NCBI RefSeq assembly: GCF_007997285.1
Contig: NZ_VORX01000008.1
Span: forward strand, 1 to 64,000
Length of the DNA stretch: 64,000 bases
Source of the DNA: Gelidibacter salicanalis
Lineage (GTDB): Bacteria; Bacteroidota; Bacteroidia; Flavobacteriales; Flavobacteriaceae
Direction of reading: 5' to 3'
Position 1 is the stretch's first letter; each line of letters begins with the position of its first letter. The position numbers and the translations under genes were made by a program. Below are positions 1 through 64,000 of this stretch, piece after piece. The notes below the pieces were generated by a model, which was not told the origin of the DNA, searched no databases, and was given only the letters and a program-made list of their open reading frames with translations.

Positions 1-120
1 GTGGGGATTTTGGGATTCCTTAGCCCAAAAACCGTATTTTCATTTTGTAGATAAGCCTAAACTTTTTTCACGGTTCTTTCAGGTGTCGATTTCCATAATA
101 TTTTGCTTCTTTCGACTTGT

Positions 121-168
121 CCACAACACTCGTATAGACGCAGTCAGTTGCGCCTATATTTGTTATAT
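121..168. other. attC-like imperfect hairpin at recombinase 3' end
   Basis: An imperfect inverted repeat has a core of TATAGACGCA (133-142) and TGCGCCTATA (149-158), one mismatch, with a 6-base loop. Pairing resumes outside the core after an asymmetric bulge, as ACAACA against TGTTAT. Two boxes containing AAC/GTT separated by an unpaired spacer, plus extra bases on one arm, resemble the folded bottom strand of an integron attC site. The stop codon of the neighbouring recombinase lies inside the outer arm. No U-run follows, so a terminator is less likely. The canonical RYYYAAC/GTTRRRY boxes are not matched exactly, so this is only a candidate. Confidence 0.35.
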
Positions 169-1281
169 GTTCTTATCAAACATATTGTTTTTCACAATAT
201 TATCCAAAGGACTCTCAATCTTTTTGTTAGAGATTCCTAAAACCTGTGTGTATATCTCGGTCGTCCTAGAACTATGATGACCTAACATCACCTGAATATT
301 TCTCAAATTCACCCCGTTTTGTAGCAAATGTGTGGCAAAACTGTGCCGTAATGTGTGCACTGTCGCCCAAGGATTTATTTTGCTTTTGGTCATGGATTGT
401 CTAAAGATTGCTTGTACACTTCTGGGGCTGTACTGACCGCCGTCTTGGCCTTCAAATAACCAATAGGCAGGCTTTTCTTTTGTATAATATTCACGTAACA
501 ACGTAAGCAAGGTATGGGATAGCACTGTCTTTCTGTCTTTTTTCCCTTTTCCGCCCTTGATATATAAATAACCTTCTTTGGAATGCACATCCCTAATTCT
601 TAAATTAATAACGTCACCCAACCGCAGTCCGCCACTGTATATGGTGTATAGTATGGTTTTATGTTTGATATTTGTAGGTGCATTGATCAGTTTATAGACT
701 TCCTCTTCACTTAAAACGCTGGGCAGGGTTTTTATTTTCTTTGGCCGAGTGATGTTATAGTATTCTTTAGGCTTTTCCAGTACTTTTTCATAAAACCATT
801 TGATCGCATTGACTGCCTGGTTTTGTTTTACTTCAGAAATCTTGAACTTGTTGATAAGATGCGCCAAATAACCTTCAATTTCATCCTTTGTCAGTTCGTC
901 AATCTTAGCATTTTCAAAAAATGCCAAGAAGCTTTTAAATTCATGCTTGTAGGTCTGTATTGTGCTTCGGCTGTAAGCTTTAAGTATGAGTTTTTGTTCA
1001 TACGTTGCCATTAACAACATAGACTTTTCCGATAGCGAAGAGTGTGTTACCGGCAGCGCGCGATCTTCGGATTTAAATTCATATTTGGAATGTAAAATCT
1101 TTTTGATTTCTTCCAAATTTTCTACGGTATTCACCACGCTCCACAGCTTTTGTTGCGGATGGTAAAAACTTGTGTTCATTGATTTTATTTGGGCTCTCAG
1201 ACCAGCTTCATTATAAGGGATAAACATCTTGATTCGCCTGGCATTATGTTTTGGTGTATAAATGATTGCGAGCATACTCAT
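163..1281 (-). CDS. Tyrosine recombinase / phage-type integrase
   Basis: This 372-residue protein has a SAM-like core-binding domain at about 85-180 and a catalytic domain at about 185-350. The catalytic set is complete: Arg220 in SGGLRLGD, a Lys in GGKGKKDR (about 245), His309 and Arg312 in HTLRHSFATH, His335 in MLGHHSS and Tyr344. It should cut and rejoin DNA at short specific sites. The first 70 residues form an extra N-terminal domain common in Bacteroidota recombinases. The ATG at 1281 gives that full extension; Met19 is an alternative start. A divergent small gene lies 88 bp away. XerC/D is unlikely because those lack the N-terminal extension. Its target site is unknown; the hairpin overlapping its stop codon is a candidate. 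Confidence 0.9.
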   Translation of the reverse strand: MSMLAIIYTPKHNARRIKMFIPYNEAGLRAQIKSMNTSFYHPQQKLWSVVNTVENLEEIKKILHSKYEFKSEDRALPVTHSSLSEKSMLLMATYEQKLILKAYSRSTIQTYKHEFKSFLAFFENAKIDELTKDEIEGYLAHLINKFKISEVKQNQAVNAIKWFYEKVLEKPKEYYNITRPKKIKTLPSVLSEEEVYKLINAPTNIKHKTILYTIYSGGLRLGDVINLRIRDVHSKEGYLYIKGGKGKKDRKTVLSHTLLTLLREYYTKEKPAYWLFEGQDGGQYSPRSVQAIFRQSMTKSKINPWATVHTLRHSFATHLLQNGVNLRNIQVMLGHHSSRTTEIYTQVLGISNKKIESPLDNIVKNNMFDKNI

Positions 1282-1369
1282 CCAATTTATAATAAAAATA
1301 GGGCTTTTAAGGGTTCATTATAAACAGTTTATGATAATAAGCGTATGTTTACCGTTAAATACTACTATC

Positions 1370-1738
1370 ATGGAGGAATCCACAAGAAAGCGCTTCTGTA
1401 AGATTTGTAAATCGCCAATAAAAGGAAGAAGTGATAAAGTTTTTTGCGGTGCTATTTGCAAGGCCTATTACCACAATAAGTTGAAGGAGGTTACCAATAA
1501 GGCGACTGCAAGTACAGATAGCATTCTACATAGAAATCGTTCTATACTGCTAGAAATCATGGGTAAAAATGGATCCCAGATTAAAGTGCTAAAAACTGTC
1601 TTGGAAAAGAAAAACTTCAAGTTTCATTATCTCACCGGATTTTATGAAAACGCACAAAATAAACGCTATCATATCGTATATGATTTTGCTTGGATGGATT
1701 TTAAAACTGGAGAAATATTAATTGTTAGACGTAAGTAA
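1370..1738 (+). CDS. Small zinc-ribbon protein of unknown function
   Basis: I place the start at ATG 1370 (122 residues). The frame is open further upstream, but the residues before it are low-complexity and overlap the divergent recombinase start. The N-terminus carries CKICKSP (about 10-16) and FCGAICKAYYHN (about 25-36), a four-cysteine pattern typical of a zinc ribbon. The rest is a basic alpha/beta segment ending in a predicted beta hairpin. I do not recognise a named family. It lies beside a recombinase and may be cargo of the same element or a DNA-binding accessory protein, but nothing in the sequence decides this. Confidence 0.65.
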   Translation: MEESTRKRFCKICKSPIKGRSDKVFCGAICKAYYHNKLKEVTNKATASTDSILHRNRSILLEIMGKNGSQIKVLKTVLEKKNFKFHYLTGFYENAQNKRYHIVYDFAWMDFKTGEILIVRRK

Positions 1739-2141
1739 CCGATTCCTTTGTCAATTTTTTGAATACACTATGTAAAGCTTAACTAAATTTATTTATAATT
1801 CTGAAATTTGCAATAAATAGAGTCATTTTCTGAAAATACTGTTAAATTACTACTTCAACAATCTTAAAATAATCATCTCCATATGTATTCAAAATAACAG
1901 TAACTACATTTTGGATGTAATGTTATGTCGTTGTTCAAAGGATTCAAAAAAAATTAGCAATAAGTTACTAATGCAGCCACCTGAATTAAGTCAATGGTTA
2001 AACGTAATAGATTGTTTTAGTTTTTAAATTTAATGAATTGATTATCATAAAAAAAGAATGATTCCTTTTAATTCAGAATTGAAGGATAAGGATTGACTGA
2101 AGTATACAAAAAGAAATTTAAAAATTGAGTTTAGTAATCCA
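1739..2141. other. AT-rich intergenic stretch, no gene seen
   Basis: About 400 bp of AT-rich DNA lies between the zinc-ribbon gene and the excisionase-like gene. Both strands are broken by frequent stops. I see no clear hairpin, tRNA or promoter box in it. Confidence 0.5.
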
Positions 2142-2387
2142 ATGATTAATCAAGTAAAAATACAGCCACTAAATTTGACTGGTAAAGTCTTCTGTGAAAA
2201 CTTGGGACTATCTTTCAATGGACAAATTATGCAGTCTTTGAGAGAGCTAGGATTGGTCAGCTTTTTTAAAGTGGGGAAAAAATATTTTTACGCTTATGAA
2301 GATATTGAGGCAGTGAATCAGAAACTACGCAACGGTAAAATATCTATTAAAGTTAATAATGGATACTATATAACCTTGAATGAATAG
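2142..2387 (+). CDS. Small excisionase-like DNA-binding protein (putative)
   Basis: This is an 81-residue protein. Its middle part (residues about 45-65, FKVGKKYFYAYEDIEAV) resembles the wing and recognition region of excisionase/MerR-type helix-turn-helix proteins that accompany Bacteroidota integrative elements, where a lysine-rich turn is followed by an aromatic-acidic 'Y.EDI' segment. The usual N-terminal 'LT..EAA' helix is not evident, so the match is partial. It faces the decayed recombinase on the opposite strand, which fits a small integrative-element remnant. It could instead be an unrelated small protein. Confidence 0.45.
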   Translation: MINQVKIQPLNLTGKVFCENLGLSFNGQIMQSLRELGLVSFFKVGKKYFYAYEDIEAVNQKLRNGKISIKVNNGYYITLNE

Positions 2388-2433
2388 TAAACTTAAAAGC
2401 CTTTACTTATTTTCAAAAGAATAGTGATTTAAT

Positions 2434-3640
2434 TTATCCAAATAATCGATTCATCTCGTCAGTCTTCTCCTTCTGATAGAAATCTTTCAGGTAATGTTGC
2501 GTAGTAGATAACTTGGTATGTCCCAAGAGTTTGGATATCATTAATAATCCTGTGTTGTTTTTCACTGCAAAATCTGCAAATGAATGTTTTGCCATATGCA
2601 TATTTACCCATTTTTTTATATCTGCTTTTTCACAAACAATTCGCAAAGATCTATTAGTAGCATTGTTAGCAATGTATAATTGATGTTCAATATCCTCTAA
2701 ACTTCTATTATCCATACCGTAAAGAGGAGGGAAGACATAGATAGGATCCTTTCCCTGATATTTTTCTACAATTGAGATGGCTTTAGGAACAAGGGGTAAA
2801 GTTCTTTTAGCACCCGCTCTTGTTCTAGATTTTTGCATTGTATAAATTATTTCATCATTTACAATATTTTCCCAGCGTAGTCTACAAATGTCTGAAAACC
2901 TCATGCCCGCAGTGTAGAATGAAAATAAAACATATCTCGAGCTTTGATCATTCCTTTATATCTTGGTAGGATTTCCAAGTCTGAAAGTTTTAAAATCTCT
3001 TCAAATGTTAAAGAATCTTTTTGTGTGTTTTCTGTAATGATATGGAAGCCTTGAATAGGATTTTGGCTTATGATACCAATTTTAACAGCTTTATATATGA
3101 CCGAATAAATTGATTTAAAGTTGGAGGCTACGGTATTTATTCTGTTTCTTCTTTCGAGCATCCATTTTTCGTAATCTTTTGCAAAATGAATTGAGAGATC
3201 TGAAAATGAAATATGACTTGTAAATTCCCTTAGCTTCTTAATATATTGATCTTGAGTATTCGCTGTGCGTATTTTTCCTTTTAATCTAGCTTCATTGACT
3301 ATTTGTTGATAGAAATCTAAAAATGAGCTTGAATCGTATTTTTTGTTATTCTTATATAAGAATAGCAGCCATTTGCTGAGACACCTCTATTGTTGTAATA
3401 TATCTTTTGAATTGAAATTATCAACGAATCTAAACCCGCGTTTAGTTTTTCTACAAGGGGATGTTTTTTGACTTTTTTCCTTCTATCATCCCATTGTGTT
3501 TTTTTAACAGAAACACCTGAATCAATATACTGCACATCCTGTTGTGAAGTCTCAATTTTGAGTCTAATTAATTGTGTACCATTTTTCTTTAGGTAAGGAG
3601 AAAGATAATATTGAAATTCATTAGTTCGATATTAGTTCGA
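2434..3640 (-). pseudogene. Frameshifted tyrosine recombinase (Bacteroidota transposon type)
   Basis: One integrase is split over three frames. The arm-binding N-terminal part can be read from about 3640 (YYLSPYLKKNGTQLIRLKI, then the residues encoded at 3317-3535) but has no start codon. After a shift near 3360, the core-binding domain runs to about 2935. After a second shift the catalytic domain (2434-2904) holds MRFSDICRLRW, HMAKHSFADFA, LLGHTKLSTTQHY and its tyrosine. In an intact relative MAKHSF would be xLRHTF, so a catalytic Arg may also be replaced by Lys. At least two frameshifts and a lost start mark it as dead. It resembles the roughly 400-residue recombinases of conjugative or mobilizable elements. 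Confidence 0.85.
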
Positions 3641-3642
3641 TA
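3621..3642. repeat. Perfect 11-bp tandem duplication
   Basis: The 11-mer TTAGTTCGATA occurs twice head to tail (3621-3631, 3632-3642), followed by TTTGAAC. It sits exactly where the start of the decayed recombinase should be. It could be a recombinase arm-type site or a simple slippage duplication that helped kill the gene. Confidence 0.6.
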
Positions 3643-3725
3643 TTTGAACAATTATAAACGAATATAAATAATTTTACTCTTATGAAAATAAGCGTATTGC
3701 CACTGATCTTAAGGGAGCTAGGGGT

Positions 3726-4436
3726 TTATTCCTCCATAGTGTGGTATACGTTCTGAACATCATCATCTTCTTCTAATTTTTCTAATAGTTTTTCAACATC
3801 TTCCGCTTCTTCTGGCGTCAGTTTTTTGGTAACTTGTGGGATGCGTTCAAAACCGGAAGATAAAATTTCAATCTTTCTATGTTCCAATTCCGATTGGATG
3901 GCTCCAAAACTTTCAAACGGTGCATAAATTAAAACACCATCATCGTCCTTAAAAACTTCCTCAGCTCCAAAATCAATGAATTCCAATTCTAACTCTTCCG
4001 GATCTAAACCTTCCGCATCAATCCTGAAATTACAGGTATGGTCAAACATAAACACCACGGAACCTGAAGTGCCCAAACTACCATCACATTTATTAAAATA
4101 ACTGCGGACGTTTGCTACGGTCCTTGTGTTATTATCCGTTGCGGTTTCTACCAGAATGGCAATACCATGAGGTGCATATCCTTCAAAAAGAACTTCTTTA
4201 AAATCGCCTAAACTCTTGTCAGAAGCACGCTTTATGGCGCGTTCCACGTTGTCCTTTGGCATGTTGACGGCCTTTGCGTTTTGAATTACAGCTCTCAATC
4301 TTGCATTAGATTCAGGCTCTGGACCCCCATCTTTTACTGCCATGACAATGTCTTTACCAATACGCGTAAAGGCTTTGCTCATTGCTGACCAGCGTTTCAT
4401 TTTACGTGCTTTACGAAATTCAAAAGCTCTTCCCAT
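3726..4436 (-). CDS. yebC: YebC/PmpR/TACO1 family protein
   Basis: I choose ATG 4436 (236 residues) because family members begin MGRAFEFRKARKMKRW; 18 further in-frame upstream residues look non-coding. The protein carries the hallmark N-terminal helical region (MSKAFTRIGKDI), the NMPKDNVERAIK segment and the central alpha/beta domains, with an acidic C-terminus. Members were described as DNA-binding regulators, and more recent work on TACO1/YebC ties them to translation through proline-rich stretches. It follows a 314-bp gap after the carbinolamine dehydratase gene and is probably transcribed separately. Length and motifs are normal. Confidence 0.95.
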   Translation of the reverse strand: MGRAFEFRKARKMKRWSAMSKAFTRIGKDIVMAVKDGGPEPESNARLRAVIQNAKAVNMPKDNVERAIKRASDKSLGDFKEVLFEGYAPHGIAILVETATDNNTRTVANVRSYFNKCDGSLGTSGSVVFMFDHTCNFRIDAEGLDPEELELEFIDFGAEEVFKDDDGVLIYAPFESFGAIQSELEHRKIEILSSGFERIPQVTKKLTPEEAEDVEKLLEKLEEDDDVQNVYHTMEE

Positions 4437-4750
4437 TTTAAGTTTTAAGTTTAAAAGTTTAAAATACTGAGTTTGAGATGCATTTCTCAAACGTCACTTG
4501 TTACAATTTAGCGATCAGTGCTATGGTCGCAAATTCTTAACAAATTTAAAAAAATACAGTTATCAGTGGGTATTTGTAGGCTCAAAATTATCTTTTAATC
4601 AATTTATTTATAATGAATATCATCTGCATTTTGATCGCAAAAGTGTTTTAATCAGAAACAGCCTTCGGAAAGGCTGTTATGATAAAATTGAGATCTTTTA
4701 GGTTGCGTAAATCTAAAATGATTTAAAATCCTACTTATACTGTCTATTAT
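4437..4750. other. Intergenic region upstream of yebC
   Basis: This 314-bp gap separates yebC from the carbinolamine dehydratase gene. It holds one clear hairpin (4657-4678, listed separately) and otherwise AT-rich DNA that should include the yebC promoter. The short open frame at 4498-4701 on the plus strand has no recognisable protein features. Confidence 0.5.
4657..4678 (-). terminator. Hairpin, probable terminator after carbinolamine dehydratase gene
   Basis: AACAGCCTT and AAGGCTGTT form a 9-bp perfect stem with a 4-base loop. On the minus strand it lies about 70 bp past the carbinolamine dehydratase stop and is followed only by a broken T stretch, so termination strength is uncertain. 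Confidence 0.45.
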
Positions 4751-5041
4751 TTAATCTTGTACCTCTACTATAGCTTCAATGGCTTCAGCGAGTTTAAAAT
4801 CTTTTTCTGTCACGCCTTTCGCGCTGTGGGTGGTCAGTGAAATGGTAAGCATGTTGTAAACGTTTTTCCAATCCGGATGATGATTTTGCGCTTCACACTC
4901 AAATGCAATTCTACTCATCGCACTAAAGCAATCCTTAAAATTATCAAATTCAAATTCGGCATGAAGTGCGTTGTCATAAAATTCCCAATCAGGAAAATGC
5001 AATAATTTTTTTTCTATGGTTTCTTCAGATAATGGAGACAT
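4751..5041 (-). CDS. 4a-hydroxytetrahydrobiopterin (pterin carbinolamine) dehydratase
   Basis: A 96-residue cytosolic protein. It carries the signature of the family: His54 and His55 in EAQNHHPDW, an aromatic after a short gap, His72 in LTTHSAKG and Asp81. The enzyme dehydrates 4a-hydroxytetrahydrobiopterin to regenerate the pterin cofactor of aromatic amino acid hydroxylases. No hydroxylase gene lies in this window, so the partner must be elsewhere. Some homologues also act as moonlighting regulators (DCoH). It is 55 bp downstream of the RmlD-like gene and is likely part of the gcvT run. Confidence 0.93.
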   Translation of the reverse strand: MSPLSEETIEKKLLHFPDWEFYDNALHAEFEFDNFKDCFSAMSRIAFECEAQNHHPDWKNVYNMLTISLTTHSAKGVTEKDFKLAEAIEAIVEVQD

Positions 5042-5096
5042 ATTTTAGAGTTTTAAGTTTCTTAAAATTATAAATTATAATTGACAAATTCGAAGT

Positions 5097-5945
5097 CTAG
5101 GGATTATAATTCATGTAATTGTTCAATTCTTCAAGCAGTTCTGTGCTGCTTAGTTGAAGATGCTTTGGTAAGGCATTTAAATTAGGCATTACGGCTAAAT
5201 AACGGTCTTCATTGGTCGTATACACTTGCATGTAATTCACGGCTTCTGACGAGATTAAAGACACCATTTCCATGATAAAATCGTCATGATGTACCAGATC
5301 TGAACTTCCCAGATGAAACACGCCAGACTTATCTCTATTAATGATATAATGCAACTGTTGGGTCAGCTTATAATCCGTAGTGACGTTCATAATCAAATTC
5401 GGAAAGACTTCAATGGCGGTTTTGTCTGCAATGTGCTGCTTGATTACCTTTACTCGAGGTGATTGCGTGCCGAAAATCATCGGAAGCCTTACAATCACCA
5501 CTTTTTTCTTGGGCAACCGCATCAGCATATTTTCTATTTTGATTTTGAAATGGCCATAAACACTCCCGCTTAAGGTTTTATCATCCTCATAACTTGGGTA
5601 TTTGCTATAAGCGTCAAAGACATTTGCCGAAGATAGAAAGATGATTTTACAGTCCTGTGCCATCACATATTCCGCCATATGCCGGTGCGCAATTACTTGT
5701 GCATGAAAATCACCACGTAAACAAGATATAATTATGGAAGGTTTGACGGCTTCTAAAATTTCAAATATATCATCTTCTTCCACCCGGTATTGAAAAAAGT
5801 GTTTGTTAGTCTCAAATGCAGGATTTGTTACATGATACGTGCCAAAAGTTTTAAAGTACGAACACAATTCTTTATACAGGGCATTGCCTATAAAGCCACT
5901 GGCTCCTAAGATGAGGATGCGATGTTTGTTGTCCGGAGTTTTCAT
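5097..5945 (-). CDS. NAD(P)-dependent sugar epimerase/reductase, RmlD-like
   Basis: A 282-residue extended short-chain dehydrogenase. The nucleotide-binding loop GASGFIG is at 14-20. A Tyr/Lys pair in a YGHFKIKIE context is consistent with the YxxxK catalytic motif. The family includes dTDP-4-dehydrorhamnose reductase (RmlD), but no other rhamnose gene is nearby, so the substrate is undecided. It is 18 bp downstream of the glutaminase gene in the same orientation. Confidence is good for the fold and low for the substrate. Confidence 0.8.
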   Translation of the reverse strand: MKTPDNKHRILILGASGFIGNALYKELCSYFKTFGTYHVTNPAFETNKHFFQYRVEEDDIFEILEAVKPSIIISCLRGDFHAQVIAHRHMAEYVMAQDCKIIFLSSANVFDAYSKYPSYEDDKTLSGSVYGHFKIKIENMLMRLPKKKVVIVRLPMIFGTQSPRVKVIKQHIADKTAIEVFPNLIMNVTTDYKLTQQLHYIINRDKSGVFHLGSSDLVHHDDFIMEMVSLISSEAVNYMQVYTTNEDRYLAVMPNLNALPKHLQLSSTELLEELNNYMNYNP

Positions 5946-5963
5946 GAATTTGGGGCACTTTCT

Positions 5964-6878
5964 TTAAAAAATAGACAGCTTGGTCATAGAGGTAAACTGC
6001 TCTAATGCTTTCATTCCTAACATGGAATTACCTTGCGGATTTAAGCCAGGCGACCATACTGAAATTGTAAAATGATTGGGCAGAAGTGCCACAATGCCAC
6101 CGCCAACACCACTTTTACCTGGTAATCCTACTTCAAATGCAAATTCTCCCGCTTCATCATAAAATCCGCAGGTAAGCATAATGGCATTGATCCGTTTGGC
6201 CTGACTTTCAGAAATCAATTTATTCTGTTGACAGCAATTTCCGTGGTTCGCAAACATAAAGAAGGCTTTGGTGAGTTGCTCACAGGTCATTTCAATAGCA
6301 CACTGATGGAAGTAAAAATCTAGCACATCATCCACATCATTTTTTAAATTGCCATAAGCTTTTAATAAATTGGCCGCAGCGTAATTATTATAGCCGGTCA
6401 GACGTTCAGAATTGGCGACAGCTTCGTTAAAATTAATGGTAGGATCATCAACCACTGAGCGTACATAGTTTAAAAAATCTTCTTTCGGATTATCCAATAG
6501 TGATACCAAAATGTCAGCAATTACCAACGCGCCTGCATTAATTAAAGGATTTCTAGGAATACCATTTTCCAATTCTAAAAGTGACAGATGGTTAAACGGA
6601 TTTCCTGAAGGCTCCACATCAACACGTTGCCACAAGTTTTCTGGATACATGGGCAAGACCATGGCGAGTGTAAGTACTTTTGAAATACTTTGAATAGACA
6701 ATTTTTTATTCCAATCGCCAGTGGCAAAAGTCTCACCAGTCATGAGTCTTAAATGAATCCCGAAGTTATTGGCGTCAATGTCCGCCAACTCCGGAATATA
6801 GGAAGCGACAACGCCTCTTGCGACCTCGTCCTTTAAATCATTATGTATGGTATTGATGACATTTTGGTAGTCAATCAT
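5964..6878 (-). CDS. glsA: Glutaminase
   Basis: A 304-residue enzyme of the serine-dependent glutaminase family, which resembles beta-lactamases. The catalytic SxxK is Ser64-Lys67 in SIQSISKVLTLA. Other family segments are RNPLINAGALV, the ERLTGYNNYAAA region and GLPGKSGVGGGIVA near the C-terminus. It hydrolyses glutamine to glutamate and ammonia in the cytoplasm. The start codon lies 3 bp after the gcvT stop, so the two genes are almost certainly co-transcribed. It is a free-standing glutaminase, not the class I amidotransferase type that channels ammonia to a partner. Confidence 0.95.
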   Translation of the reverse strand: MIDYQNVINTIHNDLKDEVARGVVASYIPELADIDANNFGIHLRLMTGETFATGDWNKKLSIQSISKVLTLAMVLPMYPENLWQRVDVEPSGNPFNHLSLLELENGIPRNPLINAGALVIADILVSLLDNPKEDFLNYVRSVVDDPTINFNEAVANSERLTGYNNYAAANLLKAYGNLKNDVDDVLDFYFHQCAIEMTCEQLTKAFFMFANHGNCCQQNKLISESQAKRINAIMLTCGFYDEAGEFAFEVGLPGKSGVGGGIVALLPNHFTISVWSPGLNPQGNSMLGMKALEQFTSMTKLSIF

Positions 6879-6881
6879 CTA

Positions 6882-7964
6882 TTATGCTTTATAAAATGGC
6901 GTCTTTACCACTGTAGCTGGAACGGCATTTTTACGAATTTGAATATTAATTTTACTACCTGCATCTGCAAAGATAGCCGGCACGTATCCTAAGCCAATAC
7001 CTTTGTTTAATGATGGCGACATGGTACCAGAAGTAACCACTCCAATTTTATTGCCATTTCCGTCTACAATATCGTAACCATGACGTGGAATGCCTCGATC
7101 ATCTAACTCAAACCCGACCAATTTATTTTCCGGACCATGTTCCTTTTCAGATTTTAAAGCCTCACTATTGGTAAATTCTTTGGTAAATTTCGTTACCCAA
7201 CCTAAACCGGCGGCGATAGGAGAGGTGTTCTCATCAATGTCATTGCCGTATAAACAATAGCCCATTTCTAAACGCAAGGTATCACGTGCCGCTAAACCGA
7301 TAGGTTTAATGCCGTAAGAAGCACCTGCTTCAAATACCTTGTCCCAAATTTGTTTTACTTCTGAGTTCTTGCAGTAGATTTCGAATCCGCCGCTTCCCGT
7401 ATATCCGGTTGCAGAAATGATCACGTGTTCAACGCCTGCAAAGTCGCCCACCACAAAATTGTAGAATTTTATTTCTGAAAGGTCATGGCTTGTTAGGCTC
7501 TGCATAGCTTCCACCGCTTTTGGCCCTTGGATGGCTAGCAAAGAATAGTCTGGAGAAAGATCTCTCATGGTTGCGCCCACATCATTTTTAGAACTGATCC
7601 AATTCCAATCTTTTTCAATATTTCCCGCATTAACCACCAACAGATAAGATTCCTCTTTCATTTTATAGATGATCAAATCATCAACAATACCGCCAGTTTC
7701 ATTTGGTAAATAGCTGTATTGGGCCTTACCAATAGTCAATTTAGACGCATCGTTACTGCAAACTTTTTGAATCAATTCCAAGGCATGTGGTCCTTCAATT
7801 AAAAACTCACCCATGTGTGATACATCAAAGACACCAACCCCTTTTCTTACAGTTTCATGTTCTGCGCTGACACCTTCATATTGAACAGGCATATTGAATC
7901 CTGCATAAGGGACTAATTTTGCTCCTAGAGCTTCGTGAGTAGCTGTTAATGCTGTACTTTTCAT
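6882..7964 (-). CDS. gcvT: Glycine cleavage system T protein (aminomethyltransferase)
   Basis: I place the start at ATG 7964 (360 residues, the usual family length); eight more in-frame codons exist upstream. The protein shows the GcvT pattern [14 protein letters not shown] near residue 50, the folate-site segment [11 protein letters not shown] near residue 97, and [17 protein letters not shown] near the C-terminus. It transfers the methylene group from aminomethyl-lipoyl H protein to tetrahydrofolate and releases ammonia. gcvP and gcvH are not in this window. It heads a minus-strand run with glsA, the RmlD-like gene and the carbinolamine dehydratase gene. Confidence 0.96.
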
Positions 7965-8044
7965 AAGATATGTGTTTGAATTCTGCACTGCAGAAGTTGT
8001 TTTTTACTGGTTGATTAAAATGCACAGTATTGATACGTGCAGCA

Positions 8045-8052
8045 CAAAAGTA
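8045..8052 (-). promoter_or_regulatory. -7 promoter box for gcvT
   Basis: On the minus strand TACTTTTG matches the Bacteroidota sigma-A -7 consensus TAnnTTTG exactly, about 80 bp upstream of the gcvT start. A TTTT rather than TTTG sits 19 bp further upstream, so the -33 element is only partly matched. Confidence 0.5.
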
Positions 8053-8230
8053 TCGAAAATTATCTGTTTTAAAAATGAATGGCGCCGATTAAAATTTCTT
8101 GGAATGAAGACCTTATATATTATGGAAAATTGCAATTTAGATTCTCGCATAACTTAGATTTTAATTGATAAACTTAAGTTAAAGCGCTGGTTAAAATTTT
8201 TTGTAAGGAAAATAAAGTTAGATTATAGTT

Positions 8231-8857
8231 ATGGAAAATGTATTAGTAGCCGGTGCAAATGGCACCACAGGAAAACAAATTGTAAAATTATTGTCGGAAA
8301 CACAGTATTTTAAACCTGTCGCCATGGTAAGATCAGAAGATCAAAGGGCACAATTTGAAAAAGATGGGATTAAAACTGTTTTAGGCGATTTGGAGAAAGA
8401 CGTGTCCCATGCCGTTAAGGATATTGATAAGGTGATTTTTGCCGCCGGATCAGGTGGGAAATATGTGATTGGCGTAGATCAAGAGGGTGCAAAACGCTTA
8501 ATTGATTCATCAAAAAATGCGAACATTAAAAAATTCGTGATGCTGAGTTCGATGGGTGCAGATGCTCCTGAGAAGGCGGATCAGTTAGTAGACTATTTAA
8601 AAGCAAAGCATAATGCTGATGAGCATTTAAAAAACAGCGGACTAAATTATGCAATTGTAAGACCTGGGAGTCTCACCAATGACACTCCTACAGACCATAT
8701 TCAATTGCAGACAAAATTATCACAACAAGGAGAAATAAGCAGGGGAGATGTAGCTCAAACATTGGTGCGCGCCCTCCACGATGACACTGCCAATAAGGTG
8801 TCGTTTGAGATTTTAAAAGGCGATACCTTAATTGGAAAAGCGTTAGAAAACATTTAA
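8231..8857 (+). CDS. NAD(P)-binding atypical SDR (SDR_a5/NmrA-like)
   Basis: A 208-residue Rossmann protein with the atypical glycine loop GANGTTG (8-14). LSSMGAD and a YAIVRPGSLTND segment follow the pattern of atypical SDR group 5 proteins related to YwnB/biliverdin reductase B. It lacks a clear YxxxK active site, so catalysis is uncertain; it may sense or use NAD(P)H. It stands alone between the divergent gcvT promoter region and the convergent thrC, with a bidirectional terminator after it. Confidence 0.8.
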   Translation: MENVLVAGANGTTGKQIVKLLSETQYFKPVAMVRSEDQRAQFEKDGIKTVLGDLEKDVSHAVKDIDKVIFAAGSGGKYVIGVDQEGAKRLIDSSKNANIKKFVMLSSMGADAPEKADQLVDYLKAKHNADEHLKNSGLNYAIVRPGSLTNDTPTDHIQLQTKLSQQGEISRGDVAQTLVRALHDDTANKVSFEILKGDTLIGKALENI

Positions 8858-8884
8858 ACTCGATTTTTAAACCACATATACTAT

Positions 8885-8913
8885 AAAAAAGAGGCTCTAG
8901 ACCTCTTTTTTTT
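8885..8913. terminator. Bidirectional terminator between SDR gene and thrC
   Basis: AAAAAAGAGG and CCTCTTTTTT form a stem around a 6-7 base loop, with A-run and T-run flanks on both sides. It lies exactly between two convergent genes. Confidence 0.8.
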
Positions 8914-10213
8914 ATGCAATAGCATTCAACAGCACCGATTTTAAATCTTGATAGTTGGTGATAGAAATAGCTACTTTCTTCTGGTCCATGACTGCTTTAA
9001 TTTGTGCAGGCAATGCTATGTTTTTGTCAATAACAGAAACCACTACATCCAAAAACTTTGTGGGGTGAGCGGTTTCTAAAAACACGCAATGCGCATTAGG
9101 ATGCTCTTCAAGATACGCTTTACACCCCAAGTATCCCACGGCACCATGCGGATCAGCGACGTAGTTATAGGTTTCATAAAGTTCTTTTAAAGCCTTTCGA
9201 GTCTGATCATCAGAAAAACTATAGGAGGATAGATTTGATTTTAAAGTCTCAAAATCATTTTTGTAGATTTCCTGAATGCGGATAAAGTTACTCGGGTTAC
9301 CAACATCCATAGCATTGCTGATGGTTTGTACAGAGGGTTTTGGTTGATATGATCGGGAGCTCAGGTATTCAGTAACCACATTGTTTTCATTATTAGAGGC
9401 TATAAAATGCTGAATGGGCAAACCCAACTGCTGTGCCATCATTCCTGCACAAATATTTCCGAAATTGCCACTAGGTACAGAAAACACGATGTTTTTATGG
9501 GTGTTATGAAGTTGTTTGTAAGCAAAAAAGAAATAAAACATTTGGGGCAGCCAACGCGCAACATTGATTGAATTTGCAGAGGTCAACTGCATATTAGAAG
9601 TCAATTCATCGTCTAAGAACGCTTGTTTTACCATGTCTTGACAATCATCAAATACACCATCCACCTCTAAAGCGGTAATGTTTTGTTTTAAAGTAGTCAA
9701 CTGTTTTTCTTGAATATCACTCACTTTTCCACTTGGGTATAGAATAACTACATTAACGCCTTTTACGCCTAGAAATCCATTAGCAACAGCGCCTCCCGTA
9801 TCTCCTGAAGTGGCAACCAACACGGTTACTTCTTTAGTGTTATCTTGATTAAAATATCCTAAACATCGGGACATAAATCGAGCACCTACGTCCTTAAAGG
9901 CCATTGTCGGACCATGAAAAAGTTCTAAAGTGGATATGTTTTCACTGATGTTAACTACCGGAAAGTCAAATGATAACGTTTCCTCGATAATTGTTTTTAA
10001 AACAGTTTCAGGAATATCTGGACTTACAAATTGTTCTATCGCCTGAAAAGCAATCTCCTCATAAGATAGAGAGTCTATATTGTCAAAAAATGAAGTAGGT
10101 AAGGGGCTAATGCTTTCAGGAAAGTAAAGTCCTTTATCAGGAGCGATTCCTTTGATAACTGCTTCTTTGAAAGACGAGTTTGGGGCTGTTTTGTTTAGGC
10201 TGTAATAATTCAT
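8912..10213 (-). CDS. thrC: Threonine synthase
   Basis: Start taken at ATG 10213 (433 residues, MNYYSLNK); six additional in-frame codons upstream fall in a repeat-like spacer. The pyridoxal-phosphate lysine is Lys107 in GPTMAFKDVG. The phosphate loop is the ATSGDTGGAVANGF segment. The enzyme converts O-phosphohomoserine to threonine. It is the third gene of thrA-thrB-thrC, separated from thrB by a 95-bp spacer with simple repeats. Length and order are usual for Bacteroidota. Confidence 0.97.
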   Translation of the reverse strand: MNYYSLNKTAPNSSFKEAVIKGIAPDKGLYFPESISPLPTSFFDNIDSLSYEEIAFQAIEQFVSPDIPETVLKTIIEETLSFDFPVVNISENISTLELFHGPTMAFKDVGARFMSRCLGYFNQDNTKEVTVLVATSGDTGGAVANGFLGVKGVNVVILYPSGKVSDIQEKQLTTLKQNITALEVDGVFDDCQDMVKQAFLDDELTSNMQLTSANSINVARWLPQMFYFFFAYKQLHNTHKNIVFSVPSGNFGNICAGMMAQQLGLPIQHFIASNNENNVVTEYLSSRSYQPKPSVQTISNAMDVGNPSNFIRIQEIYKNDFETLKSNLSSYSFSDDQTRKALKELYETYNYVADPHGAVGYLGCKAYLEEHPNAHCVFLETAHPTKFLDVVVSVIDKNIALPAQIKAVMDQKKVAISITNYQDLKSVLLNAIA

Positions 10214-10308
10214 TTTAATTTTTTTTGCCACGAATTCACTAATCTTTCTCAGAATTTTTTATGTAACTCTGTGCTTCTCTGTGTAATTCTGTGAAATAAT
10301 TTTATAAT
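10214..10308. repeat. Simple-repeat spacer between thrB and thrC
   Basis: This 95-bp gap contains CACGAATTCACTAAT followed by three degenerate copies of (T)CTGTG (…AACTCTGTG…TCTCTGTG…TTCTGTG). A related CACGAATTTCACGAATTA stretch lies in the next spacer of the same operon (about 11270-11290). No gene is present. Confidence 0.6.
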
Positions 10309-11235
10309 TTAAATTTCTTTAATTCCATCCGTATTGATCTGAGATACATAGGTTTCAAACGCAATGGCTGTATTAGAATACACATTCCGCATTGCTTTCT
10401 CAACCTTTTTAGCATTCTCGATGCCTTTAGATAACGCATAGATTGAAGGTCCTGCACCAGAAATCCCGGCACCTAAGGCGCCATTATTGAGCGCTGCGGA
10501 TTTCACCTCTTTAAAATATGGAATCAATTGACTACGGTGTGGTTCCACAATGACGTCTTGTAAGGCTCTTTTCAATAATTCATAGTCGTTAGTATGTAGG
10601 GCATGCACAAAACTTCCCACATTGGCCCATTGGGTAATCGCATCCTTCAACGGAAACGATTTGGGTAAAATGGCTCTCGCATCAGCGGTTTTAATTTCTA
10701 TTTGCGGATGAATAATGGTGGCGTATAGATCTTTTGGAGTAGGTAATTGCAAAACTTCTAAAGGAAATGTACTTTTTACCAAAGTAAATCCTCCAAAAAT
10801 ACCTGGAGCCAAATTATCGGCATGTTCGCTGCCGCTTGCCAAGGCTTCTCCCTTCATGGCAAAATCTGTCACTTGGGTTTTGCTATAAGGTCGTCCTAAA
10901 AGCTCATTAATGGCAAAGACACTTCCTGAGGCACTAGCGCTGCTACTCCCAATGCCACTGCCAGGTTTAATTTTTTTATATATTTCAATCTCAAAACCGA
11001 AATCGGGTTGCGCATCAGCGATCATGGCTAAGGCAGAAACGCCAGCCACATTTTTATCGGATTCATAAGGCAAATTAAAACCTTCAATTTTGGTGATGAA
11101 AATGCCTTTCTTGTCCGTTTTTCTGGCTATCATCTCGTCGCCAATGGTCTCTAAACAAAACCCGAGGACGTCAAATCCGCAGGAGACATTAGCTACCGTT
11201 GCCGGTGAGAATATTTTGATTTCGTTTTTTATCAC
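10309..11235 (-). CDS. thrB: Homoserine kinase
   Basis: A 308-residue GHMP kinase. The phosphate-binding loop PGSGIGSSSASAS is at 91-103. The C-terminal glycine motif is GALGAGISGAGPSIYAL. It phosphorylates homoserine using ATP. It sits between thrA and thrC in the same orientation. All expected motifs are present and the length is typical. Confidence 0.97.
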   Translation of the reverse strand: MIKNEIKIFSPATVANVSCGFDVLGFCLETIGDEMIARKTDKKGIFITKIEGFNLPYESDKNVAGVSALAMIADAQPDFGFEIEIYKKIKPGSGIGSSSASASGSVFAINELLGRPYSKTQVTDFAMKGEALASGSEHADNLAPGIFGGFTLVKSTFPLEVLQLPTPKDLYATIIHPQIEIKTADARAILPKSFPLKDAITQWANVGSFVHALHTNDYELLKRALQDVIVEPHRSQLIPYFKEVKSAALNNGALGAGISGAGPSIYALSKGIENAKKVEKAMRNVYSNTAIAFETYVSQINTDGIKEI

Positions 11236-11320
11236 AGGTACTTGATTTATATTTCTACTGATTTTTTGACACGAATTTCACGAATTATCACTAATTCATA
11301 TTTGTATCTGAACGCTCATG

Positions 11321-11414
11321 TACTGCCTACTGCCTACTGAAGACCGCTAACTGGAAAACTGCCAACTGAAAACTGCCAACTGAAAACTGCCTACTGAAGA
11401 CTGCTTACTAAAAA
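11321..11414. repeat. Degenerate ACTGCC(A/T)ACTGAAA tandem repeat
   Basis: The 179-bp gap between thrA and thrB ends in a run of short imperfect repeats: TACTGCC/TACTGCC, AACTGGAAA, then AACTGCCAACTGAAA twice, with diverged copies on either side. The run stops at the thrA stop codon. Such low-complexity runs recur between genes in flavobacterial genomes (recalled, not checked). It encodes nothing recognisable. Confidence 0.7.
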
Positions 11415-13859
11415 CTAATTTCCAATACGAATAATATCCGCAAACAAGCCTGACGCCGTCACATCTGCTCCAGCTCCAGCACCTTTAATAATCATCGGCT
11501 GCTCCGGGTAGCGTTGGGTATAAAACATGACAATATTGTCCTTGCCCTGTAAATTATAGAAGGGATGCTCCTTAGGTATTTCTTTCAGTCCTACCTTAGC
11601 CTGACCATTATTAAATTCTGCCACATATTTTAACTGACATGCGTTATTTTTAGCTGATGCAAACAGGTTTTGAAAGTGTGCTTCATCTGCTATAAGCGTT
11701 TCATAAAAATCGTCAACAGAATTGCTGTTCAAATTGTCTTTGGTCAAAAATGAGGTGTTTTCAATATCCTCTAAGTTGAGTTGTGTTCCACTTTCTCTCG
11801 CGAGGATCAATATTTTACGTGCCACATCAACACCACTTAAATCAATCCGTGGATCCGGTTCTGTATAGCCTTCTTTTTGCGCCTGTTTTACAACATCATG
11901 GAATTTTGTACCATCATCAAAATTGTTAAACACAAAATTTAAACTTCCTGAAAGCACCGCCTGAATGGAGGTAATTTTATCGCCCGAAGCAATGAGGTGA
12001 TTTAAAGTGTCAATCACTGGCAATCCCGCACCAACGTTAGTTTCGAACAAAAATGGAGCGCTGTACTTAACAGACAGCTTTTTTAAAGTACTATAATTTT
12101 CAAAGGCACTGGAACAGGCTATTTTATTGCAGGCTACCACAGCAATACTTTCTTTTAAATAATCGGCATAAATTGTAGAAACCTCCTCATTGGCAGTGAC
12201 ATCTACAAAAATACTGTTGCGAAGGTTGAAGCTTTTATTGCGCTCCAAGAAACCTTCTATGGAAGCCATTTCTCCTATAGCCAATTGCTCCTTCCAATCT
12301 TTTAAAGACAATCCAGATTCATCAAAAATCATGTTCCGGGAATTGGATAAGCCAATAATTCTCAAATTGATTTTAAGTTGTTCTTTAAGATATTTCCGTT
12401 GCTGCTTGATCTGCTCTACTAGGCGTTCTCCTACATTTCCAACACCAGTTATATACACATTCAGTTGCTTGGTTTGATCCTCAAAAAACCCTTCATGAAT
12501 GGTGTTCAGTGCTTTTTTGACATCTTTTTGGGCAATAACCGTAGAGATATTTTTTTCTGAAGCACCCTGAGCGATGGCTCTAATGTTGATATTATTTCTG
12601 CCTAAAGCACTAAACATGCGGCCACTGATGCCTTGGTGATTTTTCATATTATCTCCAACCAAGGCCACAATAGAAAGATCTTTTTCAACAATGATCGGAT
12701 CAATTTTTTTCAAGGCAATTTCATTTTCAAATGTTTGATTGATGCTGAGGGCAGCGAGATAGGCATCACCTTCATCAATTCCAAAACAGATAGAATGTTC
12801 CGAAGAGGCTTGTGTGATAAAAATGACATTAATTTTCTCTATGGCCAAGGTTTCAAACAAGCGTTTAGAAAATCCGGGAATACCCACCATGCCATGTCCT
12901 TGTAACGTTAATAACGCAATATTGTTAATGTTGGTGATGCCTTTGGCAGCATTGTGAAAGCCGTTACTTTTATCATTCGTAATGATGGTGCCACGTGCTT
13001 CCGGATCAGAAGTATTTTTAATATGAATGGGAATCTCCAAATTCAAAACCGGCTGAACTGAAGGCGGGTAAAGTACTTTTGCTCCAAAATGCGACAATTC
13101 CATCGCTTCCTGATACGACAATTTTTCAATAGGATAGGCTTGTTTGACCAGTTTAGGATTGGCGGTATACATACCACTGACGTCCGTCCAAATTTCCAAA
13201 CGGTTAACTTTTAAAGCTGCCGCAACAATAGCCGCGGTAAAATCTGAACCGCCACGGCCCAAGGTGGTAATTTCGCCTGATTCAGATTTTGAGACAAAGC
13301 CGGGGAGGATTGTAATTCTCTGACTGACATCCTTAAAATAGTCTTGAATGTTAGCATTCGTAATGCCGTAATTAACTTCGGCTTTTGTAAAATTAGCATT
13401 GGTCACCACCAAATCTTGACAGTTTTTGCGAAGTGCATCTAACCCTTGATGTTTCAGACTTTCTGCAATAATGTAGGAGGAAAGGAGCTCTCCAAAACTT
13501 ACCAGTTTATCTTTTGTTTTTGGAGACAATTCATTAATGAGATAGATGCCATCCAATAAACTTTTTAAACTCGCTAAAGTACTTTCCACATACTCTTTGG
13601 CACTGTCGTTTTTATTGGAAATAAGCTCAGATAAAATAGTGAGATGTATGGCTTTAATAGTTTTAAATTCAGAGAGGTAGCTTTCGTTTTTTTGTTGAGC
13701 CAATTCACCGGCGTTCAATAATTTATCGGTAATACCACCTACTGCTGAAACCACGCAGATTACCGGTTCTGTTTGTGAATAATCATCTAATATCTTGATG
13801 ACTTTTTTTATATTTTCTGAGGAACCCACTGAAGTCCCTCCAAATTTTAATACGTTCAT
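11415..13859 (-). CDS. thrA: Bifunctional aspartate kinase / homoserine dehydrogenase I
   Basis: An 814-residue fusion. The aspartate kinase domain starts at MNVLKFGGTSVGSS and carries FGELLSS and GRGGSDFTAA. Two ACT-type regulatory stretches follow at about 310-450. The homoserine dehydrogenase domain starts near residue 465 with the NAD-binding VYITGVGNVGERL and includes SGSLNFVFNNF. It catalyses the first and third steps from aspartate to threonine and is expected to be feedback-inhibited through the ACT domains. It heads the thrABC operon, downstream of a threonine/isoleucine-rich leader peptide. Confidence 0.97.
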   Translation of the reverse strand: MNVLKFGGTSVGSSENIKKVIKILDDYSQTEPVICVVSAVGGITDKLLNAGELAQQKNESYLSEFKTIKAIHLTILSELISNKNDSAKEYVESTLASLKSLLDGIYLINELSPKTKDKLVSFGELLSSYIIAESLKHQGLDALRKNCQDLVVTNANFTKAEVNYGITNANIQDYFKDVSQRITILPGFVSKSESGEITTLGRGGSDFTAAIVAAALKVNRLEIWTDVSGMYTANPKLVKQAYPIEKLSYQEAMELSHFGAKVLYPPSVQPVLNLEIPIHIKNTSDPEARGTIITNDKSNGFHNAAKGITNINNIALLTLQGHGMVGIPGFSKRLFETLAIEKINVIFITQASSEHSICFGIDEGDAYLAALSINQTFENEIALKKIDPIIVEKDLSIVALVGDNMKNHQGISGRMFSALGRNNINIRAIAQGASEKNISTVIAQKDVKKALNTIHEGFFEDQTKQLNVYITGVGNVGERLVEQIKQQRKYLKEQLKINLRIIGLSNSRNMIFDESGLSLKDWKEQLAIGEMASIEGFLERNKSFNLRNSIFVDVTANEEVSTIYADYLKESIAVVACNKIACSSAFENYSTLKKLSVKYSAPFLFETNVGAGLPVIDTLNHLIASGDKITSIQAVLSGSLNFVFNNFDDGTKFHDVVKQAQKEGYTEPDPRIDLSGVDVARKILILARESGTQLNLEDIENTSFLTKDNLNSNSVDDFYETLIADEAHFQNLFASAKNNACQLKYVAEFNNGQAKVGLKEIPKEHPFYNLQGKDNIVMFYTQRYPEQPMIIKGAGAGADVTASGLFADIIRIGN

Positions 13860-13894
13860 GGTCGATTGTATGTTGGATTTAAACTAACTACTTG

Positions 13895-13948
13895 AAAAAA
13901 AAAGAAATAATGCGGCGGAAATGAATGTATATATTAACCCCAAGGGGT
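13895..13948 (-). promoter_or_regulatory. thr leader hairpin and U-run (putative attenuator)
   Basis: In the transcript the short palindrome ACCCCTTGGGGT (13937-13948) overlaps the last codons of the leader peptide. About 35 nt later comes a run of nine U (13895-13903), some 35 bases before the thrA start. Hairpin, U-run and Thr-rich leader together suggest attenuation. A conventional GC-rich terminator stem directly before the U-run is not obvious; CCGCCGC is present but I find no good partner. The mechanism is therefore unresolved. Confidence 0.45.
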
Positions 13949-14026
13949 AATAGCTGTAATAGAGGTCGTACCTTCAGTAGAAATGAAGGAGAAGAAATGG
14001 TTTTTGATGATATCTAAACAATCCAT
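13934..14026 (-). CDS. thrL: thr operon leader peptide
   Basis: A 30-codon frame starts at ATG 14026 and ends with TAA at 13934. It encodes a peptide whose second half reads STEGTTSITAITPWG. Five of these 15 residues are threonine and two are isoleucine, the regulatory amino acids of the E. coli thr operon leader. It starts about 19 bp after a perfect -7 box and ends 74 bp before thrA. Ribosome stalling at Thr/Ile codons when these are scarce would control readthrough into thrABC. Position and composition make this a strong candidate although it is too short for gene finders. Confidence 0.8.
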   Translation of the reverse strand: MDCLDIIKNHFFSFISTEGTTSITAITPWG

Positions 14027-14044
14027 ATATTGGTCTATACCTTT

Positions 14045-14052
14045 CAAAAGTA
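14045..14052 (-). promoter_or_regulatory. -7 promoter box of the thr operon
   Basis: On the minus strand TACTTTTG matches TAnnTTTG exactly. A TTTT at the -33 distance (19-bp spacing) is a partial -33 box. Initiation near 14038 would place the leader-peptide start about 12 nt into the transcript. Confidence 0.65.
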
Positions 14053-14140
14053 TTATTTTTACTCTAATAAAAAAATTTATCATCCACTTTTGGGTGTAAA
14101 TACCACATAATTAAATATATCACAAAATAACACCCCTAAA

Positions 14141-15712
14141 ATGAAGATATTCTCAAAAGAACAAATATACAAAGGCGATCAAGTCACGGCCAAAAAACAG
14201 AAGATTAGCTCCACGGAATTAATGGAACGTGCGGGCATGCAAATATTCAATTGGATTCATCAGCGCATGCAGGGGGCTCAAGTTCCTATTCATGTATTCT
14301 GTGGCATTGGAAATAATGGTGGCGACGGATTAGTGGTCGCCAGGCATCTCACTATTTATGGGTATAATGTGCATACCTATGTTGTGAACTGCAGCGATAA
14401 ACGTACAGAAGATTTTTTGGTGAATTACGATCGCATCAAGCAAACCACCAAAAAATGGCCGATCATGTTGAACTGTGAAGCGGATTTTCCGCCCATAGGT
14501 CCTGATGATATTATCGTAGATGCCGTATTTGGCATCGGTCTTAATAGACCACCGAATGATTGGATTAAAGGATTATTCCAACATTTTAGAGCTTCAAAGG
14601 CTTTTACCTTAGCGATTGATCTCCCGTCCGGACTTTATGCAGATCAAGTTCCAGAGGATGAAAATGGCGTAGTATGGGCTGATTATACCCTAAGTTTCCA
14701 ATCGCCTAAACTGGTCTTTTTTCTGCCTCAAACCTCCAAATACACGGTACAATGGGAAGCTTTGGATATTGGAATTGATCCTGAATTTTTACAAGCCACA
14801 GAAACTGAAGTGGAATTGATGGGAAAACTAGAGATGCTTCCCATCTATCAGCCGAGAGAAAAATTCTCGAATAAAGGAACTTATGGTCATGCTTTAGTTG
14901 TTGGTGGGAGTTATGGCAAGATAGGGGCGGTGGTGCTTTCCGCACGCGCAGCCTTGGCTTCAGGAGTTGGATTGGTCACTACTTTCACTCCAAAATGCGG
15001 ATATATACCTTTGCAATCCTCTTTTCCTGAAGCGATGGTTATAACGGATACTGACGACGAGAAAATCACAGCAATCTCATATGACATCGCCCCTACAGCA
15101 ATAGCCTTAGGCATGGGAATGGGAACGCATAAGGAGACGCATTTGGCTCTCAAAGAATTCTTAAAGAACAATACAACTGCTTTGGTGATTGATGCCGATG
15201 CTCTTAACATTTTAGCAGCTCATAAAGCAGACCTCAAATTATTGCCACCGCAAACAGTTTTAACGCCTCATCCCAAAGAGTTGGAGCGACTTATTGGTAC
15301 ATGGACGGATGATTTTGATAAGCTGAAAAAGGCCGAAGCGTTTACTAAAAAACACGGCTGCATTTTGGTCATTAAAGGCGCACATACTATTACCGTTTTT
15401 GGCAATAAATTCTATGTTAATGCTACCGGCAATCCTGGATTGGCAACTGGTGGAACAGGAGATGTACTTACGGGTATTATCACTGGACTGATCTGTCAGG
15501 GCTATGAACCATTTATTGCTACTGTTTTTGGTGTATATCTACATGGGAAATCTGCCGATATTGCAGTAGAAGATTATGGCTATCAAAGTTTAACCGCAAG
15601 CCATGTCATAGATTATTTAGGGCGAGCTTATCTCAATCTCTTCGAAAAACCACCAGTACCGGAACCTGCCCAAGGAAATGGCCAAGGAAATGCCGAAGGA
15701 AAAAAAGCATAA
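14141..15712 (+). CDS. nnr: Bifunctional NAD(P)HX epimerase / ADP-dependent NAD(P)HX dehydratase
   Basis: A 523-residue fusion. The N-terminal YjeF_N epimerase domain (about 1-220) has GIGNNGGDGLVVARHL. The C-terminal ribokinase-like dehydratase domain (about 230-500) has the catalytic Asp441 in GGTGDVLTG. The protein repairs hydrated NADH and NADPH. A short Pro/Gly/Gln/Asn-rich tail after residue 505 is probably disordered. It is transcribed alone, divergently from the thr operon, and ends in a strong hairpin terminator. Confidence 0.95.
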   Translation: MKIFSKEQIYKGDQVTAKKQKISSTELMERAGMQIFNWIHQRMQGAQVPIHVFCGIGNNGGDGLVVARHLTIYGYNVHTYVVNCSDKRTEDFLVNYDRIKQTTKKWPIMLNCEADFPPIGPDDIIVDAVFGIGLNRPPNDWIKGLFQHFRASKAFTLAIDLPSGLYADQVPEDENGVVWADYTLSFQSPKLVFFLPQTSKYTVQWEALDIGIDPEFLQATETEVELMGKLEMLPIYQPREKFSNKGTYGHALVVGGSYGKIGAVVLSARAALASGVGLVTTFTPKCGYIPLQSSFPEAMVITDTDDEKITAISYDIAPTAIALGMGMGTHKETHLALKEFLKNNTTALVIDADALNILAAHKADLKLLPPQTVLTPHPKELERLIGTWTDDFDKLKKAEAFTKKHGCILVIKGAHTITVFGNKFYVNATGNPGLATGGTGDVLTGIITGLICQGYEPFIATVFGVYLHGKSADIAVEDYGYQSLTASHVIDYLGRAYLNLFEKPPVPEPAQGNGQGNAEGKKA

Positions 15713-15714
15713 AA

Positions 15715-15751
15715 AAATGCCGCACTTATAAAAATGCGGCATTTATTTTTT
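15715..15751. terminator. Bidirectional terminator
   Basis: AAATGCCGCA and TGCGGCATTT form a 10-bp perfect stem with a 10-base loop. An A-run lies to the left and ATTTTTT to the right. It separates the convergent NAD(P)HX repair gene and the TlpA-like gene. Confidence 0.9.
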
Positions 15752-15768
15752 AAGAATTTACGAGTCAA

Positions 15769-16806
15769 TTAGATATTCAAGTTATCAAATAACTCAGTAA
15801 GTTTTTTACTGGAAGGCCTAGGCGCGTTAGCATCTACTACATTTCCATTTGGATCGATTAAAATGAATCTCGGAATGCCATTAATGTTATAATTCTTAAT
15901 AAAATCTGATTGCCAATTTTTATCAGAAAACAATTGAATGCCACCTAAGTTTTCTTCAGTAATCATCGTTTTCCATTTATTTTTAGCCACATTCATATCG
16001 CCACCACCGCTACGCATGGCATCGTCAATAGAAATACTCACAAATGCGATATTTTTATCGGCATAATCAGCTTCCAATTTTTTCAAAGAAGGAATTTCAG
16101 CAATACAAGGTCCACACCAGGTTGCCCAAACATCGACGTATACATATTTCCCGGCTAAATCCTTGAGCGAGGTTGTACCGCCTTTAAAATTCTCATAATT
16201 TTCAAATGTTGGAGAAGGAGAGCCTACAGGGAATTGTTCTCTAATAGCAATGGTTTCTGCAAAATAGTTTTGAAACATGTTCAACATCGGATTCAAGTTT
16301 GATTTTGCCATGTTTGTCACGGTAGTATCAACACTTTTATCATGGTCGTAAAATGTTAGTAACTCCTTTCTTATATTTTCAATTTCTGTTTTAAGCCCTT
16401 CTGAACTTAAGCTGCTCAATTTATCTTGGTCCAATAATTCTTTTTCTAATCGCATTTGCTCAATTAAAAATGTATTGTGTTCAGCTCCAGATCCTGAGAA
16501 TTCTAAAGATTCTTCAAAATTACTACCATCTGCATTCACAGTGATGTCAAACCCGTTTTTCAAAAAGATTGGTAACGCACTTGCGCCATTAAAAAAACCG
16601 AAAACTTCTGGTTGATCGATTTTAAGGGTGTCCGAGAATGTACCGTCAGAATTCAATACAATTGTTTTCATGATGGTTCTGTTTCTTAACAGAATAGAAT
16701 CGCTGGTTTTATTGGAAATTTTTCCTGATAAAGTGACATAGTCTTTTGGAGCATCGTTACAGGACACAATAGCTAAGGCACTTAAGAGAACTACTATTTT
16801 TTTCAT
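15769..16806 (-). CDS. TlpA-like thioredoxin-fold lipoprotein
   Basis: I place the start at ATG 16806 (345 residues); the open frame extends 51 codons upstream into non-coding DNA. A lipoprotein signal ends in LAIVSC (Cys18). A beta-rich DUF4369-like domain fills the first half, then a thioredoxin domain carries WATWCGPC (Cys231, Cys234) and a GIPRFILID cis-Pro region. It should be anchored in the cell envelope and act as a disulfide reductase or oxidoreductase. It is divergent from hutH with its own promoter. Its client proteins cannot be inferred. Confidence 0.9.
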   Translation of the reverse strand: MKKIVVLLSALAIVSCNDAPKDYVTLSGKISNKTSDSILLRNRTIMKTIVLNSDGTFSDTLKIDQPEVFGFFNGASALPIFLKNGFDITVNADGSNFEESLEFSGSGAEHNTFLIEQMRLEKELLDQDKLSSLSSEGLKTEIENIRKELLTFYDHDKSVDTTVTNMAKSNLNPMLNMFQNYFAETIAIREQFPVGSPSPTFENYENFKGGTTSLKDLAGKYVYVDVWATWCGPCIAEIPSLKKLEADYADKNIAFVSISIDDAMRSGGGDMNVAKNKWKTMITEENLGGIQLFSDKNWQSDFIKNYNINGIPRFILIDPNGNVVDANAPRPSSKKLTELFDNLNI

Positions 16807-16825
16807 TGCTATATTTTTAAGATGC

Positions 16826-16833
16826 CAAAAGTA
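16826..16833 (-). promoter_or_regulatory. -7 promoter box for TlpA-like gene
   Basis: On the minus strand TACTTTTG matches TAnnTTTG exactly, 20 bp upstream of the chosen ATG. That supports the downstream start over the longer open frame, because the box lies inside the longer frame. Confidence 0.6.
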
Positions 16834-16930
16834 GGAGATTGAAAAGACATAAGAGAATCTTTTATTAATTATTAACATTTGTTGGATAATGTAAAGGTAT
16901 TGTTGATTTTTGAAGCTATAATTGATAATA

Positions 16931-18442
16931 ATGAATTTGACGCACAGCATATCCTCCAAAACATTAGAATTAGCGACGATCAGCGATATTCTTTTTTACG
17001 ACCAAAAAATTGAACTTTCAAAGGAATCCATAGTCAATATTAATGCTTGTAGAGACTATCTCAACAACAAAATGTTGGAGCAAGATGAGCCAATCTATGG
17101 TATCAATACTGGTTTTGGATCTTTATATAACGTAAAGATTTCAAAAGACAAATTGACCCAGTTACAAGAAAACTTGGTCATGTCTCATGCCTGTGGGATG
17201 GGAAATCAGGTGCCCAATGCCATTGTAAAACTCATGTTGTTGCTGAAAATTCAGTCGTTAAGTTATGGTCATAGTGGCGTACAGCTTGGAACGGTACAGC
17301 GCTTGGTCGATTTTTACAATCATGATATTTTGCCAATAATATATACTCAGGGCTCTTTGGGTGCTTCTGGAGATCTTGCACCTTTGGCTCATTTGGCCTT
17401 GCCATTAATAGGGAAGGGGGAAGTTTTCCATGACGGAAAAATGAAGCCAACATCTGAAATTATGCAACAATTTAATTGGCAGCCCATAACATTATTGTCT
17501 AAAGAAGGTTTGGCGCTTTTAAACGGAACACAGTTTATGAGTGCATATGGTGTGCATTTATTATTGAAATCTTATAAACTTTCTTATTTAGCCGATTTAA
17601 TCGGTAGTATTTCTTTGGATGCTTTTGATGGTAGAATCGAGCCGTTTAATGAATTGGTACATTTGGTACGTCCTCATAATGGGCAATTGAAAACGGCAGA
17701 ACGTGTTCGGGAATTTCTGGAGGGCAGTCAGTTGATATCTCAGCAAAAGCAACATGTTCAAGATCCGTATTCGTTTAGATGCATTCCACAGGTTCATGGC
17801 GCAACTAAAGATACTTTAGAGTTTATCCATAAAACCATAAAAACCGAAATCAATTCGGTAACCGATAATCCAAATGTATTTGTTGGAGAGAATGAAATTA
17901 TTTCTGGTGGTAATTTCCACGGACAGCCATTAGCCTTAGCTTTGGATTACTTAAAGATTGCCATGGCAGAACTTGGTAATATTTCCGAAAGACGCATCTA
18001 TCAACTTATTTCCGGACTGCGCGGACTGCCAACATTCTTAGTGGATAATCCTGGTTTAAATTCCGGATTTATGATTCCGCAATATACTGCTGCAAGTATT
18101 GTTAGTGCAAACAAACAATTGGCAACGCCTGCTAGTGTAGATTCTATTGTGTCCTCCAACGGGCAGGAAGACCATGTGAGTATGGGTGCTAATGCTGCAA
18201 CTCAGGCGTATACCTTAGTATATAATGTAGAAAAGATTTTAGCAATCGAATTGTTGAATGCTTCACAGGCCATCACCTTTAGACAACCGAAAACGTCGTC
18301 ACCATTAATAGAAGCATTTTTAAATAGTTATCAAAGTGAAGTGCAATTTGTGACTCAAGATTTAATATTTCATGAGCTCATGCATAAATCGTTGCAATTT
18401 ATTACTGATTTTTCGATTGAAAATGAGTTGTTGTTTGATTAA
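16931..18442 (+). CDS. hutH: Histidine ammonia-lyase
   Basis: The ATG at 16931 gives 503 residues, the normal family length; an in-frame TTG lies 9 bp upstream. The MIO-forming triad Ala145-Ser146-Gly147 is in GSLGASGDLAPL, and the NGTQFMSAYG region follows. It deaminates histidine to urocanate in the histidine degradation pathway. No other hut gene is in the window. Close relatives include tyrosine and phenylalanine ammonia-lyases, but overall the sequence looks like HutH. Its 3' end leads straight into the palindromic repeat array. Confidence 0.93.
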   Translation: MNLTHSISSKTLELATISDILFYDQKIELSKESIVNINACRDYLNNKMLEQDEPIYGINTGFGSLYNVKISKDKLTQLQENLVMSHACGMGNQVPNAIVKLMLLLKIQSLSYGHSGVQLGTVQRLVDFYNHDILPIIYTQGSLGASGDLAPLAHLALPLIGKGEVFHDGKMKPTSEIMQQFNWQPITLLSKEGLALLNGTQFMSAYGVHLLLKSYKLSYLADLIGSISLDAFDGRIEPFNELVHLVRPHNGQLKTAERVREFLEGSQLISQQKQHVQDPYSFRCIPQVHGATKDTLEFIHKTIKTEINSVTDNPNVFVGENEIISGGNFHGQPLALALDYLKIAMAELGNISERRIYQLISGLRGLPTFLVDNPGLNSGFMIPQYTAASIVSANKQLATPASVDSIVSSNGQEDHVSMGANAATQAYTLVYNVEKILAIELLNASQAITFRQPKTSSPLIEAFLNSYQSEVQFVTQDLIFHELMHKSLQFITDFSIENELLFD

Positions 18443-18454
18443 ATTGCCTGGCAC

Positions 18455-19780
18455 TGTCAGTTCGAGTGATTTTTGAGGGACGAAAAAATCGTATCGAGAA
18501 CCGTTTAAAAAGCGCCATAGATTCTCGATACAAATTCCACTCATTTCAATCGTGCAATTCACTCGAATTGACAACCAATAAGCCCTGTCAGTTCGAGTGA
18601 TTTTTGAGGGACGAAAAAAATCGTATCGAGAACCCTTCGATAAGCGAGAATCGTTTAAAAATCGCAATAGATTCTCGATACAAATTCCACTCATTTCAAT
18701 CGTGCAATTCACTCGAATTGACAACCAACACGCACTGTCAGTCCGAGTGATTTTTGAGGGACGAAAAAATCGTATCGAGAACCGTTTAAAAAGTGCATTA
18801 GATTCTCGATACAAATTCCACTCATTTCAATCGTGCAATTCACTCGAATTGACAACCAATAAGCCCTGTCAGTTCGAGTGATTTTTGAGGGACGAAAAAA
18901 ATCGTATCGAGAACCCTTCGATAAGCGAGAATCGTTTAAAAATCGCAATAGATTCTCGATACAAATTCCACTCATTTCAATCGTGCAATTCACTCGAATT
19001 GACAACCATTAAGCACTGTCAGTTCGAGTGATTTTTGACGGACGAAAAAATCGTATCGAGAACCGTTTAAAAAGCGCCATAGATTCTCGATACAAATTCC
19101 ACTCATTTCAATCGTGAAATTCACTCGAATTGACAACCAACACGCACTGTCAGTCCGAGTGATTTTTGAGGGACGAAAAAATCGTATCGAGAACCGTTTA
19201 AAAAGCGCAATAGATTCTCGATACAAATTCCACTCATTTCAATCGTGCAATTCACTCGAATTGACAACGGATTCGCACTGTCTGTTCGAGTGATTTTTGA
19301 GGGATGAAAAAAATCGTATCGAGAACCCTGCGATAAGCGAGAATCGTTTAAAAATCGCAATAGATTCTCGATACAAATTCCACTCATTTCAATCGTGCAA
19401 TTCACTCGAATTGACAACAGATTCGCACTGTCTGTTCGAGTGATTTTTGAGGGACGAGAAAATCGTATCGAGAACCGTTTAAAAAGCGGAATAGATTCTC
19501 GATACAAATTCCATTCATTTCAATCGTGGAATTCACTCGAATTGACAACGGATTCGCCCTGTCAGTTCGAGTGATTTTTGAGGGACGAGAAAATCGTATC
19601 GAGAACCGTTTAAAAAGTGCATTAGATTCTCGATACAAATTCCATTCATTGCAATCGTGGAATTCACTCGAATTGACAACCAGTAAGCCCTGTCAGTTCG
19701 AATGATTTTTGAGGTACGAAAAAATCGTATCGAGAACTCGATACAAATTCCACTCATTTCAATCGTGCAATTCACTCGAA
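18455..19780. repeat. Array of ten palindromic 119/138-bp repeat units
   Basis: Units are at 18455-18573, 18586-18723, 18736-18854, 18867-19004, 19017-19135, 19148-19266, 19279-19416, 19429-19547, 19560-19678 and 19691-19780. Lengths are 119, 138, 119, 138, 119, 119, 138, 119, 119 and a truncated 90 bp. Every gap is exactly 12 bp. Each full unit starts TGTCAGTTCGAGTGA and ends with its near-complement TCACTCGAATTGACA (one G-T pair). It also has an inner pair GTATCGAGAA/TTCTCGATAC, so it folds as a two-tier hairpin. Long units carry 19 extra bases (with CTTCGATAAGCGAGAA) in the central loop. Units 1-2 and 3-4 are copies of a 281-bp dimer. The array lies between convergent genes. Open frames across it are repeat translations, not genes. 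Confidence 0.95.
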
Positions 19781-19831
19781 AAGTTAGAGATAGTGATCGA
19801 GAAAATAGAAAGTTTAATGTTCATTTAAAAT

Positions 19832-20200
19832 TTAAGCATGAATAGAGGCTTCCGCCCAATCCTTAGCATCTTGAAAATCATCAAAGATTTTAAAAGGTTT
19901 ATTAAAAAACAGCATTTCAACTTCTGCATTTGCCTTGGCTTTATAATCTTTTGAGACCACCACAAAAACTCGAAGATTTTTGATTTTTGAAGTTTCCAAA
20001 TAGATGGAGGGGTCTACGGCGTAGGAATTGACGCGATGGGTGATATACACAAATTCTCTGTGACGGAAATAGGTATCTACAATGTTTATCAAGATTGTAT
20101 TGTGTTTTGGCATCACCGTAACGCCTTCATTAATCATCACAACGACATAATCTTCATAAATCTCAATGTCACAAAAATCGAATTTTAATAAATCAATCAT
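19832..20200 (-). CDS. Conserved-type small cytosolic protein, STAS/SpoIIAA-like fold (tentative)
   Basis: A 122-residue protein without signal peptide or membrane segment. Strands and helices alternate (YEDYVVVMIN, NTILINIVDTYF, FVYITHR, LRVFVVVSKDY), which resembles small STAS/SEC14-like proteins of Bacteroidota. I see no catalytic motif. It lies between the repeat array and the clpC terminator and appears to be transcribed alone. The fold is inferred from the pattern, and the function is unknown. Confidence 0.6.
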   Translation of the reverse strand: MIDLLKFDFCDIEIYEDYVVVMINEGVTVMPKHNTILINIVDTYFRHREFVYITHRVNSYAVDPSIYLETSKIKNLRVFVVVSKDYKAKANAEVEMLFFNKPFKIFDDFQDAKDWAEASIHA

Positions 20201-20231
20201 ACCTAAAGTTACTCATTAACTAAATTAAAAC

Positions 20232-20268
20232 AAAAAAAAAGCATCTATATTACTTACAGATGCTTTTT
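20232..20268 (-). terminator. clpC terminator
   Basis: AAAAAGCATCT and AGATGCTTTTT form an 11-bp stem with an 11-base loop. On the minus strand nine T follow. It lies 20 bp past the clpC stop. Confidence 0.9.
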
Positions 20269-20287
20269 AGTGCCAATTTAAAATCTA

Positions 20288-22837
20288 TTAAGATTTCGTT
20301 TCTTTCTCTGGTTTTTCTATAGCAATCACCAGCTCGTTTGTTGTAGCGTCCAAATCCATAGTGATGGTATCACCTTCATTAATATGAGCAGTAATGATCT
20401 CTTCTGCCAAGGTATCTTCAACATATTTCTGAATGGCCCGCTTTAAAGGACGTGCCCCGTATTGTTTGTCAAAGCCTTTTTCTGCAATATAATCTTTAGC
20501 TGCCGGGGTCAATTTAAGCGCGTATCCTAAATCTTTAATACGAAGGATCAATTGCTCCAACTCAATGTCAATAATCTTATCAATATCTTCTTTTTCTAAA
20601 GCATTAAAAACCATGACGTCATCAATACGGTTTAAAAACTCAGGAGCAAATGCTTTTTTAAGCGCATTTTCAATAATGCTTCTCGAGTTGTCACTAGCTT
20701 GAGCCGCTTTAGCCGCCGTACCAAAACCAACACCTTGTCCGAAATCTTTCAATTTACGAGCCCCAATGTTAGAAGTCATAATGATGATTGTATTTCTAAA
20801 ATCGATCTTACGGCCTAAACTGTCTGTCAAATACCCATCGTCCAATACCTGGAGCAACATATTAAAGACATCAGGATGTGCTTTTTCAATCTCATCCAAT
20901 AAGACCACGGCATATGGTTTGCGTCTTATTTTCTCGGTTAATTGTCCGCCTTCTTCATATCCTACGTATCCAGGAGGTGCACCAACCAATCTTGAAATGG
21001 CAAATTTCTCCATATACTCACTCATATCGATACGGATCAAGGCATCATCGCTATCAAAAAGTTGTCGCGCCAATACTTTTGCCAACTGCGTTTTACCAAC
21101 ACCAGTTTGTCCCAAAAATATAAATGACCCAATGGGCTTGTTAGGATCCTTAAGTCCGGCTCGGTTACGCTGAATAGCCTTAACCACTTTGGCAACGGCC
21201 TCATCTTGGCCAATTACTTTGCCTTTGATAAGCTCAGGAAGTTTTGCCAATTTGTTGCTTTCAGTTTGTGCAATTCTGTTAACCGGAATGCCAGTCATCA
21301 TAGAAACGACGTCCGCAACATTATCTTCAGTTACAATTTCTTTATGAAGCTTGGTTTCTTCTTCCCATTTTTCTTGGGCAGTCGCCAATTCTTTTTCTAT
21401 GCGTTTTTCATCATCACGCAATTTGGCAGCTTCTTCATACTTCTGCTTTTTCACCACGCTGTTTTTCGTTTCCTTAACGTCTTCAAGCTGTTTTTCAAGC
21501 TCTAAAATCTTTTTAGGCACGTCAATATTGGTAATATGCACGCGTGATCCAGCTTCGTCTAATGCATCAATAGCTTTGTCCGGAAGGAACCGCTCGGTCA
21601 TATAGCGATTGGTCAATTTTACACAAGCCTCAATAGCTTCCTGTGTATACTGCACATTATGGTGCTCTTCGTACTTACCCTTAATATTATTAAGTATTTC
21701 TATCGTTTCTTCAACCGTAGTAGGCTCAACAATAACCTTTTGAAAACGACGCTCTAACGCACCATCTTTTTCAATATATTGTCTGTACTCATCCAAAGTG
21801 GTGGCACCAATACATTGAATTTCGCCTCTGGCCAATGCGGGTTTAAACATATTGGACGCATCCAAACTTCCCGTGGCGCCACCAGCACCAACAATGGTAT
21901 GGATCTCATCAATAAAAAGAATAATATCATCATTCTTTTCCAACTCGTTCATCACCGCTTTCATGCGTTCTTCAAACTGTCCTCTATACTTGGTTCCGGC
22001 AACTAAACTTGCCAAATCCAAAGTAACCACCCGTTTGTTGAACAGGATTCTGGACACTTTACGTTTGATAATTCTAAGCGCTAACCCTTCTGCAATTGCC
22101 GATTTACCAACACCAGGTTCGCCAATTAACAATGGGTTATTCTTTTTACGTCGGCTCAAAATTTGTGAGACGCGTTGTATTTCCTTTTCTCGCCCTACAA
22201 CAGGGTCAAGCTTCCCTTCTTCGGCCATAACTGTTAAATCACGACCAAAATTATCTAAAACAGGTGTTTTTGATTTCTTTGCACCCTTAGCGGTGGATTG
22301 ACTGAACGGATTTTGCTTGGTAGCATCATCTTCATTCATATCATCATCAGAAAACGACTCAGCCTTAGGGGACTCTGTGTAGTCATCATTGTTAGTTATC
22401 ATAGATTTGAATTGTTCTTTTACGTTATCATAATCTACCTTAAGCTTATTTAAAAGTTTTGTGGTAGGATCATTTTCATTTCTTAAGATGCACAGTAATA
22501 AATGTGCGGTATTAATAGCGGTGCTCTGGAATAACTTTGCTTCTAAAAAGGTTGTTTTAAGGGCACGCTCAGCTTGCCTGGTGAGGTGCAAGTTTTTCTT
22601 TTCATTTGAAATAGCGGTGTTGCTAAGATTTGCCGGACTTAAGATTTCCACTTTACGACGCAAATGGTTTAAATCAATTTCAAGTGCACTCAATATATCA
22701 ATAGCTTTGCCATTGCCATCTCTTAACAATCCGAGCATTAAATGTTCTGTTCCAATAAAGTCATGGCCAAGCCTTAAAGCTTCTTCTTTGCTGTAGGCTA
22801 TAACGTCCTTAACTCTTGGGGAAAAATTATCATCCAT
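20288..22837 (-). CDS. clpC: ATP-dependent Clp protease ATP-binding subunit ClpC
   Basis: This 849-residue AAA+ unfoldase has two Clp_N repeats (about 1-145) and a first AAA domain with Walker A GEPGVGKS (239-246). A UVR-type coiled middle segment (KYEEAAKLRDDEKRIEKEL) follows. The second AAA domain has Walker A GQTGVGKT (about 575-582). A VGFG loop near residue 710 corresponds to the ClpP-docking tripeptide loop. The UVR middle region identifies ClpC rather than ClpA or ClpB. It should feed proteins to ClpP, which is encoded outside this window. Divergent from gyrA with about 260 bp between them. Confidence 0.97.
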   Translation of the reverse strand: MDDNFSPRVKDVIAYSKEEALRLGHDFIGTEHLMLGLLRDGNGKAIDILSALEIDLNHLRRKVEILSPANLSNTAISNEKKNLHLTRQAERALKTTFLEAKLFQSTAINTAHLLLCILRNENDPTTKLLNKLKVDYDNVKEQFKSMITNNDDYTESPKAESFSDDDMNEDDATKQNPFSQSTAKGAKKSKTPVLDNFGRDLTVMAEEGKLDPVVGREKEIQRVSQILSRRKKNNPLLIGEPGVGKSAIAEGLALRIIKRKVSRILFNKRVVTLDLASLVAGTKYRGQFEERMKAVMNELEKNDDIILFIDEIHTIVGAGGATGSLDASNMFKPALARGEIQCIGATTLDEYRQYIEKDGALERRFQKVIVEPTTVEETIEILNNIKGKYEEHHNVQYTQEAIEACVKLTNRYMTERFLPDKAIDALDEAGSRVHITNIDVPKKILELEKQLEDVKETKNSVVKKQKYEEAAKLRDDEKRIEKELATAQEKWEEETKLHKEIVTEDNVADVVSMMTGIPVNRIAQTESNKLAKLPELIKGKVIGQDEAVAKVVKAIQRNRAGLKDPNKPIGSFIFLGQTGVGKTQLAKVLARQLFDSDDALIRIDMSEYMEKFAISRLVGAPPGYVGYEEGGQLTEKIRRKPYAVVLLDEIEKAHPDVFNMLLQVLDDGYLTDSLGRKIDFRNTIIIMTSNIGARKLKDFGQGVGFGTAAKAAQASDNSRSIIENALKKAFAPEFLNRIDDVMVFNALEKEDIDKIIDIELEQLILRIKDLGYALKLTPAAKDYIAEKGFDKQYGARPLKRAIQKYVEDTLAEEIITAHINEGDTITMDLDATTNELVIAIEKPEKETKS

Positions 22838-23094
22838 AGTAAAATCCTTTCTGCATTAAAAATAGTGAAATCAACCGTATTAGGGCAAAAACTATTCCTT
22901 AAATGTTTATAGTTGCTAAGTGACAAAAAAAACTTCACAATTTCAAAACATTTAACGAGATACTTATCAAATATAAAAGATACGCATTTGTTAATAAAAA
23001 ACACCAAAAAACCGGTATTAAAGTGGCGTTATAACTCATGAAATGGTTATCTTAGCACGATTTGAAAACCTAGAAAAATCTAATTAAATTATAT

Positions 23095-25659
23095 ATGGCA
23101 GAAGGAGAGAAATTGATTCCTATCAACATTGAAGATGAAATGAAATCGGCCTACATTGATTACTCAATGTCGGTCATTGTGTCACGTGCGTTACCGGATG
23201 TTAGAGATGGACTAAAACCTGTGCACAGGCGTGTACTTTTTGGCATGCATGAGCTGGGTGTAAGATCTAACACTGCGCACAAAAAGTCAGCTAGAATTGT
23301 TGGTGAGGTATTGGGTAAGTTCCATCCACACGGCGATACCTCCGTTTATGATGCGATGGTTCGTATGGCTCAAGAATGGAGTTTACGGTACATGTTAGTT
23401 GATGGACAGGGGAATTTTGGTTCAGTTGATGGTGATAGTCCTGCAGCAATGCGTTATACAGAAGCACGTATGCGCAAGATTTCAGAAGACATGTTGGCAG
23501 ATATCGATAAGGAAACTGTAGATCATAAGCTTAATTTTGATGATACTTTACAAGAACCAACCGTTTTACCCACACGAATTCCCGGATTATTAGTCAATGG
23601 GGCTTCAGGAATTGCAGTTGGGATGGCTACAAATATGCCCCCTCACAATTTATCGGAAGTGGTTGACGGGATCATCGCCTATATTGATAATCATGATATT
23701 GAAATTGATGAACTGATTACGCACATTAAAGCTCCCGATTTTCCTACTGGTGGAACAATCTATGGTTATGATGGAGTGATTGAAGCTTTTAAAACTGGCC
23801 GCGGCAGAATTGTAGTGCGCGCAAAAGCAAGTTTTGAAGAAGTACAAGGAAAGGAGTCCATTGTTGTGACTGAAATTCCGTACCAAGTGAATAAAGCCGA
23901 TATGATCAAGAAAACGGCTGATTTGGTTAATGAAAAGAAAATTGATGGCATTTCAATGATTCGTGATGAATCAGACAGAAATGGAATGCGGATTGTTTAT
24001 GTGCTGAAACGCGATGCAATCCCTAACATCGTTTTAAATACCTTATACAAATACACCGCCTTACAATCGTCTTTTAGTGTGAACAATATTGCATTGGTCA
24101 ATGGCCGTCCGCAATTACTGAACCTAAAGGATATGATTCTTCACTTTGTGGAGCACAGACATGAAGTTGTGGTCAGAAGAACCACTTACGAACTTCGCAA
24201 AGCAGAAGAGCGCGCCCATATTTTGGAAGGTTTGATTATTGCTTCTGATAATATTGATGAAGTGATCGCTTTAATCCGTGCGTCTTCTAATGCGGATGAA
24301 GCTCGTGAAAAATTAATTGTACGTTTTGAACTTTCAGAACTCCAAGCAAAAGCCATTGTTGAGATGCGTCTGCGTCAATTAACGGGTCTGGAACAAGATA
24401 AACTGCGTTCAGAGTACGAAGAGTTGATGAAAACTATCGAAGATTTGAAAGATATTCTTGATAAGAAAGAACGTCGTATGCAAATCATTAAAGATGAATT
24501 GGCCGTTGTAAAAGATAAGTATGGTGATGAGCGTCGTTCTATAATTGAATATTCAGGTGGCGATTTGAGCATTGAGGACATGATTCCTGATGAGCAAGTA
24601 GTCATTACCATTTCACACGCTGGATACATTAAGCGGACATCTTTAACGGAATATAAAACTCAAAATAGAGGAGGCGTAGGACAAAAAGCATCTACCACCC
24701 GTAACGAAGATTTCTTGGAGCATTTATTTGTGGGTACAAACCATCAATACATGTTATTCTTTACCCAAAAAGGAAAATGTTTCTGGATGCGTGTGTACGA
24801 AATTCCAGAAGGTTCCAAAACGTCTAAAGGTAGAGCCATTCAAAACTTGATCAATATTGAACAAGATGATAAGGTAAAAGCTTTTATTTGTACACAAGAT
24901 CTTAAAAATGAAGAGTACATTAACAGCCACTACGTGATTATGGCTACTAAAAATGGTCAAGTTAAGAAAACCTCTTTAGAGCAATATTCTCGCCCGAGAA
25001 CAAATGGAATTAATGCCATTACTATTAAGGACGACGATATTTTACTAGAAGCTAAATTAACCACTGGAAACAGCCAGGTGATGTTAGCTCTTAAATCTGG
25101 TAAAGCCATCCGATTTGAAGAAGCTAAAACACGCCCTATGGGTAGAAATGCTTCCGGAGTTAGAGGAATTACCTTAGCGCATCCCAAAGATGAAGTCATA
25201 GGAATGGTAACTATTGAAAATCCGCAAGAAGAATCTGTATTGGTAGTTTCTGAAAATGGATACGGAAAGCGGACCTATATTGACGATCCGGAAGATGGGG
25301 AAGCAGTGTACAGGATTACCAACAGAGGTGGAAAAGGAGTGAAAACCATTTCTATTACTGAAAAGACTGGAAGTTTAGTCGCTATTAAATCCGTGAGTGA
25401 TGACAGTGATTTAATGATTATCAATAAATCAGGTATCGCAATTCGGATGGCGGTTGCCAACCTTAGGGTAATGGGCCGTGCTACACAAGGTGTGAAGTTA
25501 ATCAACTTAAAAGGAAATGATTCTATTGCTGCGGTTGCCAAAGTGATGAAAGATGAAGAAGATCCGTTAATTGAGGAAGCTCTAGGGGAAGCGCTTGAAA
25601 ACCAAGAGACTAACGAAAATGGCACAACTCTTGATAATACTGAAGACGATAATCAATAA
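23095..25659 (+). CDS. gyrA: DNA gyrase subunit A
   Basis: This 854-residue subunit has the catalytic Tyr121 in [10 protein letters not shown], and [13 protein letters not shown] forms the quinolone-region helix. The C-terminal beta-pinwheel repeats are clear ([18 protein letters not shown] and later copies). The GyrA box that wraps DNA reads QNRGGVG (523-529), not the E. coli QRRGGKG. The presence of a box and the roughly 850-residue length favour GyrA over ParC. The acidic tail (EDDNQ) is typical. A TPR gene follows after 28 bp, probably co-transcribed. Confidence 0.95.
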
Positions 25660-25687
25660 TTAATCCTTAATTTTTAAACAACTAAAA

Positions 25688-26959
25688 ATGAAAAAACAAG
25701 TCACAGTCGCTTTCGCAGTTTTAGTAGGCTCTTTAACTTTTGCACAAAAGAGTGAGCTAAAAGATGCTGAAAAAGCCATAAAGAAAAACAATTACGCAGA
25801 AGCTAAATCTGCAATTAACGCTGCAGAATCTTTAATTGGGAGTGCAGACGACAAAATGAAAGCTAATTTTTACTTTTTAAAAGGTCAGGCGCTATACGCT
25901 AACGGTGCCGGCTCTGAAGCTGACATGGACGCTGCTATAGAAAGTTTGAACATGGTAGAAAAAGTAGATGGCAGTAATAGCAAATATTCGGGTGAAGTTA
26001 ACGACATCAAACAAAAAATGCTTGAGTCTTTCTTAACCAAGGCCAATGGTGCTTTAGAAAAGAAAAATTTTGTTGCTTCTTCTAAAGGTTTTGAAAAAGC
26101 CTACAAAATGTCTACTAAAGACACGTTATATCTTTATTATGCAGCGGCGACCGCTGTAAATGGTGAAGATTATGACAATGCCTTAAAACATTACGAAGCA
26201 CTTAAGGATTTAGGCTATGTTGGTATTGAAACAGAATACGTTGCGGTAAATAAAGAAACGGGAGAAGAAGAAACTTTCCCAAGTAAAAGTTTAATGGACA
26301 TTTCTGTAAAGGCAGGAACTCATATTACACCTGCTACTAAGCAATCAGAATCTAAAAGAGCTGAGATTGTTAAGAACATCGCCTTAATCTATATGACCCG
26401 TGGTGATAATGAAAAAGCAGTAGCTGCAATGAAAGAAGCGCGTAAAGCTAATCCTGAAGATTCATCTTTGATTATTTCTGAAGCTAACATGCAATTGCAA
26501 ATGGGCAATAAGGAAGAATTCAAAAGCTTAATTGAAGAAGCTTTGGTGAGTGATCCTAACAATCCTGAATTGTTATTCAACTTAGGTATCGTTTCTGCTG
26601 AAGGTGGAGATGCTGAGTCGGCTAAAGGTTACTACGAAAAAGCCTTACAAATCAAACCTGATTATACGGACGTTCATAACAACATGGCTGTGTTAATCTT
26701 GGGACAAGAGCAAAAGCTTATTGAAGAAATGAATGCGCTTGGAAGTTCAGCGGCGGACAATAAAAAGTACGATGAATTGAAAGAGAATAGATCTGAATTG
26801 TATAAAGAAGCGATTCCTTACTTAGAAACGACTCTTAAATTACGACCAACAGATTTGCAAGCTGCTAAAACTTTGGTAAACATTTACAGTGCTTTAGGCG
26901 AAACTGAGAAAATGAAAGTAATGAAAACTAAAGTGGAAGCTTTAGAAAGTGGTCAATAA
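25688..26959 (+). CDS. Secreted tetratricopeptide-repeat protein
   Basis: A 423-residue protein with an N-terminal signal peptide cleaved near SLTFAQ. TPR-like helical repeats run through the mature part; the clearest are at about 35-100, 215-290 and 290-335 (NPELLFNLGIVSAEGGDAES, then ALQIKPDYTDVHNNMAVL). It is probably a periplasmic scaffold. It follows gyrA by 28 bp, an arrangement I recall from other Flavobacteriaceae, but no functional link to gyrase is known to me. Ends in a strong terminator. Confidence 0.9.
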   Translation: MKKQVTVAFAVLVGSLTFAQKSELKDAEKAIKKNNYAEAKSAINAAESLIGSADDKMKANFYFLKGQALYANGAGSEADMDAAIESLNMVEKVDGSNSKYSGEVNDIKQKMLESFLTKANGALEKKNFVASSKGFEKAYKMSTKDTLYLYYAAATAVNGEDYDNALKHYEALKDLGYVGIETEYVAVNKETGEEETFPSKSLMDISVKAGTHITPATKQSESKRAEIVKNIALIYMTRGDNEKAVAAMKEARKANPEDSSLIISEANMQLQMGNKEEFKSLIEEALVSDPNNPELLFNLGIVSAEGGDAESAKGYYEKALQIKPDYTDVHNNMAVLILGQEQKLIEEMNALGSSAADNKKYDELKENRSELYKEAIPYLETTLKLRPTDLQAAKTLVNIYSALGETEKMKVMKTKVEALESGQ

Positions 26960-26980
26960 GTACCCGCATTTCAATACATG

Positions 26981-27013
26981 AAAAAAGGCTATCCGAAATG
27001 GATAGCCTTTTTT
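26981..27013. terminator. Bidirectional terminator
   Basis: AAAAAAGGCTATCC and GGATAGCCTTTTTT form a 14-bp perfect stem with a 5-base loop between the convergent TPR and NlpC/P60-like genes. Confidence 0.93.
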
Positions 27014-27762
27014 TATATGATTTTTTTAATCACCCTGAGCTTATGAGTATGCATTTTAGTATCTACATTATAAATCCCTGAATGATCGAGTCGGTCTATA
27101 CGCACTTTGCCGTAGGCGTGAATAATATAATTGTCCGGCATGATGATGCCTACATGAATGATTTGGCCTTCGTTATTATCAAAAAACGCTAAATCGCCAA
27201 TGTCACTTTCTTCGATAAAACTTAAAGCTTCTCCTTGTTTAGCCTGTTGTTGAACAGTACGCGCTAGGGGATAGCCATTCAACTTATACACCATTTGCGT
27301 AAAACCGGCCGCATCGATACCGAATGGCGTTTTGCCACCCCACAAATACGGCGCATTTCGGTATAAAAATGCCGTATCTATAATTCTAGACTTTGACTGC
27401 CGTCCTTCAATGGCATGGCCATCAAAGCTGTGGTTTAGATAAGTAAGAGGTGCCAAGGAAGACCCTAACGGAATGGTGATTAACTGATTTTGGCTGTCCT
27501 GAACAAATTCAAGCAAGTCAGCAGATAATCTTGTTGGAGCAGTATTTAAAGTGTCATAATCTGCTTCTGAAATGGCCACATATTGGTTATTATCAATCCA
27601 CCCTTCAAATTTATCATCGGTTAAGCGAATTTTGCTCCATTTTTTGCGTCGTTCAATCACTTTAAACAGTTCACCGTAGAGAACTTGAGAAAGTAACTCA
27701 GTAGTATCAGCAGGTTCAATTCTTAAAGGGACGATGCTTAAATTGGCAATTCCGTATGACAT
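27013..27762 (-). CDS. NlpC/P60-fold protein lacking the catalytic cysteine
   Basis: A 249-residue protein with an SH3-like N-terminal part (about 10-65) and a C-terminal NlpC/P60 domain (about 125-245). The family active-site motif DCSGF reads DAAGF: Asp150, Ala151, Ala152. The codons GCG GCC differ at several bases from any Cys-Ser pair, so a single sequencing error cannot explain it. His203 in HVGI and His215 are kept. No signal peptide is evident. Active relatives cut peptidoglycan stem peptides; this copy is probably a non-catalytic binding protein. It is monocistronic, with the thiolase gene 100 bp upstream. Confidence 0.85.
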   Translation of the reverse strand: MSYGIANLSIVPLRIEPADTTELLSQVLYGELFKVIERRKKWSKIRLTDDKFEGWIDNNQYVAISEADYDTLNTAPTRLSADLLEFVQDSQNQLITIPLGSSLAPLTYLNHSFDGHAIEGRQSKSRIIDTAFLYRNAPYLWGGKTPFGIDAAGFTQMVYKLNGYPLARTVQQQAKQGEALSFIEESDIGDLAFFDNNEGQIIHVGIIMPDNYIIHAYGKVRIDRLDHSGIYNVDTKMHTHKLRVIKKII

Positions 27763-27861
27763 AAAGGTGAAAAGGTCTATGGACTATTTTTAGGATTTAT
27801 GGGATCTTAAAAATCTGAAATTATAACTGGATTAAACAAAATTAGGGGTTATGAAATCCGT

Positions 27862-29040
27862 TTAAGCGCGTTCAATAACAATAGCGGAAGCACCGCCACC
27901 ACCATTACATATAGCTGCAGCTCCTATCTTCGCATTATTTTGTTCTAATACATTTATCAAAGTTATAATGATACGCACTCCTGAACATCCTAAGGGATGC
28001 CCCAAAGACACGGCGCCACCATTTACGTTAACGTTGCTATCATTCAATCCGAGAAGTTTCATATTTGCTAAACCAACCACGGCGAAAGCTTCGTTAAATT
28101 CGAAGAAGTCTACATCTTCAATAGCAATACCAGCTTTATCCAATGCTTTCGGTAGGGCCTTAGCAGGTGCCGTCGTAAACCATTTTGGTTCATGAGCCGC
28201 ATCAGCATAGCCTCTTATGGTAGCTAACACTTTAAAACCCAATTCATCGGCCTTTTCTCTACTCATCAATATCACGGCGCCAGCACCATCATTAATGGTG
28301 GAAGCGTTAGCTGCAGTGACGGTTCCATCTTTAGAGAACGCAGGTCTCAATGATGGAATTTTATCCATTTTAACGTTGGTATATTCCTCATCTTTTGACA
28401 CTACAACAGCATCTCCACGACGTTGCGGCACTTCTACAGGCACAACTTCATTGTTAAATTTACCGGCATCCCAAGCAGCTGAAGAGCGCTCGTAAGATTG
28501 CACGGCATAAGCATCCTGATCTTCTCTACTAAATTTATATTCGGCGGCACAGGCATCAGCGCAAACACCCATGGCGTTTTCATCATATGCATCTACCAAT
28601 CCGTCTTTCTGCATGCCATCAATTAAGGTGGCAGGTCCAAATTTTGTTCCTGTTCGTGCATGAAGATAGTGCGGAATTAAACTCATGTTTTCCATCCCAC
28701 CGGCTACGATAATATCAGCATCTCCCAAAGCAATAGCTTGAGCTGCCTGCATTACCGCTTTCATCCCAGAAGCACATACTTTATTTACTGTAGTGCAAGG
28801 TACAGTGTCAGGAATTCCAGCATAAATTGCTGCTTGACGCGCTGGCGCTTGTCCAGTGCCCGCCTGTACTACATTACCCATAATCACTTCTTGTACCAAA
28901 TCAGGATTTAGGTTAATTTTATCCAATGCCCCTTTAATGGCTACGGCTCCCAATCTTGGCGCTGTAACTGTAGATAGGGCTCCTAAAAAACTACCAATTG
29001 GAGTTCTTGCTGCTGATACAATGACGACTTCTTTACTCAT
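27862..29040 (-). CDS. Acetyl-CoA C-acetyltransferase (thiolase)
   Basis: A 392-residue thiolase. The acyl-accepting Cys89 is in NKVCASGMKAV. The C-terminal active-site motifs are GHPLGCSG (His about 348) and CNGGGGASA (Cys378). It condenses two acetyl-CoA to acetoacetyl-CoA or runs the reverse reaction. Its stand-alone context, without fadB or hbd next to it, fits acetoacetyl-CoA metabolism more than a beta-oxidation complex. The chain-length specificity cannot be read from sequence. Confidence 0.93.
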   Translation of the reverse strand: MSKEVVIVSAARTPIGSFLGALSTVTAPRLGAVAIKGALDKINLNPDLVQEVIMGNVVQAGTGQAPARQAAIYAGIPDTVPCTTVNKVCASGMKAVMQAAQAIALGDADIIVAGGMENMSLIPHYLHARTGTKFGPATLIDGMQKDGLVDAYDENAMGVCADACAAEYKFSREDQDAYAVQSYERSSAAWDAGKFNNEVVPVEVPQRRGDAVVVSKDEEYTNVKMDKIPSLRPAFSKDGTVTAANASTINDGAGAVILMSREKADELGFKVLATIRGYADAAHEPKWFTTAPAKALPKALDKAGIAIEDVDFFEFNEAFAVVGLANMKLLGLNDSNVNVNGGAVSLGHPLGCSGVRIIITLINVLEQNNAKIGAAAICNGGGGASAIVIERA

Positions 29041-29067
29041 TTTTTATGGGTTTTGATTTGATTCACG

Positions 29068-29075
29068 CAAAATTA
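29068..29075 (-). promoter_or_regulatory. -7 promoter box for thiolase gene
   Basis: On the minus strand TAATTTTG matches TAnnTTTG, 28 bp upstream of the thiolase ATG. The -33 element is not convincing. Confidence 0.45.
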
Positions 29076-29140
29076 AACATTTTTTAATTGATTTATGAAT
29101 GAAACCTCACGTTAAACCTACAAATCCTTTTATAATTTAT

Positions 29141-29148
29141 TACTTTTG
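29141..29148 (+). promoter_or_regulatory. -7 promoter box for pgpH-like gene
   Basis: TACTTTTG matches TAnnTTTG exactly, 22 bp upstream of the ATG. The same box with the same flank (TACTTTTGAAAG) occurs at the thr operon promoter. No good -33 box is seen. Confidence 0.5.
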
Positions 29149-29170
29149 AAAGACAATTGAGACGACTTTG

Positions 29171-31216
29171 ATGAAAAATCTTATTAGTAAGTGGTACAAG
29201 AATCATGCACTTATTTACAAAATCCTCCTTTTTATAGGAACTACTTTTTTAATAGTTTATCTCTTTCCTAAGAGTGGTAAATTCAAATACAATTTTGACA
29301 AAAATAAACCTTGGCAATCGGAAAATCTCTACGCACCATTTGATTTTGCCATACAAAAAACTCCAGAGGAGCTAGAAAAAGAAAAATCTGCCATTGTTGA
29401 AAATAGTGCGATTTATTTTGATTTGGTAGAAGAGGTCAAAGATTTTGTTTACGAAGATTACAACAAAAAGTTCAACAGTACCTTTGACGACTCTTTGGGA
29501 AGAAAAAAAACTGAGCTCTATAGGGTAGGAAAATTGGTGTTGGACGATATTTATAAAAATGGAGTGTTGGAAGAAGATTACAACTATCCAAATGATAAGA
29601 ATGTAATCCTATTGGATGGCCAAAACCAAATCGCAACCACTACCTATTCAGAACTGGCCAAAATTGATGCCTTTAGAAAAATCTTGGAGAAACAGTTGGA
29701 AGACCAACGAAATTCTAATTTTAGCGCGGTTTTTGTCTCGATGTTTTTTGATTTGATTGAGCCCAATTTAAAGGTCAATAAATCCATGACCCAAAATGCC
29801 TTGAATGAAGAACTCGATAAAATTTCTAGAACACGAGGAAATATTGAACGGGAAACGCTGATCATCTCTAAGGGTGAATTGGTGGAAGGTCATAAATACG
29901 ATATTTTAAAATCTTTAGAATCTGAATATGAATCGCAGGTTTGGAGTTCTAATAATTACACTTGGGTGGTTATTTCCTATTCCATTTTGGTAGCATTAAC
30001 CTTATTGATGTTACTGTTATTTTTGCGCAAATACCGTATAGATGTTTTTTTAGATAACACCAAGGTCACTTTTATATTTTTTAATATTCTACTGATGGTA
30101 TTGTTGACCACACTCATCGTAAAATATAATGCCAAGTATGTGTATGTGGTGCCGTTGTGTGTGTTGCCATTAGTTTTAAAGGCATTTTTTGATGCGAGAT
30201 TGGGATTGTTTGCCCATATGCTTACCGTGCTTTTATTGGGATTTGTAGTACCCAATAGTTATGAATATATGTTTTTACAGATTACCGCAGGGATTGTGAC
30301 TATCCTAACCGTTTCAGAATTGTATAAACGCGCCAATCTCTTTATTTCGGTGGGGCAGATAACCCTAGTGTATATCGTAACATATTTTGCCTTTTTTGTT
30401 ATTCATGAGGGCAGTATTATTGATCTCGATTTTGAAGCTTTCGGAATGTTTGTATTGTGTGGCTTGGCGACATTATTTGTACAACCGCTCATTTATATTT
30501 ATGAACGCCTGTTCGGTTTGGTATCGGATGTGTCTTTATTGGAACTTTCAGATACCAACGCGAAGCTTTTAAAGGAATTGTCTAATAAGGCACCTGGCAC
30601 ATTTCATCATAGCTTAAACGTTGCCAATTTAGCAGAAGCTTCCGCTAATGAAATCGGTGCGAATGCCATGTTAGTTAGGGTAGGGGCATTATACCATGAT
30701 ATCGGGAAAATGAAAAATCCCACTTATTTTACCGAGAACCAATCTACGGGATTAAATCCGCACGATGAGTTGTCTGCCCAAGAAAGTGCTGCCATCATAT
30801 TTTCCCATGTATTAGACGGGATCGAAATTGCGAAAAAGAACAATTTACCAGATCGGGTTATCGATTTTATCCGCACCCATCATGGCACCAGTTTGGTCTA
30901 TTATTTTTATATGAAAGAAAAAGAACTTGATATTGCCACAGATGATGCCGATTTTAGATATTCAGGTCCTAAACCGTTTAGTAAAGAGACGGCAATTTTG
31001 ATGATGTGTGATAGTGTGGAGGCCGCATCAAAAAGTTTAAAAGACCCTTCCTCAACTAAAATTAACCATTTTGTGGAGAATATTATCAATAAACAAATGG
31101 AGGATGGGCAGTTTTTAAATGCCAATATTACCTTTAAGGAGATTGAATCTATCAAGAAAATATTAAAGAATAAATTAGCTAACATCTTCCATCTCAGGAT
31201 AGAATATCCAGAATAA
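29171..31216 (+). CDS. PgpH-like 7TM-HD cyclic-di-AMP phosphodiesterase
   Basis: I use ATG 29171 (681 residues); a TTG one codon upstream is less likely. There is one N-terminal membrane segment, a 7TM-HDED extracytoplasmic domain (about 50-265) and then about seven membrane segments (270-470). A cytoplasmic HD domain follows with His509-Asp510 in GALYHDIGKM and a downstream RTHHGT. PgpH proteins hydrolyse c-di-AMP, and the domain order matches. Activity here is inferred from the intact HD motif. A tRNA pair follows 94 bp later. Confidence 0.9.
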   Translation: MKNLISKWYKNHALIYKILLFIGTTFLIVYLFPKSGKFKYNFDKNKPWQSENLYAPFDFAIQKTPEELEKEKSAIVENSAIYFDLVEEVKDFVYEDYNKKFNSTFDDSLGRKKTELYRVGKLVLDDIYKNGVLEEDYNYPNDKNVILLDGQNQIATTTYSELAKIDAFRKILEKQLEDQRNSNFSAVFVSMFFDLIEPNLKVNKSMTQNALNEELDKISRTRGNIERETLIISKGELVEGHKYDILKSLESEYESQVWSSNNYTWVVISYSILVALTLLMLLLFLRKYRIDVFLDNTKVTFIFFNILLMVLLTTLIVKYNAKYVYVVPLCVLPLVLKAFFDARLGLFAHMLTVLLLGFVVPNSYEYMFLQITAGIVTILTVSELYKRANLFISVGQITLVYIVTYFAFFVIHEGSIIDLDFEAFGMFVLCGLATLFVQPLIYIYERLFGLVSDVSLLELSDTNAKLLKELSNKAPGTFHHSLNVANLAEASANEIGANAMLVRVGALYHDIGKMKNPTYFTENQSTGLNPHDELSAQESAAIIFSHVLDGIEIAKKNNLPDRVIDFIRTHHGTSLVYYFYMKEKELDIATDDADFRYSGPKPFSKETAILMMCDSVEAASKSLKDPSSTKINHFVENIINKQMEDGQFLNANITFKEIESIKKILKNKLANIFHLRIEYPE

Positions 31217-31269
31217 AAAAATTCCCATAAAATTTTTTAAAAATAGTTGTTTTCTTTGGAATGAAGGGC

Positions 31270-31277
31270 TACATTTG
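31270..31277 (+). promoter_or_regulatory. -7 promoter box for the tRNA-Ser/tRNA-Pro unit
   Basis: TACATTTG matches TAnnTTTG exactly, 33 bp upstream of the mature tRNA-Ser 5' end. A TTG-containing T-rich stretch lies upstream at roughly the -33 distance. Confidence 0.6.
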
Positions 31278-31310
31278 CATCCGCATTTAAGGATGTTCTT
31301 TAACAAAATA

Positions 31311-31394
31311 GGAGAGGTGCCAGAGTGGTAATGGAGCAGATTGCTAATCTGTCGACGGGTAACTGTCGCCAGGGTTCGAGTCCCTGTCTCTCCG
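31311..31394 (+). tRNA. tRNA-Ser (anticodon GCT)
   Basis: The cloverleaf has a GGAGAGG acceptor paired with the CTCTCC end and the anticodon loop TTGCTAA. A long class II variable arm (about GTCGACGGG...GTCGCC) and a T-arm with GGTTCGAGTCC follow. Discriminator G; the 3' CCA is not fully encoded. It reads AGC/AGU codons. Confidence 0.95.
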
Positions 31395-31414
31395 CAATTT
31401 TCAGATAACCACAT

Positions 31415-31489
31415 CGGGGTGTAGCGTAGCCCGGTTATCGCGCCGCGTTTGGGACGCGGAGGTCGCAGGTTCGAATCCTGCCACCCCGA
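31415..31489 (+). tRNA. tRNA-Pro (anticodon TGG)
   Basis: Acceptor CGGGGTG pairs with CACCCCG. The anticodon stem CCGCG/CGCGG encloses loop TTTGGGA (anticodon TGG). The T-arm has GGTTCGAATCC and the discriminator is A. It lies 20 bp after tRNA-Ser, so one precursor is likely. Confidence 0.95.
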
Positions 31490-31534
31490 CATAATGGAGG
31501 TCGTCACGCCTGAATGCTTGACCATCCCCGACCA

Positions 31535-31573
31535 ATAAAAGCCTACAAAATCAGAGATTTTGTAGGCTTTTAT
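31535..31573 (+). terminator. Strong hairpin downstream of the tRNA pair
   Basis: ATAAAAGCCTACAAAATC and GATTTTGTAGGCTTTTAT form an 18-bp perfect stem with a 3-base loop, 45 bp after tRNA-Pro. T-rich 3' flank; could work in both directions. Confidence 0.8.
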
Positions 31574-31579
31574 CATTTG

Positions 31580-32004
31580 ACTGCGTTGCCAACGCAGTTG
31601 AGCAAAAGATGGCAAATGAAAAAAGCCGTTAAAACCGCTGGTCGCGGTTTTAGGCTTCTAATGAGCATCATCCCAAAATTCAAGATCAACGAGGTTAATC
31701 ATACTTTCTCAAATCATTGTCAAGTAAATAGTTATGGGAAAATAGGCTATAGAGAAATTGTTGGTGGAAAACACCTACAATGGCATAATTTGTAGCGTTG
31801 CCAATACAGTTGAACAAAACTAAATAAATAGTAAAATCGGTGAAAACCACTCTTCACAGTTTTAATCTTTAGAATGGGCAACGACCTAAAATTTCAGGAT
31901 AAACGAGGTTATTCATGCTTCTTCATCATTGTTAATTGAAAATTTATGGAGAATTCATGATGAGAGAAAATTGTTATTGGAAAACACCAACAATGACATA
32001 AAAT
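31580..32004. repeat. Diverged tandem duplication after the tRNA genes
   Basis: Two copies of a roughly 215-bp sequence lie in tandem at about 31580-31793 and 31796-32004. Both start GCGTTGCCAA, share AACGAGGTTA...TCAT in the middle and end GGAAAACACC.ACAATG.CATAA. By eye about two thirds of positions agree. Copy 1 also has an inner hairpin with arms near TTAAAACCGC/GCGGTTTTA, weakened in copy 2. No protein-coding signal is evident. The rest of the gap to 32183 is AT-rich with nothing recognisable. Confidence 0.65.
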
Positions 32005-32183
32005 TATTCTAATATATTTAATTCTATCAACGTAATCAGTCTTGATTCATAATTCAACTTAAAAACCATTTATAACAAAGCTTCTAAAAAATTATCTGGA
32101 TAAAAGTTTAATACTTGTTGTTAATAGATGCGACAGTACCGGAAGAATTAACTGAAATAGTTAGAAAAAAAAACATAGTACTT

Positions 32184-32876
32184 TTAATAATGTTTGAAAT
32201 CATAATATTCTACTGATTCAATCTGGCCTTTTACTGATATGGCACCAATATAGTCTTGATTTGGTGAGAAAGTAAATAGGCTCCAATTATTTTTTTCTGC
32301 TTCTTCCCATTTGGTTTCTAATACCTCTGTTTTTATAGTTGAATTTATACAAACAGAAAACGAATCAAGCGGAAATGAAAGCCCTTGTGCCTTCGCTTTT
32401 ATAAAAGATTCCTTACGGGTCCAGCATCTATAAAAGGCTTCAGTTAGTTTGTTTTTAGGAATTTTATTCAATGCTTCTATTTCAAGATCTGAAAAGAAAT
32501 TTGAGGCTATCTCCATCACGTCAAAATCGGGTTTTATTTTTTCTATATCAACGCCGATAGCATGGTCCAATACAAAAGCCAAAATAGCCATCGTTCCGGA
32601 ATGAGAAATATTAAAATTTAATGGCGTTTCCAAATCGAAATCTGGTTTACCAAACTCACCATATTTAAAACCAATTTCTTTCGGATCTTTATTGAGATAT
32701 TTTCCAGATAAAATCCTTAAAGCACCTCTAGAAACAACCAATTGATTTCTATTTTTTTTAAATTTGAATTTAGATGCTTTTAAAGTTTCCTCTTGAGATA
32801 AGAGGTTAGCATAACTCTTATCGGTATCTGTATTTACATAATATGTATGTATTATATTTGGTTTAATAGGGTACAT
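32184..32876 (-). CDS. 4'-phosphopantetheinyl transferase (Sfp type)
   Basis: This 230-residue enzyme has the superfamily motifs: NISHSG (89-94), GVDIEKI (108-114, Mg-binding Asp/Glu) and WTRKESFIKAKAQG (152-165). Size and motif spacing fit the Sfp/EntD group used for peptide synthetases. It transfers phosphopantetheine from CoA to the carrier-domain serine. It is the last minus-strand gene of the peptide cluster, 314 bp past the TonB receptor gene, and should activate the carrier domains encoded at 36.0-40.4 and 43.6-47.6 kb. Confidence 0.93.
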   Translation of the reverse strand: MYPIKPNIIHTYYVNTDTDKSYANLLSQEETLKASKFKFKKNRNQLVVSRGALRILSGKYLNKDPKEIGFKYGEFGKPDFDLETPLNFNISHSGTMAILAFVLDHAIGVDIEKIKPDFDVMEIASNFFSDLEIEALNKIPKNKLTEAFYRCWTRKESFIKAKAQGLSFPLDSFSVCINSTIKTEVLETKWEEAEKNNWSLFTFSPNQDYIGAISVKGQIESVEYYDFKHY

Positions 32877-33190
32877 AAAATTTATCTAAGATGCATTTAT
32901 CTATTATTCTGACACTAACTTAATATGTGGTGCTTCAAACCATATGGCATGAGAACCTTTCGTATCTGTTGTGATACAAATCTGCTTTTAAAAAATTTAA
33001 ATTCTTACGGTCAACATTTATTCGTTTTTAGATCATTAAAATCCTATTATAAATATAAATCAATATTCTCAATGCTGTCAATATATCGAAGTGCAATAGT
33101 GAATTAACAACTATTGAAAATGATCCCTAAGGGTTTACCATGTCTTCATTAAGTAAAATAAAAAAACCCGCAAATATGGCTGAAGATTCA
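32877..33190. other. Intergenic gap, PPTase upstream region
   Basis: This 314-bp AT-rich gap lies between the TonB receptor stop and the PPTase start. I see no hairpin with a U-run, no exact TAnnTTTG box and no convincing small gene. Confidence 0.45.
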
Positions 33191-35419
33191 CTAAAATCTT
33201 ACAGATATCTTCCCTCTTAAGTAAAAAGGATTGCCCGGTGTAAAATGAATTTCTTCTACTGGATCTACCTCGTTAAACAATCTACTTTCAGTGGCAAACT
33301 GAGTCTCATTCCATTCCGTATTAAATAAGTTTTCAATGATGATACCAATAGTCCAGTTTTTAATCGTGTAATTAAGATTCATATCAGTTACGACATACCC
33401 TTCTGCTATAATAGAATTATCTTCATTTGCTGGTCGGTCCTTGACGAAGCGATAATTTATTGAACCAGAAAAGTCGCCAACATTTCTAAAGGAAAGCCCC
33501 GCCGACGAAGTAAGCTCTGGTGATAGGGGTATATAATCTTCCCCTTTTGGTTCTTCAGTACTTCTAGCGTGCGTATAGTTAATATCGCCATTAAGGTATA
33601 ACCAATCTGCCAATTGATAGCGAATTCCGAAATCAGCACCTAAGCGTTTTGTTTTACCACTTGGTTCAACTATGGCGGCGTCACCTACGTAAACAAATTC
33701 TTGTTCTAGATAAAGTGTCCAAAGCGTCGCATTAAATACCAATCTGTCAGTAGGTCTAAATATGGCTCCAACATCTACTCCAAAAGCTAGTGGCAGAATT
33801 TCTTTGCCATTGTTAGCGGTAACTACCCTAGTATCATTAGAATGAAAACCAATACCAGATTTAGCAAACATTTGTAATTTGGGAGATGCCGCGTAAATAA
33901 TATTCAGTTTAGGCCCTACAAAAACTTTGGCTTCGCTTTGACTGTCGTATGTTTCCGTAATCAAATTGATGTAATCAAATTTCAAGTAATCGAGTCGCAG
34001 CCCAGGATTGATGGTCCATTTTTTTATTTTATAATTGAGATCAAAGTAGGCAAACAAATTGAGTTCATCGGTATTTCCGTAGGCCAACCGTTCCAAAAGC
34101 GTTTGTCGATTTTTGGTTCGGGAAAGTTGCACATCGTTAATATCGTCATATCGGAATCCAATGCCTGTATTATATTTTAATTGTGAATCGTGATTTCCTA
34201 GATGAATGGAATGCTCATAACTGGACTCTGCACCAATTATGGTACGATTTTCCTTTTGGTGGATCTGATCTCCATTTATTGGATCTTCCAAGAAAAAGGT
34301 GAAATTTGAAAACAATTCAAAATCATATTTCGAGATAAAAACTTTCGATTTTATTTTTGAATGCTCATCAAGTTGCTTGGTATGATTTACGAGAAAATTA
34401 GATCTACTTGTTTGGCCTCCTTCAGTATCATCGATAGCACCAAATCTGGAAATTAGGCCTTGGTCAATAGCTCGATTTGGGATTTGACCAGAAGCATCCC
34501 ATTTACTTTGAAAATGTGATAGCGTTAAACTCAACTCCTGATCTTCACGATTATTGAAATGGTATCGTCCCATAATATTGAAACGATTAAAATTTTGTGG
34601 TGATTCAAAAGCACCGTCGGTCAGAACCATTTCTGAAGCGACATAGGCATTGCTTAACTGACCTTCAGAGATTTTAATCATTCCCAAAGTTCGAATGGAA
34701 TTAAACTGTCCTGCCTCGACGGATATAAGATTTTCGTCGATTTTTTCTTTCGTTTTTAAATCAATATAACCAGCCGTATTGAAATTGCCTTTCTGCGCAT
34801 AATAGGGTCCCATTCCAAAATCTATATTGTCAATAGTTTCAGGAATGATAAAGTGCATATCAGCATACCCTTGACCATGGGCATGAGAAACCATATTGAC
34901 CGGAAGTCCGTCAACATTTATAGTGATGTCGGTCCCGTGGTCGATATCAAAGCCTCTCAAGAATATTTGTTCGGCCTTTCCGCCCCCTGCATGCTGACCT
35001 ATGATGAGCCCAGGCACTTTTCTAAGAATTTCTTGAGATGATTTTACGGGATTGGTTTTAACGTCGACATTAACAAAATTACTCAGAATGTTTAATTTAG
35101 ACAATAAAACGACTTGATCTAAGGAGACAGCGGCCTCTTCTAATACGACTTCAATAGTGGCGTCAAGCTGTTTTTCAGTAATAATTAATTGGTGTTTTGT
35201 ATAGCCAAGTCCATAAAAATTAATGATGTCGCCTACTGAAATGTCATCCAATTCAAAATATCCAGAAACGTTGGAATAGGTATAGGAGCCGGTAGTATTG
35301 TTATATACGCTTACCCCTTCAATGGCAGTTTGATCTGGTGAAATTACTGTGCCACTGAGATCATGAGCATATAGAATGCTCCCAAAAAGACAGAATAGAA
35401 CTGTGTGAAAATTTTTCAT
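33191..35419 (-). CDS. TonB-dependent outer-membrane receptor with His-rich plug
   Basis: A 742-residue receptor. A signal peptide ends near residue 18. A carboxypeptidase-like regulatory domain (about 20-95) is followed by the plug (115-230) and a 22-strand-type barrel. The C-terminus ends in an aromatic residue (KISVRF). The plug carries DIDHGTDITINVDG and then VNMVSHAHGQGYADMHF, giving His161, His179, His181 and His189. Such a histidine cluster suggests a metal or metal-chelate substrate. It follows the His-rich small protein by 95 bp in the peptide cluster. Import of the cluster's own product as a metal complex is inferred. Confidence 0.9.
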   Translation of the reverse strand: MKNFHTVLFCLFGSILYAHDLSGTVISPDQTAIEGVSVYNNTTGSYTYSNVSGYFELDDISVGDIINFYGLGYTKHQLIITEKQLDATIEVVLEEAAVSLDQVVLLSKLNILSNFVNVDVKTNPVKSSQEILRKVPGLIIGQHAGGGKAEQIFLRGFDIDHGTDITINVDGLPVNMVSHAHGQGYADMHFIIPETIDNIDFGMGPYYAQKGNFNTAGYIDLKTKEKIDENLISVEAGQFNSIRTLGMIKISEGQLSNAYVASEMVLTDGAFESPQNFNRFNIMGRYHFNNREDQELSLTLSHFQSKWDASGQIPNRAIDQGLISRFGAIDDTEGGQTSRSNFLVNHTKQLDEHSKIKSKVFISKYDFELFSNFTFFLEDPINGDQIHQKENRTIIGAESSYEHSIHLGNHDSQLKYNTGIGFRYDDINDVQLSRTKNRQTLLERLAYGNTDELNLFAYFDLNYKIKKWTINPGLRLDYLKFDYINLITETYDSQSEAKVFVGPKLNIIYAASPKLQMFAKSGIGFHSNDTRVVTANNGKEILPLAFGVDVGAIFRPTDRLVFNATLWTLYLEQEFVYVGDAAIVEPSGKTKRLGADFGIRYQLADWLYLNGDINYTHARSTEEPKGEDYIPLSPELTSSAGLSFRNVGDFSGSINYRFVKDRPANEDNSIIAEGYVVTDMNLNYTIKNWTIGIIIENLFNTEWNETQFATESRLFNEVDPVEEIHFTPGNPFYLRGKISVRF

Positions 35420-35514
35420 AGTATAGGGTTTTATGCAAAAATTTGCAAATTAGAGATGAGATGTCGTGTTGACTGTAAAGCTCACGATGCACAATTAATG
35501 GCTTTCGTTAGCTA

Positions 35515-35970
35515 TTAAACTAGCCGTGGAGGCAACTCTATAATCTCTAAAAAACCGACTATGACTTTATTTATGGGATTGTCGTCGTTATTTTGAATAA
35601 CAGTTGGGAGAATCTTTGATAGTGTTAAAATATTGGTTGATATATGTTTGTCGATCAGATAGGTGTTGAGTAGGTTTTTATTATCTAAATCAAGCCCGTC
35701 TGACGGATTAATTAGCGCGGCAATACGATTAAGTGCGTTATGATTATGCGCTCGCAAATGATCGTGTTCATGATTTAAATTTTGTTTTTCTTTTTGATTG
35801 ATTTTGGTAGCGCTAACCGTGACATCTGGGGGCGAAATGATGTGTGAAACCTCATGAAAAACAGTGTATATGACTTGATGACAAGGATTGGCTAAATAGC
35901 AAAGCCCTATGAGCAATGCCATATATTTCAAAACCCAGGTTTTCAAACCATTTCTGTAATTTACACTCAT
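35515..35970 (-). CDS. Small His-rich exported or membrane-anchored protein
   Basis: A 151-residue protein. Residues 12-36 are hydrophobic (VLKYMALLIGLCYLANPC) and could be a signal anchor. His31, His39 and His43 follow, then the His-rich stretch NHEHDHLRAHNHN (66-78). The C-terminus ends ELPPRLV. Small proteins with a hydrophobic N-terminus and His clusters often sit beside metal-linked TonB receptors in Bacteroidota (recalled, not checked). It lies 34 bp after the peptide synthetase and 95 bp before the receptor gene. A periplasmic metal-binding role is a guess from composition and place. Confidence 0.7.
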   Translation of the reverse strand: MSVNYRNGLKTWVLKYMALLIGLCYLANPCHQVIYTVFHEVSHIISPPDVTVSATKINQKEKQNLNHEHDHLRAHNHNALNRIAALINPSDGLDLDNKNLLNTYLIDKHISTNILTLSKILPTVIQNNDDNPINKVIVGFLEIIELPPRLV

Positions 35971-36004
35971 ATATTATGTTTACGAAAACTTAAGCCAAAA
36001 GGTT

Positions 36005-39000
36005 TTATTCTTCTAAAAGTGCCATTAATGTATTTTCTATATACCTACTATATTCTGCAATGGTTGGCAGTTCAAATATTTTATTCAAGGGTAGATTTAA
36101 TTCGATTTCGTCATTTATTCTAGCTGTTACACGAATTGCGGCCAAAGAGTGTCCTCCCAAAGCAATAAAGTTATCATAGATACCCACTTTTTTAAGTTGT
36201 AGAACATCCTGCCATATCCGCTCCAAAATTTCTTCTATCTCATTTCTAGGCGCGGCATAGGGCGTTTCTAATTCCAGTTGAACGCTCGTTAAGTTTTGCA
36301 AAGCTTTTTTGTCTACTTTGCCATTCTTGGTTAACGGAATTTTGTTTAAATGCTTAAAAACGGTAGGCACCATATAGGAGGGAAGTCTCAATGCGGCAAA
36401 TTCTCTAATGTCTTTGAGTGATAAATTAGGGTTTCCTGTGTAATAGGCCACAAGCTTATCTGTGTTCTGCCAATCTTCCTCCGATTTGTCATAACCAATT
36501 TCTTTCAGGATTCGTTTGGCCTCAGCCTCGTCAATAACTTCATTTATTTCTTCCAGACTCTCGTCGCGGGTTTTATGACCTAATCTGACATCCCAACTGT
36601 ACGGAAATGAATAGTTACTATATCCCATTTCTTTTTTATGAACATAGATACCCACTTGATTTATGAGACAGTTGGTTGATCTACCAGTATCAGTTGGTCT
36701 CACCCAACCTACATTTTCCTTTAAATAGACGAGCATATCTTCCAGGCTTACGTCGCTAAAACGGTAGAAATCCACGAATTCTACCTTTTCAAAAACACGA
36801 TCATCTTCAAAAATGGAAACATCGAGAAGTCTTTTAACCGCATCATCCTCTTGGTGGTACAATTTACGAGCTTCTAGAATGGTCTGATCAATCACCTTGG
36901 AATCTAAGGTATCGTCCGAAAAAAGTTCTTCTGTAAGTCTGGTCTCAAAAAATTGACCTCTTGAAAGACCCGTAACAATATATGGGATTTCCTTTTTTAA
37001 AGCGATTTGAGTACTTATCGTGTAGATGGTCTTAAAGCATCCGTTGCAGACATTATGGTGTCTGTGAAGGCTATCGACAAAAATATCGTTCATGTGAGGT
37101 GTTTCGCCGTAAACATGATCAACCCCTAATTTTTTAACGATCGTAGTAATATTTGCCTTGGCTTGATCGGAAATGTAGCCATTGTCCATGGTGAACGCTA
37201 GCACTCTTAATCCCATATTAACCAATCTGGATAAAACGTAAGTACTATCTTTGCCACCACTGAGCAGTGAGATGCAATCATAATTAGGATTTTCATCTCT
37301 TTTGGAAGTCAACAACTTTACCAACTCATCATCATTTTTAAAATAGCGCTCAACTTTCGTTTTATAATCTTCGAATGACGTACAGAGATGGCATATGCCA
37401 TATTGATTAAAATCGGTATTTGGATAATTTGATGGCAGCCCACATTTTATACAATTCACGATATCGTCTTCAGGAATATGGATGTCATCCTTTATCAATA
37501 CAACGGCACAATTATCTACTTCCGGATGATGGACAAGATTCGATTCGATATCTGATAATTCGATCCGATAGCCTCTCAATTTCACTTGGTCATCTGTTCG
37601 TCCTAAATACTCCAGTTCTCCGTCATTATTGATGCGGCCTAAGTCACCAGACTTGTACATTTTAGAACCTTCGAAAAATGGATTTTCTACAAATTTAGCT
37701 GCTGTCATTTCTGGAGAGCTGATATAGCCTTCAGCTAAACCGATACCACTTAAATACAATTCTCCAATAACACCTTGGGGAACACTATTTTTATAGCTAT
37801 CCAAAACATAAACTTGCATATTATCAATTGGTTTCCCAATGGGTACGGACGATCCCAGGTGCATTTGAGCGTCATACTCACTCACGATGCAGCCTACAGT
37901 GGCCTCAGTTGGACCATACTCATTATAGATTTTAATCGGATTAAGGAATAACGATTGAATCGATTGCGCGAGTGCTACCTTTAAATCTTCACCGCCAATA
38001 ATCATGGTGTCAATATTGGAGGAGCTGAGTTTTTTTTCTTGAACGAGAGCTAAATGCGACGGTGTTAGTTTAATAATATTCACCAAGTTATCTTCAAAAA
38101 CCTGTAATAGGCTCACATCGGGACCGGAAGTGTTTTCTTTATAAGTTATAATCCGACCGCCACTAATTAAGGGTAATAAGGTAGAGGTTATAGTAAGGTC
38201 AAAACCGATAGAACTAAATAAAGGAACTATTGATTTTTCATTAATAGTGTAATTTGTCTTTGACCATAACAAATAATTAGTAAGTGCTCTGTGAGATATA
38301 CAAACGCCTTTCGGAACTCCCGTGCTACCCGACGTATATAAGATATAGGCTAAGTCGCTCGTTTTTACATCGTTTTGAATGGTCGAGAACGGCTGATTAA
38401 AGATTTCTGAACTTTCTTTATTGATGTCACATACTTGGTTTGCGCTTAAATCTAGGTTTTTAGTCAATCCACTTTCTGTTAAGACTAGTGATGCATTTGC
38501 ATTTTTTAGAATAAAACTGATGCGTTCAGGTGCTTGGTCAGTGGGTATTGGAATAAAGGTCGCTCCTAATTTTAATACGGCTAAAACACCAATGATATAG
38601 TCTGGATTTCTATAAAAATGAAGGGCTATCTTTTGATTTTTACGAATGCCTTTTTCGTGTAAATAATGAGCGAGTTGATTGGCTTTCTTATTAAGCTCAG
38701 AATAGGTTAAGGTTCGTCTGCCCCCTTGTATTGCTACAGCATTTGGCCTGTTTAAGGCATGTTCTTCGAAATAGGTGATTGCCGTTCCAGTCGGTTCTAC
38801 GATTTTAAAATTGGGATCTATGAGTGATTTTTGCTCTGTAGGTGATACTAAACTGGGCACTGAAATACATGTTTCAATATCATCGAGCATGGCATCCAAA
38901 AGACTCAATAAATGACCAGACACCCTTTCTCTTAGATTAGAATTAAATGTGCCGTGATTTAAATCTAACATGATTTTAAATTCTCCGTTAGAATCAGGTA

Positions 39001-40132
39001 CCATGACGTGGCATCTCATTTGGTGGTTACTATCAATATGACCCGTATAAATCCATTCTGACGTGGTTGGGAAGCCATTGAAATTTGAAAATCCAGTATG
39101 TATATAGTTCAATACAACGTTAAAACTATTGCTGATTTCAGAAGTAATTGTATCCTGTAAGGCGTGTTTTAAATTGTTGTTATTTTCAAGCTTTACCCGC
39201 TGTAAAATCGATTTAAAACTATCCGTTTCTTCAATCTCAGTCATCATTGGGAAAATCTCAAGAAAGTAGCCCACGGTATTATGAAATTTTCTTTGAATCC
39301 TATTGTGTAAAGGCGCTCCTATAGCCAACTTTTTTTGATCGCTAACCCGATACATATAAATGAACAGGAGACTTGACAGGACATTAAATAAAGCTAATTG
39401 AGCGGTCCATCCCTTCACTTCAGGACGTTGTAAGAAGACATGTAATTTTTGTGAGCGGTCAGCACCCAAAGGGATATAAATTCTTGAGGCCTCGGTGGCG
39501 TTTGGTTTGGGATGAATTCCATAGAAGGATGGAAGTTTTTCAACCTCATGAACTTTCGAAGACCAATAGCTGTCGTCATCAATTTTTGAGCTCGCGGCTT
39601 GTAATTCAGAGGTCACATAGTCTAAATACGTGACGCTATATTCGGGTTGAAATGAATTGAAATCATTTATTATTGCTTTGTAATAGCTATTCATCCGGTC
39701 AAAAACAATCTTTCGAGAAACCCCGTCAGTAACCAAATGATGCATGTTCATGAACCAGATATAACTGTTCTCACTCTTTTTGATCAGAACAGCGTCAAAT
39801 ACCTGTTGTGATAAATTCAACTTTTCCAAACTGCGGTTCAATAGCCAATCTGTAATCACATCACTTTCTGAATCCAAAGAAAAATCGAGGTATTCGATGT
39901 CATATTTTAAGCTATCTTTTGCTTCCTGAAATGGAATACCGTCTTCTTCATAAAATCGGATTCTTAAGGCATCAGTGGCGTTAATTAAGAATTGAAAAGC
40001 ATTCTTAAAAATGTTTTGGTCAATTGGCCCTGATATTTCATAAGTATAAGCGGTGTTATATAAGGGAATGTCTGGATTGATTTTCTGACCAATCCAGAGC
40101 GATAGTTGACTTGCAGTGAGCTTTAACTTCAT
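36005..40132 (-). CDS. NRPS module C-A(PP-loop insertion)-PCP, predicted Asn-specific
   Basis: One continuous 1375-residue frame. The condensation domain (about 1-430) has HHLVTDG at 131-137. The adenylation core (about 450-870) has A3 TSGSTGVPKG, A5 NEYGPTE (737-743), A7 YKSGDLGR and A8 ending RGYRIELSDIE (863). After AVVLIKDD an extra domain runs from about 885 to 1222: CIKC and CHLC (Cys894/897/914/917), PP-loop SGGKDS (958-963), CNGC (Cys1029/1032) and Cys1155. The A domain then resumes with KLVAYYTG, A9 LPSYMVP and A10 NGKVDKK. The carrier Ser1329 is in LGGHSL. Substrate residues aligned to GrsA read D645, L646, T649, K688, I711, G713, E738, V746, G747, K1272, one change from the Asn code DLTKLGEVGK. 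PP-loop enzymes activate carbonyls with ATP for sulfur or nitrogen transfer. It is 27 bp after the carrier-protein gene. Confidence 0.92.
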   Translation of the reverse strand: MKLKLTASQLSLWIGQKINPDIPLYNTAYTYEISGPIDQNIFKNAFQFLINATDALRIRFYEEDGIPFQEAKDSLKYDIEYLDFSLDSESDVITDWLLNRSLEKLNLSQQVFDAVLIKKSENSYIWFMNMHHLVTDGVSRKIVFDRMNSYYKAIINDFNSFQPEYSVTYLDYVTSELQAASSKIDDDSYWSSKVHEVEKLPSFYGIHPKPNATEASRIYIPLGADRSQKLHVFLQRPEVKGWTAQLALFNVLSSLLFIYMYRVSDQKKLAIGAPLHNRIQRKFHNTVGYFLEIFPMMTEIEETDSFKSILQRVKLENNNNLKHALQDTITSEISNSFNVVLNYIHTGFSNFNGFPTTSEWIYTGHIDSNHQMRCHVMVPDSNGEFKIMLDLNHGTFNSNLRERVSGHLLSLLDAMLDDIETCISVPSLVSPTEQKSLIDPNFKIVEPTGTAITYFEEHALNRPNAVAIQGGRRTLTYSELNKKANQLAHYLHEKGIRKNQKIALHFYRNPDYIIGVLAVLKLGATFIPIPTDQAPERISFILKNANASLVLTESGLTKNLDLSANQVCDINKESSEIFNQPFSTIQNDVKTSDLAYILYTSGSTGVPKGVCISHRALTNYLLWSKTNYTINEKSIVPLFSSIGFDLTITSTLLPLISGGRIITYKENTSGPDVSLLQVFEDNLVNIIKLTPSHLALVQEKKLSSSNIDTMIIGGEDLKVALAQSIQSLFLNPIKIYNEYGPTEATVGCIVSEYDAQMHLGSSVPIGKPIDNMQVYVLDSYKNSVPQGVIGELYLSGIGLAEGYISSPEMTAAKFVENPFFEGSKMYKSGDLGRINNDGELEYLGRTDDQVKLRGYRIELSDIESNLVHHPEVDNCAVVLIKDDIHIPEDDIVNCIKCGLPSNYPNTDFNQYGICHLCTSFEDYKTKVERYFKNDDELVKLLTSKRDENPNYDCISLLSGGKDSTYVLSRLVNMGLRVLAFTMDNGYISDQAKANITTIVKKLGVDHVYGETPHMNDIFVDSLHRHHNVCNGCFKTIYTISTQIALKKEIPYIVTGLSRGQFFETRLTEELFSDDTLDSKVIDQTILEARKLYHQEDDAVKRLLDVSIFEDDRVFEKVEFVDFYRFSDVSLEDMLVYLKENVGWVRPTDTGRSTNCLINQVGIYVHKKEMGYSNYSFPYSWDVRLGHKTRDESLEEINEVIDEAEAKRILKEIGYDKSEEDWQNTDKLVAYYTGNPNLSLKDIREFAALRLPSYMVPTVFKHLNKIPLTKNGKVDKKALQNLTSVQLELETPYAAPRNEIEEILERIWQDVLQLKKVGIYDNFIALGGHSLAAIRVTARINDEIELNLPLNKIFELPTIAEYSRYIENTLMALLEE

Positions 40133-40159
40133 GTGTTTTTTATTTGTTGCATAAGCAAC

Positions 40160-40396
40160 TTAGGTTCGGGATTGTGATAAATAATTAGAAATGCTTCGAA
40201 CGGAATTGAAATTTTCAACGGTCATGTCCTCCGGATTTATAGTCATATGAAATTCTTTTTCCAAGAATACAATCAGTCGCATCATGCCCAAAGAATCTAC
40301 AATGCCATTTCCTAAAAGGTCTTCATCTAATTGAATTTCATCTAAAGATTCTAAAGAAATTTCCTCCTTAATGTAGTTAATGATAATGTCGTTCAT
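40160..40396 (-). CDS. Free-standing acyl/peptidyl carrier protein
   Basis: A 78-residue acidic helical protein. The phosphopantetheine serine is Ser35 in NGIVDSLGMM, the DSL motif of carrier proteins. Its start overlaps the stop of the upstream adenylation gene by 4 bp (ATGA), indicating translational coupling. Together the pair would load one amino or carboxylic acid for the first condensation domain downstream. It is too diverged from fatty-acid AcpP (DSLD/E context) to be the housekeeping carrier. Confidence 0.9.
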   Translation of the reverse strand: MNDIIINYIKEEISLESLDEIQLDEDLLGNGIVDSLGMMRLIVFLEKEFHMTINPEDMTVENFNSVRSISNYLSQSRT

Positions 40397-41964
40397 AGGG
40401 TTTGAGATTCAATCAATTCGATTATTTTTTTTCGATCTATTTTTCCGGTTCCAGTTCTTGGAAATTTGTGTATAATACTAATGGTTTGTGGTACCATATA
40501 ATAGGGCAGGTGTAGTTTACAATATTCAATGATCTCATTAGTGTTAATTTTCGCGCCAGCTACTAAACCAATCACAGCTTCAAGCTCAGGTATTTCTTTA
40601 TCTTTTTTTACCACAATGGCAGCGGCTTCGCTAATGAGTTCATTTTTTTGTAAGAGGGCTTCTATTTCGTCCAATTCAATTCTATAGCCTCTGAGTTTTA
40701 TTTGACGATCAATCCGTCCCAAAATCATAAGTTCATTATTAGTATTCTCGTACACCAAATCACCAGTTCTATAATAAACGTGATGATATCCAGGAGCCAT
40801 TTCTACTTTGAAAAAGGATTTTTCAGTGAGATTTTTATTATTCCAATAGCCAATCATCATGGTGGCCGTTCTGATCACCAGTTCTCCAGATTCACCTATT
40901 TTTACATCTTTATTTTCAGTGTCTAAGATTTTGTATTCGGTATTTTTCCAAACCGTACCTAATGGAATCGGGGCGTCAGTTGCAGGTGGTTTATCCAAAA
41001 TATAATAGGTGCAGCGTGCAACTTCGGAAGGCCCGTATGAATTAATGAACTTAGCATGTGGCCATTTCAGCATCAATTGCCTCAGCTGTTTGACGGGAAA
41101 TACCTCACCGCCAAATCTTACCCAGCGTAAAGTACTAAAATCATGATTATCAATGTTGCCGTGGAGCAAAACCTGGATCAAAATAAGCGGCACGGAAAAC
41201 CATATCGTGATTTGCTCCTTGGCCACTAATGCAGATAAACTAGCGGGTAACTTGACGTAGGCATCAGGAAAAATAACGGTTGTGGCGCCAACTAATGGTC
41301 CTGAGAAGTAGCCAAAAAGGGATTGGTCAAAGTGTAATGGCGCGAAATTTCCAATAATATCGCTTGAATTTGATTGATGTAAATCGGCTTCAAGTTTAGC
41401 CAAGCTTAGCAAACCGTGATGGGAATGCATAATACCTTTTGGCATTCCGGTAGATCCAGAGGTATATAAAATTGAGGCCAGATCATGTTCTAAGATTGTC
41501 TGTGGCACATAGTTATCCAACGGACGCAAAAATATGGATTCCCAAGAAACGTTCATACCATCTAAATCCTCCGATAGTCCAATGACATGTTTTACAACGT
41601 TGGATATTTGAGTAATTAATTTGATTTTCCGAGTTTGCGCTGATGTTGTAATAATATGTTTAATGCCGCAATCATTTAAAATTACAAGAATTCGTTCCAA
41701 AGGTAAAAACGGATCTATGGCAACAAAAGCGCCGCCCGATTTAAGAATGCCATATACAGCAATGGCAGAATCAAGACAACGATTCATCAAAATAGCCACA
41801 CGATCTCCACGTACGAGGTCTTTTTCCATGAGACATGATGATAGCTGATTAGCCTTAGTGTCTAGTGCTTGATAAGAGATAGAAATATCTAAACATTTGA
41901 ATGCCTCTTTTTTAGGATAGCGAGTGGCTGATTGCTCAAGTAAATTCGCAATATTATAAATCAT
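40393..41964 (-). CDS. Stand-alone adenylation enzyme (loads the carrier protein)
   Basis: A 523-residue ANL-family enzyme without condensation or carrier domains. It has A3 YTSGSTGMPKG (167-177), A5 NSYGPSE (308-314), A7 YRTGDLVYE and A8 GRIDRQIKLRGYRIE. The catalytic Lys508 is in TGTGKIDRK. Specificity positions aligned to GrsA read about D-Q-F-F-R-G-S-R-C-K, which matches no code I can name. Asp213 at the first position favours an alpha-amino acid. First gene of the minus-strand arm of the cluster, so it likely supplies the starter unit. Confidence 0.9.
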   Translation of the reverse strand: MIYNIANLLEQSATRYPKKEAFKCLDISISYQALDTKANQLSSCLMEKDLVRGDRVAILMNRCLDSAIAVYGILKSGGAFVAIDPFLPLERILVILNDCGIKHIITTSAQTRKIKLITQISNVVKHVIGLSEDLDGMNVSWESIFLRPLDNYVPQTILEHDLASILYTSGSTGMPKGIMHSHHGLLSLAKLEADLHQSNSSDIIGNFAPLHFDQSLFGYFSGPLVGATTVIFPDAYVKLPASLSALVAKEQITIWFSVPLILIQVLLHGNIDNHDFSTLRWVRFGGEVFPVKQLRQLMLKWPHAKFINSYGPSEVARCTYYILDKPPATDAPIPLGTVWKNTEYKILDTENKDVKIGESGELVIRTATMMIGYWNNKNLTEKSFFKVEMAPGYHHVYYRTGDLVYENTNNELMILGRIDRQIKLRGYRIELDEIEALLQKNELISEAAAIVVKKDKEIPELEAVIGLVAGAKINTNEIIEYCKLHLPYYMVPQTISIIHKFPRTGTGKIDRKKIIELIESQTL

Positions 41965-42319
41965 GCATCATAAATTAATTCTACACAGTTACTTCTTACT
42001 TACCAATTTTTATGAAAAATCCATCAAATTTAGAAACGACTAAAGGTAAATCAAGATTTTGAGCTTATCAAAATTCAGGAGTGTCCTTAAACCATTAAAT
42101 CTTGAATTTTGTCGATTAGTTGAGAATATGGTCTCAAAATAGTTAAATTAGTACCATATTTATTTGAAAGTTGAAAACTAATTGAATTTTAATCTTTTTT
42201 GCAATTGTAATAAAAGCTAGTAATATTCCTGTTTTTTCTCGGTTTTCGGAATGTAATTAGCCGATGCCATCTTAATCAAAAAATATTTATTTATACAATC
42301 AAATAAATTAATCAACCTA
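41965..42319. promoter_or_regulatory. Divergent control region of the peptide cluster
   Basis: These 355 bp separate the two arms of the cluster, so both promoters must be here. CAAAATTC (42069-42076) and GAATTTTG (42104-42111) form an 8-bp inverted repeat. ATTTATTT (42285-42292) and AAATAAAT (42301-42308) form another, 11 bp before the permease ATG. Either could be an operator or a weak hairpin. I find no exact TAnnTTTG box and no recognisable Fur, Zur or NikR site. Confidence 0.4.
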
Positions 42320-43579
42320 ATGAGAAAGTTACCCCTTCAAATTACTTTCATTTTACTTTTTTTGATCCCAATTTTTTCATACGCACATAAACCTGATAGG
42401 AGTGTTGTTTACCTCAGAATCTATGAAACTGGGGGAGTTGAGGGCCATTTTGATCTTGGCGCTGAAGATTTAAAAAAATATTTAGACTTTGACCTTAATT
42501 TGCATCCAACTCTGCAAGAGGTTGAACGCTATAAAGAAAAGATTCGCGAATATATTGTAAGGCATGCTTCCTTTTCTTCGCGCTATGGAGCACATAAAAT
42601 CGTGTTTACTGATGAGATGAGCATCCTAGATATAAGCTCAGGCTCTTTTGTTATTTCAAATTTCTATCTGGACAATATGGAGGTTGTACCCGATAATTTG
42701 GAGGTGAGCTTTACCGTATTTTTAGATGAGAATCCGATGCATACAAATGGCTTAGGAATAGAATATAATTGGAAGGCGGGCCTCATCAATAACGAGAAAA
42801 TTATCGCACTAGATTTTTCTACAAGTCACCGAACTAAAACTTTGGATTTAACGGATACTTCTGTTTGGAAGGGTTTTTTGGCCATGATAAAGCAAGGTAT
42901 GTTACATATCTGGGTAGGAATGGATCATGTACTCTTTTTATTGGCTTTAATATTACCATCGGTTGTAAGGCGACGACGTTTGACAGCAGGAATAGCATCT
43001 GATACTGTTGAAGAATCAGGGTATACCATCTGGGGATGGCAACCGGTGCAGAAATTTAGACCCGCATTCTTGTATATTTTAAAGATAGTTACCTTTTTCA
43101 CCATTGCCCATACCATAACCTTAAGCTTAGCAGCACTTCAAATTGTAGTGCTACCATCTTGGTTGGTGGAATCCATTATCGCGTTTTCAATAGGTCTTGC
43201 AGCTTATCATAATATCAGACCTGTCCTTGTTGGTAGAGATTGGATTATTGCTTTTGTTTTCGGACTTTTTCATGGCTTCGGTTTTGCAACGGTGTTGGGT
43301 GAACTTGGGTTTAAAGGAGAAAATCTATCGCTTTCATTGCTTGGTTTTAATATTGGCGTGGAAATAGGCCAAGTAGTAATCATCGCATTAATATTCCCAT
43401 TTCTATTCCTTATGAGAAAACTTAGGGTGTATCCGAAATTTATGGTCATCATATCGGTCATTTTGATCCTAATTTCTATTTATTGGATGATAGAACGACT
43501 TTTTGATGTCGATTTTCCATTGGATGAATATGTGTTAAACAAACTTCTTCCGGCTGCCAAATGGATCGGTTTAAAATAA
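42320..43579 (+). CDS. HupE/UreJ-like metal permease with extracytoplasmic N-domain
   Basis: A 419-residue protein. A signal peptide ends at about residue 22 (SYAH). A soluble domain of about 165 residues follows, then six or so membrane segments (190-415). HIWVGMDH (196-203) and FHGFGFA (His318 onward) are the metal-family motifs of HupE/UreJ, which transport nickel or cobalt in studied bacteria; FTIAHTITL adds another conserved histidine. The peptide synthetase starts 24 bp downstream, so the two are probably one operon. The metal is not readable from sequence. Confidence 0.88.
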   Translation: MRKLPLQITFILLFLIPIFSYAHKPDRSVVYLRIYETGGVEGHFDLGAEDLKKYLDFDLNLHPTLQEVERYKEKIREYIVRHASFSSRYGAHKIVFTDEMSILDISSGSFVISNFYLDNMEVVPDNLEVSFTVFLDENPMHTNGLGIEYNWKAGLINNEKIIALDFSTSHRTKTLDLTDTSVWKGFLAMIKQGMLHIWVGMDHVLFLLALILPSVVRRRRLTAGIASDTVEESGYTIWGWQPVQKFRPAFLYILKIVTFFTIAHTITLSLAALQIVVLPSWLVESIIAFSIGLAAYHNIRPVLVGRDWIIAFVFGLFHGFGFATVLGELGFKGENLSLSLLGFNIGVEIGQVVIIALIFPFLFLMRKLRVYPKFMVIISVILILISIYWMIERLFDVDFPLDEYVLNKLLPAAKWIGLK

Positions 43580-43603
43580 GGTATGTTTTAATGATAGTAG
43601 GAA

Positions 43604-46600
43604 GTGGAAGCAGATAATACAAAACGATTATTAGATAAATGGAAAAATAGCGACAAAAAAAAGTCGCTACAAACCTCTATTGTGAAAGCGCCGCCCGGAC
43701 TTCCAATACCTCTGACCAGTGGCCAACAACGCTTATGGTTTTTACAGCGTTTATTGCCCGAAAATCCAGTTTATAACTACTCAGAAAATTTTGTTTTAAC
43801 GGGTGAATTGAATATTCTGGCTTTCGCTCATTGCTTAAAACAGATTTTTGAAAACAATAGCATATTAAGATCTACATATTCCTATGTTAATGAGCAGCCT
43901 GTTCAATTAATTCATGATGGGCCTGAGATTAAACTGAACATGTTTGATTTAAGTAAGTTGTCAACCGAAGATAAGGAAAAACAAAAGCATGACCTGCTTT
44001 TATCCGACGCTAGGCTTCCATTTAGTTTGGATGTGTTTCCATTAGTAAGAACTACCTTAATAAAATTGAGTGATTCTGAACATGTTTTTTTAATGACCAT
44101 GCACCATATCATTTTCGATAAATGGTCTATGGATCTCTTCTTAAAAAAATTATCCACTGCCTACCGCAACTTTTTTGAAAGTCAAGATGTTTTAAAGAAT
44201 GATAGTGATCTTCAGTTTTCAGATTATGCATTTTGGCAAAGGAGCAGGGTGGTGTATAGCGATCAATTAGCTTATTGGAAAACAAAATTGGGTGGAGAAA
44301 TTCCATTTTTAGACCTTCCAACAGACTACCCTCAACCAGCTCGACCAACTTATAAAGGGACTTCATATAGATCGCAGTTTTCTAATGAATTATCGACACG
44401 TGTACTAGAGTTATGTAAAACTCTAGATACTACGCCGTATGTTTTGCTGCTGTCAGTTTATTATGTGTTGCTCTATAAATATAGTGGACAGAAAGATATT
44501 TTGGTTGGTTCACCAATTTCTCATAGAACTAGCAAGGTGCTAGAGAATATGATTGGATTTTTTGACGAAACAGTTGTTCTAAGAACGCGCGTTGTTCCGG
44601 AAATGACCTTTTCAAATTTTGTTACAACAGTAAAAGAGAATACATTGAAAGCTTTTGCGAATAAGGATGTGCCTTTTGAAGCATTGGTCAAAGAATTAAG
44701 TCCTCAGAGATCTTTGAGTGTCAATCCCTTTTTTCGAGTGATGTTTATTTATCATTCGGTTCAAAAGTCGCCTCACTTTGGTTCTGGATTGGAGCTGTCC
44801 CATTCATTTTTTAATCCAGGGGTATCCAAATTTGATCTTACACTTTATATAGCCAATGACAATGGTCAACTCTCTAGCGGATTTGAATATGCAAGCGATA
44901 TTTTTAAAGAGACTACAATAATTCAATTGCAGGAGCATCTTACATTGTTTCTGGAAACTGTAACTAAAAACCCAGAACAGAATATTTTGGAAGTTGACAT
45001 GTTGACGGTCAAAGAAAAACAATTCTTTTTTGAAAATACGAATCAGAATTCAAACTTTTTTCAAGAATTTCAAGGTATACATCATATCATTGAAAGTGTT
45101 GGCAAAATTAGTCCGCAAAAGACCGCCGTTACTTTTAAGAACGAATCTATAACTTACAAGACACTAAATGAAAGGGCCGATGCCTTGGCTGCTACCATCT
45201 TAAATCACACAAAAAATCGAAAGGAGATCATAGGCTTGTGTATTGACCGATCGCTTGAGATGATTATAGGCATGCTTGGAATCCTAAAAGCTGGCTGTGG
45301 GTATTTACCGCTAGACCCCGATTACCCCAAAGACCGTTTGGATTTTATCTTGAAAGATGCAGAATGCAACCTGTTGATTACCCAAACATTTATAAAAAAG
45401 CAGTATGAGGAGTCTGGGGTGCAAATGCTGTATATTGACAGTAACGAAATAATAAACGACCATAAAGATTTTAATCCTCCCATCATAAAAGAAGATGATA
45501 TCGCCTACGTTATTTATACCTCTGGAAGTACCGGATGGCCTAAAGGAGTTCCAATTTCGCATAAAAACATAATAAATTCGACGGCTGGACGCTTAGATTT
45601 CTACCCGGAGAATCCCGACGTTTTCTTGTTAATGTCTTCAATTTCTTTTGATAGTTCAAAAGCCGGAATTTTCTGGACCTTATGCACAGGTGGTAATCTG
45701 GTGATTACTGAGAAAAAAGCAGAACAGGATATTGCGCATCTAGAAGCCTTGATCCAGAAAAATTCTGTCACACATACTTTAATGCTTCCTTCTTTATATA
45801 AATTGATTCTTGAGCATGGTTCGATTTCTAATTTAGTTAGCTTGAAAGCGGTTATTGTAGCGGGCGAGGCCTGTTTACCTGAGTTACGCAACCTACATTT
45901 TGAAAAATTGGAAACGGTAAATTTGTATAACGAATACGGCCCTACTGAAGCATCCGTATGGTGTACCGCCTTTCGCATAAAAAAGACTGATGCTGATATC
46001 ATTCCCATCGGAAAACCTGTGGCCAATGCTAAGATGTATCTCTTAAATGAAACTCTTGATATGGTGCCTTTTGGCGCTGTAGGTGATATGTATGTGGGAG
46101 GTCCTGGCCTAACTAAGGGTTATATTAACAAGCCTGAATTAAATAAAAAGGTCTTTTTAAACAATCCTTTCAACAACAATTCTGATGGACGCTTATATAA
46201 AACTGGCGATCGTGGGCGCTATGACCAGGAAGGAAATATCGAATTTTTGGGCCGGATTGATGAGCAGGTTAAAATCAGAGGACACAGAATTGAACTTGAT
46301 GAAGTTGAAAAAGCGATGCGTCAAATATTTACGAACAACAAAATAGTCGTTTTAGTAGAAGAAAAAAATGCCATTAAACGGCTGATTTCATTTGTAGAGG
46401 CTAGTGAGCCACTCGATTTATTAGCAATTAAAGCGACTTTAAAGGAAATACTTCCTGATTTTATGATTCCCTCGGCAATTTATCCCATTGCGGAGTTTCC
46501 GTTTTTACCGAATGGAAAAATCGACAAGAAATCGCTCTTAGGCATTGAGAGACATACATCATCAAGTCCTTTAGGTGCGCACGAATTGCCAACAAGTGAA

Positions 46601-47593
46601 ACCGGCGCAAAATTATTAAATATTTGGCAACAGGTGCTCGGTCTTAGCACCGTGAGTGTCAATGATAACTTTTTTGAGATAGGCGGGGATTCAATCCAAA
46701 GCATACAAATGCTCGCCATGGCCAGAAAGGAAGGTATTATTATAACTCCAAACCAGATCTTTGAATACCAAACCATAAAAGAGCTCGAAGATTTTATATC
46801 GAAAAATAAGGATACTGATGAGCAATGGGATTATTTAGTTCCCTTTCGTAAAACGGGAAGCAAGAAACCGTTGTTCTGTCTTCATGCAGGTGGAGGAAAT
46901 GTGTTTTTTTATAAGGGCTTGATCGATTATATTGATCCTAATAGGCCATTATATGGTATTCAGGCTTCCGGTATGTATGGTAAAAAACACAAAATGCATA
47001 GTACTATATCTGAAATGGCCAATGATTATATCGCCGCAATAAAAACGGTGCAACCAGACGGTCCTTATAATATTGTGGTGTATTGCTTTAGTGCCTCAGT
47101 GGGTCATGAAATGGCCATCAAATTTAAAAATTCTGGTGAAAAATTTAATCTGATAGTCATGGATACTATGGCAAAACCTTGGTCCTTGAATACTCCAAAT
47201 CGTATTAAGATTCGCGTAATTGGATTTGTGAACAGGCTTTTAAAAAATCCTGTTTCCACCATTAAAAATATGATTTCAATACGATTAAATAAAGCATCAA
47301 GTCGTCATAAAGTTCATGGAGGTAATGGAGAAAAGACACTTGAGGACTTGCAAGAAAATTTAGAACGGTTGTCGTTGTCTTATCAGTGGGAGGTGTTCGA
47401 TGGAAAAATTTCATTAATTCTAACGGAAAAAGCTCATGGCAGTTTAAACAAGGAAACGATCAATTCTTGGCAAGAATTTGCTGGTGGCGGTGTTACTGTT
47501 TTGAGAACCAAAGGACATCATAATGACCTTTTTAATAAAGAAAACTTACCTTATGTAACTAAGATAATTGAGGAGTGTATTGTGGATAACTAA
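43604..47593 (+). CDS. NRPS termination module C-A-PCP-TE
   Basis: 1329 residues from a GTG start at 43604; no in-frame ATG lies close by. The condensation domain (about 35-470) has HHIIFDKWS, with Lys at the last position of HHxxxDG. The adenylation domain (about 490-985) has YTSGSTGWPKG (638-648), NEYGPTE (776-782) and PNGKIDKK. Carrier Ser1030 is in IGGDSI. The thioesterase (about 1075-1329) has VVYCFSASVGHEMA where GxSxGG is expected; alignment to EMA puts Cys1161 at the nucleophile position. Asp1187 and His1305 fit the triad. Specificity positions read about D-S-A-L-I-A-E-V-W-K, with no confident substrate. It should extend and release the peptide. Confidence 0.93.
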   Translation: MEADNTKRLLDKWKNSDKKKSLQTSIVKAPPGLPIPLTSGQQRLWFLQRLLPENPVYNYSENFVLTGELNILAFAHCLKQIFENNSILRSTYSYVNEQPVQLIHDGPEIKLNMFDLSKLSTEDKEKQKHDLLLSDARLPFSLDVFPLVRTTLIKLSDSEHVFLMTMHHIIFDKWSMDLFLKKLSTAYRNFFESQDVLKNDSDLQFSDYAFWQRSRVVYSDQLAYWKTKLGGEIPFLDLPTDYPQPARPTYKGTSYRSQFSNELSTRVLELCKTLDTTPYVLLLSVYYVLLYKYSGQKDILVGSPISHRTSKVLENMIGFFDETVVLRTRVVPEMTFSNFVTTVKENTLKAFANKDVPFEALVKELSPQRSLSVNPFFRVMFIYHSVQKSPHFGSGLELSHSFFNPGVSKFDLTLYIANDNGQLSSGFEYASDIFKETTIIQLQEHLTLFLETVTKNPEQNILEVDMLTVKEKQFFFENTNQNSNFFQEFQGIHHIIESVGKISPQKTAVTFKNESITYKTLNERADALAATILNHTKNRKEIIGLCIDRSLEMIIGMLGILKAGCGYLPLDPDYPKDRLDFILKDAECNLLITQTFIKKQYEESGVQMLYIDSNEIINDHKDFNPPIIKEDDIAYVIYTSGSTGWPKGVPISHKNIINSTAGRLDFYPENPDVFLLMSSISFDSSKAGIFWTLCTGGNLVITEKKAEQDIAHLEALIQKNSVTHTLMLPSLYKLILEHGSISNLVSLKAVIVAGEACLPELRNLHFEKLETVNLYNEYGPTEASVWCTAFRIKKTDADIIPIGKPVANAKMYLLNETLDMVPFGAVGDMYVGGPGLTKGYINKPELNKKVFLNNPFNNNSDGRLYKTGDRGRYDQEGNIEFLGRIDEQVKIRGHRIELDEVEKAMRQIFTNNKIVVLVEEKNAIKRLISFVEASEPLDLLAIKATLKEILPDFMIPSAIYPIAEFPFLPNGKIDKKSLLGIERHTSSSPLGAHELPTSETGAKLLNIWQQVLGLSTVSVNDNFFEIGGDSIQSIQMLAMARKEGIIITPNQIFEYQTIKELEDFISKNKDTDEQWDYLVPFRKTGSKKPLFCLHAGGGNVFFYKGLIDYIDPNRPLYGIQASGMYGKKHKMHSTISEMANDYIAAIKTVQPDGPYNIVVYCFSASVGHEMAIKFKNSGEKFNLIVMDTMAKPWSLNTPNRIKIRVIGFVNRLLKNPVSTIKNMISIRLNKASSRHKVHGGNGEKTLEDLQENLERLSLSYQWEVFDGKISLILTEKAHGSLNKETINSWQEFAGGGVTVLRTKGHHNDLFNKENLPYVTKIIEECIVDN

Positions 47594-47665
47594 AAACGCC
47601 TTGCGTTTAACTAACTCAAGCCATTTTTAGCTTCTATAACAATTATTAAAACCGCGTCTCTAGTT

Positions 47666-49494
47666 TTATATTATAGCATCCAATCGGTATAAACTTTGAA
47701 GTGTACCATCTTTGGAATACACATGCAGATTTAAGTCCTTATTTTTTAACGCTCCTTTGTCCATGACTTTTAAAAGTGCTTTATCGGGATGCGCCATGTT
47801 GTACATGGTAAAACTGTGCAACTCGGCTGACATTAACCGTATTCCATAAGAATCCGCCATAAGCGTCAGATCAAAGACGTTATTTGGCGATAAGTCTGAT
47901 GCCATCCGTAATACTTTTAGATCCTACCAAAACACCATTAATGTAAAGCTTAATGTCTTTGTTTCACTCTACAGCCACTGCTATATGTTGCCATTCATTT
48001 AAAGCTATAGCAGCATCGCTCATTACGGAAATGGATTGATCGTCACCTTGGTTATAGGTTTGGTTTAACGAGCTATTTTGATAAAAAGCGGCATAAAAAT
48101 GCAATTTTCCTGCGTTGTCAATTTCAATATACCAGCCTTTAGCATCTCTATAATAGGAGCGTCTGTTGGCTGCAATTATACCTTTTGACATTGGTTTTAT
48201 CCAAGTGCCTATAGTGAAGTTTTGATTTGGACCAAACACATCCACATAACTTAAATTAAGCGTATTGTCTTCTAACTTAACGGATGATTTAGACGGCGTT
48301 TGTGTTTTTACATGTTTATGCTTAACAATTTTGTTCACAATGTGTTGCGCACTGGTTGTTACATCAACAGCATAAATAGGAGAGATTTCAACGTTTATAA
48401 CCTCATTTTTACTCACTTTGTCTTCAATTAAAACACGTGAATCCATTCCGATTTTTTCGCCATTCCGAGTCCAAGTATATTTGTAATACGCTGGAATATT
48501 AAGATTAGAATCAATTTCAAAAACATAGTTTCAATTAATTTTTCCTCGAGATTTTATGTTTAAATCATCGCTAAAGCTAACAGTTTTTGAGTGGGTAGTC
48601 GATTCTAATTTCAGTAAAATCAACGAGATTATAACCTTCCGTCCATAATTTCCATTCGCGAGTGCCACCTTCTAAAAAGAATACACCAAAACCTCTGATG
48701 AGCGCATATAAATCGCCTTTAGTTCCTTCATGAAATAACAATTCTACAACATCACCTTTAGGTAAGTCATCACTGATGAGTGTCCAAGTTCTACCTCCAG
48801 TTTCAGAACTGTAGATAGCGCCATCTTTTCCACCAAGCCATAATTGATTTGGATTATTAGGGTTAACGCTGCCGCTTACCGCGCGTTTGTTGTTTCTTCC
48901 TTTAGTGTTTTCTGGATAGACGTTAGTCTGCCAAGTAGTTCCAAAATCGACACTTTGAGTTTCATCCGACCCAGTAAAAACAGTAAGTATCGGGATTTCT
49001 ATTCGAGATACATTAACTGAAAACACCACTTTGTCATCCATATTTGGAACCCGCTCATAAGAGATGCCTCTAACATTAGAAACATATAGATACTTTACAT
49101 GTTCCCATAAGCCTTCTTCTCTGTGTATGGGTTGTTAAGGTTCCGTTATTGAAGAGTAAGTAATTGGATATGTTGGATCAGTCTCAGGAAACTTAGTTTT
49201 AAAATCTTCATAAGCCTTTAAATTAGTTTTTAAATAGTCTTTAAACTTAGAAAACTTAATATGCTTCCATAAATTTGGCGCAGGAAGAGGCGCAAATTCT
49301 TGATCCTTTTTAGACCCAATCCCAGAGTTTTGCTGAATATAGAATTGCATCAACTGATCTATCTCCTTTCTATGCCAACCTTCTTTAAGTAACTTATTAC
49401 TCAATTTCGAAGTTTGAGTTTCTTTGTCATGGGCGAAATTTGAAATTGAAATAACACTTAATAGTAGCCACAGACTAATTTTTCTTACCGGCAT
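47666..49494 (-). pseudogene. Decayed secreted BNR/LamG-domain protein gene
   Basis: Four fragments read in order on the minus strand. 49494-49135 holds a signal peptide and N-terminal helical part, ending at an in-frame TAA after which the same frame continues. 49041-48577 holds BNR-type repeats (FGTTWQ, GGRTWTLI). 48446-47964 is a LamG/concanavalin-like domain, preceded by an in-frame TGA and ending at another TGA after EWQHIAVAVE. 47905-47666 holds its remainder after a frameshift. At least three stops and two shifts mark it as dead. The intact ancestor was probably a large VPS10/sialidase-like surface protein with internal sequence now deleted. Confidence 0.82.
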
Positions 49495-49879
49495 TAGATC
49501 CTTAAGTCTTGTTTTTTGGAATTCACTTTTGAAGGTTTCAAAAATAGAGATAAAGTTTGAATATTATGACGTTCGTATTCGCTTAAAATGCTTCATTTTA
49601 TTTGGCAAGCGCTATTTCTATTTATGTATTTGGATGGTCCTAATCGTCATAAACTTAAACCCAGACACGCAAAATTTTCGTGGAGTAACGTTTAAATGAA
49701 TCATTCTAATCGCGATGAAAATTATCTTGAAAAACCAACAGCGCAACATCAAAACAAACGACTAAAACACGGAAATACTATGACCAAAATCATACACTTC
49801 TTCGCTTGTTATCGCAAATGGATTGATTATTTTTGTTAAAATATCAAAACGTATTATAATATCATAGTTATATCATCAT
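49495..49879. other. Intergenic region upstream of pta
   Basis: A 385-bp AT-rich gap without a convincing gene. Its only recognisable element is the promoter box near 49828, listed separately. Confidence 0.45.
49828..49835 (+). promoter_or_regulatory. -7 promoter box for pta-ackA
   Basis: TATTTTTG matches TAnnTTTG. CTTG (49805-49808) lies 19 bp upstream and matches three of four bases of the -33 TTTG. This is the best-formed promoter in the window; it lies 44 bp before the pta ATG. Confidence 0.6.
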
Positions 49880-51988
49880 ATGACAAAAAAAACATCAAAC
49901 AAAGGCATCTATATTGCCACGACTGAACCTAATATTGGAAAATCGATCATCTCACTCGGATTGATGCAATCTTTGCTTGGCAAAGCCGCCAAAGTAGGGT
50001 ATTTCAGACCAATTATTGACAACTTCGCACCTGGCGAAATTGATAACCACATTAATACCGTGTCTACCTATTTTAAGTTAGATATTGAATTTGAGGAGGC
50101 TTACGCTTATACCAGAAGCGAGGTCATTAAGAAAATAAACGAAAACAAGGATGACGAAATTATTGGTAAGATTATTGAAAAATACAAAACCCTTGAAGAA
50201 CGTTTTGATTTTGTGCTCGTAGAGGGTTCTAGTTTTATAGGTGAAGGCTCCATTATGGAGTTTGATATGAATGTGCTCATTGCGAAAAACCTTGGCGTAC
50301 CGGCCATAATTATTGGAGGAGGCGTAGGTAAAACTCTGGAGCAATTGGTGGGTAACCTGCAAATGGCATATGATTCTTTTAAAGATAAAGGTGTTGAAGT
50401 TTTATCCGTCATCGCTAATAAGATCGAGCCAAAAAACTTAAGCTTGGTAACCACTGAATTGGAGAAATACCTACCTAGTGGCGTAATTGTAAACGCCATT
50501 CCGTTAAATTCCATTTTGGCAAATCCGTCGCTAAAAGAAATTGTAGAAACTTTGGATGCCAAAGTGCTTTTTGGTGAAGCCTTTATCAATAATCAAGCAG
50601 GTAATTTTAGTGTGGGCGCCATGCAGTTGCGTAATTATTTAATCCATTTAAAGGAGAATGCTCTGGTAATTACACCTGGAGATCGCGCTGATATTATTTT
50701 AGGAGCATTGCAAGCTAACATCTCTCACAATTATCCTTCCATTTCAGGAATTGTGCTCACGGGCGGATTAATGCCTGAAGAACCTATTCTTAAGCTAATT
50801 GAAGGCTTATCCGATGTAGTGCCAATTATATTGGTAGAGGGCGGGACGTTTTCAGTAACCAATCGACTGGGGAATATCAAATCGCAGATTTACGCTGAAA
50901 ACACCGAAAAAATCACCACGTCTATCAAAGAATTTGAAAAGTACGTAAATGTCGAGCCTTTAATTGAGCGTTTGATTACGTTTGAAACCAATGGTGTAAC
51001 GCCGCGGATGTTTCAGTACAATTTATTTCAAAGAGCCAAATCCAACAAAAAACATATTGTTTTACCGGAAGGAAATGACGAACGCATTTTAAGAGCTACC
51101 AAGCGACTTGTTGATTTGGATGTCGTCACCATTACGCTACTTGGAAATAGAAAGCAAATAGATGATAAAATAAACGCCTTGGATATCGGCTTGGATTTGA
51201 ACAAAATAACGATCATCAATCCCATCGAATCAGAACATTTTGAATCTTATGCCGAAACCTTATATGAGCTGAGAAAACACAAAAATGTTAATTTGGCAAT
51301 GGCTAAGGATTTAATGGAAGATGTGTCCTATTTTGGAACCATGATGGTATATAAAGGCGATGCGGACGGCATGGTTTCCGGTGCAGCACATACCACGCAA
51401 CACACCATTCTTCCAGCACTGCAGTTTATTAAAACCAAACCTGAAGCACCAATAGTGTCTTCAGTATTTTTTATGTGTTTGGATGATCGTGTCTCAGTGT
51501 ACGGCGATTGTGCCATTAATCCGAATCCGAATTCCATTCAATTGGCGGACATTGCCATTTCATCGGCTGCGACAAGTGCTATTTTTGGAATAGACCCCAA
51601 AATTGCCATGTTGTCCTATTCTTCTGGTACATCAGGAGTAGGGGAAGATGTTGAACGCGTACGTGAGGCCACTAATATTGTTAAAGAAAAACGCCCTGAC
51701 TTAAAAGTTGAAGGTCCTATTCAGTATGATGCAGCGGTAGACGCTACGGTAGGTAAATTGAAGCTTCCAGATTCTGAAGTGGCAGGACAGGCCAATGTGT
51801 TTATATTTCCTGATCTCAACACTGGAAACAACACTTACAAGGCCGTTCAGCGGGAAACCAAGGCTTTGGCCATTGGGCCTATAATTCAAGGGTTAAACAA
51901 ACCAGTAAATGATTTGAGTAGAGGTTGTACAGTGGATGATATCTACAATACGGTAATCGTAACCGCCATTCAGGCTCAAGGCATCTAA
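49880..51988 (+). CDS. pta: Phosphate acetyltransferase (long form)
   Basis: A 702-residue enzyme with three parts: a BioD-like P-loop domain (ATTEPNIGKSIIS at about 12-24), a DRTGG-type middle domain (about 220-340) and the C-terminal acetyltransferase (about 365-700). The last has VLPEGNDERIL, SYSSGTSGVGEDVERVREA and a late FPDLNTGN. It interconverts acetyl-CoA plus phosphate with acetyl phosphate plus CoA. ackA follows after 11 bp, so the pair forms the acetate overflow/uptake operon. Confidence 0.97.
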   Translation: MTKKTSNKGIYIATTEPNIGKSIISLGLMQSLLGKAAKVGYFRPIIDNFAPGEIDNHINTVSTYFKLDIEFEEAYAYTRSEVIKKINENKDDEIIGKIIEKYKTLEERFDFVLVEGSSFIGEGSIMEFDMNVLIAKNLGVPAIIIGGGVGKTLEQLVGNLQMAYDSFKDKGVEVLSVIANKIEPKNLSLVTTELEKYLPSGVIVNAIPLNSILANPSLKEIVETLDAKVLFGEAFINNQAGNFSVGAMQLRNYLIHLKENALVITPGDRADIILGALQANISHNYPSISGIVLTGGLMPEEPILKLIEGLSDVVPIILVEGGTFSVTNRLGNIKSQIYAENTEKITTSIKEFEKYVNVEPLIERLITFETNGVTPRMFQYNLFQRAKSNKKHIVLPEGNDERILRATKRLVDLDVVTITLLGNRKQIDDKINALDIGLDLNKITIINPIESEHFESYAETLYELRKHKNVNLAMAKDLMEDVSYFGTMMVYKGDADGMVSGAAHTTQHTILPALQFIKTKPEAPIVSSVFFMCLDDRVSVYGDCAINPNPNSIQLADIAISSAATSAIFGIDPKIAMLSYSSGTSGVGEDVERVREATNIVKEKRPDLKVEGPIQYDAAVDATVGKLKLPDSEVAGQANVFIFPDLNTGNNTYKAVQRETKALAIGPIIQGLNKPVNDLSRGCTVDDIYNTVIVTAIQAQGI

Positions 51989-51999
51989 ATTTAAATTCA

Positions 52000-53184
52000 A
52001 TGAAAATATTAATAATCAATTCTGGAAGTTCTTCCATCAAATTTCAATTAATGGAAATGCCGTCCGAAACCTTAATCTGTAGTGGATTGGTAGAGCGTAT
52101 AGGCTATGAAGATGCCATAATAAACTATAAAACCAACGGGCATAATTTAAAATTGCCTGACAATATCAGAACCCATCGACAAGGTCTGAATAAAATTGTC
52201 GAACTATTAATGGATGCTGATAAGGGCGTTATTATGGAAACGAGCGAGATTGAAGTTGTAGGGCATCGCGTGGTGCACGGTGGCAATTCATTTTCTGATA
52301 CGACGTTAATTACTACGGAAGTCAAGGAGAAAATACAGGAATACGCTGCATTGGCACCCTTGCATAATCCAGGCAATCTTGAAGGGATTTACGTGGCCGA
52401 AGAAATTTTTCCCTTAGCTAAACAAGTGGTTGTTTTCGATACCGCATTCCATCAAACCATTCCTGATAAGGCTAAAATCTATGCCATCCCCAAAGAATTG
52501 TATACGGATCATAAAATTCAGGTGTATGGATTTCACGGCACCAGCCATCAGTATGTGTCGGAAAAAGCTATTGACTATCTCGGCGAAAAATCATCTAAAA
52601 TCATCTCCATTCACCTAGGTAATGGGTGTAGTATGACCGCTATTAAAGACGGTAAAAGTATAGATACCAGTTTAGGTTTTACCCCATCCAATGGTTTGGT
52701 GATGGGAACAAGAAGTGGCGATATCGACCACGCGATTATATTCCATTTGGTAAACCATTTAAAATATTCGTTAGACGAGGTGAAAACTCTTTTAACCAAC
52801 AAAAGTGGTATGTTAGGTCTAACCGGGATGATGGATTTAAGAGATATTGTTTCAGAAGCTGAAAATGGCAATAGGGAATGTGAACTCGCTTTGGCAATTA
52901 GTACTTATCGCATCAAAAAATATATAGGAGCATATGTCGCGGTGATGAATGGGTTGGATGCCATAATTTTTACGGCCGGAATTGGAGAAAACTCACATAC
53001 CATTCGGAAACTATGCTGTGAACATTTGGAAGTTTTTGGGATTCATATGGATGAAGCTAAAAATAACCAAGCTTCAAACATTCTACGCGAGATTAATAAT
53101 ACCGATTCGAAAGTTAAGATATTGGTGATCCCCACAAATGAAGAACTGGAGATTGCCAAGCAGGCTTATGACTTGGTGAAATAA
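52000..53184 (+). CDS. ackA: Acetate kinase
   Basis: A 394-residue ASKHA-fold kinase. MKILIINSGSSSIKFQL is the N-terminal phosphate-binding loop. VGHRVVHGG, the VFDTAFHQTIP segment, FHGTSHQYVS and ISIHLGNGCSM are family signatures, and FTAGIGENS is the adenosine-binding part. It transfers phosphate between acetyl phosphate and ADP. Start 11 bp after pta; a terminator follows. Confidence 0.97.
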   Translation: MKILIINSGSSSIKFQLMEMPSETLICSGLVERIGYEDAIINYKTNGHNLKLPDNIRTHRQGLNKIVELLMDADKGVIMETSEIEVVGHRVVHGGNSFSDTTLITTEVKEKIQEYAALAPLHNPGNLEGIYVAEEIFPLAKQVVVFDTAFHQTIPDKAKIYAIPKELYTDHKIQVYGFHGTSHQYVSEKAIDYLGEKSSKIISIHLGNGCSMTAIKDGKSIDTSLGFTPSNGLVMGTRSGDIDHAIIFHLVNHLKYSLDEVKTLLTNKSGMLGLTGMMDLRDIVSEAENGNRECELALAISTYRIKKYIGAYVAVMNGLDAIIFTAGIGENSHTIRKLCCEHLEVFGIHMDEAKNNQASNILREINNTDSKVKILVIPTNEELEIAKQAYDLVK

Positions 53185-53207
53185 ATGGACAAGTTGTCTT
53201 TAAATTC

Positions 53208-53241
53208 AAAAGTAGTGCCGTTGCTGGGGCTACTTTTTTTT
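53208..53241 (+). terminator. pta-ackA terminator
   Basis: AAAAGTAG (53208-53215) and CTACTTTT (53230-53237) form the stem, with GCC/GGG pairing possible inside. Eight T close it. Confidence 0.8.
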
Positions 53242-53325
53242 GTAGCTTATAGATTAAACAAGATAGCTCCTAATTAAATCAGAATATGTAAAGGTCACAG
53301 TACAATTTAAAGCAAATATATTCAA

Positions 53326-54006
53326 ATGAATCTTCAGGAACACTATACTCAGCTTTATAAGGCATCAGTGCATCACATCAGATCTGGAGCTTATGAAATT
53401 GATCCTAATATTCACAACGATCACGATAATCGATTTGGCTTATCCCTTATCATAAAACCTCCGGAAAGCGTCAGAAATGAAATTCAGAAGTTTCTTTCGG
53501 ATTTAAAATCGGTGGCCCCTAAACAATATTTTTATCCAAACACTGACATTCACATTACCTTACTCTCCATCGTTTCATGTTACGAAGGATTTGACCAAAT
53601 TAGTATTAACGTTAATGACTATATAAATACCATTAACTCAAGCCTCGTCGACGTTGGGGAGATGCAAATCATATGCAAGGGTATCACGGCCTCGCCATCC
53701 TGTGTATTGATTCAGGGATTTCCCACTGATCAAAGTATCCAAACGCTAAGAGATAAAATAAGATCAGAGATTAGGAGTGCACATTTAAAAGAAAGTATGG
53801 ACGCGCGCTACCTGATCCAGACGGCCCATGCCACCGTCTTTCGATTTAGTGATACTTTAGAACATAATGATGAGTTTCTGTCCGTTTTGGATTCTTATCG
53901 CAATCATAATTTTGGAAGTTTTAAAGTTGATCAATTACACTTAGTCTATAATGACTGGTACCATAGAGAGCATCGTTCAGAAACGTTATATAAATTCGAG
54001 CTTTAA
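53326..54006 (+). CDS. 2H phosphoesterase / RNA ligase-like protein
   Basis: A 226-residue protein with the two H-x-T motifs of the 2H phosphoesterase superfamily: His76-x-Thr78 in DIHITLLS and His168-x-Thr170 in TAHATVFRF. LigT-type relatives act on 2',3'-cyclic or 2'-5' phosphodiesters of RNA or nucleotides. The substrate is unknown. It is a single gene between ackA and tRNA-Arg. Both catalytic motifs are intact, so activity is likely. Confidence 0.82.
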   Translation: MNLQEHYTQLYKASVHHIRSGAYEIDPNIHNDHDNRFGLSLIIKPPESVRNEIQKFLSDLKSVAPKQYFYPNTDIHITLLSIVSCYEGFDQISINVNDYINTINSSLVDVGEMQIICKGITASPSCVLIQGFPTDQSIQTLRDKIRSEIRSAHLKESMDARYLIQTAHATVFRFSDTLEHNDEFLSVLDSYRNHNFGSFKVDQLHLVYNDWYHREHRSETLYKFEL

Positions 54007-54211
54007 GATGGCAAGAAACAATACATGTCTCAGGATTTTTAATAAGAAATCAAACGGAAATTTTAAATTTTACACAAATGTCTTGGTGGCCCGTTTAAGG
54101 TAACTTCTTAGTAATTAAGAGTTTTGGAAACGCATTTGTATCCACTAAAAAAACATAAAATTTTAAGCACATTTTTTTTACATTTTATTTATAATGTTTT
54201 AATAGAAATTG

Positions 54212-54219
54212 TATATTTG
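54212..54219 (+). promoter_or_regulatory. -7 promoter box for tRNA-Arg
   Basis: TATATTTG matches TAnnTTTG exactly, about 65 bp upstream of the tRNA. The predicted 5' leader contains GTAAGAC (54226-54232) and GTCTTAC (54252-54258), which pair around an inner CGAAT/ATTCG hairpin followed by six T. Confidence 0.55.
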
Positions 54220-54283
54220 CCGACCGTAAGACGAATGAAATTCGTTTTTTAGTCTTACAAATTCAGAACACTAGTTCTTGAAT

Positions 54284-54357
54284 GGGCTCGTAGCTCAGTT
54301 GGATAGAGCACCTCCCTTCTAAGGAGGCGGTCATAGGTTCGAATCCTATCGGGCTCA
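54284..54357 (+). tRNA. tRNA-Arg (anticodon TCT)
   Basis: Acceptor GGGCTCG pairs with CGGGCTC (two G-T pairs). The anticodon stem CCTCC/GGAGG encloses loop CTTCTAA (anticodon TCT). The T-arm has GGTTCGAATCC and the discriminator is A. It reads AGA codons. Confidence 0.95.
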
Positions 54358-54362
54358 CATTT

Positions 54363-54388
54363 AAAAGCGCACTTTAGAGTGCGCTTTT
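54363..54388 (+). terminator. tRNA-Arg terminator
   Basis: AAAAGCGCACT and AGTGCGCTTTT form an 11-bp perfect stem with the 4-base loop TTAG, just after the tRNA. Confidence 0.9.
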
Positions 54389-54489
54389 ATTGTTTTAAAG
54401 ATTTTCTATTATCTCATTTGAATAAAAAAACCACCAAAAAAGGTGGCTTCTTAAACTATTTGCATTAGTTATACACTGTAACTTACAAA

Positions 54490-55635
54490 TTACAAGGCCT
54501 CCCCAACAATTCCTGGTAAAGCGGAGATAAAGGCATCATGAACAGCTTGAGGATCAGAAATCTGTCCTTTCTTCTGTTGATTGGCCGCGTATAAATAGCC
54601 TTGTCTCGCTGCTTCTAAACGTTGTAGCGGTGTACCATGGTGACCTGAACTGGTAAACCCACAATCACCTATATTAAAAAATGATAATAATACATCTTCA
54701 ACACGCTTCCAGTTGTATGTTCCTCCGCGCTTGTGTGTTAAATAGTAGCCTGTAAGAAAATCAGCTTCCAATTCAGTCATACGGGTTGATTCTGGGGTGT
54801 TGCTAAAAGCAGGAACTGGATAGTCCCAATTTCCGAAATTTTGAAATTGAATTTGGTGACCCCACTCATGAGCGAGAATGCCAGACCAAACTACTTTCGG
54901 GTCAAGATCAGTTTCAGCTAACATAGATACAATACCATCACCAATGACAATTACACCAGTTGAACTTGCAAAACCGTCCGAAGCGAAAAATGGATTTTCT
55001 GGAATTTGATCACTTGTGGTATTAAAATGGTTGGCAATACCAACTAAATAATCCACTTGCTCAGGTGTGGCATTAGAATAATTTTCGTAGATAAATCGGA
55101 TGAAACTTAAATCTTCTAAGGTGTAGGTATGTTGGCCTCTTACACTGATTAAATCAGGCATATCCCAAAACTTCTCCAAACTTCTTACCCTATTTTCTAC
55201 ATAATGTGTGTACTCTCCATTGGCACCAAAAGTATCTGCGTTCTTCCCAATTAATGCAGCAATTTGATTAATCGCGAAATAATCTTCCAGGATGACTCCA
55301 ATAGCATCAGGATTTCCATCCCAACTGCTTATAAATCCATTGATGAGTGCATTGTTGTAATATGAAGTCACGGCGCTAAACGGTGTAGTTCCGCATTCAC
55401 TTGGTTCCACCAATTTATTGTAATTGAAGGAGAAGTCGTGCGCTTTTACGCCAGGAATCTCCCAAATGAGGTTGCCTTCAACAGCTTCCGGTAATGCACC
55501 TCTGGATAGTACGGTAGTTTCATTCAAATTATCAGATGCAGGGTCGGTTGTGACGGCTTCATCTTTGCTACAGGATGCAAGGGTTAATCCTAGCGTGAAT
55601 GCAACTAAGTAATGTTTTGTTTTTAATGTTTTCAT
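54490..55635 (-). CDS. Zinc metallopeptidase lipoprotein
   Basis: A 381-residue protein. The lipoprotein signal ends LGLTLASC (Cys22). HEWGH (256-260) is the zinc HExxH motif, and ELEADFLTGYYL about 35 residues later supplies the likely third ligand, as in neutral zinc metallopeptidases related to YpfJ. It should sit on the envelope surface or in the periplasm. The N-terminal 130 residues have no recognisable motif. Substrate unknown; monocistronic by its isolated position. Confidence 0.85.
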   Translation of the reverse strand: MKTLKTKHYLVAFTLGLTLASCSKDEAVTTDPASDNLNETTVLSRGALPEAVEGNLIWEIPGVKAHDFSFNYNKLVEPSECGTTPFSAVTSYYNNALINGFISSWDGNPDAIGVILEDYFAINQIAALIGKNADTFGANGEYTHYVENRVRSLEKFWDMPDLISVRGQHTYTLEDLSFIRFIYENYSNATPEQVDYLVGIANHFNTTSDQIPENPFFASDGFASSTGVIVIGDGIVSMLAETDLDPKVVWSGILAHEWGHQIQFQNFGNWDYPVPAFSNTPESTRMTELEADFLTGYYLTHKRGGTYNWKRVEDVLLSFFNIGDCGFTSSGHHGTPLQRLEAARQGYLYAANQQKKGQISDPQAVHDAFISALPGIVGEAL

Positions 55636-55818
55636 AATTTTTGCTAGCGTTTAAAGTTAAATTATTGAATTTTTAAGAGTAAATGGATTAACATTTTCGG
55701 AAGTTAACAATTATTAACACAAATAAAAAGTTAAATTTCAAAATTGTAAATATCTTATAGGTATAAATAGATTCATTTTTAGGTCTCTATAATATTGGTT
55801 AAGATAGTTTTAACCAAA

Positions 55819-55853
55819 CAAAAAAAATGCCTTACAGAAGTTCTGTAGGCATT
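55819..55853 (-). terminator. Ferritin gene terminator
   Basis: AATGCC(T)TACAGAA and TTCTGTAGGCATT pair with one bulged base. On the minus strand a run of T follows. About 45 bp after the ferritin stop. Confidence 0.8.
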
Positions 55854-55898
55854 CATATTTTTAAAATTAAATTAGACTTATTTCAATTGTAATCAGGG

Positions 55899-56453
55899 TT
55901 ATTCTGGTTTGTCCATTGTGGCATCTCTAGCCAAAGGAACATCATCAGGCGCTTCGCCAATAAATTTATCCAAAGAGAATAAGGACTCATTCGTAGCTTG
56001 ATCTCCACCTGCTATCTTAAGTTTGTCCAGCAGTTCCATAACAAGTTTTTCTTCTTCTATTTGTTCCTTTACAAACCATTGCGCAAAGTTATACGTTGCC
56101 CAATCCCGCTGTTCATGCGCTAAGTTTACAATTTCATATATGGCATTGGTATTATCCACCTCATGCTGAAATGTCTTTTCAAAACAATCTTTTAAACTTG
56201 TAGGATCTGCCGGCGGCGCTTTAATTGCGGTAATAGTTACTTTGCCTCCACGTTCCATAATGTATTGCATCACTTTCATCATATGGTTTCGTTCTTCAGC
56301 TACATGTCTGAAAAAGAAATTGGCGATTCCGCCATACCCTTGTGCATCTGCCCAGCAACCGTAACTGAGAAAGACTTGCGCGGCCTCAGCCTCTTTGGTG
56401 ACTTGTTTGTTTAAAATTGATTCTATTCCTTCTGATATTCGTTTTGTGTCCAT
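55899..56453 (-). CDS. Ferritin
   Basis: A 184-residue four-helix protein with the ferroxidase signature Glu53-Glu54-x-x-His57 in HVAEERNHMM and later acidic helices (KEQIEEEKLVMELL). Bacterial non-heme ferritins oxidise and store iron in 24-mer cages. The sequence is a little longer than usual (about 165-175), with a C-terminal acidic tail (APDDVPLARDATMDKPE). No iron regulator or Fur site is evident upstream. Confidence 0.93.
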   Translation of the reverse strand: MDTKRISEGIESILNKQVTKEAEAAQVFLSYGCWADAQGYGGIANFFFRHVAEERNHMMKVMQYIMERGGKVTITAIKAPPADPTSLKDCFEKTFQHEVDNTNAIYEIVNLAHEQRDWATYNFAQWFVKEQIEEEKLVMELLDKLKIAGGDQATNESLFSLDKFIGEAPDDVPLARDATMDKPE

Positions 56454-56670
56454 AATATTTAAATTTTCTAAACACTAAATTACAAGATTAAATTTTGGCA
56501 ATTTATCCCATACGCTAAAATTTAGTGTGGCGATTAAAATATCTATCAACAGCTTCAATTTCCTATTGGGTTATAAATTATTTGGATTGTACTAGCACGC
56601 GGTATTCTTGTTTAGTAATTTTATCATTACATTAAACAAATCAAAATTAAAACAATCTAAATCTCTAATT

Positions 56671-57171
56671 ATGAGCAATGAAAATTTATATAATGACGAG
56701 GCTAAGGCCAAAATTAAAGATATGGCTGAAGATATCGACTTCACCATGATGGCGACAAATTTAAATCAAACACCATTGCACATGATTCCTATGAGCACTA
56801 AAAAAGTAGACGATCAGGGTCATATTTGGTTTTTGAGTAATAAGAACAGCACCCATAATCATAACATCATGAATGATGCTAATCTCCACCTCATTTATGT
56901 CGATAAAAGTGATATGCAATTTTTAAATGTTTATGGAATGGCTACAATTAGCACGGACCGGGCGATTATTGAAGAACTTTACGGTAGTGGTGATGACGCT
57001 TGGTTTGATGGCAAAGATGACCCAAACATTACTGCAATCTCTGTTAAGCCTACGGAAGCCTTCTATTGGGATCCTAAGAATGGAAAGTTGATTTCTCTAG
57101 TGAAAATGGGTGTTGGCGCCATAACAGGTAACAAACCAGACACTATGGATACGGGGAAACTAAAACTATAA
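56671..57171 (+). CDS. Pyridoxamine 5'-phosphate oxidase-like general stress protein
   Basis: I start at ATG 56671 (166 residues); the frame is open 21 codons upstream, but the family begins near ENLYNDEAKAKIKD. The split-barrel flavin-binding fold is indicated by DFTMMATNLNQ, HIWFLSNKNS and VYGMATIS. Relatives are called general stress protein 26. Flavin or deazaflavin binding is likely; a PLP-synthesis role is not, as the PdxH active-site residues are not seen. Ends in a UUCG-loop terminator. Confidence 0.85.
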   Translation: MSNENLYNDEAKAKIKDMAEDIDFTMMATNLNQTPLHMIPMSTKKVDDQGHIWFLSNKNSTHNHNIMNDANLHLIYVDKSDMQFLNVYGMATISTDRAIIEELYGSGDDAWFDGKDDPNITAISVKPTEAFYWDPKNGKLISLVKMGVGAITGNKPDTMDTGKLKL

Positions 57172-57185
57172 TAACAACTACTCAT

Positions 57186-57209
57186 ACTCGAACTTCGGTT
57201 CGAGTTTTT
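57186..57209 (+). terminator. UUCG-tetraloop terminator
   Basis: ACTCGAAC and GTTCGAGT form an 8-bp perfect stem closed by TTCG, followed by TTTT. A very stable small hairpin. Confidence 0.9.
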
Positions 57210-57236
57210 AATAATTTCTAGCCTAATACAGCACAG

Positions 57237-58259
57237 TTGAAACTGATTAAATTCACCAAAAAAGGTATTTATTGCATACCCGGAAAATTTTATTTAGATC
57301 CGTGGTTACCGGTTGACCATGCCATAATCTCACACGGTCATGCTGATCACGCGCGTCGCGGGAATAAGTTTTACTTATGTCAAACAGATTCTAAAGCCAT
57401 TTTAAAACATCGGTTGGGTGCGGATATCCACGTGGAATCCTTAAACTATAATGAGCCTAGAATGATCAATGGGGTTGAGGTGAGTTTCTTTCCAGCTGGA
57501 CATGTGATTGGATCAGCACAAATCCGATTGGAATATAAAGGTTTTGTGGTCGTATTTACTGGCGATTATAAAGTGAAAAATGACTATATCACCGTTCCGT
57601 TTGAACCTATCAAATGTCACGAATTTATTACTGAAAGCACCTTTGGTCTTCCCATTTACAATTGGTTGAGTGAAGCGCAATTGCAACAACAGATGCACGA
57701 CTGGGTGCAGAGAAATCAAGCACATAACAGAACGAGTGTATTTTTAGGATATTCTCTGGGGAAAGCGCAGCGTCTGATGAAACTTATGGAAGGGGTGGAT
57801 AAAATGTTTGTGCACTCGGCCATCCACAATTTGAATACCGCTATTCAGGATTCAGGCATTCCACTTCCGGAAACGGAACTTTTAATCTACGATTTTAAGA
57901 AAGAGGACGTACAGAATAGAATAGTCATTCTACCACCAGGATTATTAGGATCAAAATTAATCAAAAAAATCCCTAATGCCGCTACTGCTATTTGCTCCGG
58001 CTGGATGCAAATTAGAGGAAATAGACGTTGGCAAGCCGTAGATGCCGGTTTCGCCGTTAGTGATCACGCCGATTGGAATGGGCTTCTATCCGCAGTGAAA
58101 GCTACCGAAGCTGAAAAAGTGTATGTTACCCATGGTAGCCAAGCCACATTCTCCAAATATTTAAATGAAATAGGGATTCCATCTGCAGAAGTGAAAACAG
58201 AATACGGCACGGAAGAGGAAGAGGTAGAACTAATTACAGATAAAACCTCTAGCCAATGA
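57237..58259 (+). CDS. Ligase-associated DNA exonuclease (metallo-beta-lactamase fold)
   Basis: 340 residues from a TTG start at 57237; no ATG lies before Met79, which would delete the active site. The metal site is HGHADH (His33, His35, Asp37, His38), and SDHADWNG lies in the beta-CASP-like C-terminal part. Relatives are SNM1/Artemis-type nucleases encoded with bacterial ATP-dependent ligases. First gene of the four-gene repair operon; its stop overlaps the ligase start by 4 bp (ATGA). Confidence 0.93.
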   Translation: MKLIKFTKKGIYCIPGKFYLDPWLPVDHAIISHGHADHARRGNKFYLCQTDSKAILKHRLGADIHVESLNYNEPRMINGVEVSFFPAGHVIGSAQIRLEYKGFVVVFTGDYKVKNDYITVPFEPIKCHEFITESTFGLPIYNWLSEAQLQQQMHDWVQRNQAHNRTSVFLGYSLGKAQRLMKLMEGVDKMFVHSAIHNLNTAIQDSGIPLPETELLIYDFKKEDVQNRIVILPPGLLGSKLIKKIPNAATAICSGWMQIRGNRRWQAVDAGFAVSDHADWNGLLSAVKATEAEKVYVTHGSQATFSKYLNEIGIPSAEVKTEYGTEEEEVELITDKTSSQ

Positions 58260-59848
58260 AACATTTTTCTGACCTTATTAGCGCCATTGAAATCACCAAT
58301 AAAACCAATGCAAAAATTGATGCCTTGGTCGATTATCTGAAGATAGCACCGGAAAAGGATAAATTATGGCTAATCACTTTATTCACGGGTAAACGTCCAC
58401 CGCGTCCCGTAAAAACAACGCTTATGCGACAATGGTGCCTAGAAATTACAGGTCTTCCGGAATGGTTGTTTTTAGAAAGTTATAGCAGTGTCGGCGACTT
58501 AGGCGAGACTATTGCCTTAATGTTGCCTGATCCCACTCATCATATCGATAAAACGTTAAGCGATTGGATGACCGAACTAAAAGCGCTTAAGCCAAAATCT
58601 GATGCAGAAAAAAAAGCCTATGTGCTTCATGCTTGGTCAGGATTGCAAATGCAAGAACGTCTGATTTTTAATAAGCTTATTGGAGGAAGTTTTAGGATTG
58701 GGGTGTCCAAGAAAACCTTAGTGAATGCGTTATCAAAATATTCAGGTATAGATGCCAATCAGCTGATGCATAGTATTATTGGTCATTGGGATATGGATAC
58801 CATAAGCTTTGACGACCTCGTTAATGGGGAGCATATTAATTATGACAATTCCAAACCTTATCCGTTTTGCTTAGCCTATTCCTTAGAAAAAGAATTGTCA
58901 GAATTGGGACAACCTGAGGAGTGGCAAGTGGAATATAAGTGGGACGGCATTAGAGGCCAAATCGTAAAACGCAACGATGAAATCTTTATCTGGTCTAGAG
59001 GTGAAGAATTGGTAACAAGTCAATTTCCTGAACTCGTCACCATTTTACAAAACTTTAAGGAGGACTTTGTTATTGACGGTGAAATTTTGGCACTCAAGGA
59101 TAACGCTGTACTTTTATTTAACGATTTACAAAAACGTCTCAACCGGAAAAATATCAGTAAAAAGATGCTTGAGGAGGTGCCGGTCGGATTTTATGTATAT
59201 GATATTTTGGAATGGAATGGTGATGATATCCGAACACAACCTTTGCAGTACCGACGTCAGTTGTTAGAACAATTACTAAGTTCGAATAGCGCCCATGATA
59301 CCTTAGTGATATCAGAAATTATAGAGTTTACAGATTGGAATGAATTGGATGCTATTCGCAATAGAGCTCGAGAATTTAATAGCGAGGGCTTGATGCTAAA
59401 GCAGAAAAATTCGCCGTACCATACCGGCAGAAAGAAAGGCGATTGGTGGAAATGGAAAGTAGATCCGCTAACCATTGATGCTGTGATGATTTACGCGCAA
59501 AAGGGGAGTGGCCGGCGCAGTAGCAAGTATACTGATTATACCTTTGCAGTTAAAAAAGATGACGGGTTAGTGACCGTAGCGAAAGCCTATTCGGGGTTAA
59601 CTGATAAAGAAATCACAGAAATTTCAAGATTCGTCAATAAAAATGCCATTGAAAAATTTGGTCCTGTACGAACGGTTAAACCAGAGCTCGTGTTTGAAAT
59701 CGCTTTTGAAGGGATTGCGTTTAGCAATCGCCATAAATCTGGCGTAGCCTTGCGGTTTCCCCGCATCTTAAAATGGCGTCGTGATAAATCAGTAGAGGAG
59801 ATAGATACCATTGAACAAGTAAAACTCTTAATCACCAATCCAATTTGA
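58256..59848 (+). CDS. ATP-dependent DNA ligase
   Basis: A 530-residue ligase. The N-terminal DNA-binding domain covers about 1-200. The adenylated lysine is Lys228 in EYKWDGIRGQ, with FVIDGEIL and EGLMLKQKNSPY as later nucleotidyltransferase motifs. A C-terminal OB-fold covers about 420-530. This is the LigB-like type found in the conserved bacterial ligase-exonuclease-helicase-PdeM cluster, separate from the replicative NAD-dependent LigA. It overlaps genes on both sides (ATGA, TTGA), so expression is tightly coupled. Confidence 0.95.
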   Translation: MKHFSDLISAIEITNKTNAKIDALVDYLKIAPEKDKLWLITLFTGKRPPRPVKTTLMRQWCLEITGLPEWLFLESYSSVGDLGETIALMLPDPTHHIDKTLSDWMTELKALKPKSDAEKKAYVLHAWSGLQMQERLIFNKLIGGSFRIGVSKKTLVNALSKYSGIDANQLMHSIIGHWDMDTISFDDLVNGEHINYDNSKPYPFCLAYSLEKELSELGQPEEWQVEYKWDGIRGQIVKRNDEIFIWSRGEELVTSQFPELVTILQNFKEDFVIDGEILALKDNAVLLFNDLQKRLNRKNISKKMLEEVPVGFYVYDILEWNGDDIRTQPLQYRRQLLEQLLSSNSAHDTLVISEIIEFTDWNELDAIRNRAREFNSEGLMLKQKNSPYHTGRKKGDWWKWKVDPLTIDAVMIYAQKGSGRRSSKYTDYTFAVKKDDGLVTVAKAYSGLTDKEITEISRFVNKNAIEKFGPVRTVKPELVFEIAFEGIAFSNRHKSGVALRFPRILKWRRDKSVEEIDTIEQVKLLITNPI

Positions 59849-62307
59849 AAAACGTTCAAGACTCCCCAGGCTATCAGATCATTGTTGATTGGATGCATGA
59901 GAAAGGGCAGAAGCCGTTCGATTTTCAGTTGCAAACCTGGAACCAATACCATAATGGTTATAGCGGGATGGTAGTAGCCCCAACGGGATTTGGGAAAACA
60001 TTTTCAGTGTTTTTAGCCGTTGTTATTGATTATTTAAACCAACCGGAAGTCTATAAAAAAGGCATGAAACTGTTATGGGTGAGTCCGTTGCGCTCCTTAG
60101 CAAAAGATTTGGCCAAAGCTATGACCATTGCTGTGGAAGAAATTGGTTTGGACTGGGAAGTTGAGGTCAGAAATGGCGATACTCCGCAAAAGGACCGTCG
60201 ACGTCAGGAACGTTTAATGCCAGATGTGTTGTTGACGACACCTGAAACACTTCACATTTTATTTACCCAAAAAAACAATTCTCGATTCTTTAAAACCCTT
60301 AATTGTATTGCTATTGATGAATGGCACGAACTTTTAGGTTCCAAACGCGGGGTGTTAACGGAATTGGCGGTATCACGATTGTTGACGCTCTCACCAAGAC
60401 TACAGATTTACGGCATCACCGCGACCATTGGCAATCTTGATGAAGCACAAAAGGTCTTGATTCCTTATGAGCATATCAAAACAAAACGCATTGTAGCCAA
60501 AGAAAAAAAGAAGATTGAAATCGTTACTGTCTTACCAGATGAAATTGAAGTCTTGCCTTGGGCAGGGCATATGGGCGTTAAAATGGCCGCTAAAATAATA
60601 CCCATTATTTATGAAAACAATACCACACTCATCTTTACGAATACCCGAAATCAGTCGGAGATTTGGTATCAACAGATATTAAAAATTGAACCCGATTTGG
60701 CGGGTCAAATTGCCATTCATCACGGCTCTATTGATGCTGAGTTGCGGAATTGGATTGAAGATGCTATTTCTGACGGACTTTTAAGGGCTGTTGTTTGCAC
60801 ATCGTCCTTAGATTTGGGGGTCGATTTTAAACCTGTAGATTGCGTCATCCAAATTGGATCGCCTAAAGGCATTGCCCGATTTATGCAACGCGCAGGTCGT
60901 AGTGGCCATTCGCCGTATGAAACTTCAAAAATCTATTTTGTGCCCACCCATTCGTTAGAACTGATTGAGGCGGCAGCGCTTAAGCAAGCGGTAAAAGACA
61001 AACGTATTGAAGCAAGAGAACCCATGGTGCTTACCTTTGATGTGTTGATCCAATATATGGTGTCTTTAGCGGTTGGTGAAGGCTTTAATGAGACAGAATT
61101 GTTCACGGCCATCCAAAAGGTGCATGCCTTTCATTATATGACCGAAGAGGATTGGCATTGGGCCTTACATTTTATCACCGAAGGTGGAAATACCTTAAAA
61201 TCATATGAGGAATACCATAAAGTCATTATTGATGATGAGGATGGTTTATACAAAGTAAAAAGTAGACGCATTGCCATGTTGCACCGCATGAATATTGGTG
61301 CCATCGTTAGCGATGCTATGTTGAAAGTTAAATTTTTCTCCGGAGGCTATATTGGGATGGTAGAAGAATATTTTATTTCGAAATTAAAACCCAATGATCA
61401 TTTTATTTTAGCCGGACGCGTTCTAGAAATTGTAACCATAAAGGACATGACGGTTTTAGTAAAACGCAGCAAACGAAAATCAGCAATAACGCCGAGTTGG
61501 TTGGGTGGACGTTTGCCCTTATCTTCGTACTTGAGTCATTATCTGCGCGAAAAACTGTCTGAGTCCTTACATCCTAAAACCACGGAAAAGGAACTCAAAT
61601 TTTTATATCCGCTGATTTCACAACAAGAGAAGCATTCGCACATTCCTAAAAAAGACGAGTTTTTAATTGAACTGATTGAAACCAAAGATGGACACCATGT
61701 ATTCATGTATCCCTTTGAAGGCCGTTTGGTTCACGAAGTGATGGCGGCATTAATCGCCTATCGTTTGAGCTTGATTAAACCGTTGACCTTTACCATCGCA
61801 ATGAATGATTACGGTTTTGAATTGTTAAGTGATCAATCCATTCCCATTGATGAACACAGTATAAAAACAATTTTGTCAAAGGAAAATTTGATGGAAGATG
61901 TCATTGGCAGCATCAATGCCTCAGAAATGGCTTCACGAAAATTCCGTGACATTGCAGTCATTTCAGGACTCGTTGTGCAAAGTCAACCCGGCAATCGGAA
62001 AAATAACAAAAGCTTACAATCGTCTTCAGGACTTATCTTTAGAGTTTTGGAAGATTATGAACCTCAAAATTTATTATTGCGACAAGCCTATACGGAAGTT
62101 TTTAATCAGCAATTAGAGGAAGTACGTTTAAAAGAAGCATTTGAACGGATCTCTAAAAGCAAACTTATTCTTAAATTTGCAAAATCTTTCACACCTTTAA
62201 GTTTCCCTATAAAAGTGGATAGTTTACGTCAATCGCTTACCAGTGAAGATCTGGATGCGCGCATCAGACGTATTCGTGATGACGTGATGAAGGAAATCCA
62301 GATATGA
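59845..62307 (+). CDS. Ligase-associated DEXH-box helicase (Lhr-type)
   Basis: An 820-residue SF2 helicase from a TTG start whose last two bases are the first two of the ligase TGA stop. Walker A is APTGFGKT (Lys51) and the DEXH box is DEWH (158-161). GVDFKPVD and MQRAGRSGHSP are motifs V and VI. The C-terminal half matches the Lhr-like winged-helix and extension domains. It should unwind or remodel damaged duplexes for the ligase. The next ATG in frame would drop residues that align with the family N-terminus. Confidence 0.94.
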   Translation: MKNVQDSPGYQIIVDWMHEKGQKPFDFQLQTWNQYHNGYSGMVVAPTGFGKTFSVFLAVVIDYLNQPEVYKKGMKLLWVSPLRSLAKDLAKAMTIAVEEIGLDWEVEVRNGDTPQKDRRRQERLMPDVLLTTPETLHILFTQKNNSRFFKTLNCIAIDEWHELLGSKRGVLTELAVSRLLTLSPRLQIYGITATIGNLDEAQKVLIPYEHIKTKRIVAKEKKKIEIVTVLPDEIEVLPWAGHMGVKMAAKIIPIIYENNTTLIFTNTRNQSEIWYQQILKIEPDLAGQIAIHHGSIDAELRNWIEDAISDGLLRAVVCTSSLDLGVDFKPVDCVIQIGSPKGIARFMQRAGRSGHSPYETSKIYFVPTHSLELIEAAALKQAVKDKRIEAREPMVLTFDVLIQYMVSLAVGEGFNETELFTAIQKVHAFHYMTEEDWHWALHFITEGGNTLKSYEEYHKVIIDDEDGLYKVKSRRIAMLHRMNIGAIVSDAMLKVKFFSGGYIGMVEEYFISKLKPNDHFILAGRVLEIVTIKDMTVLVKRSKRKSAITPSWLGGRLPLSSYLSHYLREKLSESLHPKTTEKELKFLYPLISQQEKHSHIPKKDEFLIELIETKDGHHVFMYPFEGRLVHEVMAALIAYRLSLIKPLTFTIAMNDYGFELLSDQSIPIDEHSIKTILSKENLMEDVIGSINASEMASRKFRDIAVISGLVVQSQPGNRKNNKSLQSSSGLIFRVLEDYEPQNLLLRQAYTEVFNQQLEEVRLKEAFERISKSKLILKFAKSFTPLSFPIKVDSLRQSLTSEDLDARIRRIRDDVMKEIQI

Positions 62308-62954
62308 CCATTATTACCAAAGATATTACTGTTAGGCATACCATTTTTACCCTTACCAACCAGCGCGCACTCTATTGGAAAGAGCATGAAACCTTAGTAG
62401 TGTCTGATCTGCACATCGGTAAAACTGCACATTTTAGAAAAGCAGGGATAGCCATTCCGTCAGCAGTTCTCGATAGTGATTTACACCGTTTACAAACGCT
62501 GATCGACCATTTTGTTGTGCGACATATTTTGATTGTGGGCGATTTATTTCATGCTGAAAACAACACGGATATCGATCAATTCCAAAGGTTTATGCAAGCG
62601 AATTCAAGTGTTTCCTTTGAACTCATAAAAGGCAATCACGACCGTTTTAAGGATGCTTTTTATCAAACCATGAACATTGCGGTTTTTAAAACTCATAAAG
62701 ACATAGATGAGGTCAGATTTGTTCACGATGAACAGCATTGCGATGCGGATATGTTCTGTATATCCGGACATACACATCCAGGAGTGACCATTAAGGGCAG
62801 AGGTAAAGTTTTTATTAAACTGCCGTGCTTTGAAGTCTCAGAGCAGCGTTTAATCTTGCCCGCATTCAGTGAATTTACGGGATTGAATACCAAACGCACC
62901 GTAGATTATGCAGTGTGTTATGGTTTTACGGCAAAATCATTGTTTGCGCTATAA
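62304..62954 (+). CDS. pdeM: Ligase-associated endonuclease PdeM (metallophosphoesterase)
   Basis: A 216-residue calcineurin-like phosphoesterase. Asp35 and His37 in VVSDLHIGK, VGDLFHAENNTD, GNHDRF and SGHTHPG give the complete dimetal site. It is named for its place in ligase-associated damage response clusters. It starts within the helicase stop (ATGA overlap) and closes the operon. Confidence 0.94.
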   Translation: MTIITKDITVRHTIFTLTNQRALYWKEHETLVVSDLHIGKTAHFRKAGIAIPSAVLDSDLHRLQTLIDHFVVRHILIVGDLFHAENNTDIDQFQRFMQANSSVSFELIKGNHDRFKDAFYQTMNIAVFKTHKDIDEVRFVHDEQHCDADMFCISGHTHPGVTIKGRGKVFIKLPCFEVSEQRLILPAFSEFTGLNTKRTVDYAVCYGFTAKSLFAL

Positions 62955-63020
62955 ATTTTTTTTAATGCGTTACACGTCAATCGAATTTTGCAGTATATTT
63001 AATTCTTAAAATTTATAAAG

Positions 63021-63158
63021 ATGAAAAATATATTTAGAGCGCTTCTAGCAGGATGGGGAGCAAAAAAAGTTGGTGGTGGAAAATGTGGTTGTATTGGAAC
63101 CATAGTAGTTTTTATCATAATTTATGTACTCCTAGGTCCAGTATTCAATATGTTTTAA
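63021..63158 (+). CDS. 45-residue single-span membrane protein
   Basis: ATG 63021 to TAA 63158 encodes 45 residues. A basic/glycine-rich N-terminal half (RALLAGWGAKKVGGGKCGC) is followed by one hydrophobic span (IGTIVVFIIIYVLLG). I recall similar Gly-rich plus one-TM mini-proteins in Flavobacteriaceae but no function. It lies 66 bp after pdeM and before a long inverted repeat. Confidence 0.65.
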   Translation: MKNIFRALLAGWGAKKVGGGKCGCIGTIVVFIIIYVLLGPVFNMF

Positions 63159-63199
63159 GACCTAACTGCCTTAAACCCGTTAACTTAATAATATAGTCA

Positions 63200-63247
63200 G
63201 CTGAATTAAGTGTCTTGTGTCATCACATGGTCATTTTAATTCAGCTT
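63200..63247. terminator. Long inverted repeat between convergent genes
   Basis: AGCTGAATTAA (63200-63210) and TTAATTCAGCT (63237-63247) are perfect 11-bp arms. The 26-base loop can itself pair weakly (TGTG/CACA). It sits between the small membrane protein gene and the convergent methyltransferase; probably a terminator, though U-runs are poor. Confidence 0.5.
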
Positions 63248-63255
63248 GATCTGTT

Positions 63256-64000
63256 TTATAGCACCTTGTTAGCGATAATTACTATTTTTTCATTGTTCAT
63301 ATTGGTGGTAAAAAACAGGTACTGATCCCCACCATCCTTAATCTTAAAATTATTTCGGATATTTTGAACCGTTTCAGGAAAATTCCGTGTGGTGATGTTT
63401 GCTTTCGCAATTTTTAAACCCTTCACCTGCTTCTTGTTGTAAGGTATCACTTTAAGTATTTCGAAAGCTCTACCTGGGAAATTTAAAAGATGTTCACTGG
63501 TGTATAAATGTGAATGTTTGTGCAATTTAGAAACGCTTAAGACGCTCGTAAGAATATTAAAGCCTCCCGATTTTAGGATTGCTGCATTAGGCTCATAAAG
63601 GAAGTCTAATGGTTTGTTGAAATGATCTTCTGCGGCAGGTTCCTGATTCATAAAAAAATCAAAGTGCTCTACCAGTTGAGATTTGATATTGATCGTTTTT
63701 ATTTCTATTTCCCCAGTAAAGCCGTATTCTAATATCCATAGCAATTCCTTGACTTCATTATTCACCGCAACCACGTGAATTTTTTTCACAAATTTCAATT
63801 CACTTAAACCCACCGTAAGATCTAATAAAGGTGAGGTTTTAATCATGATGTTTTTAGAATGGCTCCAAAGCTTCACTAAATGCTCTGGAATATTTGGCAC
63901 ACAATCGTTTAAAAAAAACACTTTCCCTTTGCTGTCATGACGTCTTGAGGGATCAACATAAATCCAATCAAAAGTAGTTTGTGAACTCTGAAGATAAGAA
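63256..64000 (-). CDS. SAM-dependent methyltransferase, THUMP-like type (5' end outside window)
   Basis: The frame stays open to the window edge, so the gene's start is missing; at least 248 residues are present. The visible part begins inside the Rossmann methyltransferase domain with DWIYVDPSRR, a DPSRR/DPPRR-like catalytic loop. It continues with LDFLYEPNAAILKSGGF and a C-terminal beta-rich THUMP-like part (about the last 75 residues). This resembles the PG_1098-type class I methyltransferases of Bacteroidota, probably acting on RNA. A GTG at 63921 is internal and not the true start. Confidence 0.8.
   Translation of the reverse strand, partial: SYLQSSQTTFDWIYVDPSRRHDSKGKVFFLNDCVPNIPEHLVKLWSHSKNIMIKTSPLLDLTVGLSELKFVKKIHVVAVNNEVKELLWILEYGFTGEIEIKTINIKSQLVEHFDFFMNQEPAAEDHFNKPLDFLYEPNAAILKSGGFNILTSVLSVSKLHKHSHLYTSEHLLNFPGRAFEILKVIPYNKKQVKGLKIAKANITTRNFPETVQNIRNNFKIKDGGDQYLFFTTNMNNEKIVIIANKVL

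Follow-up and report, generated by a model that had tools for sequence, protein, structure and literature searches.

In the biosynthesis of closthioamide, CtaC acts on a peptide bound to a carrier, adenylating its amides and inserting sulfur; in the excerpted text of the report on this enzyme, cysteines 154, 157 and 284 are given as Fe-S ligands and D77 and S78 as active-site residues, and the exchanges D77A and S78A abolish activity while C154A, C157A and C284A diminish it (PMC6772006). CtaC targets backbone amides, was inactive on the tested substrates that lacked carrier attachment, and has homologs mostly in anaerobes; the same excerpts call thioamide nonribosomal peptides "exceedingly rare" and CtaC the first such enzyme to be reconstituted (PMC6772006). 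In the sugar amidotransferase LpNASAT, the tetracysteine motif CxxC..[GN]xCxxC binds zinc, as stated in excerpts of its report (PMC10607449); further background came from excerpts on nitrile formation (PMC13060819), LarE (PMC9283937), thioamide mining (PMC13185837) and adenylation (A) domains (PMC11253843).

The window, that is, the whole stretch of 64,000 nucleotides of Gelidibacter salicanalis DNA that was analysed, encodes a nonribosomal peptide synthetase (NRPS) whose A domain is interrupted by a PP-loop domain (Table 1). The categorization of interrupted A domains by Lundy et al. from 2020 reportedly concerns methylation domains; in the NRPS described here, an A core up to a8, a foreign domain and the a9-a10 part follow each other in the same frame. 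Domain order, motifs, Asn-type code, conservation, neighbours and predicted fold were computed for this locus. A first-pass annotation of the DNA had described an uninterrupted frame of 1375 residues, the A domain of which is broken by about 340 residues after A8 and before A9/A10; the frame was borne out, the interruption measures 337 residues, and the cysteines and the SGGKDS motif lie exactly where they had been placed. The interval it had given, 36800-37490, is too short and takes in roughly two thirds of the insert; the domain itself reaches 36467. Pfam AMP-binding covers residues 455-803, TIGR01733 ends at residue 877 and Pfam AMP-binding_C begins at residue 1225; among related loci, the distance from A8 to the insert is 35-36 residues wherever it could be measured (31 of 81), and the HHxxxD motif of the condensation (C) domain is found in 78 of 81 modules, the remaining three being truncated. 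An assembly artefact was considered and dropped because the identical fusion recurs in many independent genomes.

Table 1. Features of the NRPS locus, in window coordinates
Feature	Position	Strand	Basis
Phosphopantetheinyl transferase, probable carrier activator	32184..32876	-	PF01648 E 2.1e-17
TonB-dependent receptor, 742 aa	33191..35419	-	Pfam
Small His-containing protein, 151 aa, N-terminal hydrophobic stretch	35515..35970	-	no Pfam match
NRPS, C-A(PP-loop insert)-T, 1375 aa	36005..40132	-	ORF + Pfam
Thiolation (carrier) domain, residues 1303-1365 (PP-binding)	36038..36226	-	Pfam
A domain resumes, A9-A10 subdomain, residues 1223-1300	36233..36466	-	Pfam, model
Inserted PP-loop (AANH) domain, residues 886-1222 (337 aa)	36467..37477	-	profile, alignment, model
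Cys 1155 (TNC), third candidate Fe-S ligand	36668..36670	-	kept in 88/88 rows
CxxC (1029, 1032), first two candidate Fe-S ligands	37037..37048	-	kept in 88/88 rows
PP-loop SGGKDS, residues 958-963	37244..37261	-	sequence, alignment
Tetracysteine CxxC...CxxC (894, 897, 914, 917), likely zinc	37382..37453	-	alignment
Adenylation core A1-A8, residues 455-884, code DLTKIGEVG (Asn type)	37481..38770	-	Pfam, TIGR01733
Condensation domain, residues 3-437, HHLVTDG motif	38822..40126	-	Pfam
Free carrier protein, 78 aa	40160..40396	-	PF00550 E 2.1e-8
Stand-alone adenylation enzyme, 523 aa, probable starter-unit loader	40393..41964	-	Pfam
HupE_UreJ_2 permease, His directly after signal-peptide-like leader	42320..43579	+	PF13795 E 6.9e-44
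Second NRPS, C-A-T-TE, code DSALVGEVW	43604..47593	+	Pfam, code reading

The embedded architecture is a widespread and conserved type. Inserts 72-88% identical to that of the window lie in NRPS frames of five of 58 relatives (own genome excluded), and four more of the 58 have a stand-alone protein only, 25-35% identical. A scan of genome contigs confirmed 138 relatives, of which the best 80 were kept (L025-L104); the search for further A domains with the same insert, which the first-pass annotation had proposed, thus returned the insert within an A-domain frame at 80 of 80 loci (best 80 of 138), some of them ended by contig edges. By record titles, from which all group labels were taken and among which metagenome-assembled contigs are many, the embedded loci belong mainly to Bacteroidota and also to Acidobacteria, Acidimicrobiia, Anaerolineae and Opitutales; named strains are found in Zobellia, Arenibacter, Maribacter and Gelidibacter. 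Two of 13 matched plasmid records carry the embedded form, both from Rhodobacterales (Roseovarius, Pseudohalocynthiibacter). In wider samples the embedded form is uncommon: it was found in one of 295 genomes of the window's phylum besides its own (two more matches are stand-alone), in two of 295 from the phylum of L092 (six further matches are not embedded, judged by frame size) and in none of 200 from the phylum of L103, where further matches, in six genomes, fall in frames 339-485 aa long. Loci L020-L024 duplicate L025, L037, L038, L041 and L059, L108 is nearly the same as L105, and L143 lies on the contig of L100. Genome G351 has two embedded copies (L092, L175) on separate contigs.

The best PP-loop profile for the insert is TIGR03573 (WbuX), which matches residues 894-1211 with an E-value of 5.8e-38 and 131.2 bits in the whole protein and with 136 bits when the insert is searched alone, a match well beyond chance, but in both cases below the curated family cut-off of 203.2; the tetracysteine CxxC..[GN]xCxxC and the SGGxDS of sugar amidotransferases are both present. 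The closest solved chains by sequence profile are 8cnz (E 9.5e-9; LarE by its title) and 8WEX (E 5e-8). An AlphaFold2 model of the insert, built from 54 sequences, has a mean pLDDT of 91.5 and a pTM of 0.90, in agreement with a domain that folds independently, a point that the first-pass annotation had proposed to check by structure prediction. Its top match in a Foldseek search of the PDB is LpNASAT (8WEX; TMq 0.64 and 0.58, rmsd 9-11 A); lower matches are TtuA and YcfA (TMq 0.30-0.39) and LarE, mixed with argininosuccinate synthetase (TMq 0.26-0.37), and those to sulfur enzymes have low TM-scores with an rmsd of about 6-17 A. In a model of A domain, insert and carrier (T) domain (pLDDT 85.6), the insert lies between consecutive strands of the small A subdomain (425-433 and 779-786 in model numbering), and the low pTM of 0.53 leaves the mutual placement of the domains unsettled. 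The first-pass annotation had seen in the insert a PP-loop domain of mixed WbpG and TtuA character; profile and fold uphold both points, with 8WEX first, TtuA weaker by fold, and a CxxC...C triad next to the tetracysteine, and none of the outcomes that it had named as speaking against the PP-loop identity was encountered.

Cysteines 9, 12, 29, 32, 144, 147 and 270 of the insert (own numbering) are kept in 87-88 of 88 aligned rows, six of which are near-duplicates (L020-L024, L108). Held against the printed residue numbers of CtaC, the insert presents the same combination of PP-loop, CxxC and distant cysteine: its D77, S78, C144, C147 and C270 are kept throughout the aligned rows. The insert is fused beside a T domain and may thus act on a carrier-bound substrate. 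By analogy, the closest characterized function would be that of CtaC, an Fe-S thioamide synthetase. The reading we prefer, at a little less than an even chance, is that the insert is a carrier-acting, CtaC-like thioamide synthetase within an Asn-specific A domain and that the peptide made is a chelator of copper or nickel. The A domain would load Asn on its T domain, and the C domain would attach to it a starter acyl group delivered by the free carrier protein. With ATP, the insert would then adenylate an amide oxygen on the T-bound residue, that of the Asn side-chain carboxamide being the likeliest, and sulfide at a [4Fe-4S] cluster held by Cys 1029, 1032 and 1155 would displace AMP to give the thioamide. 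The second NRPS would extend and release the peptide, which would chelate copper or nickel and be taken up via the TonB receptor and the HupE_UreJ_2 permease. In this scheme we infer the Fe-S cluster, the sulfur, the choice of amide, the timing, the product and the metal. A gene for a sulfur donor was not recognized among the recurrent neighbours of the embedded loci; the closthioamide cluster, as excerpted, is also devoid of one (PMC6772006).

Alternatively, the insert might adenylate an amide carbonyl and let ammonia displace AMP, whereby an amidine would be formed in the manner of WbpG/WbuX. This we regard as unlikely, although TIGR03573 is the best profile and 8WEX the best fold, the tetracysteine is common to both, some family members have a CxxC...C, and ammonia might be used in its free form. 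The partners of sugar amidotransferases are HisH and HisF, and the neighbours found here agree with this: in 33 distinct control loci (L015, L016, L018, L113-L142), of about 4 kb each so that the true rate may exceed the count, HisH adjoins the amidotransferase in 24 and HisH or HisF in 26. L017 is the same locus as L142, and L110 and L111 (the query sources), L158 (HisH found), L109 and L157/L177 (none) stand outside this count. In contrast, an unfiltered DNA search found HisH at 0 of 80 embedded loci (L025-L104, best 80 of 138), and HisF and AsnB at 0 of 81 each (80 of these the best of 138); L105 alone has a truncated hisH, which belongs to a polysaccharide cluster at a distance of about 12 kb. 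Besides its score below the cut-off, the insert is set apart from the family in a tree of 63 chosen rows (two identical; long branches for L107, L147, L148 and L166, odd make-up of L176 and L107), in which a branch supported by 100/98 divides 24 inserts and the non-embedded L106, L107 and L176 from 36 other PP-loop rows, i.e., amidotransferase-like, asparagine-synthase-fused and unclassified ones; the clade of the inserts themselves is supported by 90/77. A plain sugar amidotransferase was likewise considered and dropped because of the score, the tree and the absence of HisH.

The CxxC...C triad is missing from 20 of 22 aligned canonical amidotransferase members (the 22 being those of 30 fetched loci that yielded a usable protein), which also speaks against the amidine. 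However, the triad by itself does not prove sulfur chemistry, since it is also found outside the insert clade, in the amidotransferase-like L110, L123, L129 and L157 (= L177), in L147 and L148 and perhaps in L166, and HisH and HisF adjoin two of these (L110, L123). Thioamide formation is favoured over the amidine because HisH accompanies the control loci and not the embedded ones, because the layout of the cysteines parallels that of CtaC, CtaC-like residues included, and because of the metal-uptake setting described below. Two other groups of PP-loop proteins came to notice: L110 (2995-4200), L123, L129 and L157 share a CWHC...EC pattern and may be a subgroup of Fe-S amidotransferases, and L112, L144, L145 and L146 (about 600-680 aa) join a glutaminase-like N-terminus (MCGIFG start, by eye) to an amidotransferase-type PP-loop.

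The three non-embedded relatives on the insert side of the tree differ in setting. L106 is a separate PP-C protein, the gene of which is tightly clustered with asnB and the gene of an A-T protein (L106:14190-20112) whose A domain is without the Asn code; L176 (4930-9868) stands alone, with a carrier, an AMP-binding enzyme and AsnB nearby, among glycosyltransferase genes; and L107, also stand-alone, has an acyl carrier protein and a ketosynthase as neighbours. With a root placed among the amidotransferases, the tree would suggest that a stand-alone, carrier-acting enzyme came first and was later built into an A domain.

The first-pass annotation had called the A domain asparagine-type, with which the code readings agree. 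The code of the window NRPS belongs to a type that we take to specify Asn, as we also take the mapping of the code positions; DLTK[VLIF]GE[VI]G or DLSKVGEVG is read in 85 of 87 related modules (L020-L024 and L108 included), the other two being truncated, and with duplicates removed the Asn-type code is present at all 79 readable loci of L025-L105 (81 loci, 80 of them the best of 138). L173 (DLTKVGEVA), L174 (DLTKVGEVG) and L175 (DLTKLGEVG) have Asn-type codes, too. It is possible that conservation of the code in the embedded copies reflects common descent alone. Together, the code kept in embedded copies and AsnB adjoining two of the three non-embedded relatives (L106 and L176, few cases as these are) hint at a primary carboxamide, the Asn side chain, as the target. 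The A domain beside L106, without the Asn code, and the embedded loci, with AsnB at 0 of 81 (80 of these the best of 138), count against the proposed scheme.

An Asn carboxamide could also be adenylated and lose AMP by elimination, giving beta-cyanoalanine by chemistry of the QueC type. Such nitrile formation would need no external donor, in line with the donor gene missing from the recognized recurrent neighbours, and would suit the conserved Asn-type code; further, the window NRPS matches the QueC family of Pfam (23 bits, cut-off 22), and the insert has a weak sequence-profile match to the PP-loop nitrile synthetase 9leh (E 0.042). It is nevertheless improbable in our view: the QueC match is marginal and spans about 75 residues, those of L105, L106 and L176 fall below the cut-off (20.5-21.8 bits), and the CxxC...C triad is left unexplained.

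What lies around the NRPS bears on its product. A permease of the copper/nickel-binding type, a TonB-dependent receptor and a His-rich protein adjoin it, which suggests that the product may be a metallophore, and soft thioamide sulfur suits copper. Metal-linked uptake genes are retained beside the synthetase: a DNA search of the 81 loci L025-L105 (80 of these the best of 138) found the receptor at 62, HupE at 62, a His-rich protein at 39-41, an acyl-CoA dehydrogenase at 37 and a member of the ornithine cyclodeaminase family at 34. Counts from ORF lists were 62, 59, 43, 34 and 30, respectively; such lists drop frames overlapped by longer ones, AsnB of L176 among them, for which reason neighbours were recounted on the DNA, and 67 of the 81 loci extend 5 kb to both sides of the NRPS. 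Neither the dehydrogenase nor the cyclodeaminase was seen beside the NRPS of the window. For the dehydrogenase of L041 the nearest families are PigA and RedW, which act on prolyl carriers; its scores stay below the cut-offs of both, and the match suggests a pyrrole-type starter, derived from proline, in that locus. At the place of the free carrier protein, a counterpart is found in five of five relatives (L020-L024), and the code of the second NRPS is fixed as DS..GEVW in 42 of 42 counted.

In all 60 HupE proteins inspected, that of the window included, a His follows the signal-peptide-like leader (37 by pattern, 23 by eye), and HX5DH is present in 59 of the 59 longer ones. In this His they resemble the copper- and nickel-binding anglerases, and for a HupE-type protein with a His after the leader, excerpts of the report give binding of Cu at 74 nM and of Ni at 220 nM; the same excerpts hardly mention TonB and draw no link to an NRPS (PMC12537917), and those of a paper on a copper-regulated receptor do not mention HupE (PMC10422930). 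Compared with solved structures, the TonB receptor of the window has weak matches only, FecA and BtuB first. A count of 8-mers over 49 intergenic regions revealed no metal-linked promoter word; the shared upstream 8-mers are mostly AT-rich and none occurs in more than 22 of the 49.

Two observations on neighbouring genes may be added. The second NRPS, intact in the window, is frequently encoded by two genes elsewhere, with the break inside the A domain close to A8/A9 (L033, L036, L043, L049, L068, L070, L085 and others); the tails look helical and some loci have a gene of 262-263 aa between the halves. At L090, a protein of 633 aa (11507-13408) that is, by eye, like B12-binding radical SAM enzymes adjoins the embedded NRPS.

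A chelating product would also fit adenylation of the backbone amide followed by attack of the Asn side-chain nitrogen, which would close a six-membered ring and so give a cyclic amidine able to bind metal through nitrogen; this cyclization requires Asn and no external donor, but accounts neither for the triad of Fe-S type nor for the AsnB neighbours of L106 and L176, and as we know of no precedent for such a reaction it seems quite improbable. That the insert is structural or regulatory, e.g., a sensor of oxygen or iron without catalysis on the peptide, is hardly to be expected, as SGGKDS and many flanking residues do not vary among the aligned rows and no other part of the protein is as well conserved as the insert (mean identity 70%, against 61% for T, 50% for A and 38% for C, in loci picked by the insert and thus biased).

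Returning to the thioamide synthetase, we advance tentatively, and with more doubt than confidence, that modules with a built-in Fe-S enzyme of this kind make thioasparagine-containing chelators of copper (or nickel) and constitute an unrecognized class of nonribosomal thioamide metallophores spread over several bacterial phyla. If so, many testable producers would be at hand among the named strains of Zobellia, Arenibacter, Maribacter and Gelidibacter, and a new type of interruption would be available for A-domain engineering, possibly along with a new strategy of metal scavenging.

Searches of the open-licence literature listed no description of an NRPS with a PP-loop domain and no characterized protein with this order of domains, in keeping with the remark of the first-pass annotation that no characterized NRPS of this form was known to it; as far as these searches show, the architecture is undescribed and adds a further type to the interrupted A domains. 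Like KtzH, TioS and IndC, the window NRPS has a catalytic domain between a8 and a9; the inserts listed in the excerpted reviews are methyltransferases, oxidases/monooxygenases and reductases, with no PP-loop domain among them (PMC11355689, PMC8949500). WbuX, WbpG and LpNASAT share tetracysteine and SGGKDS with the insert and are its best match in profile and fold, yet it scores beneath their cut-off, is without HisH (0 of 80, the best of 138) and falls on the opposite side of the tree. TtuA and the [4Fe-4S] LarE have in common with it the PP-loop, the three-cysteine CxxC...C cluster motif and a related fold, but they act on tRNA or nucleotide-cofactor substrates and are remote in sequence, with low TM-scores. 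Many hosts of the embedded form are presumably aerobic, unlike the mostly anaerobic hosts of CtaC homologs. CtaC itself, judged from the residue numbers printed in the excerpts, has the PP-loop, the CxxC and the distant third cysteine at similar spacing; while it is a stand-alone enzyme of an NRPS-independent pathway that acts on backbone beta-alanine amides (PMC6772006), the insert is embedded in an A domain of the Asn type and is, by this analogy, probably a variant of the CtaC kind.
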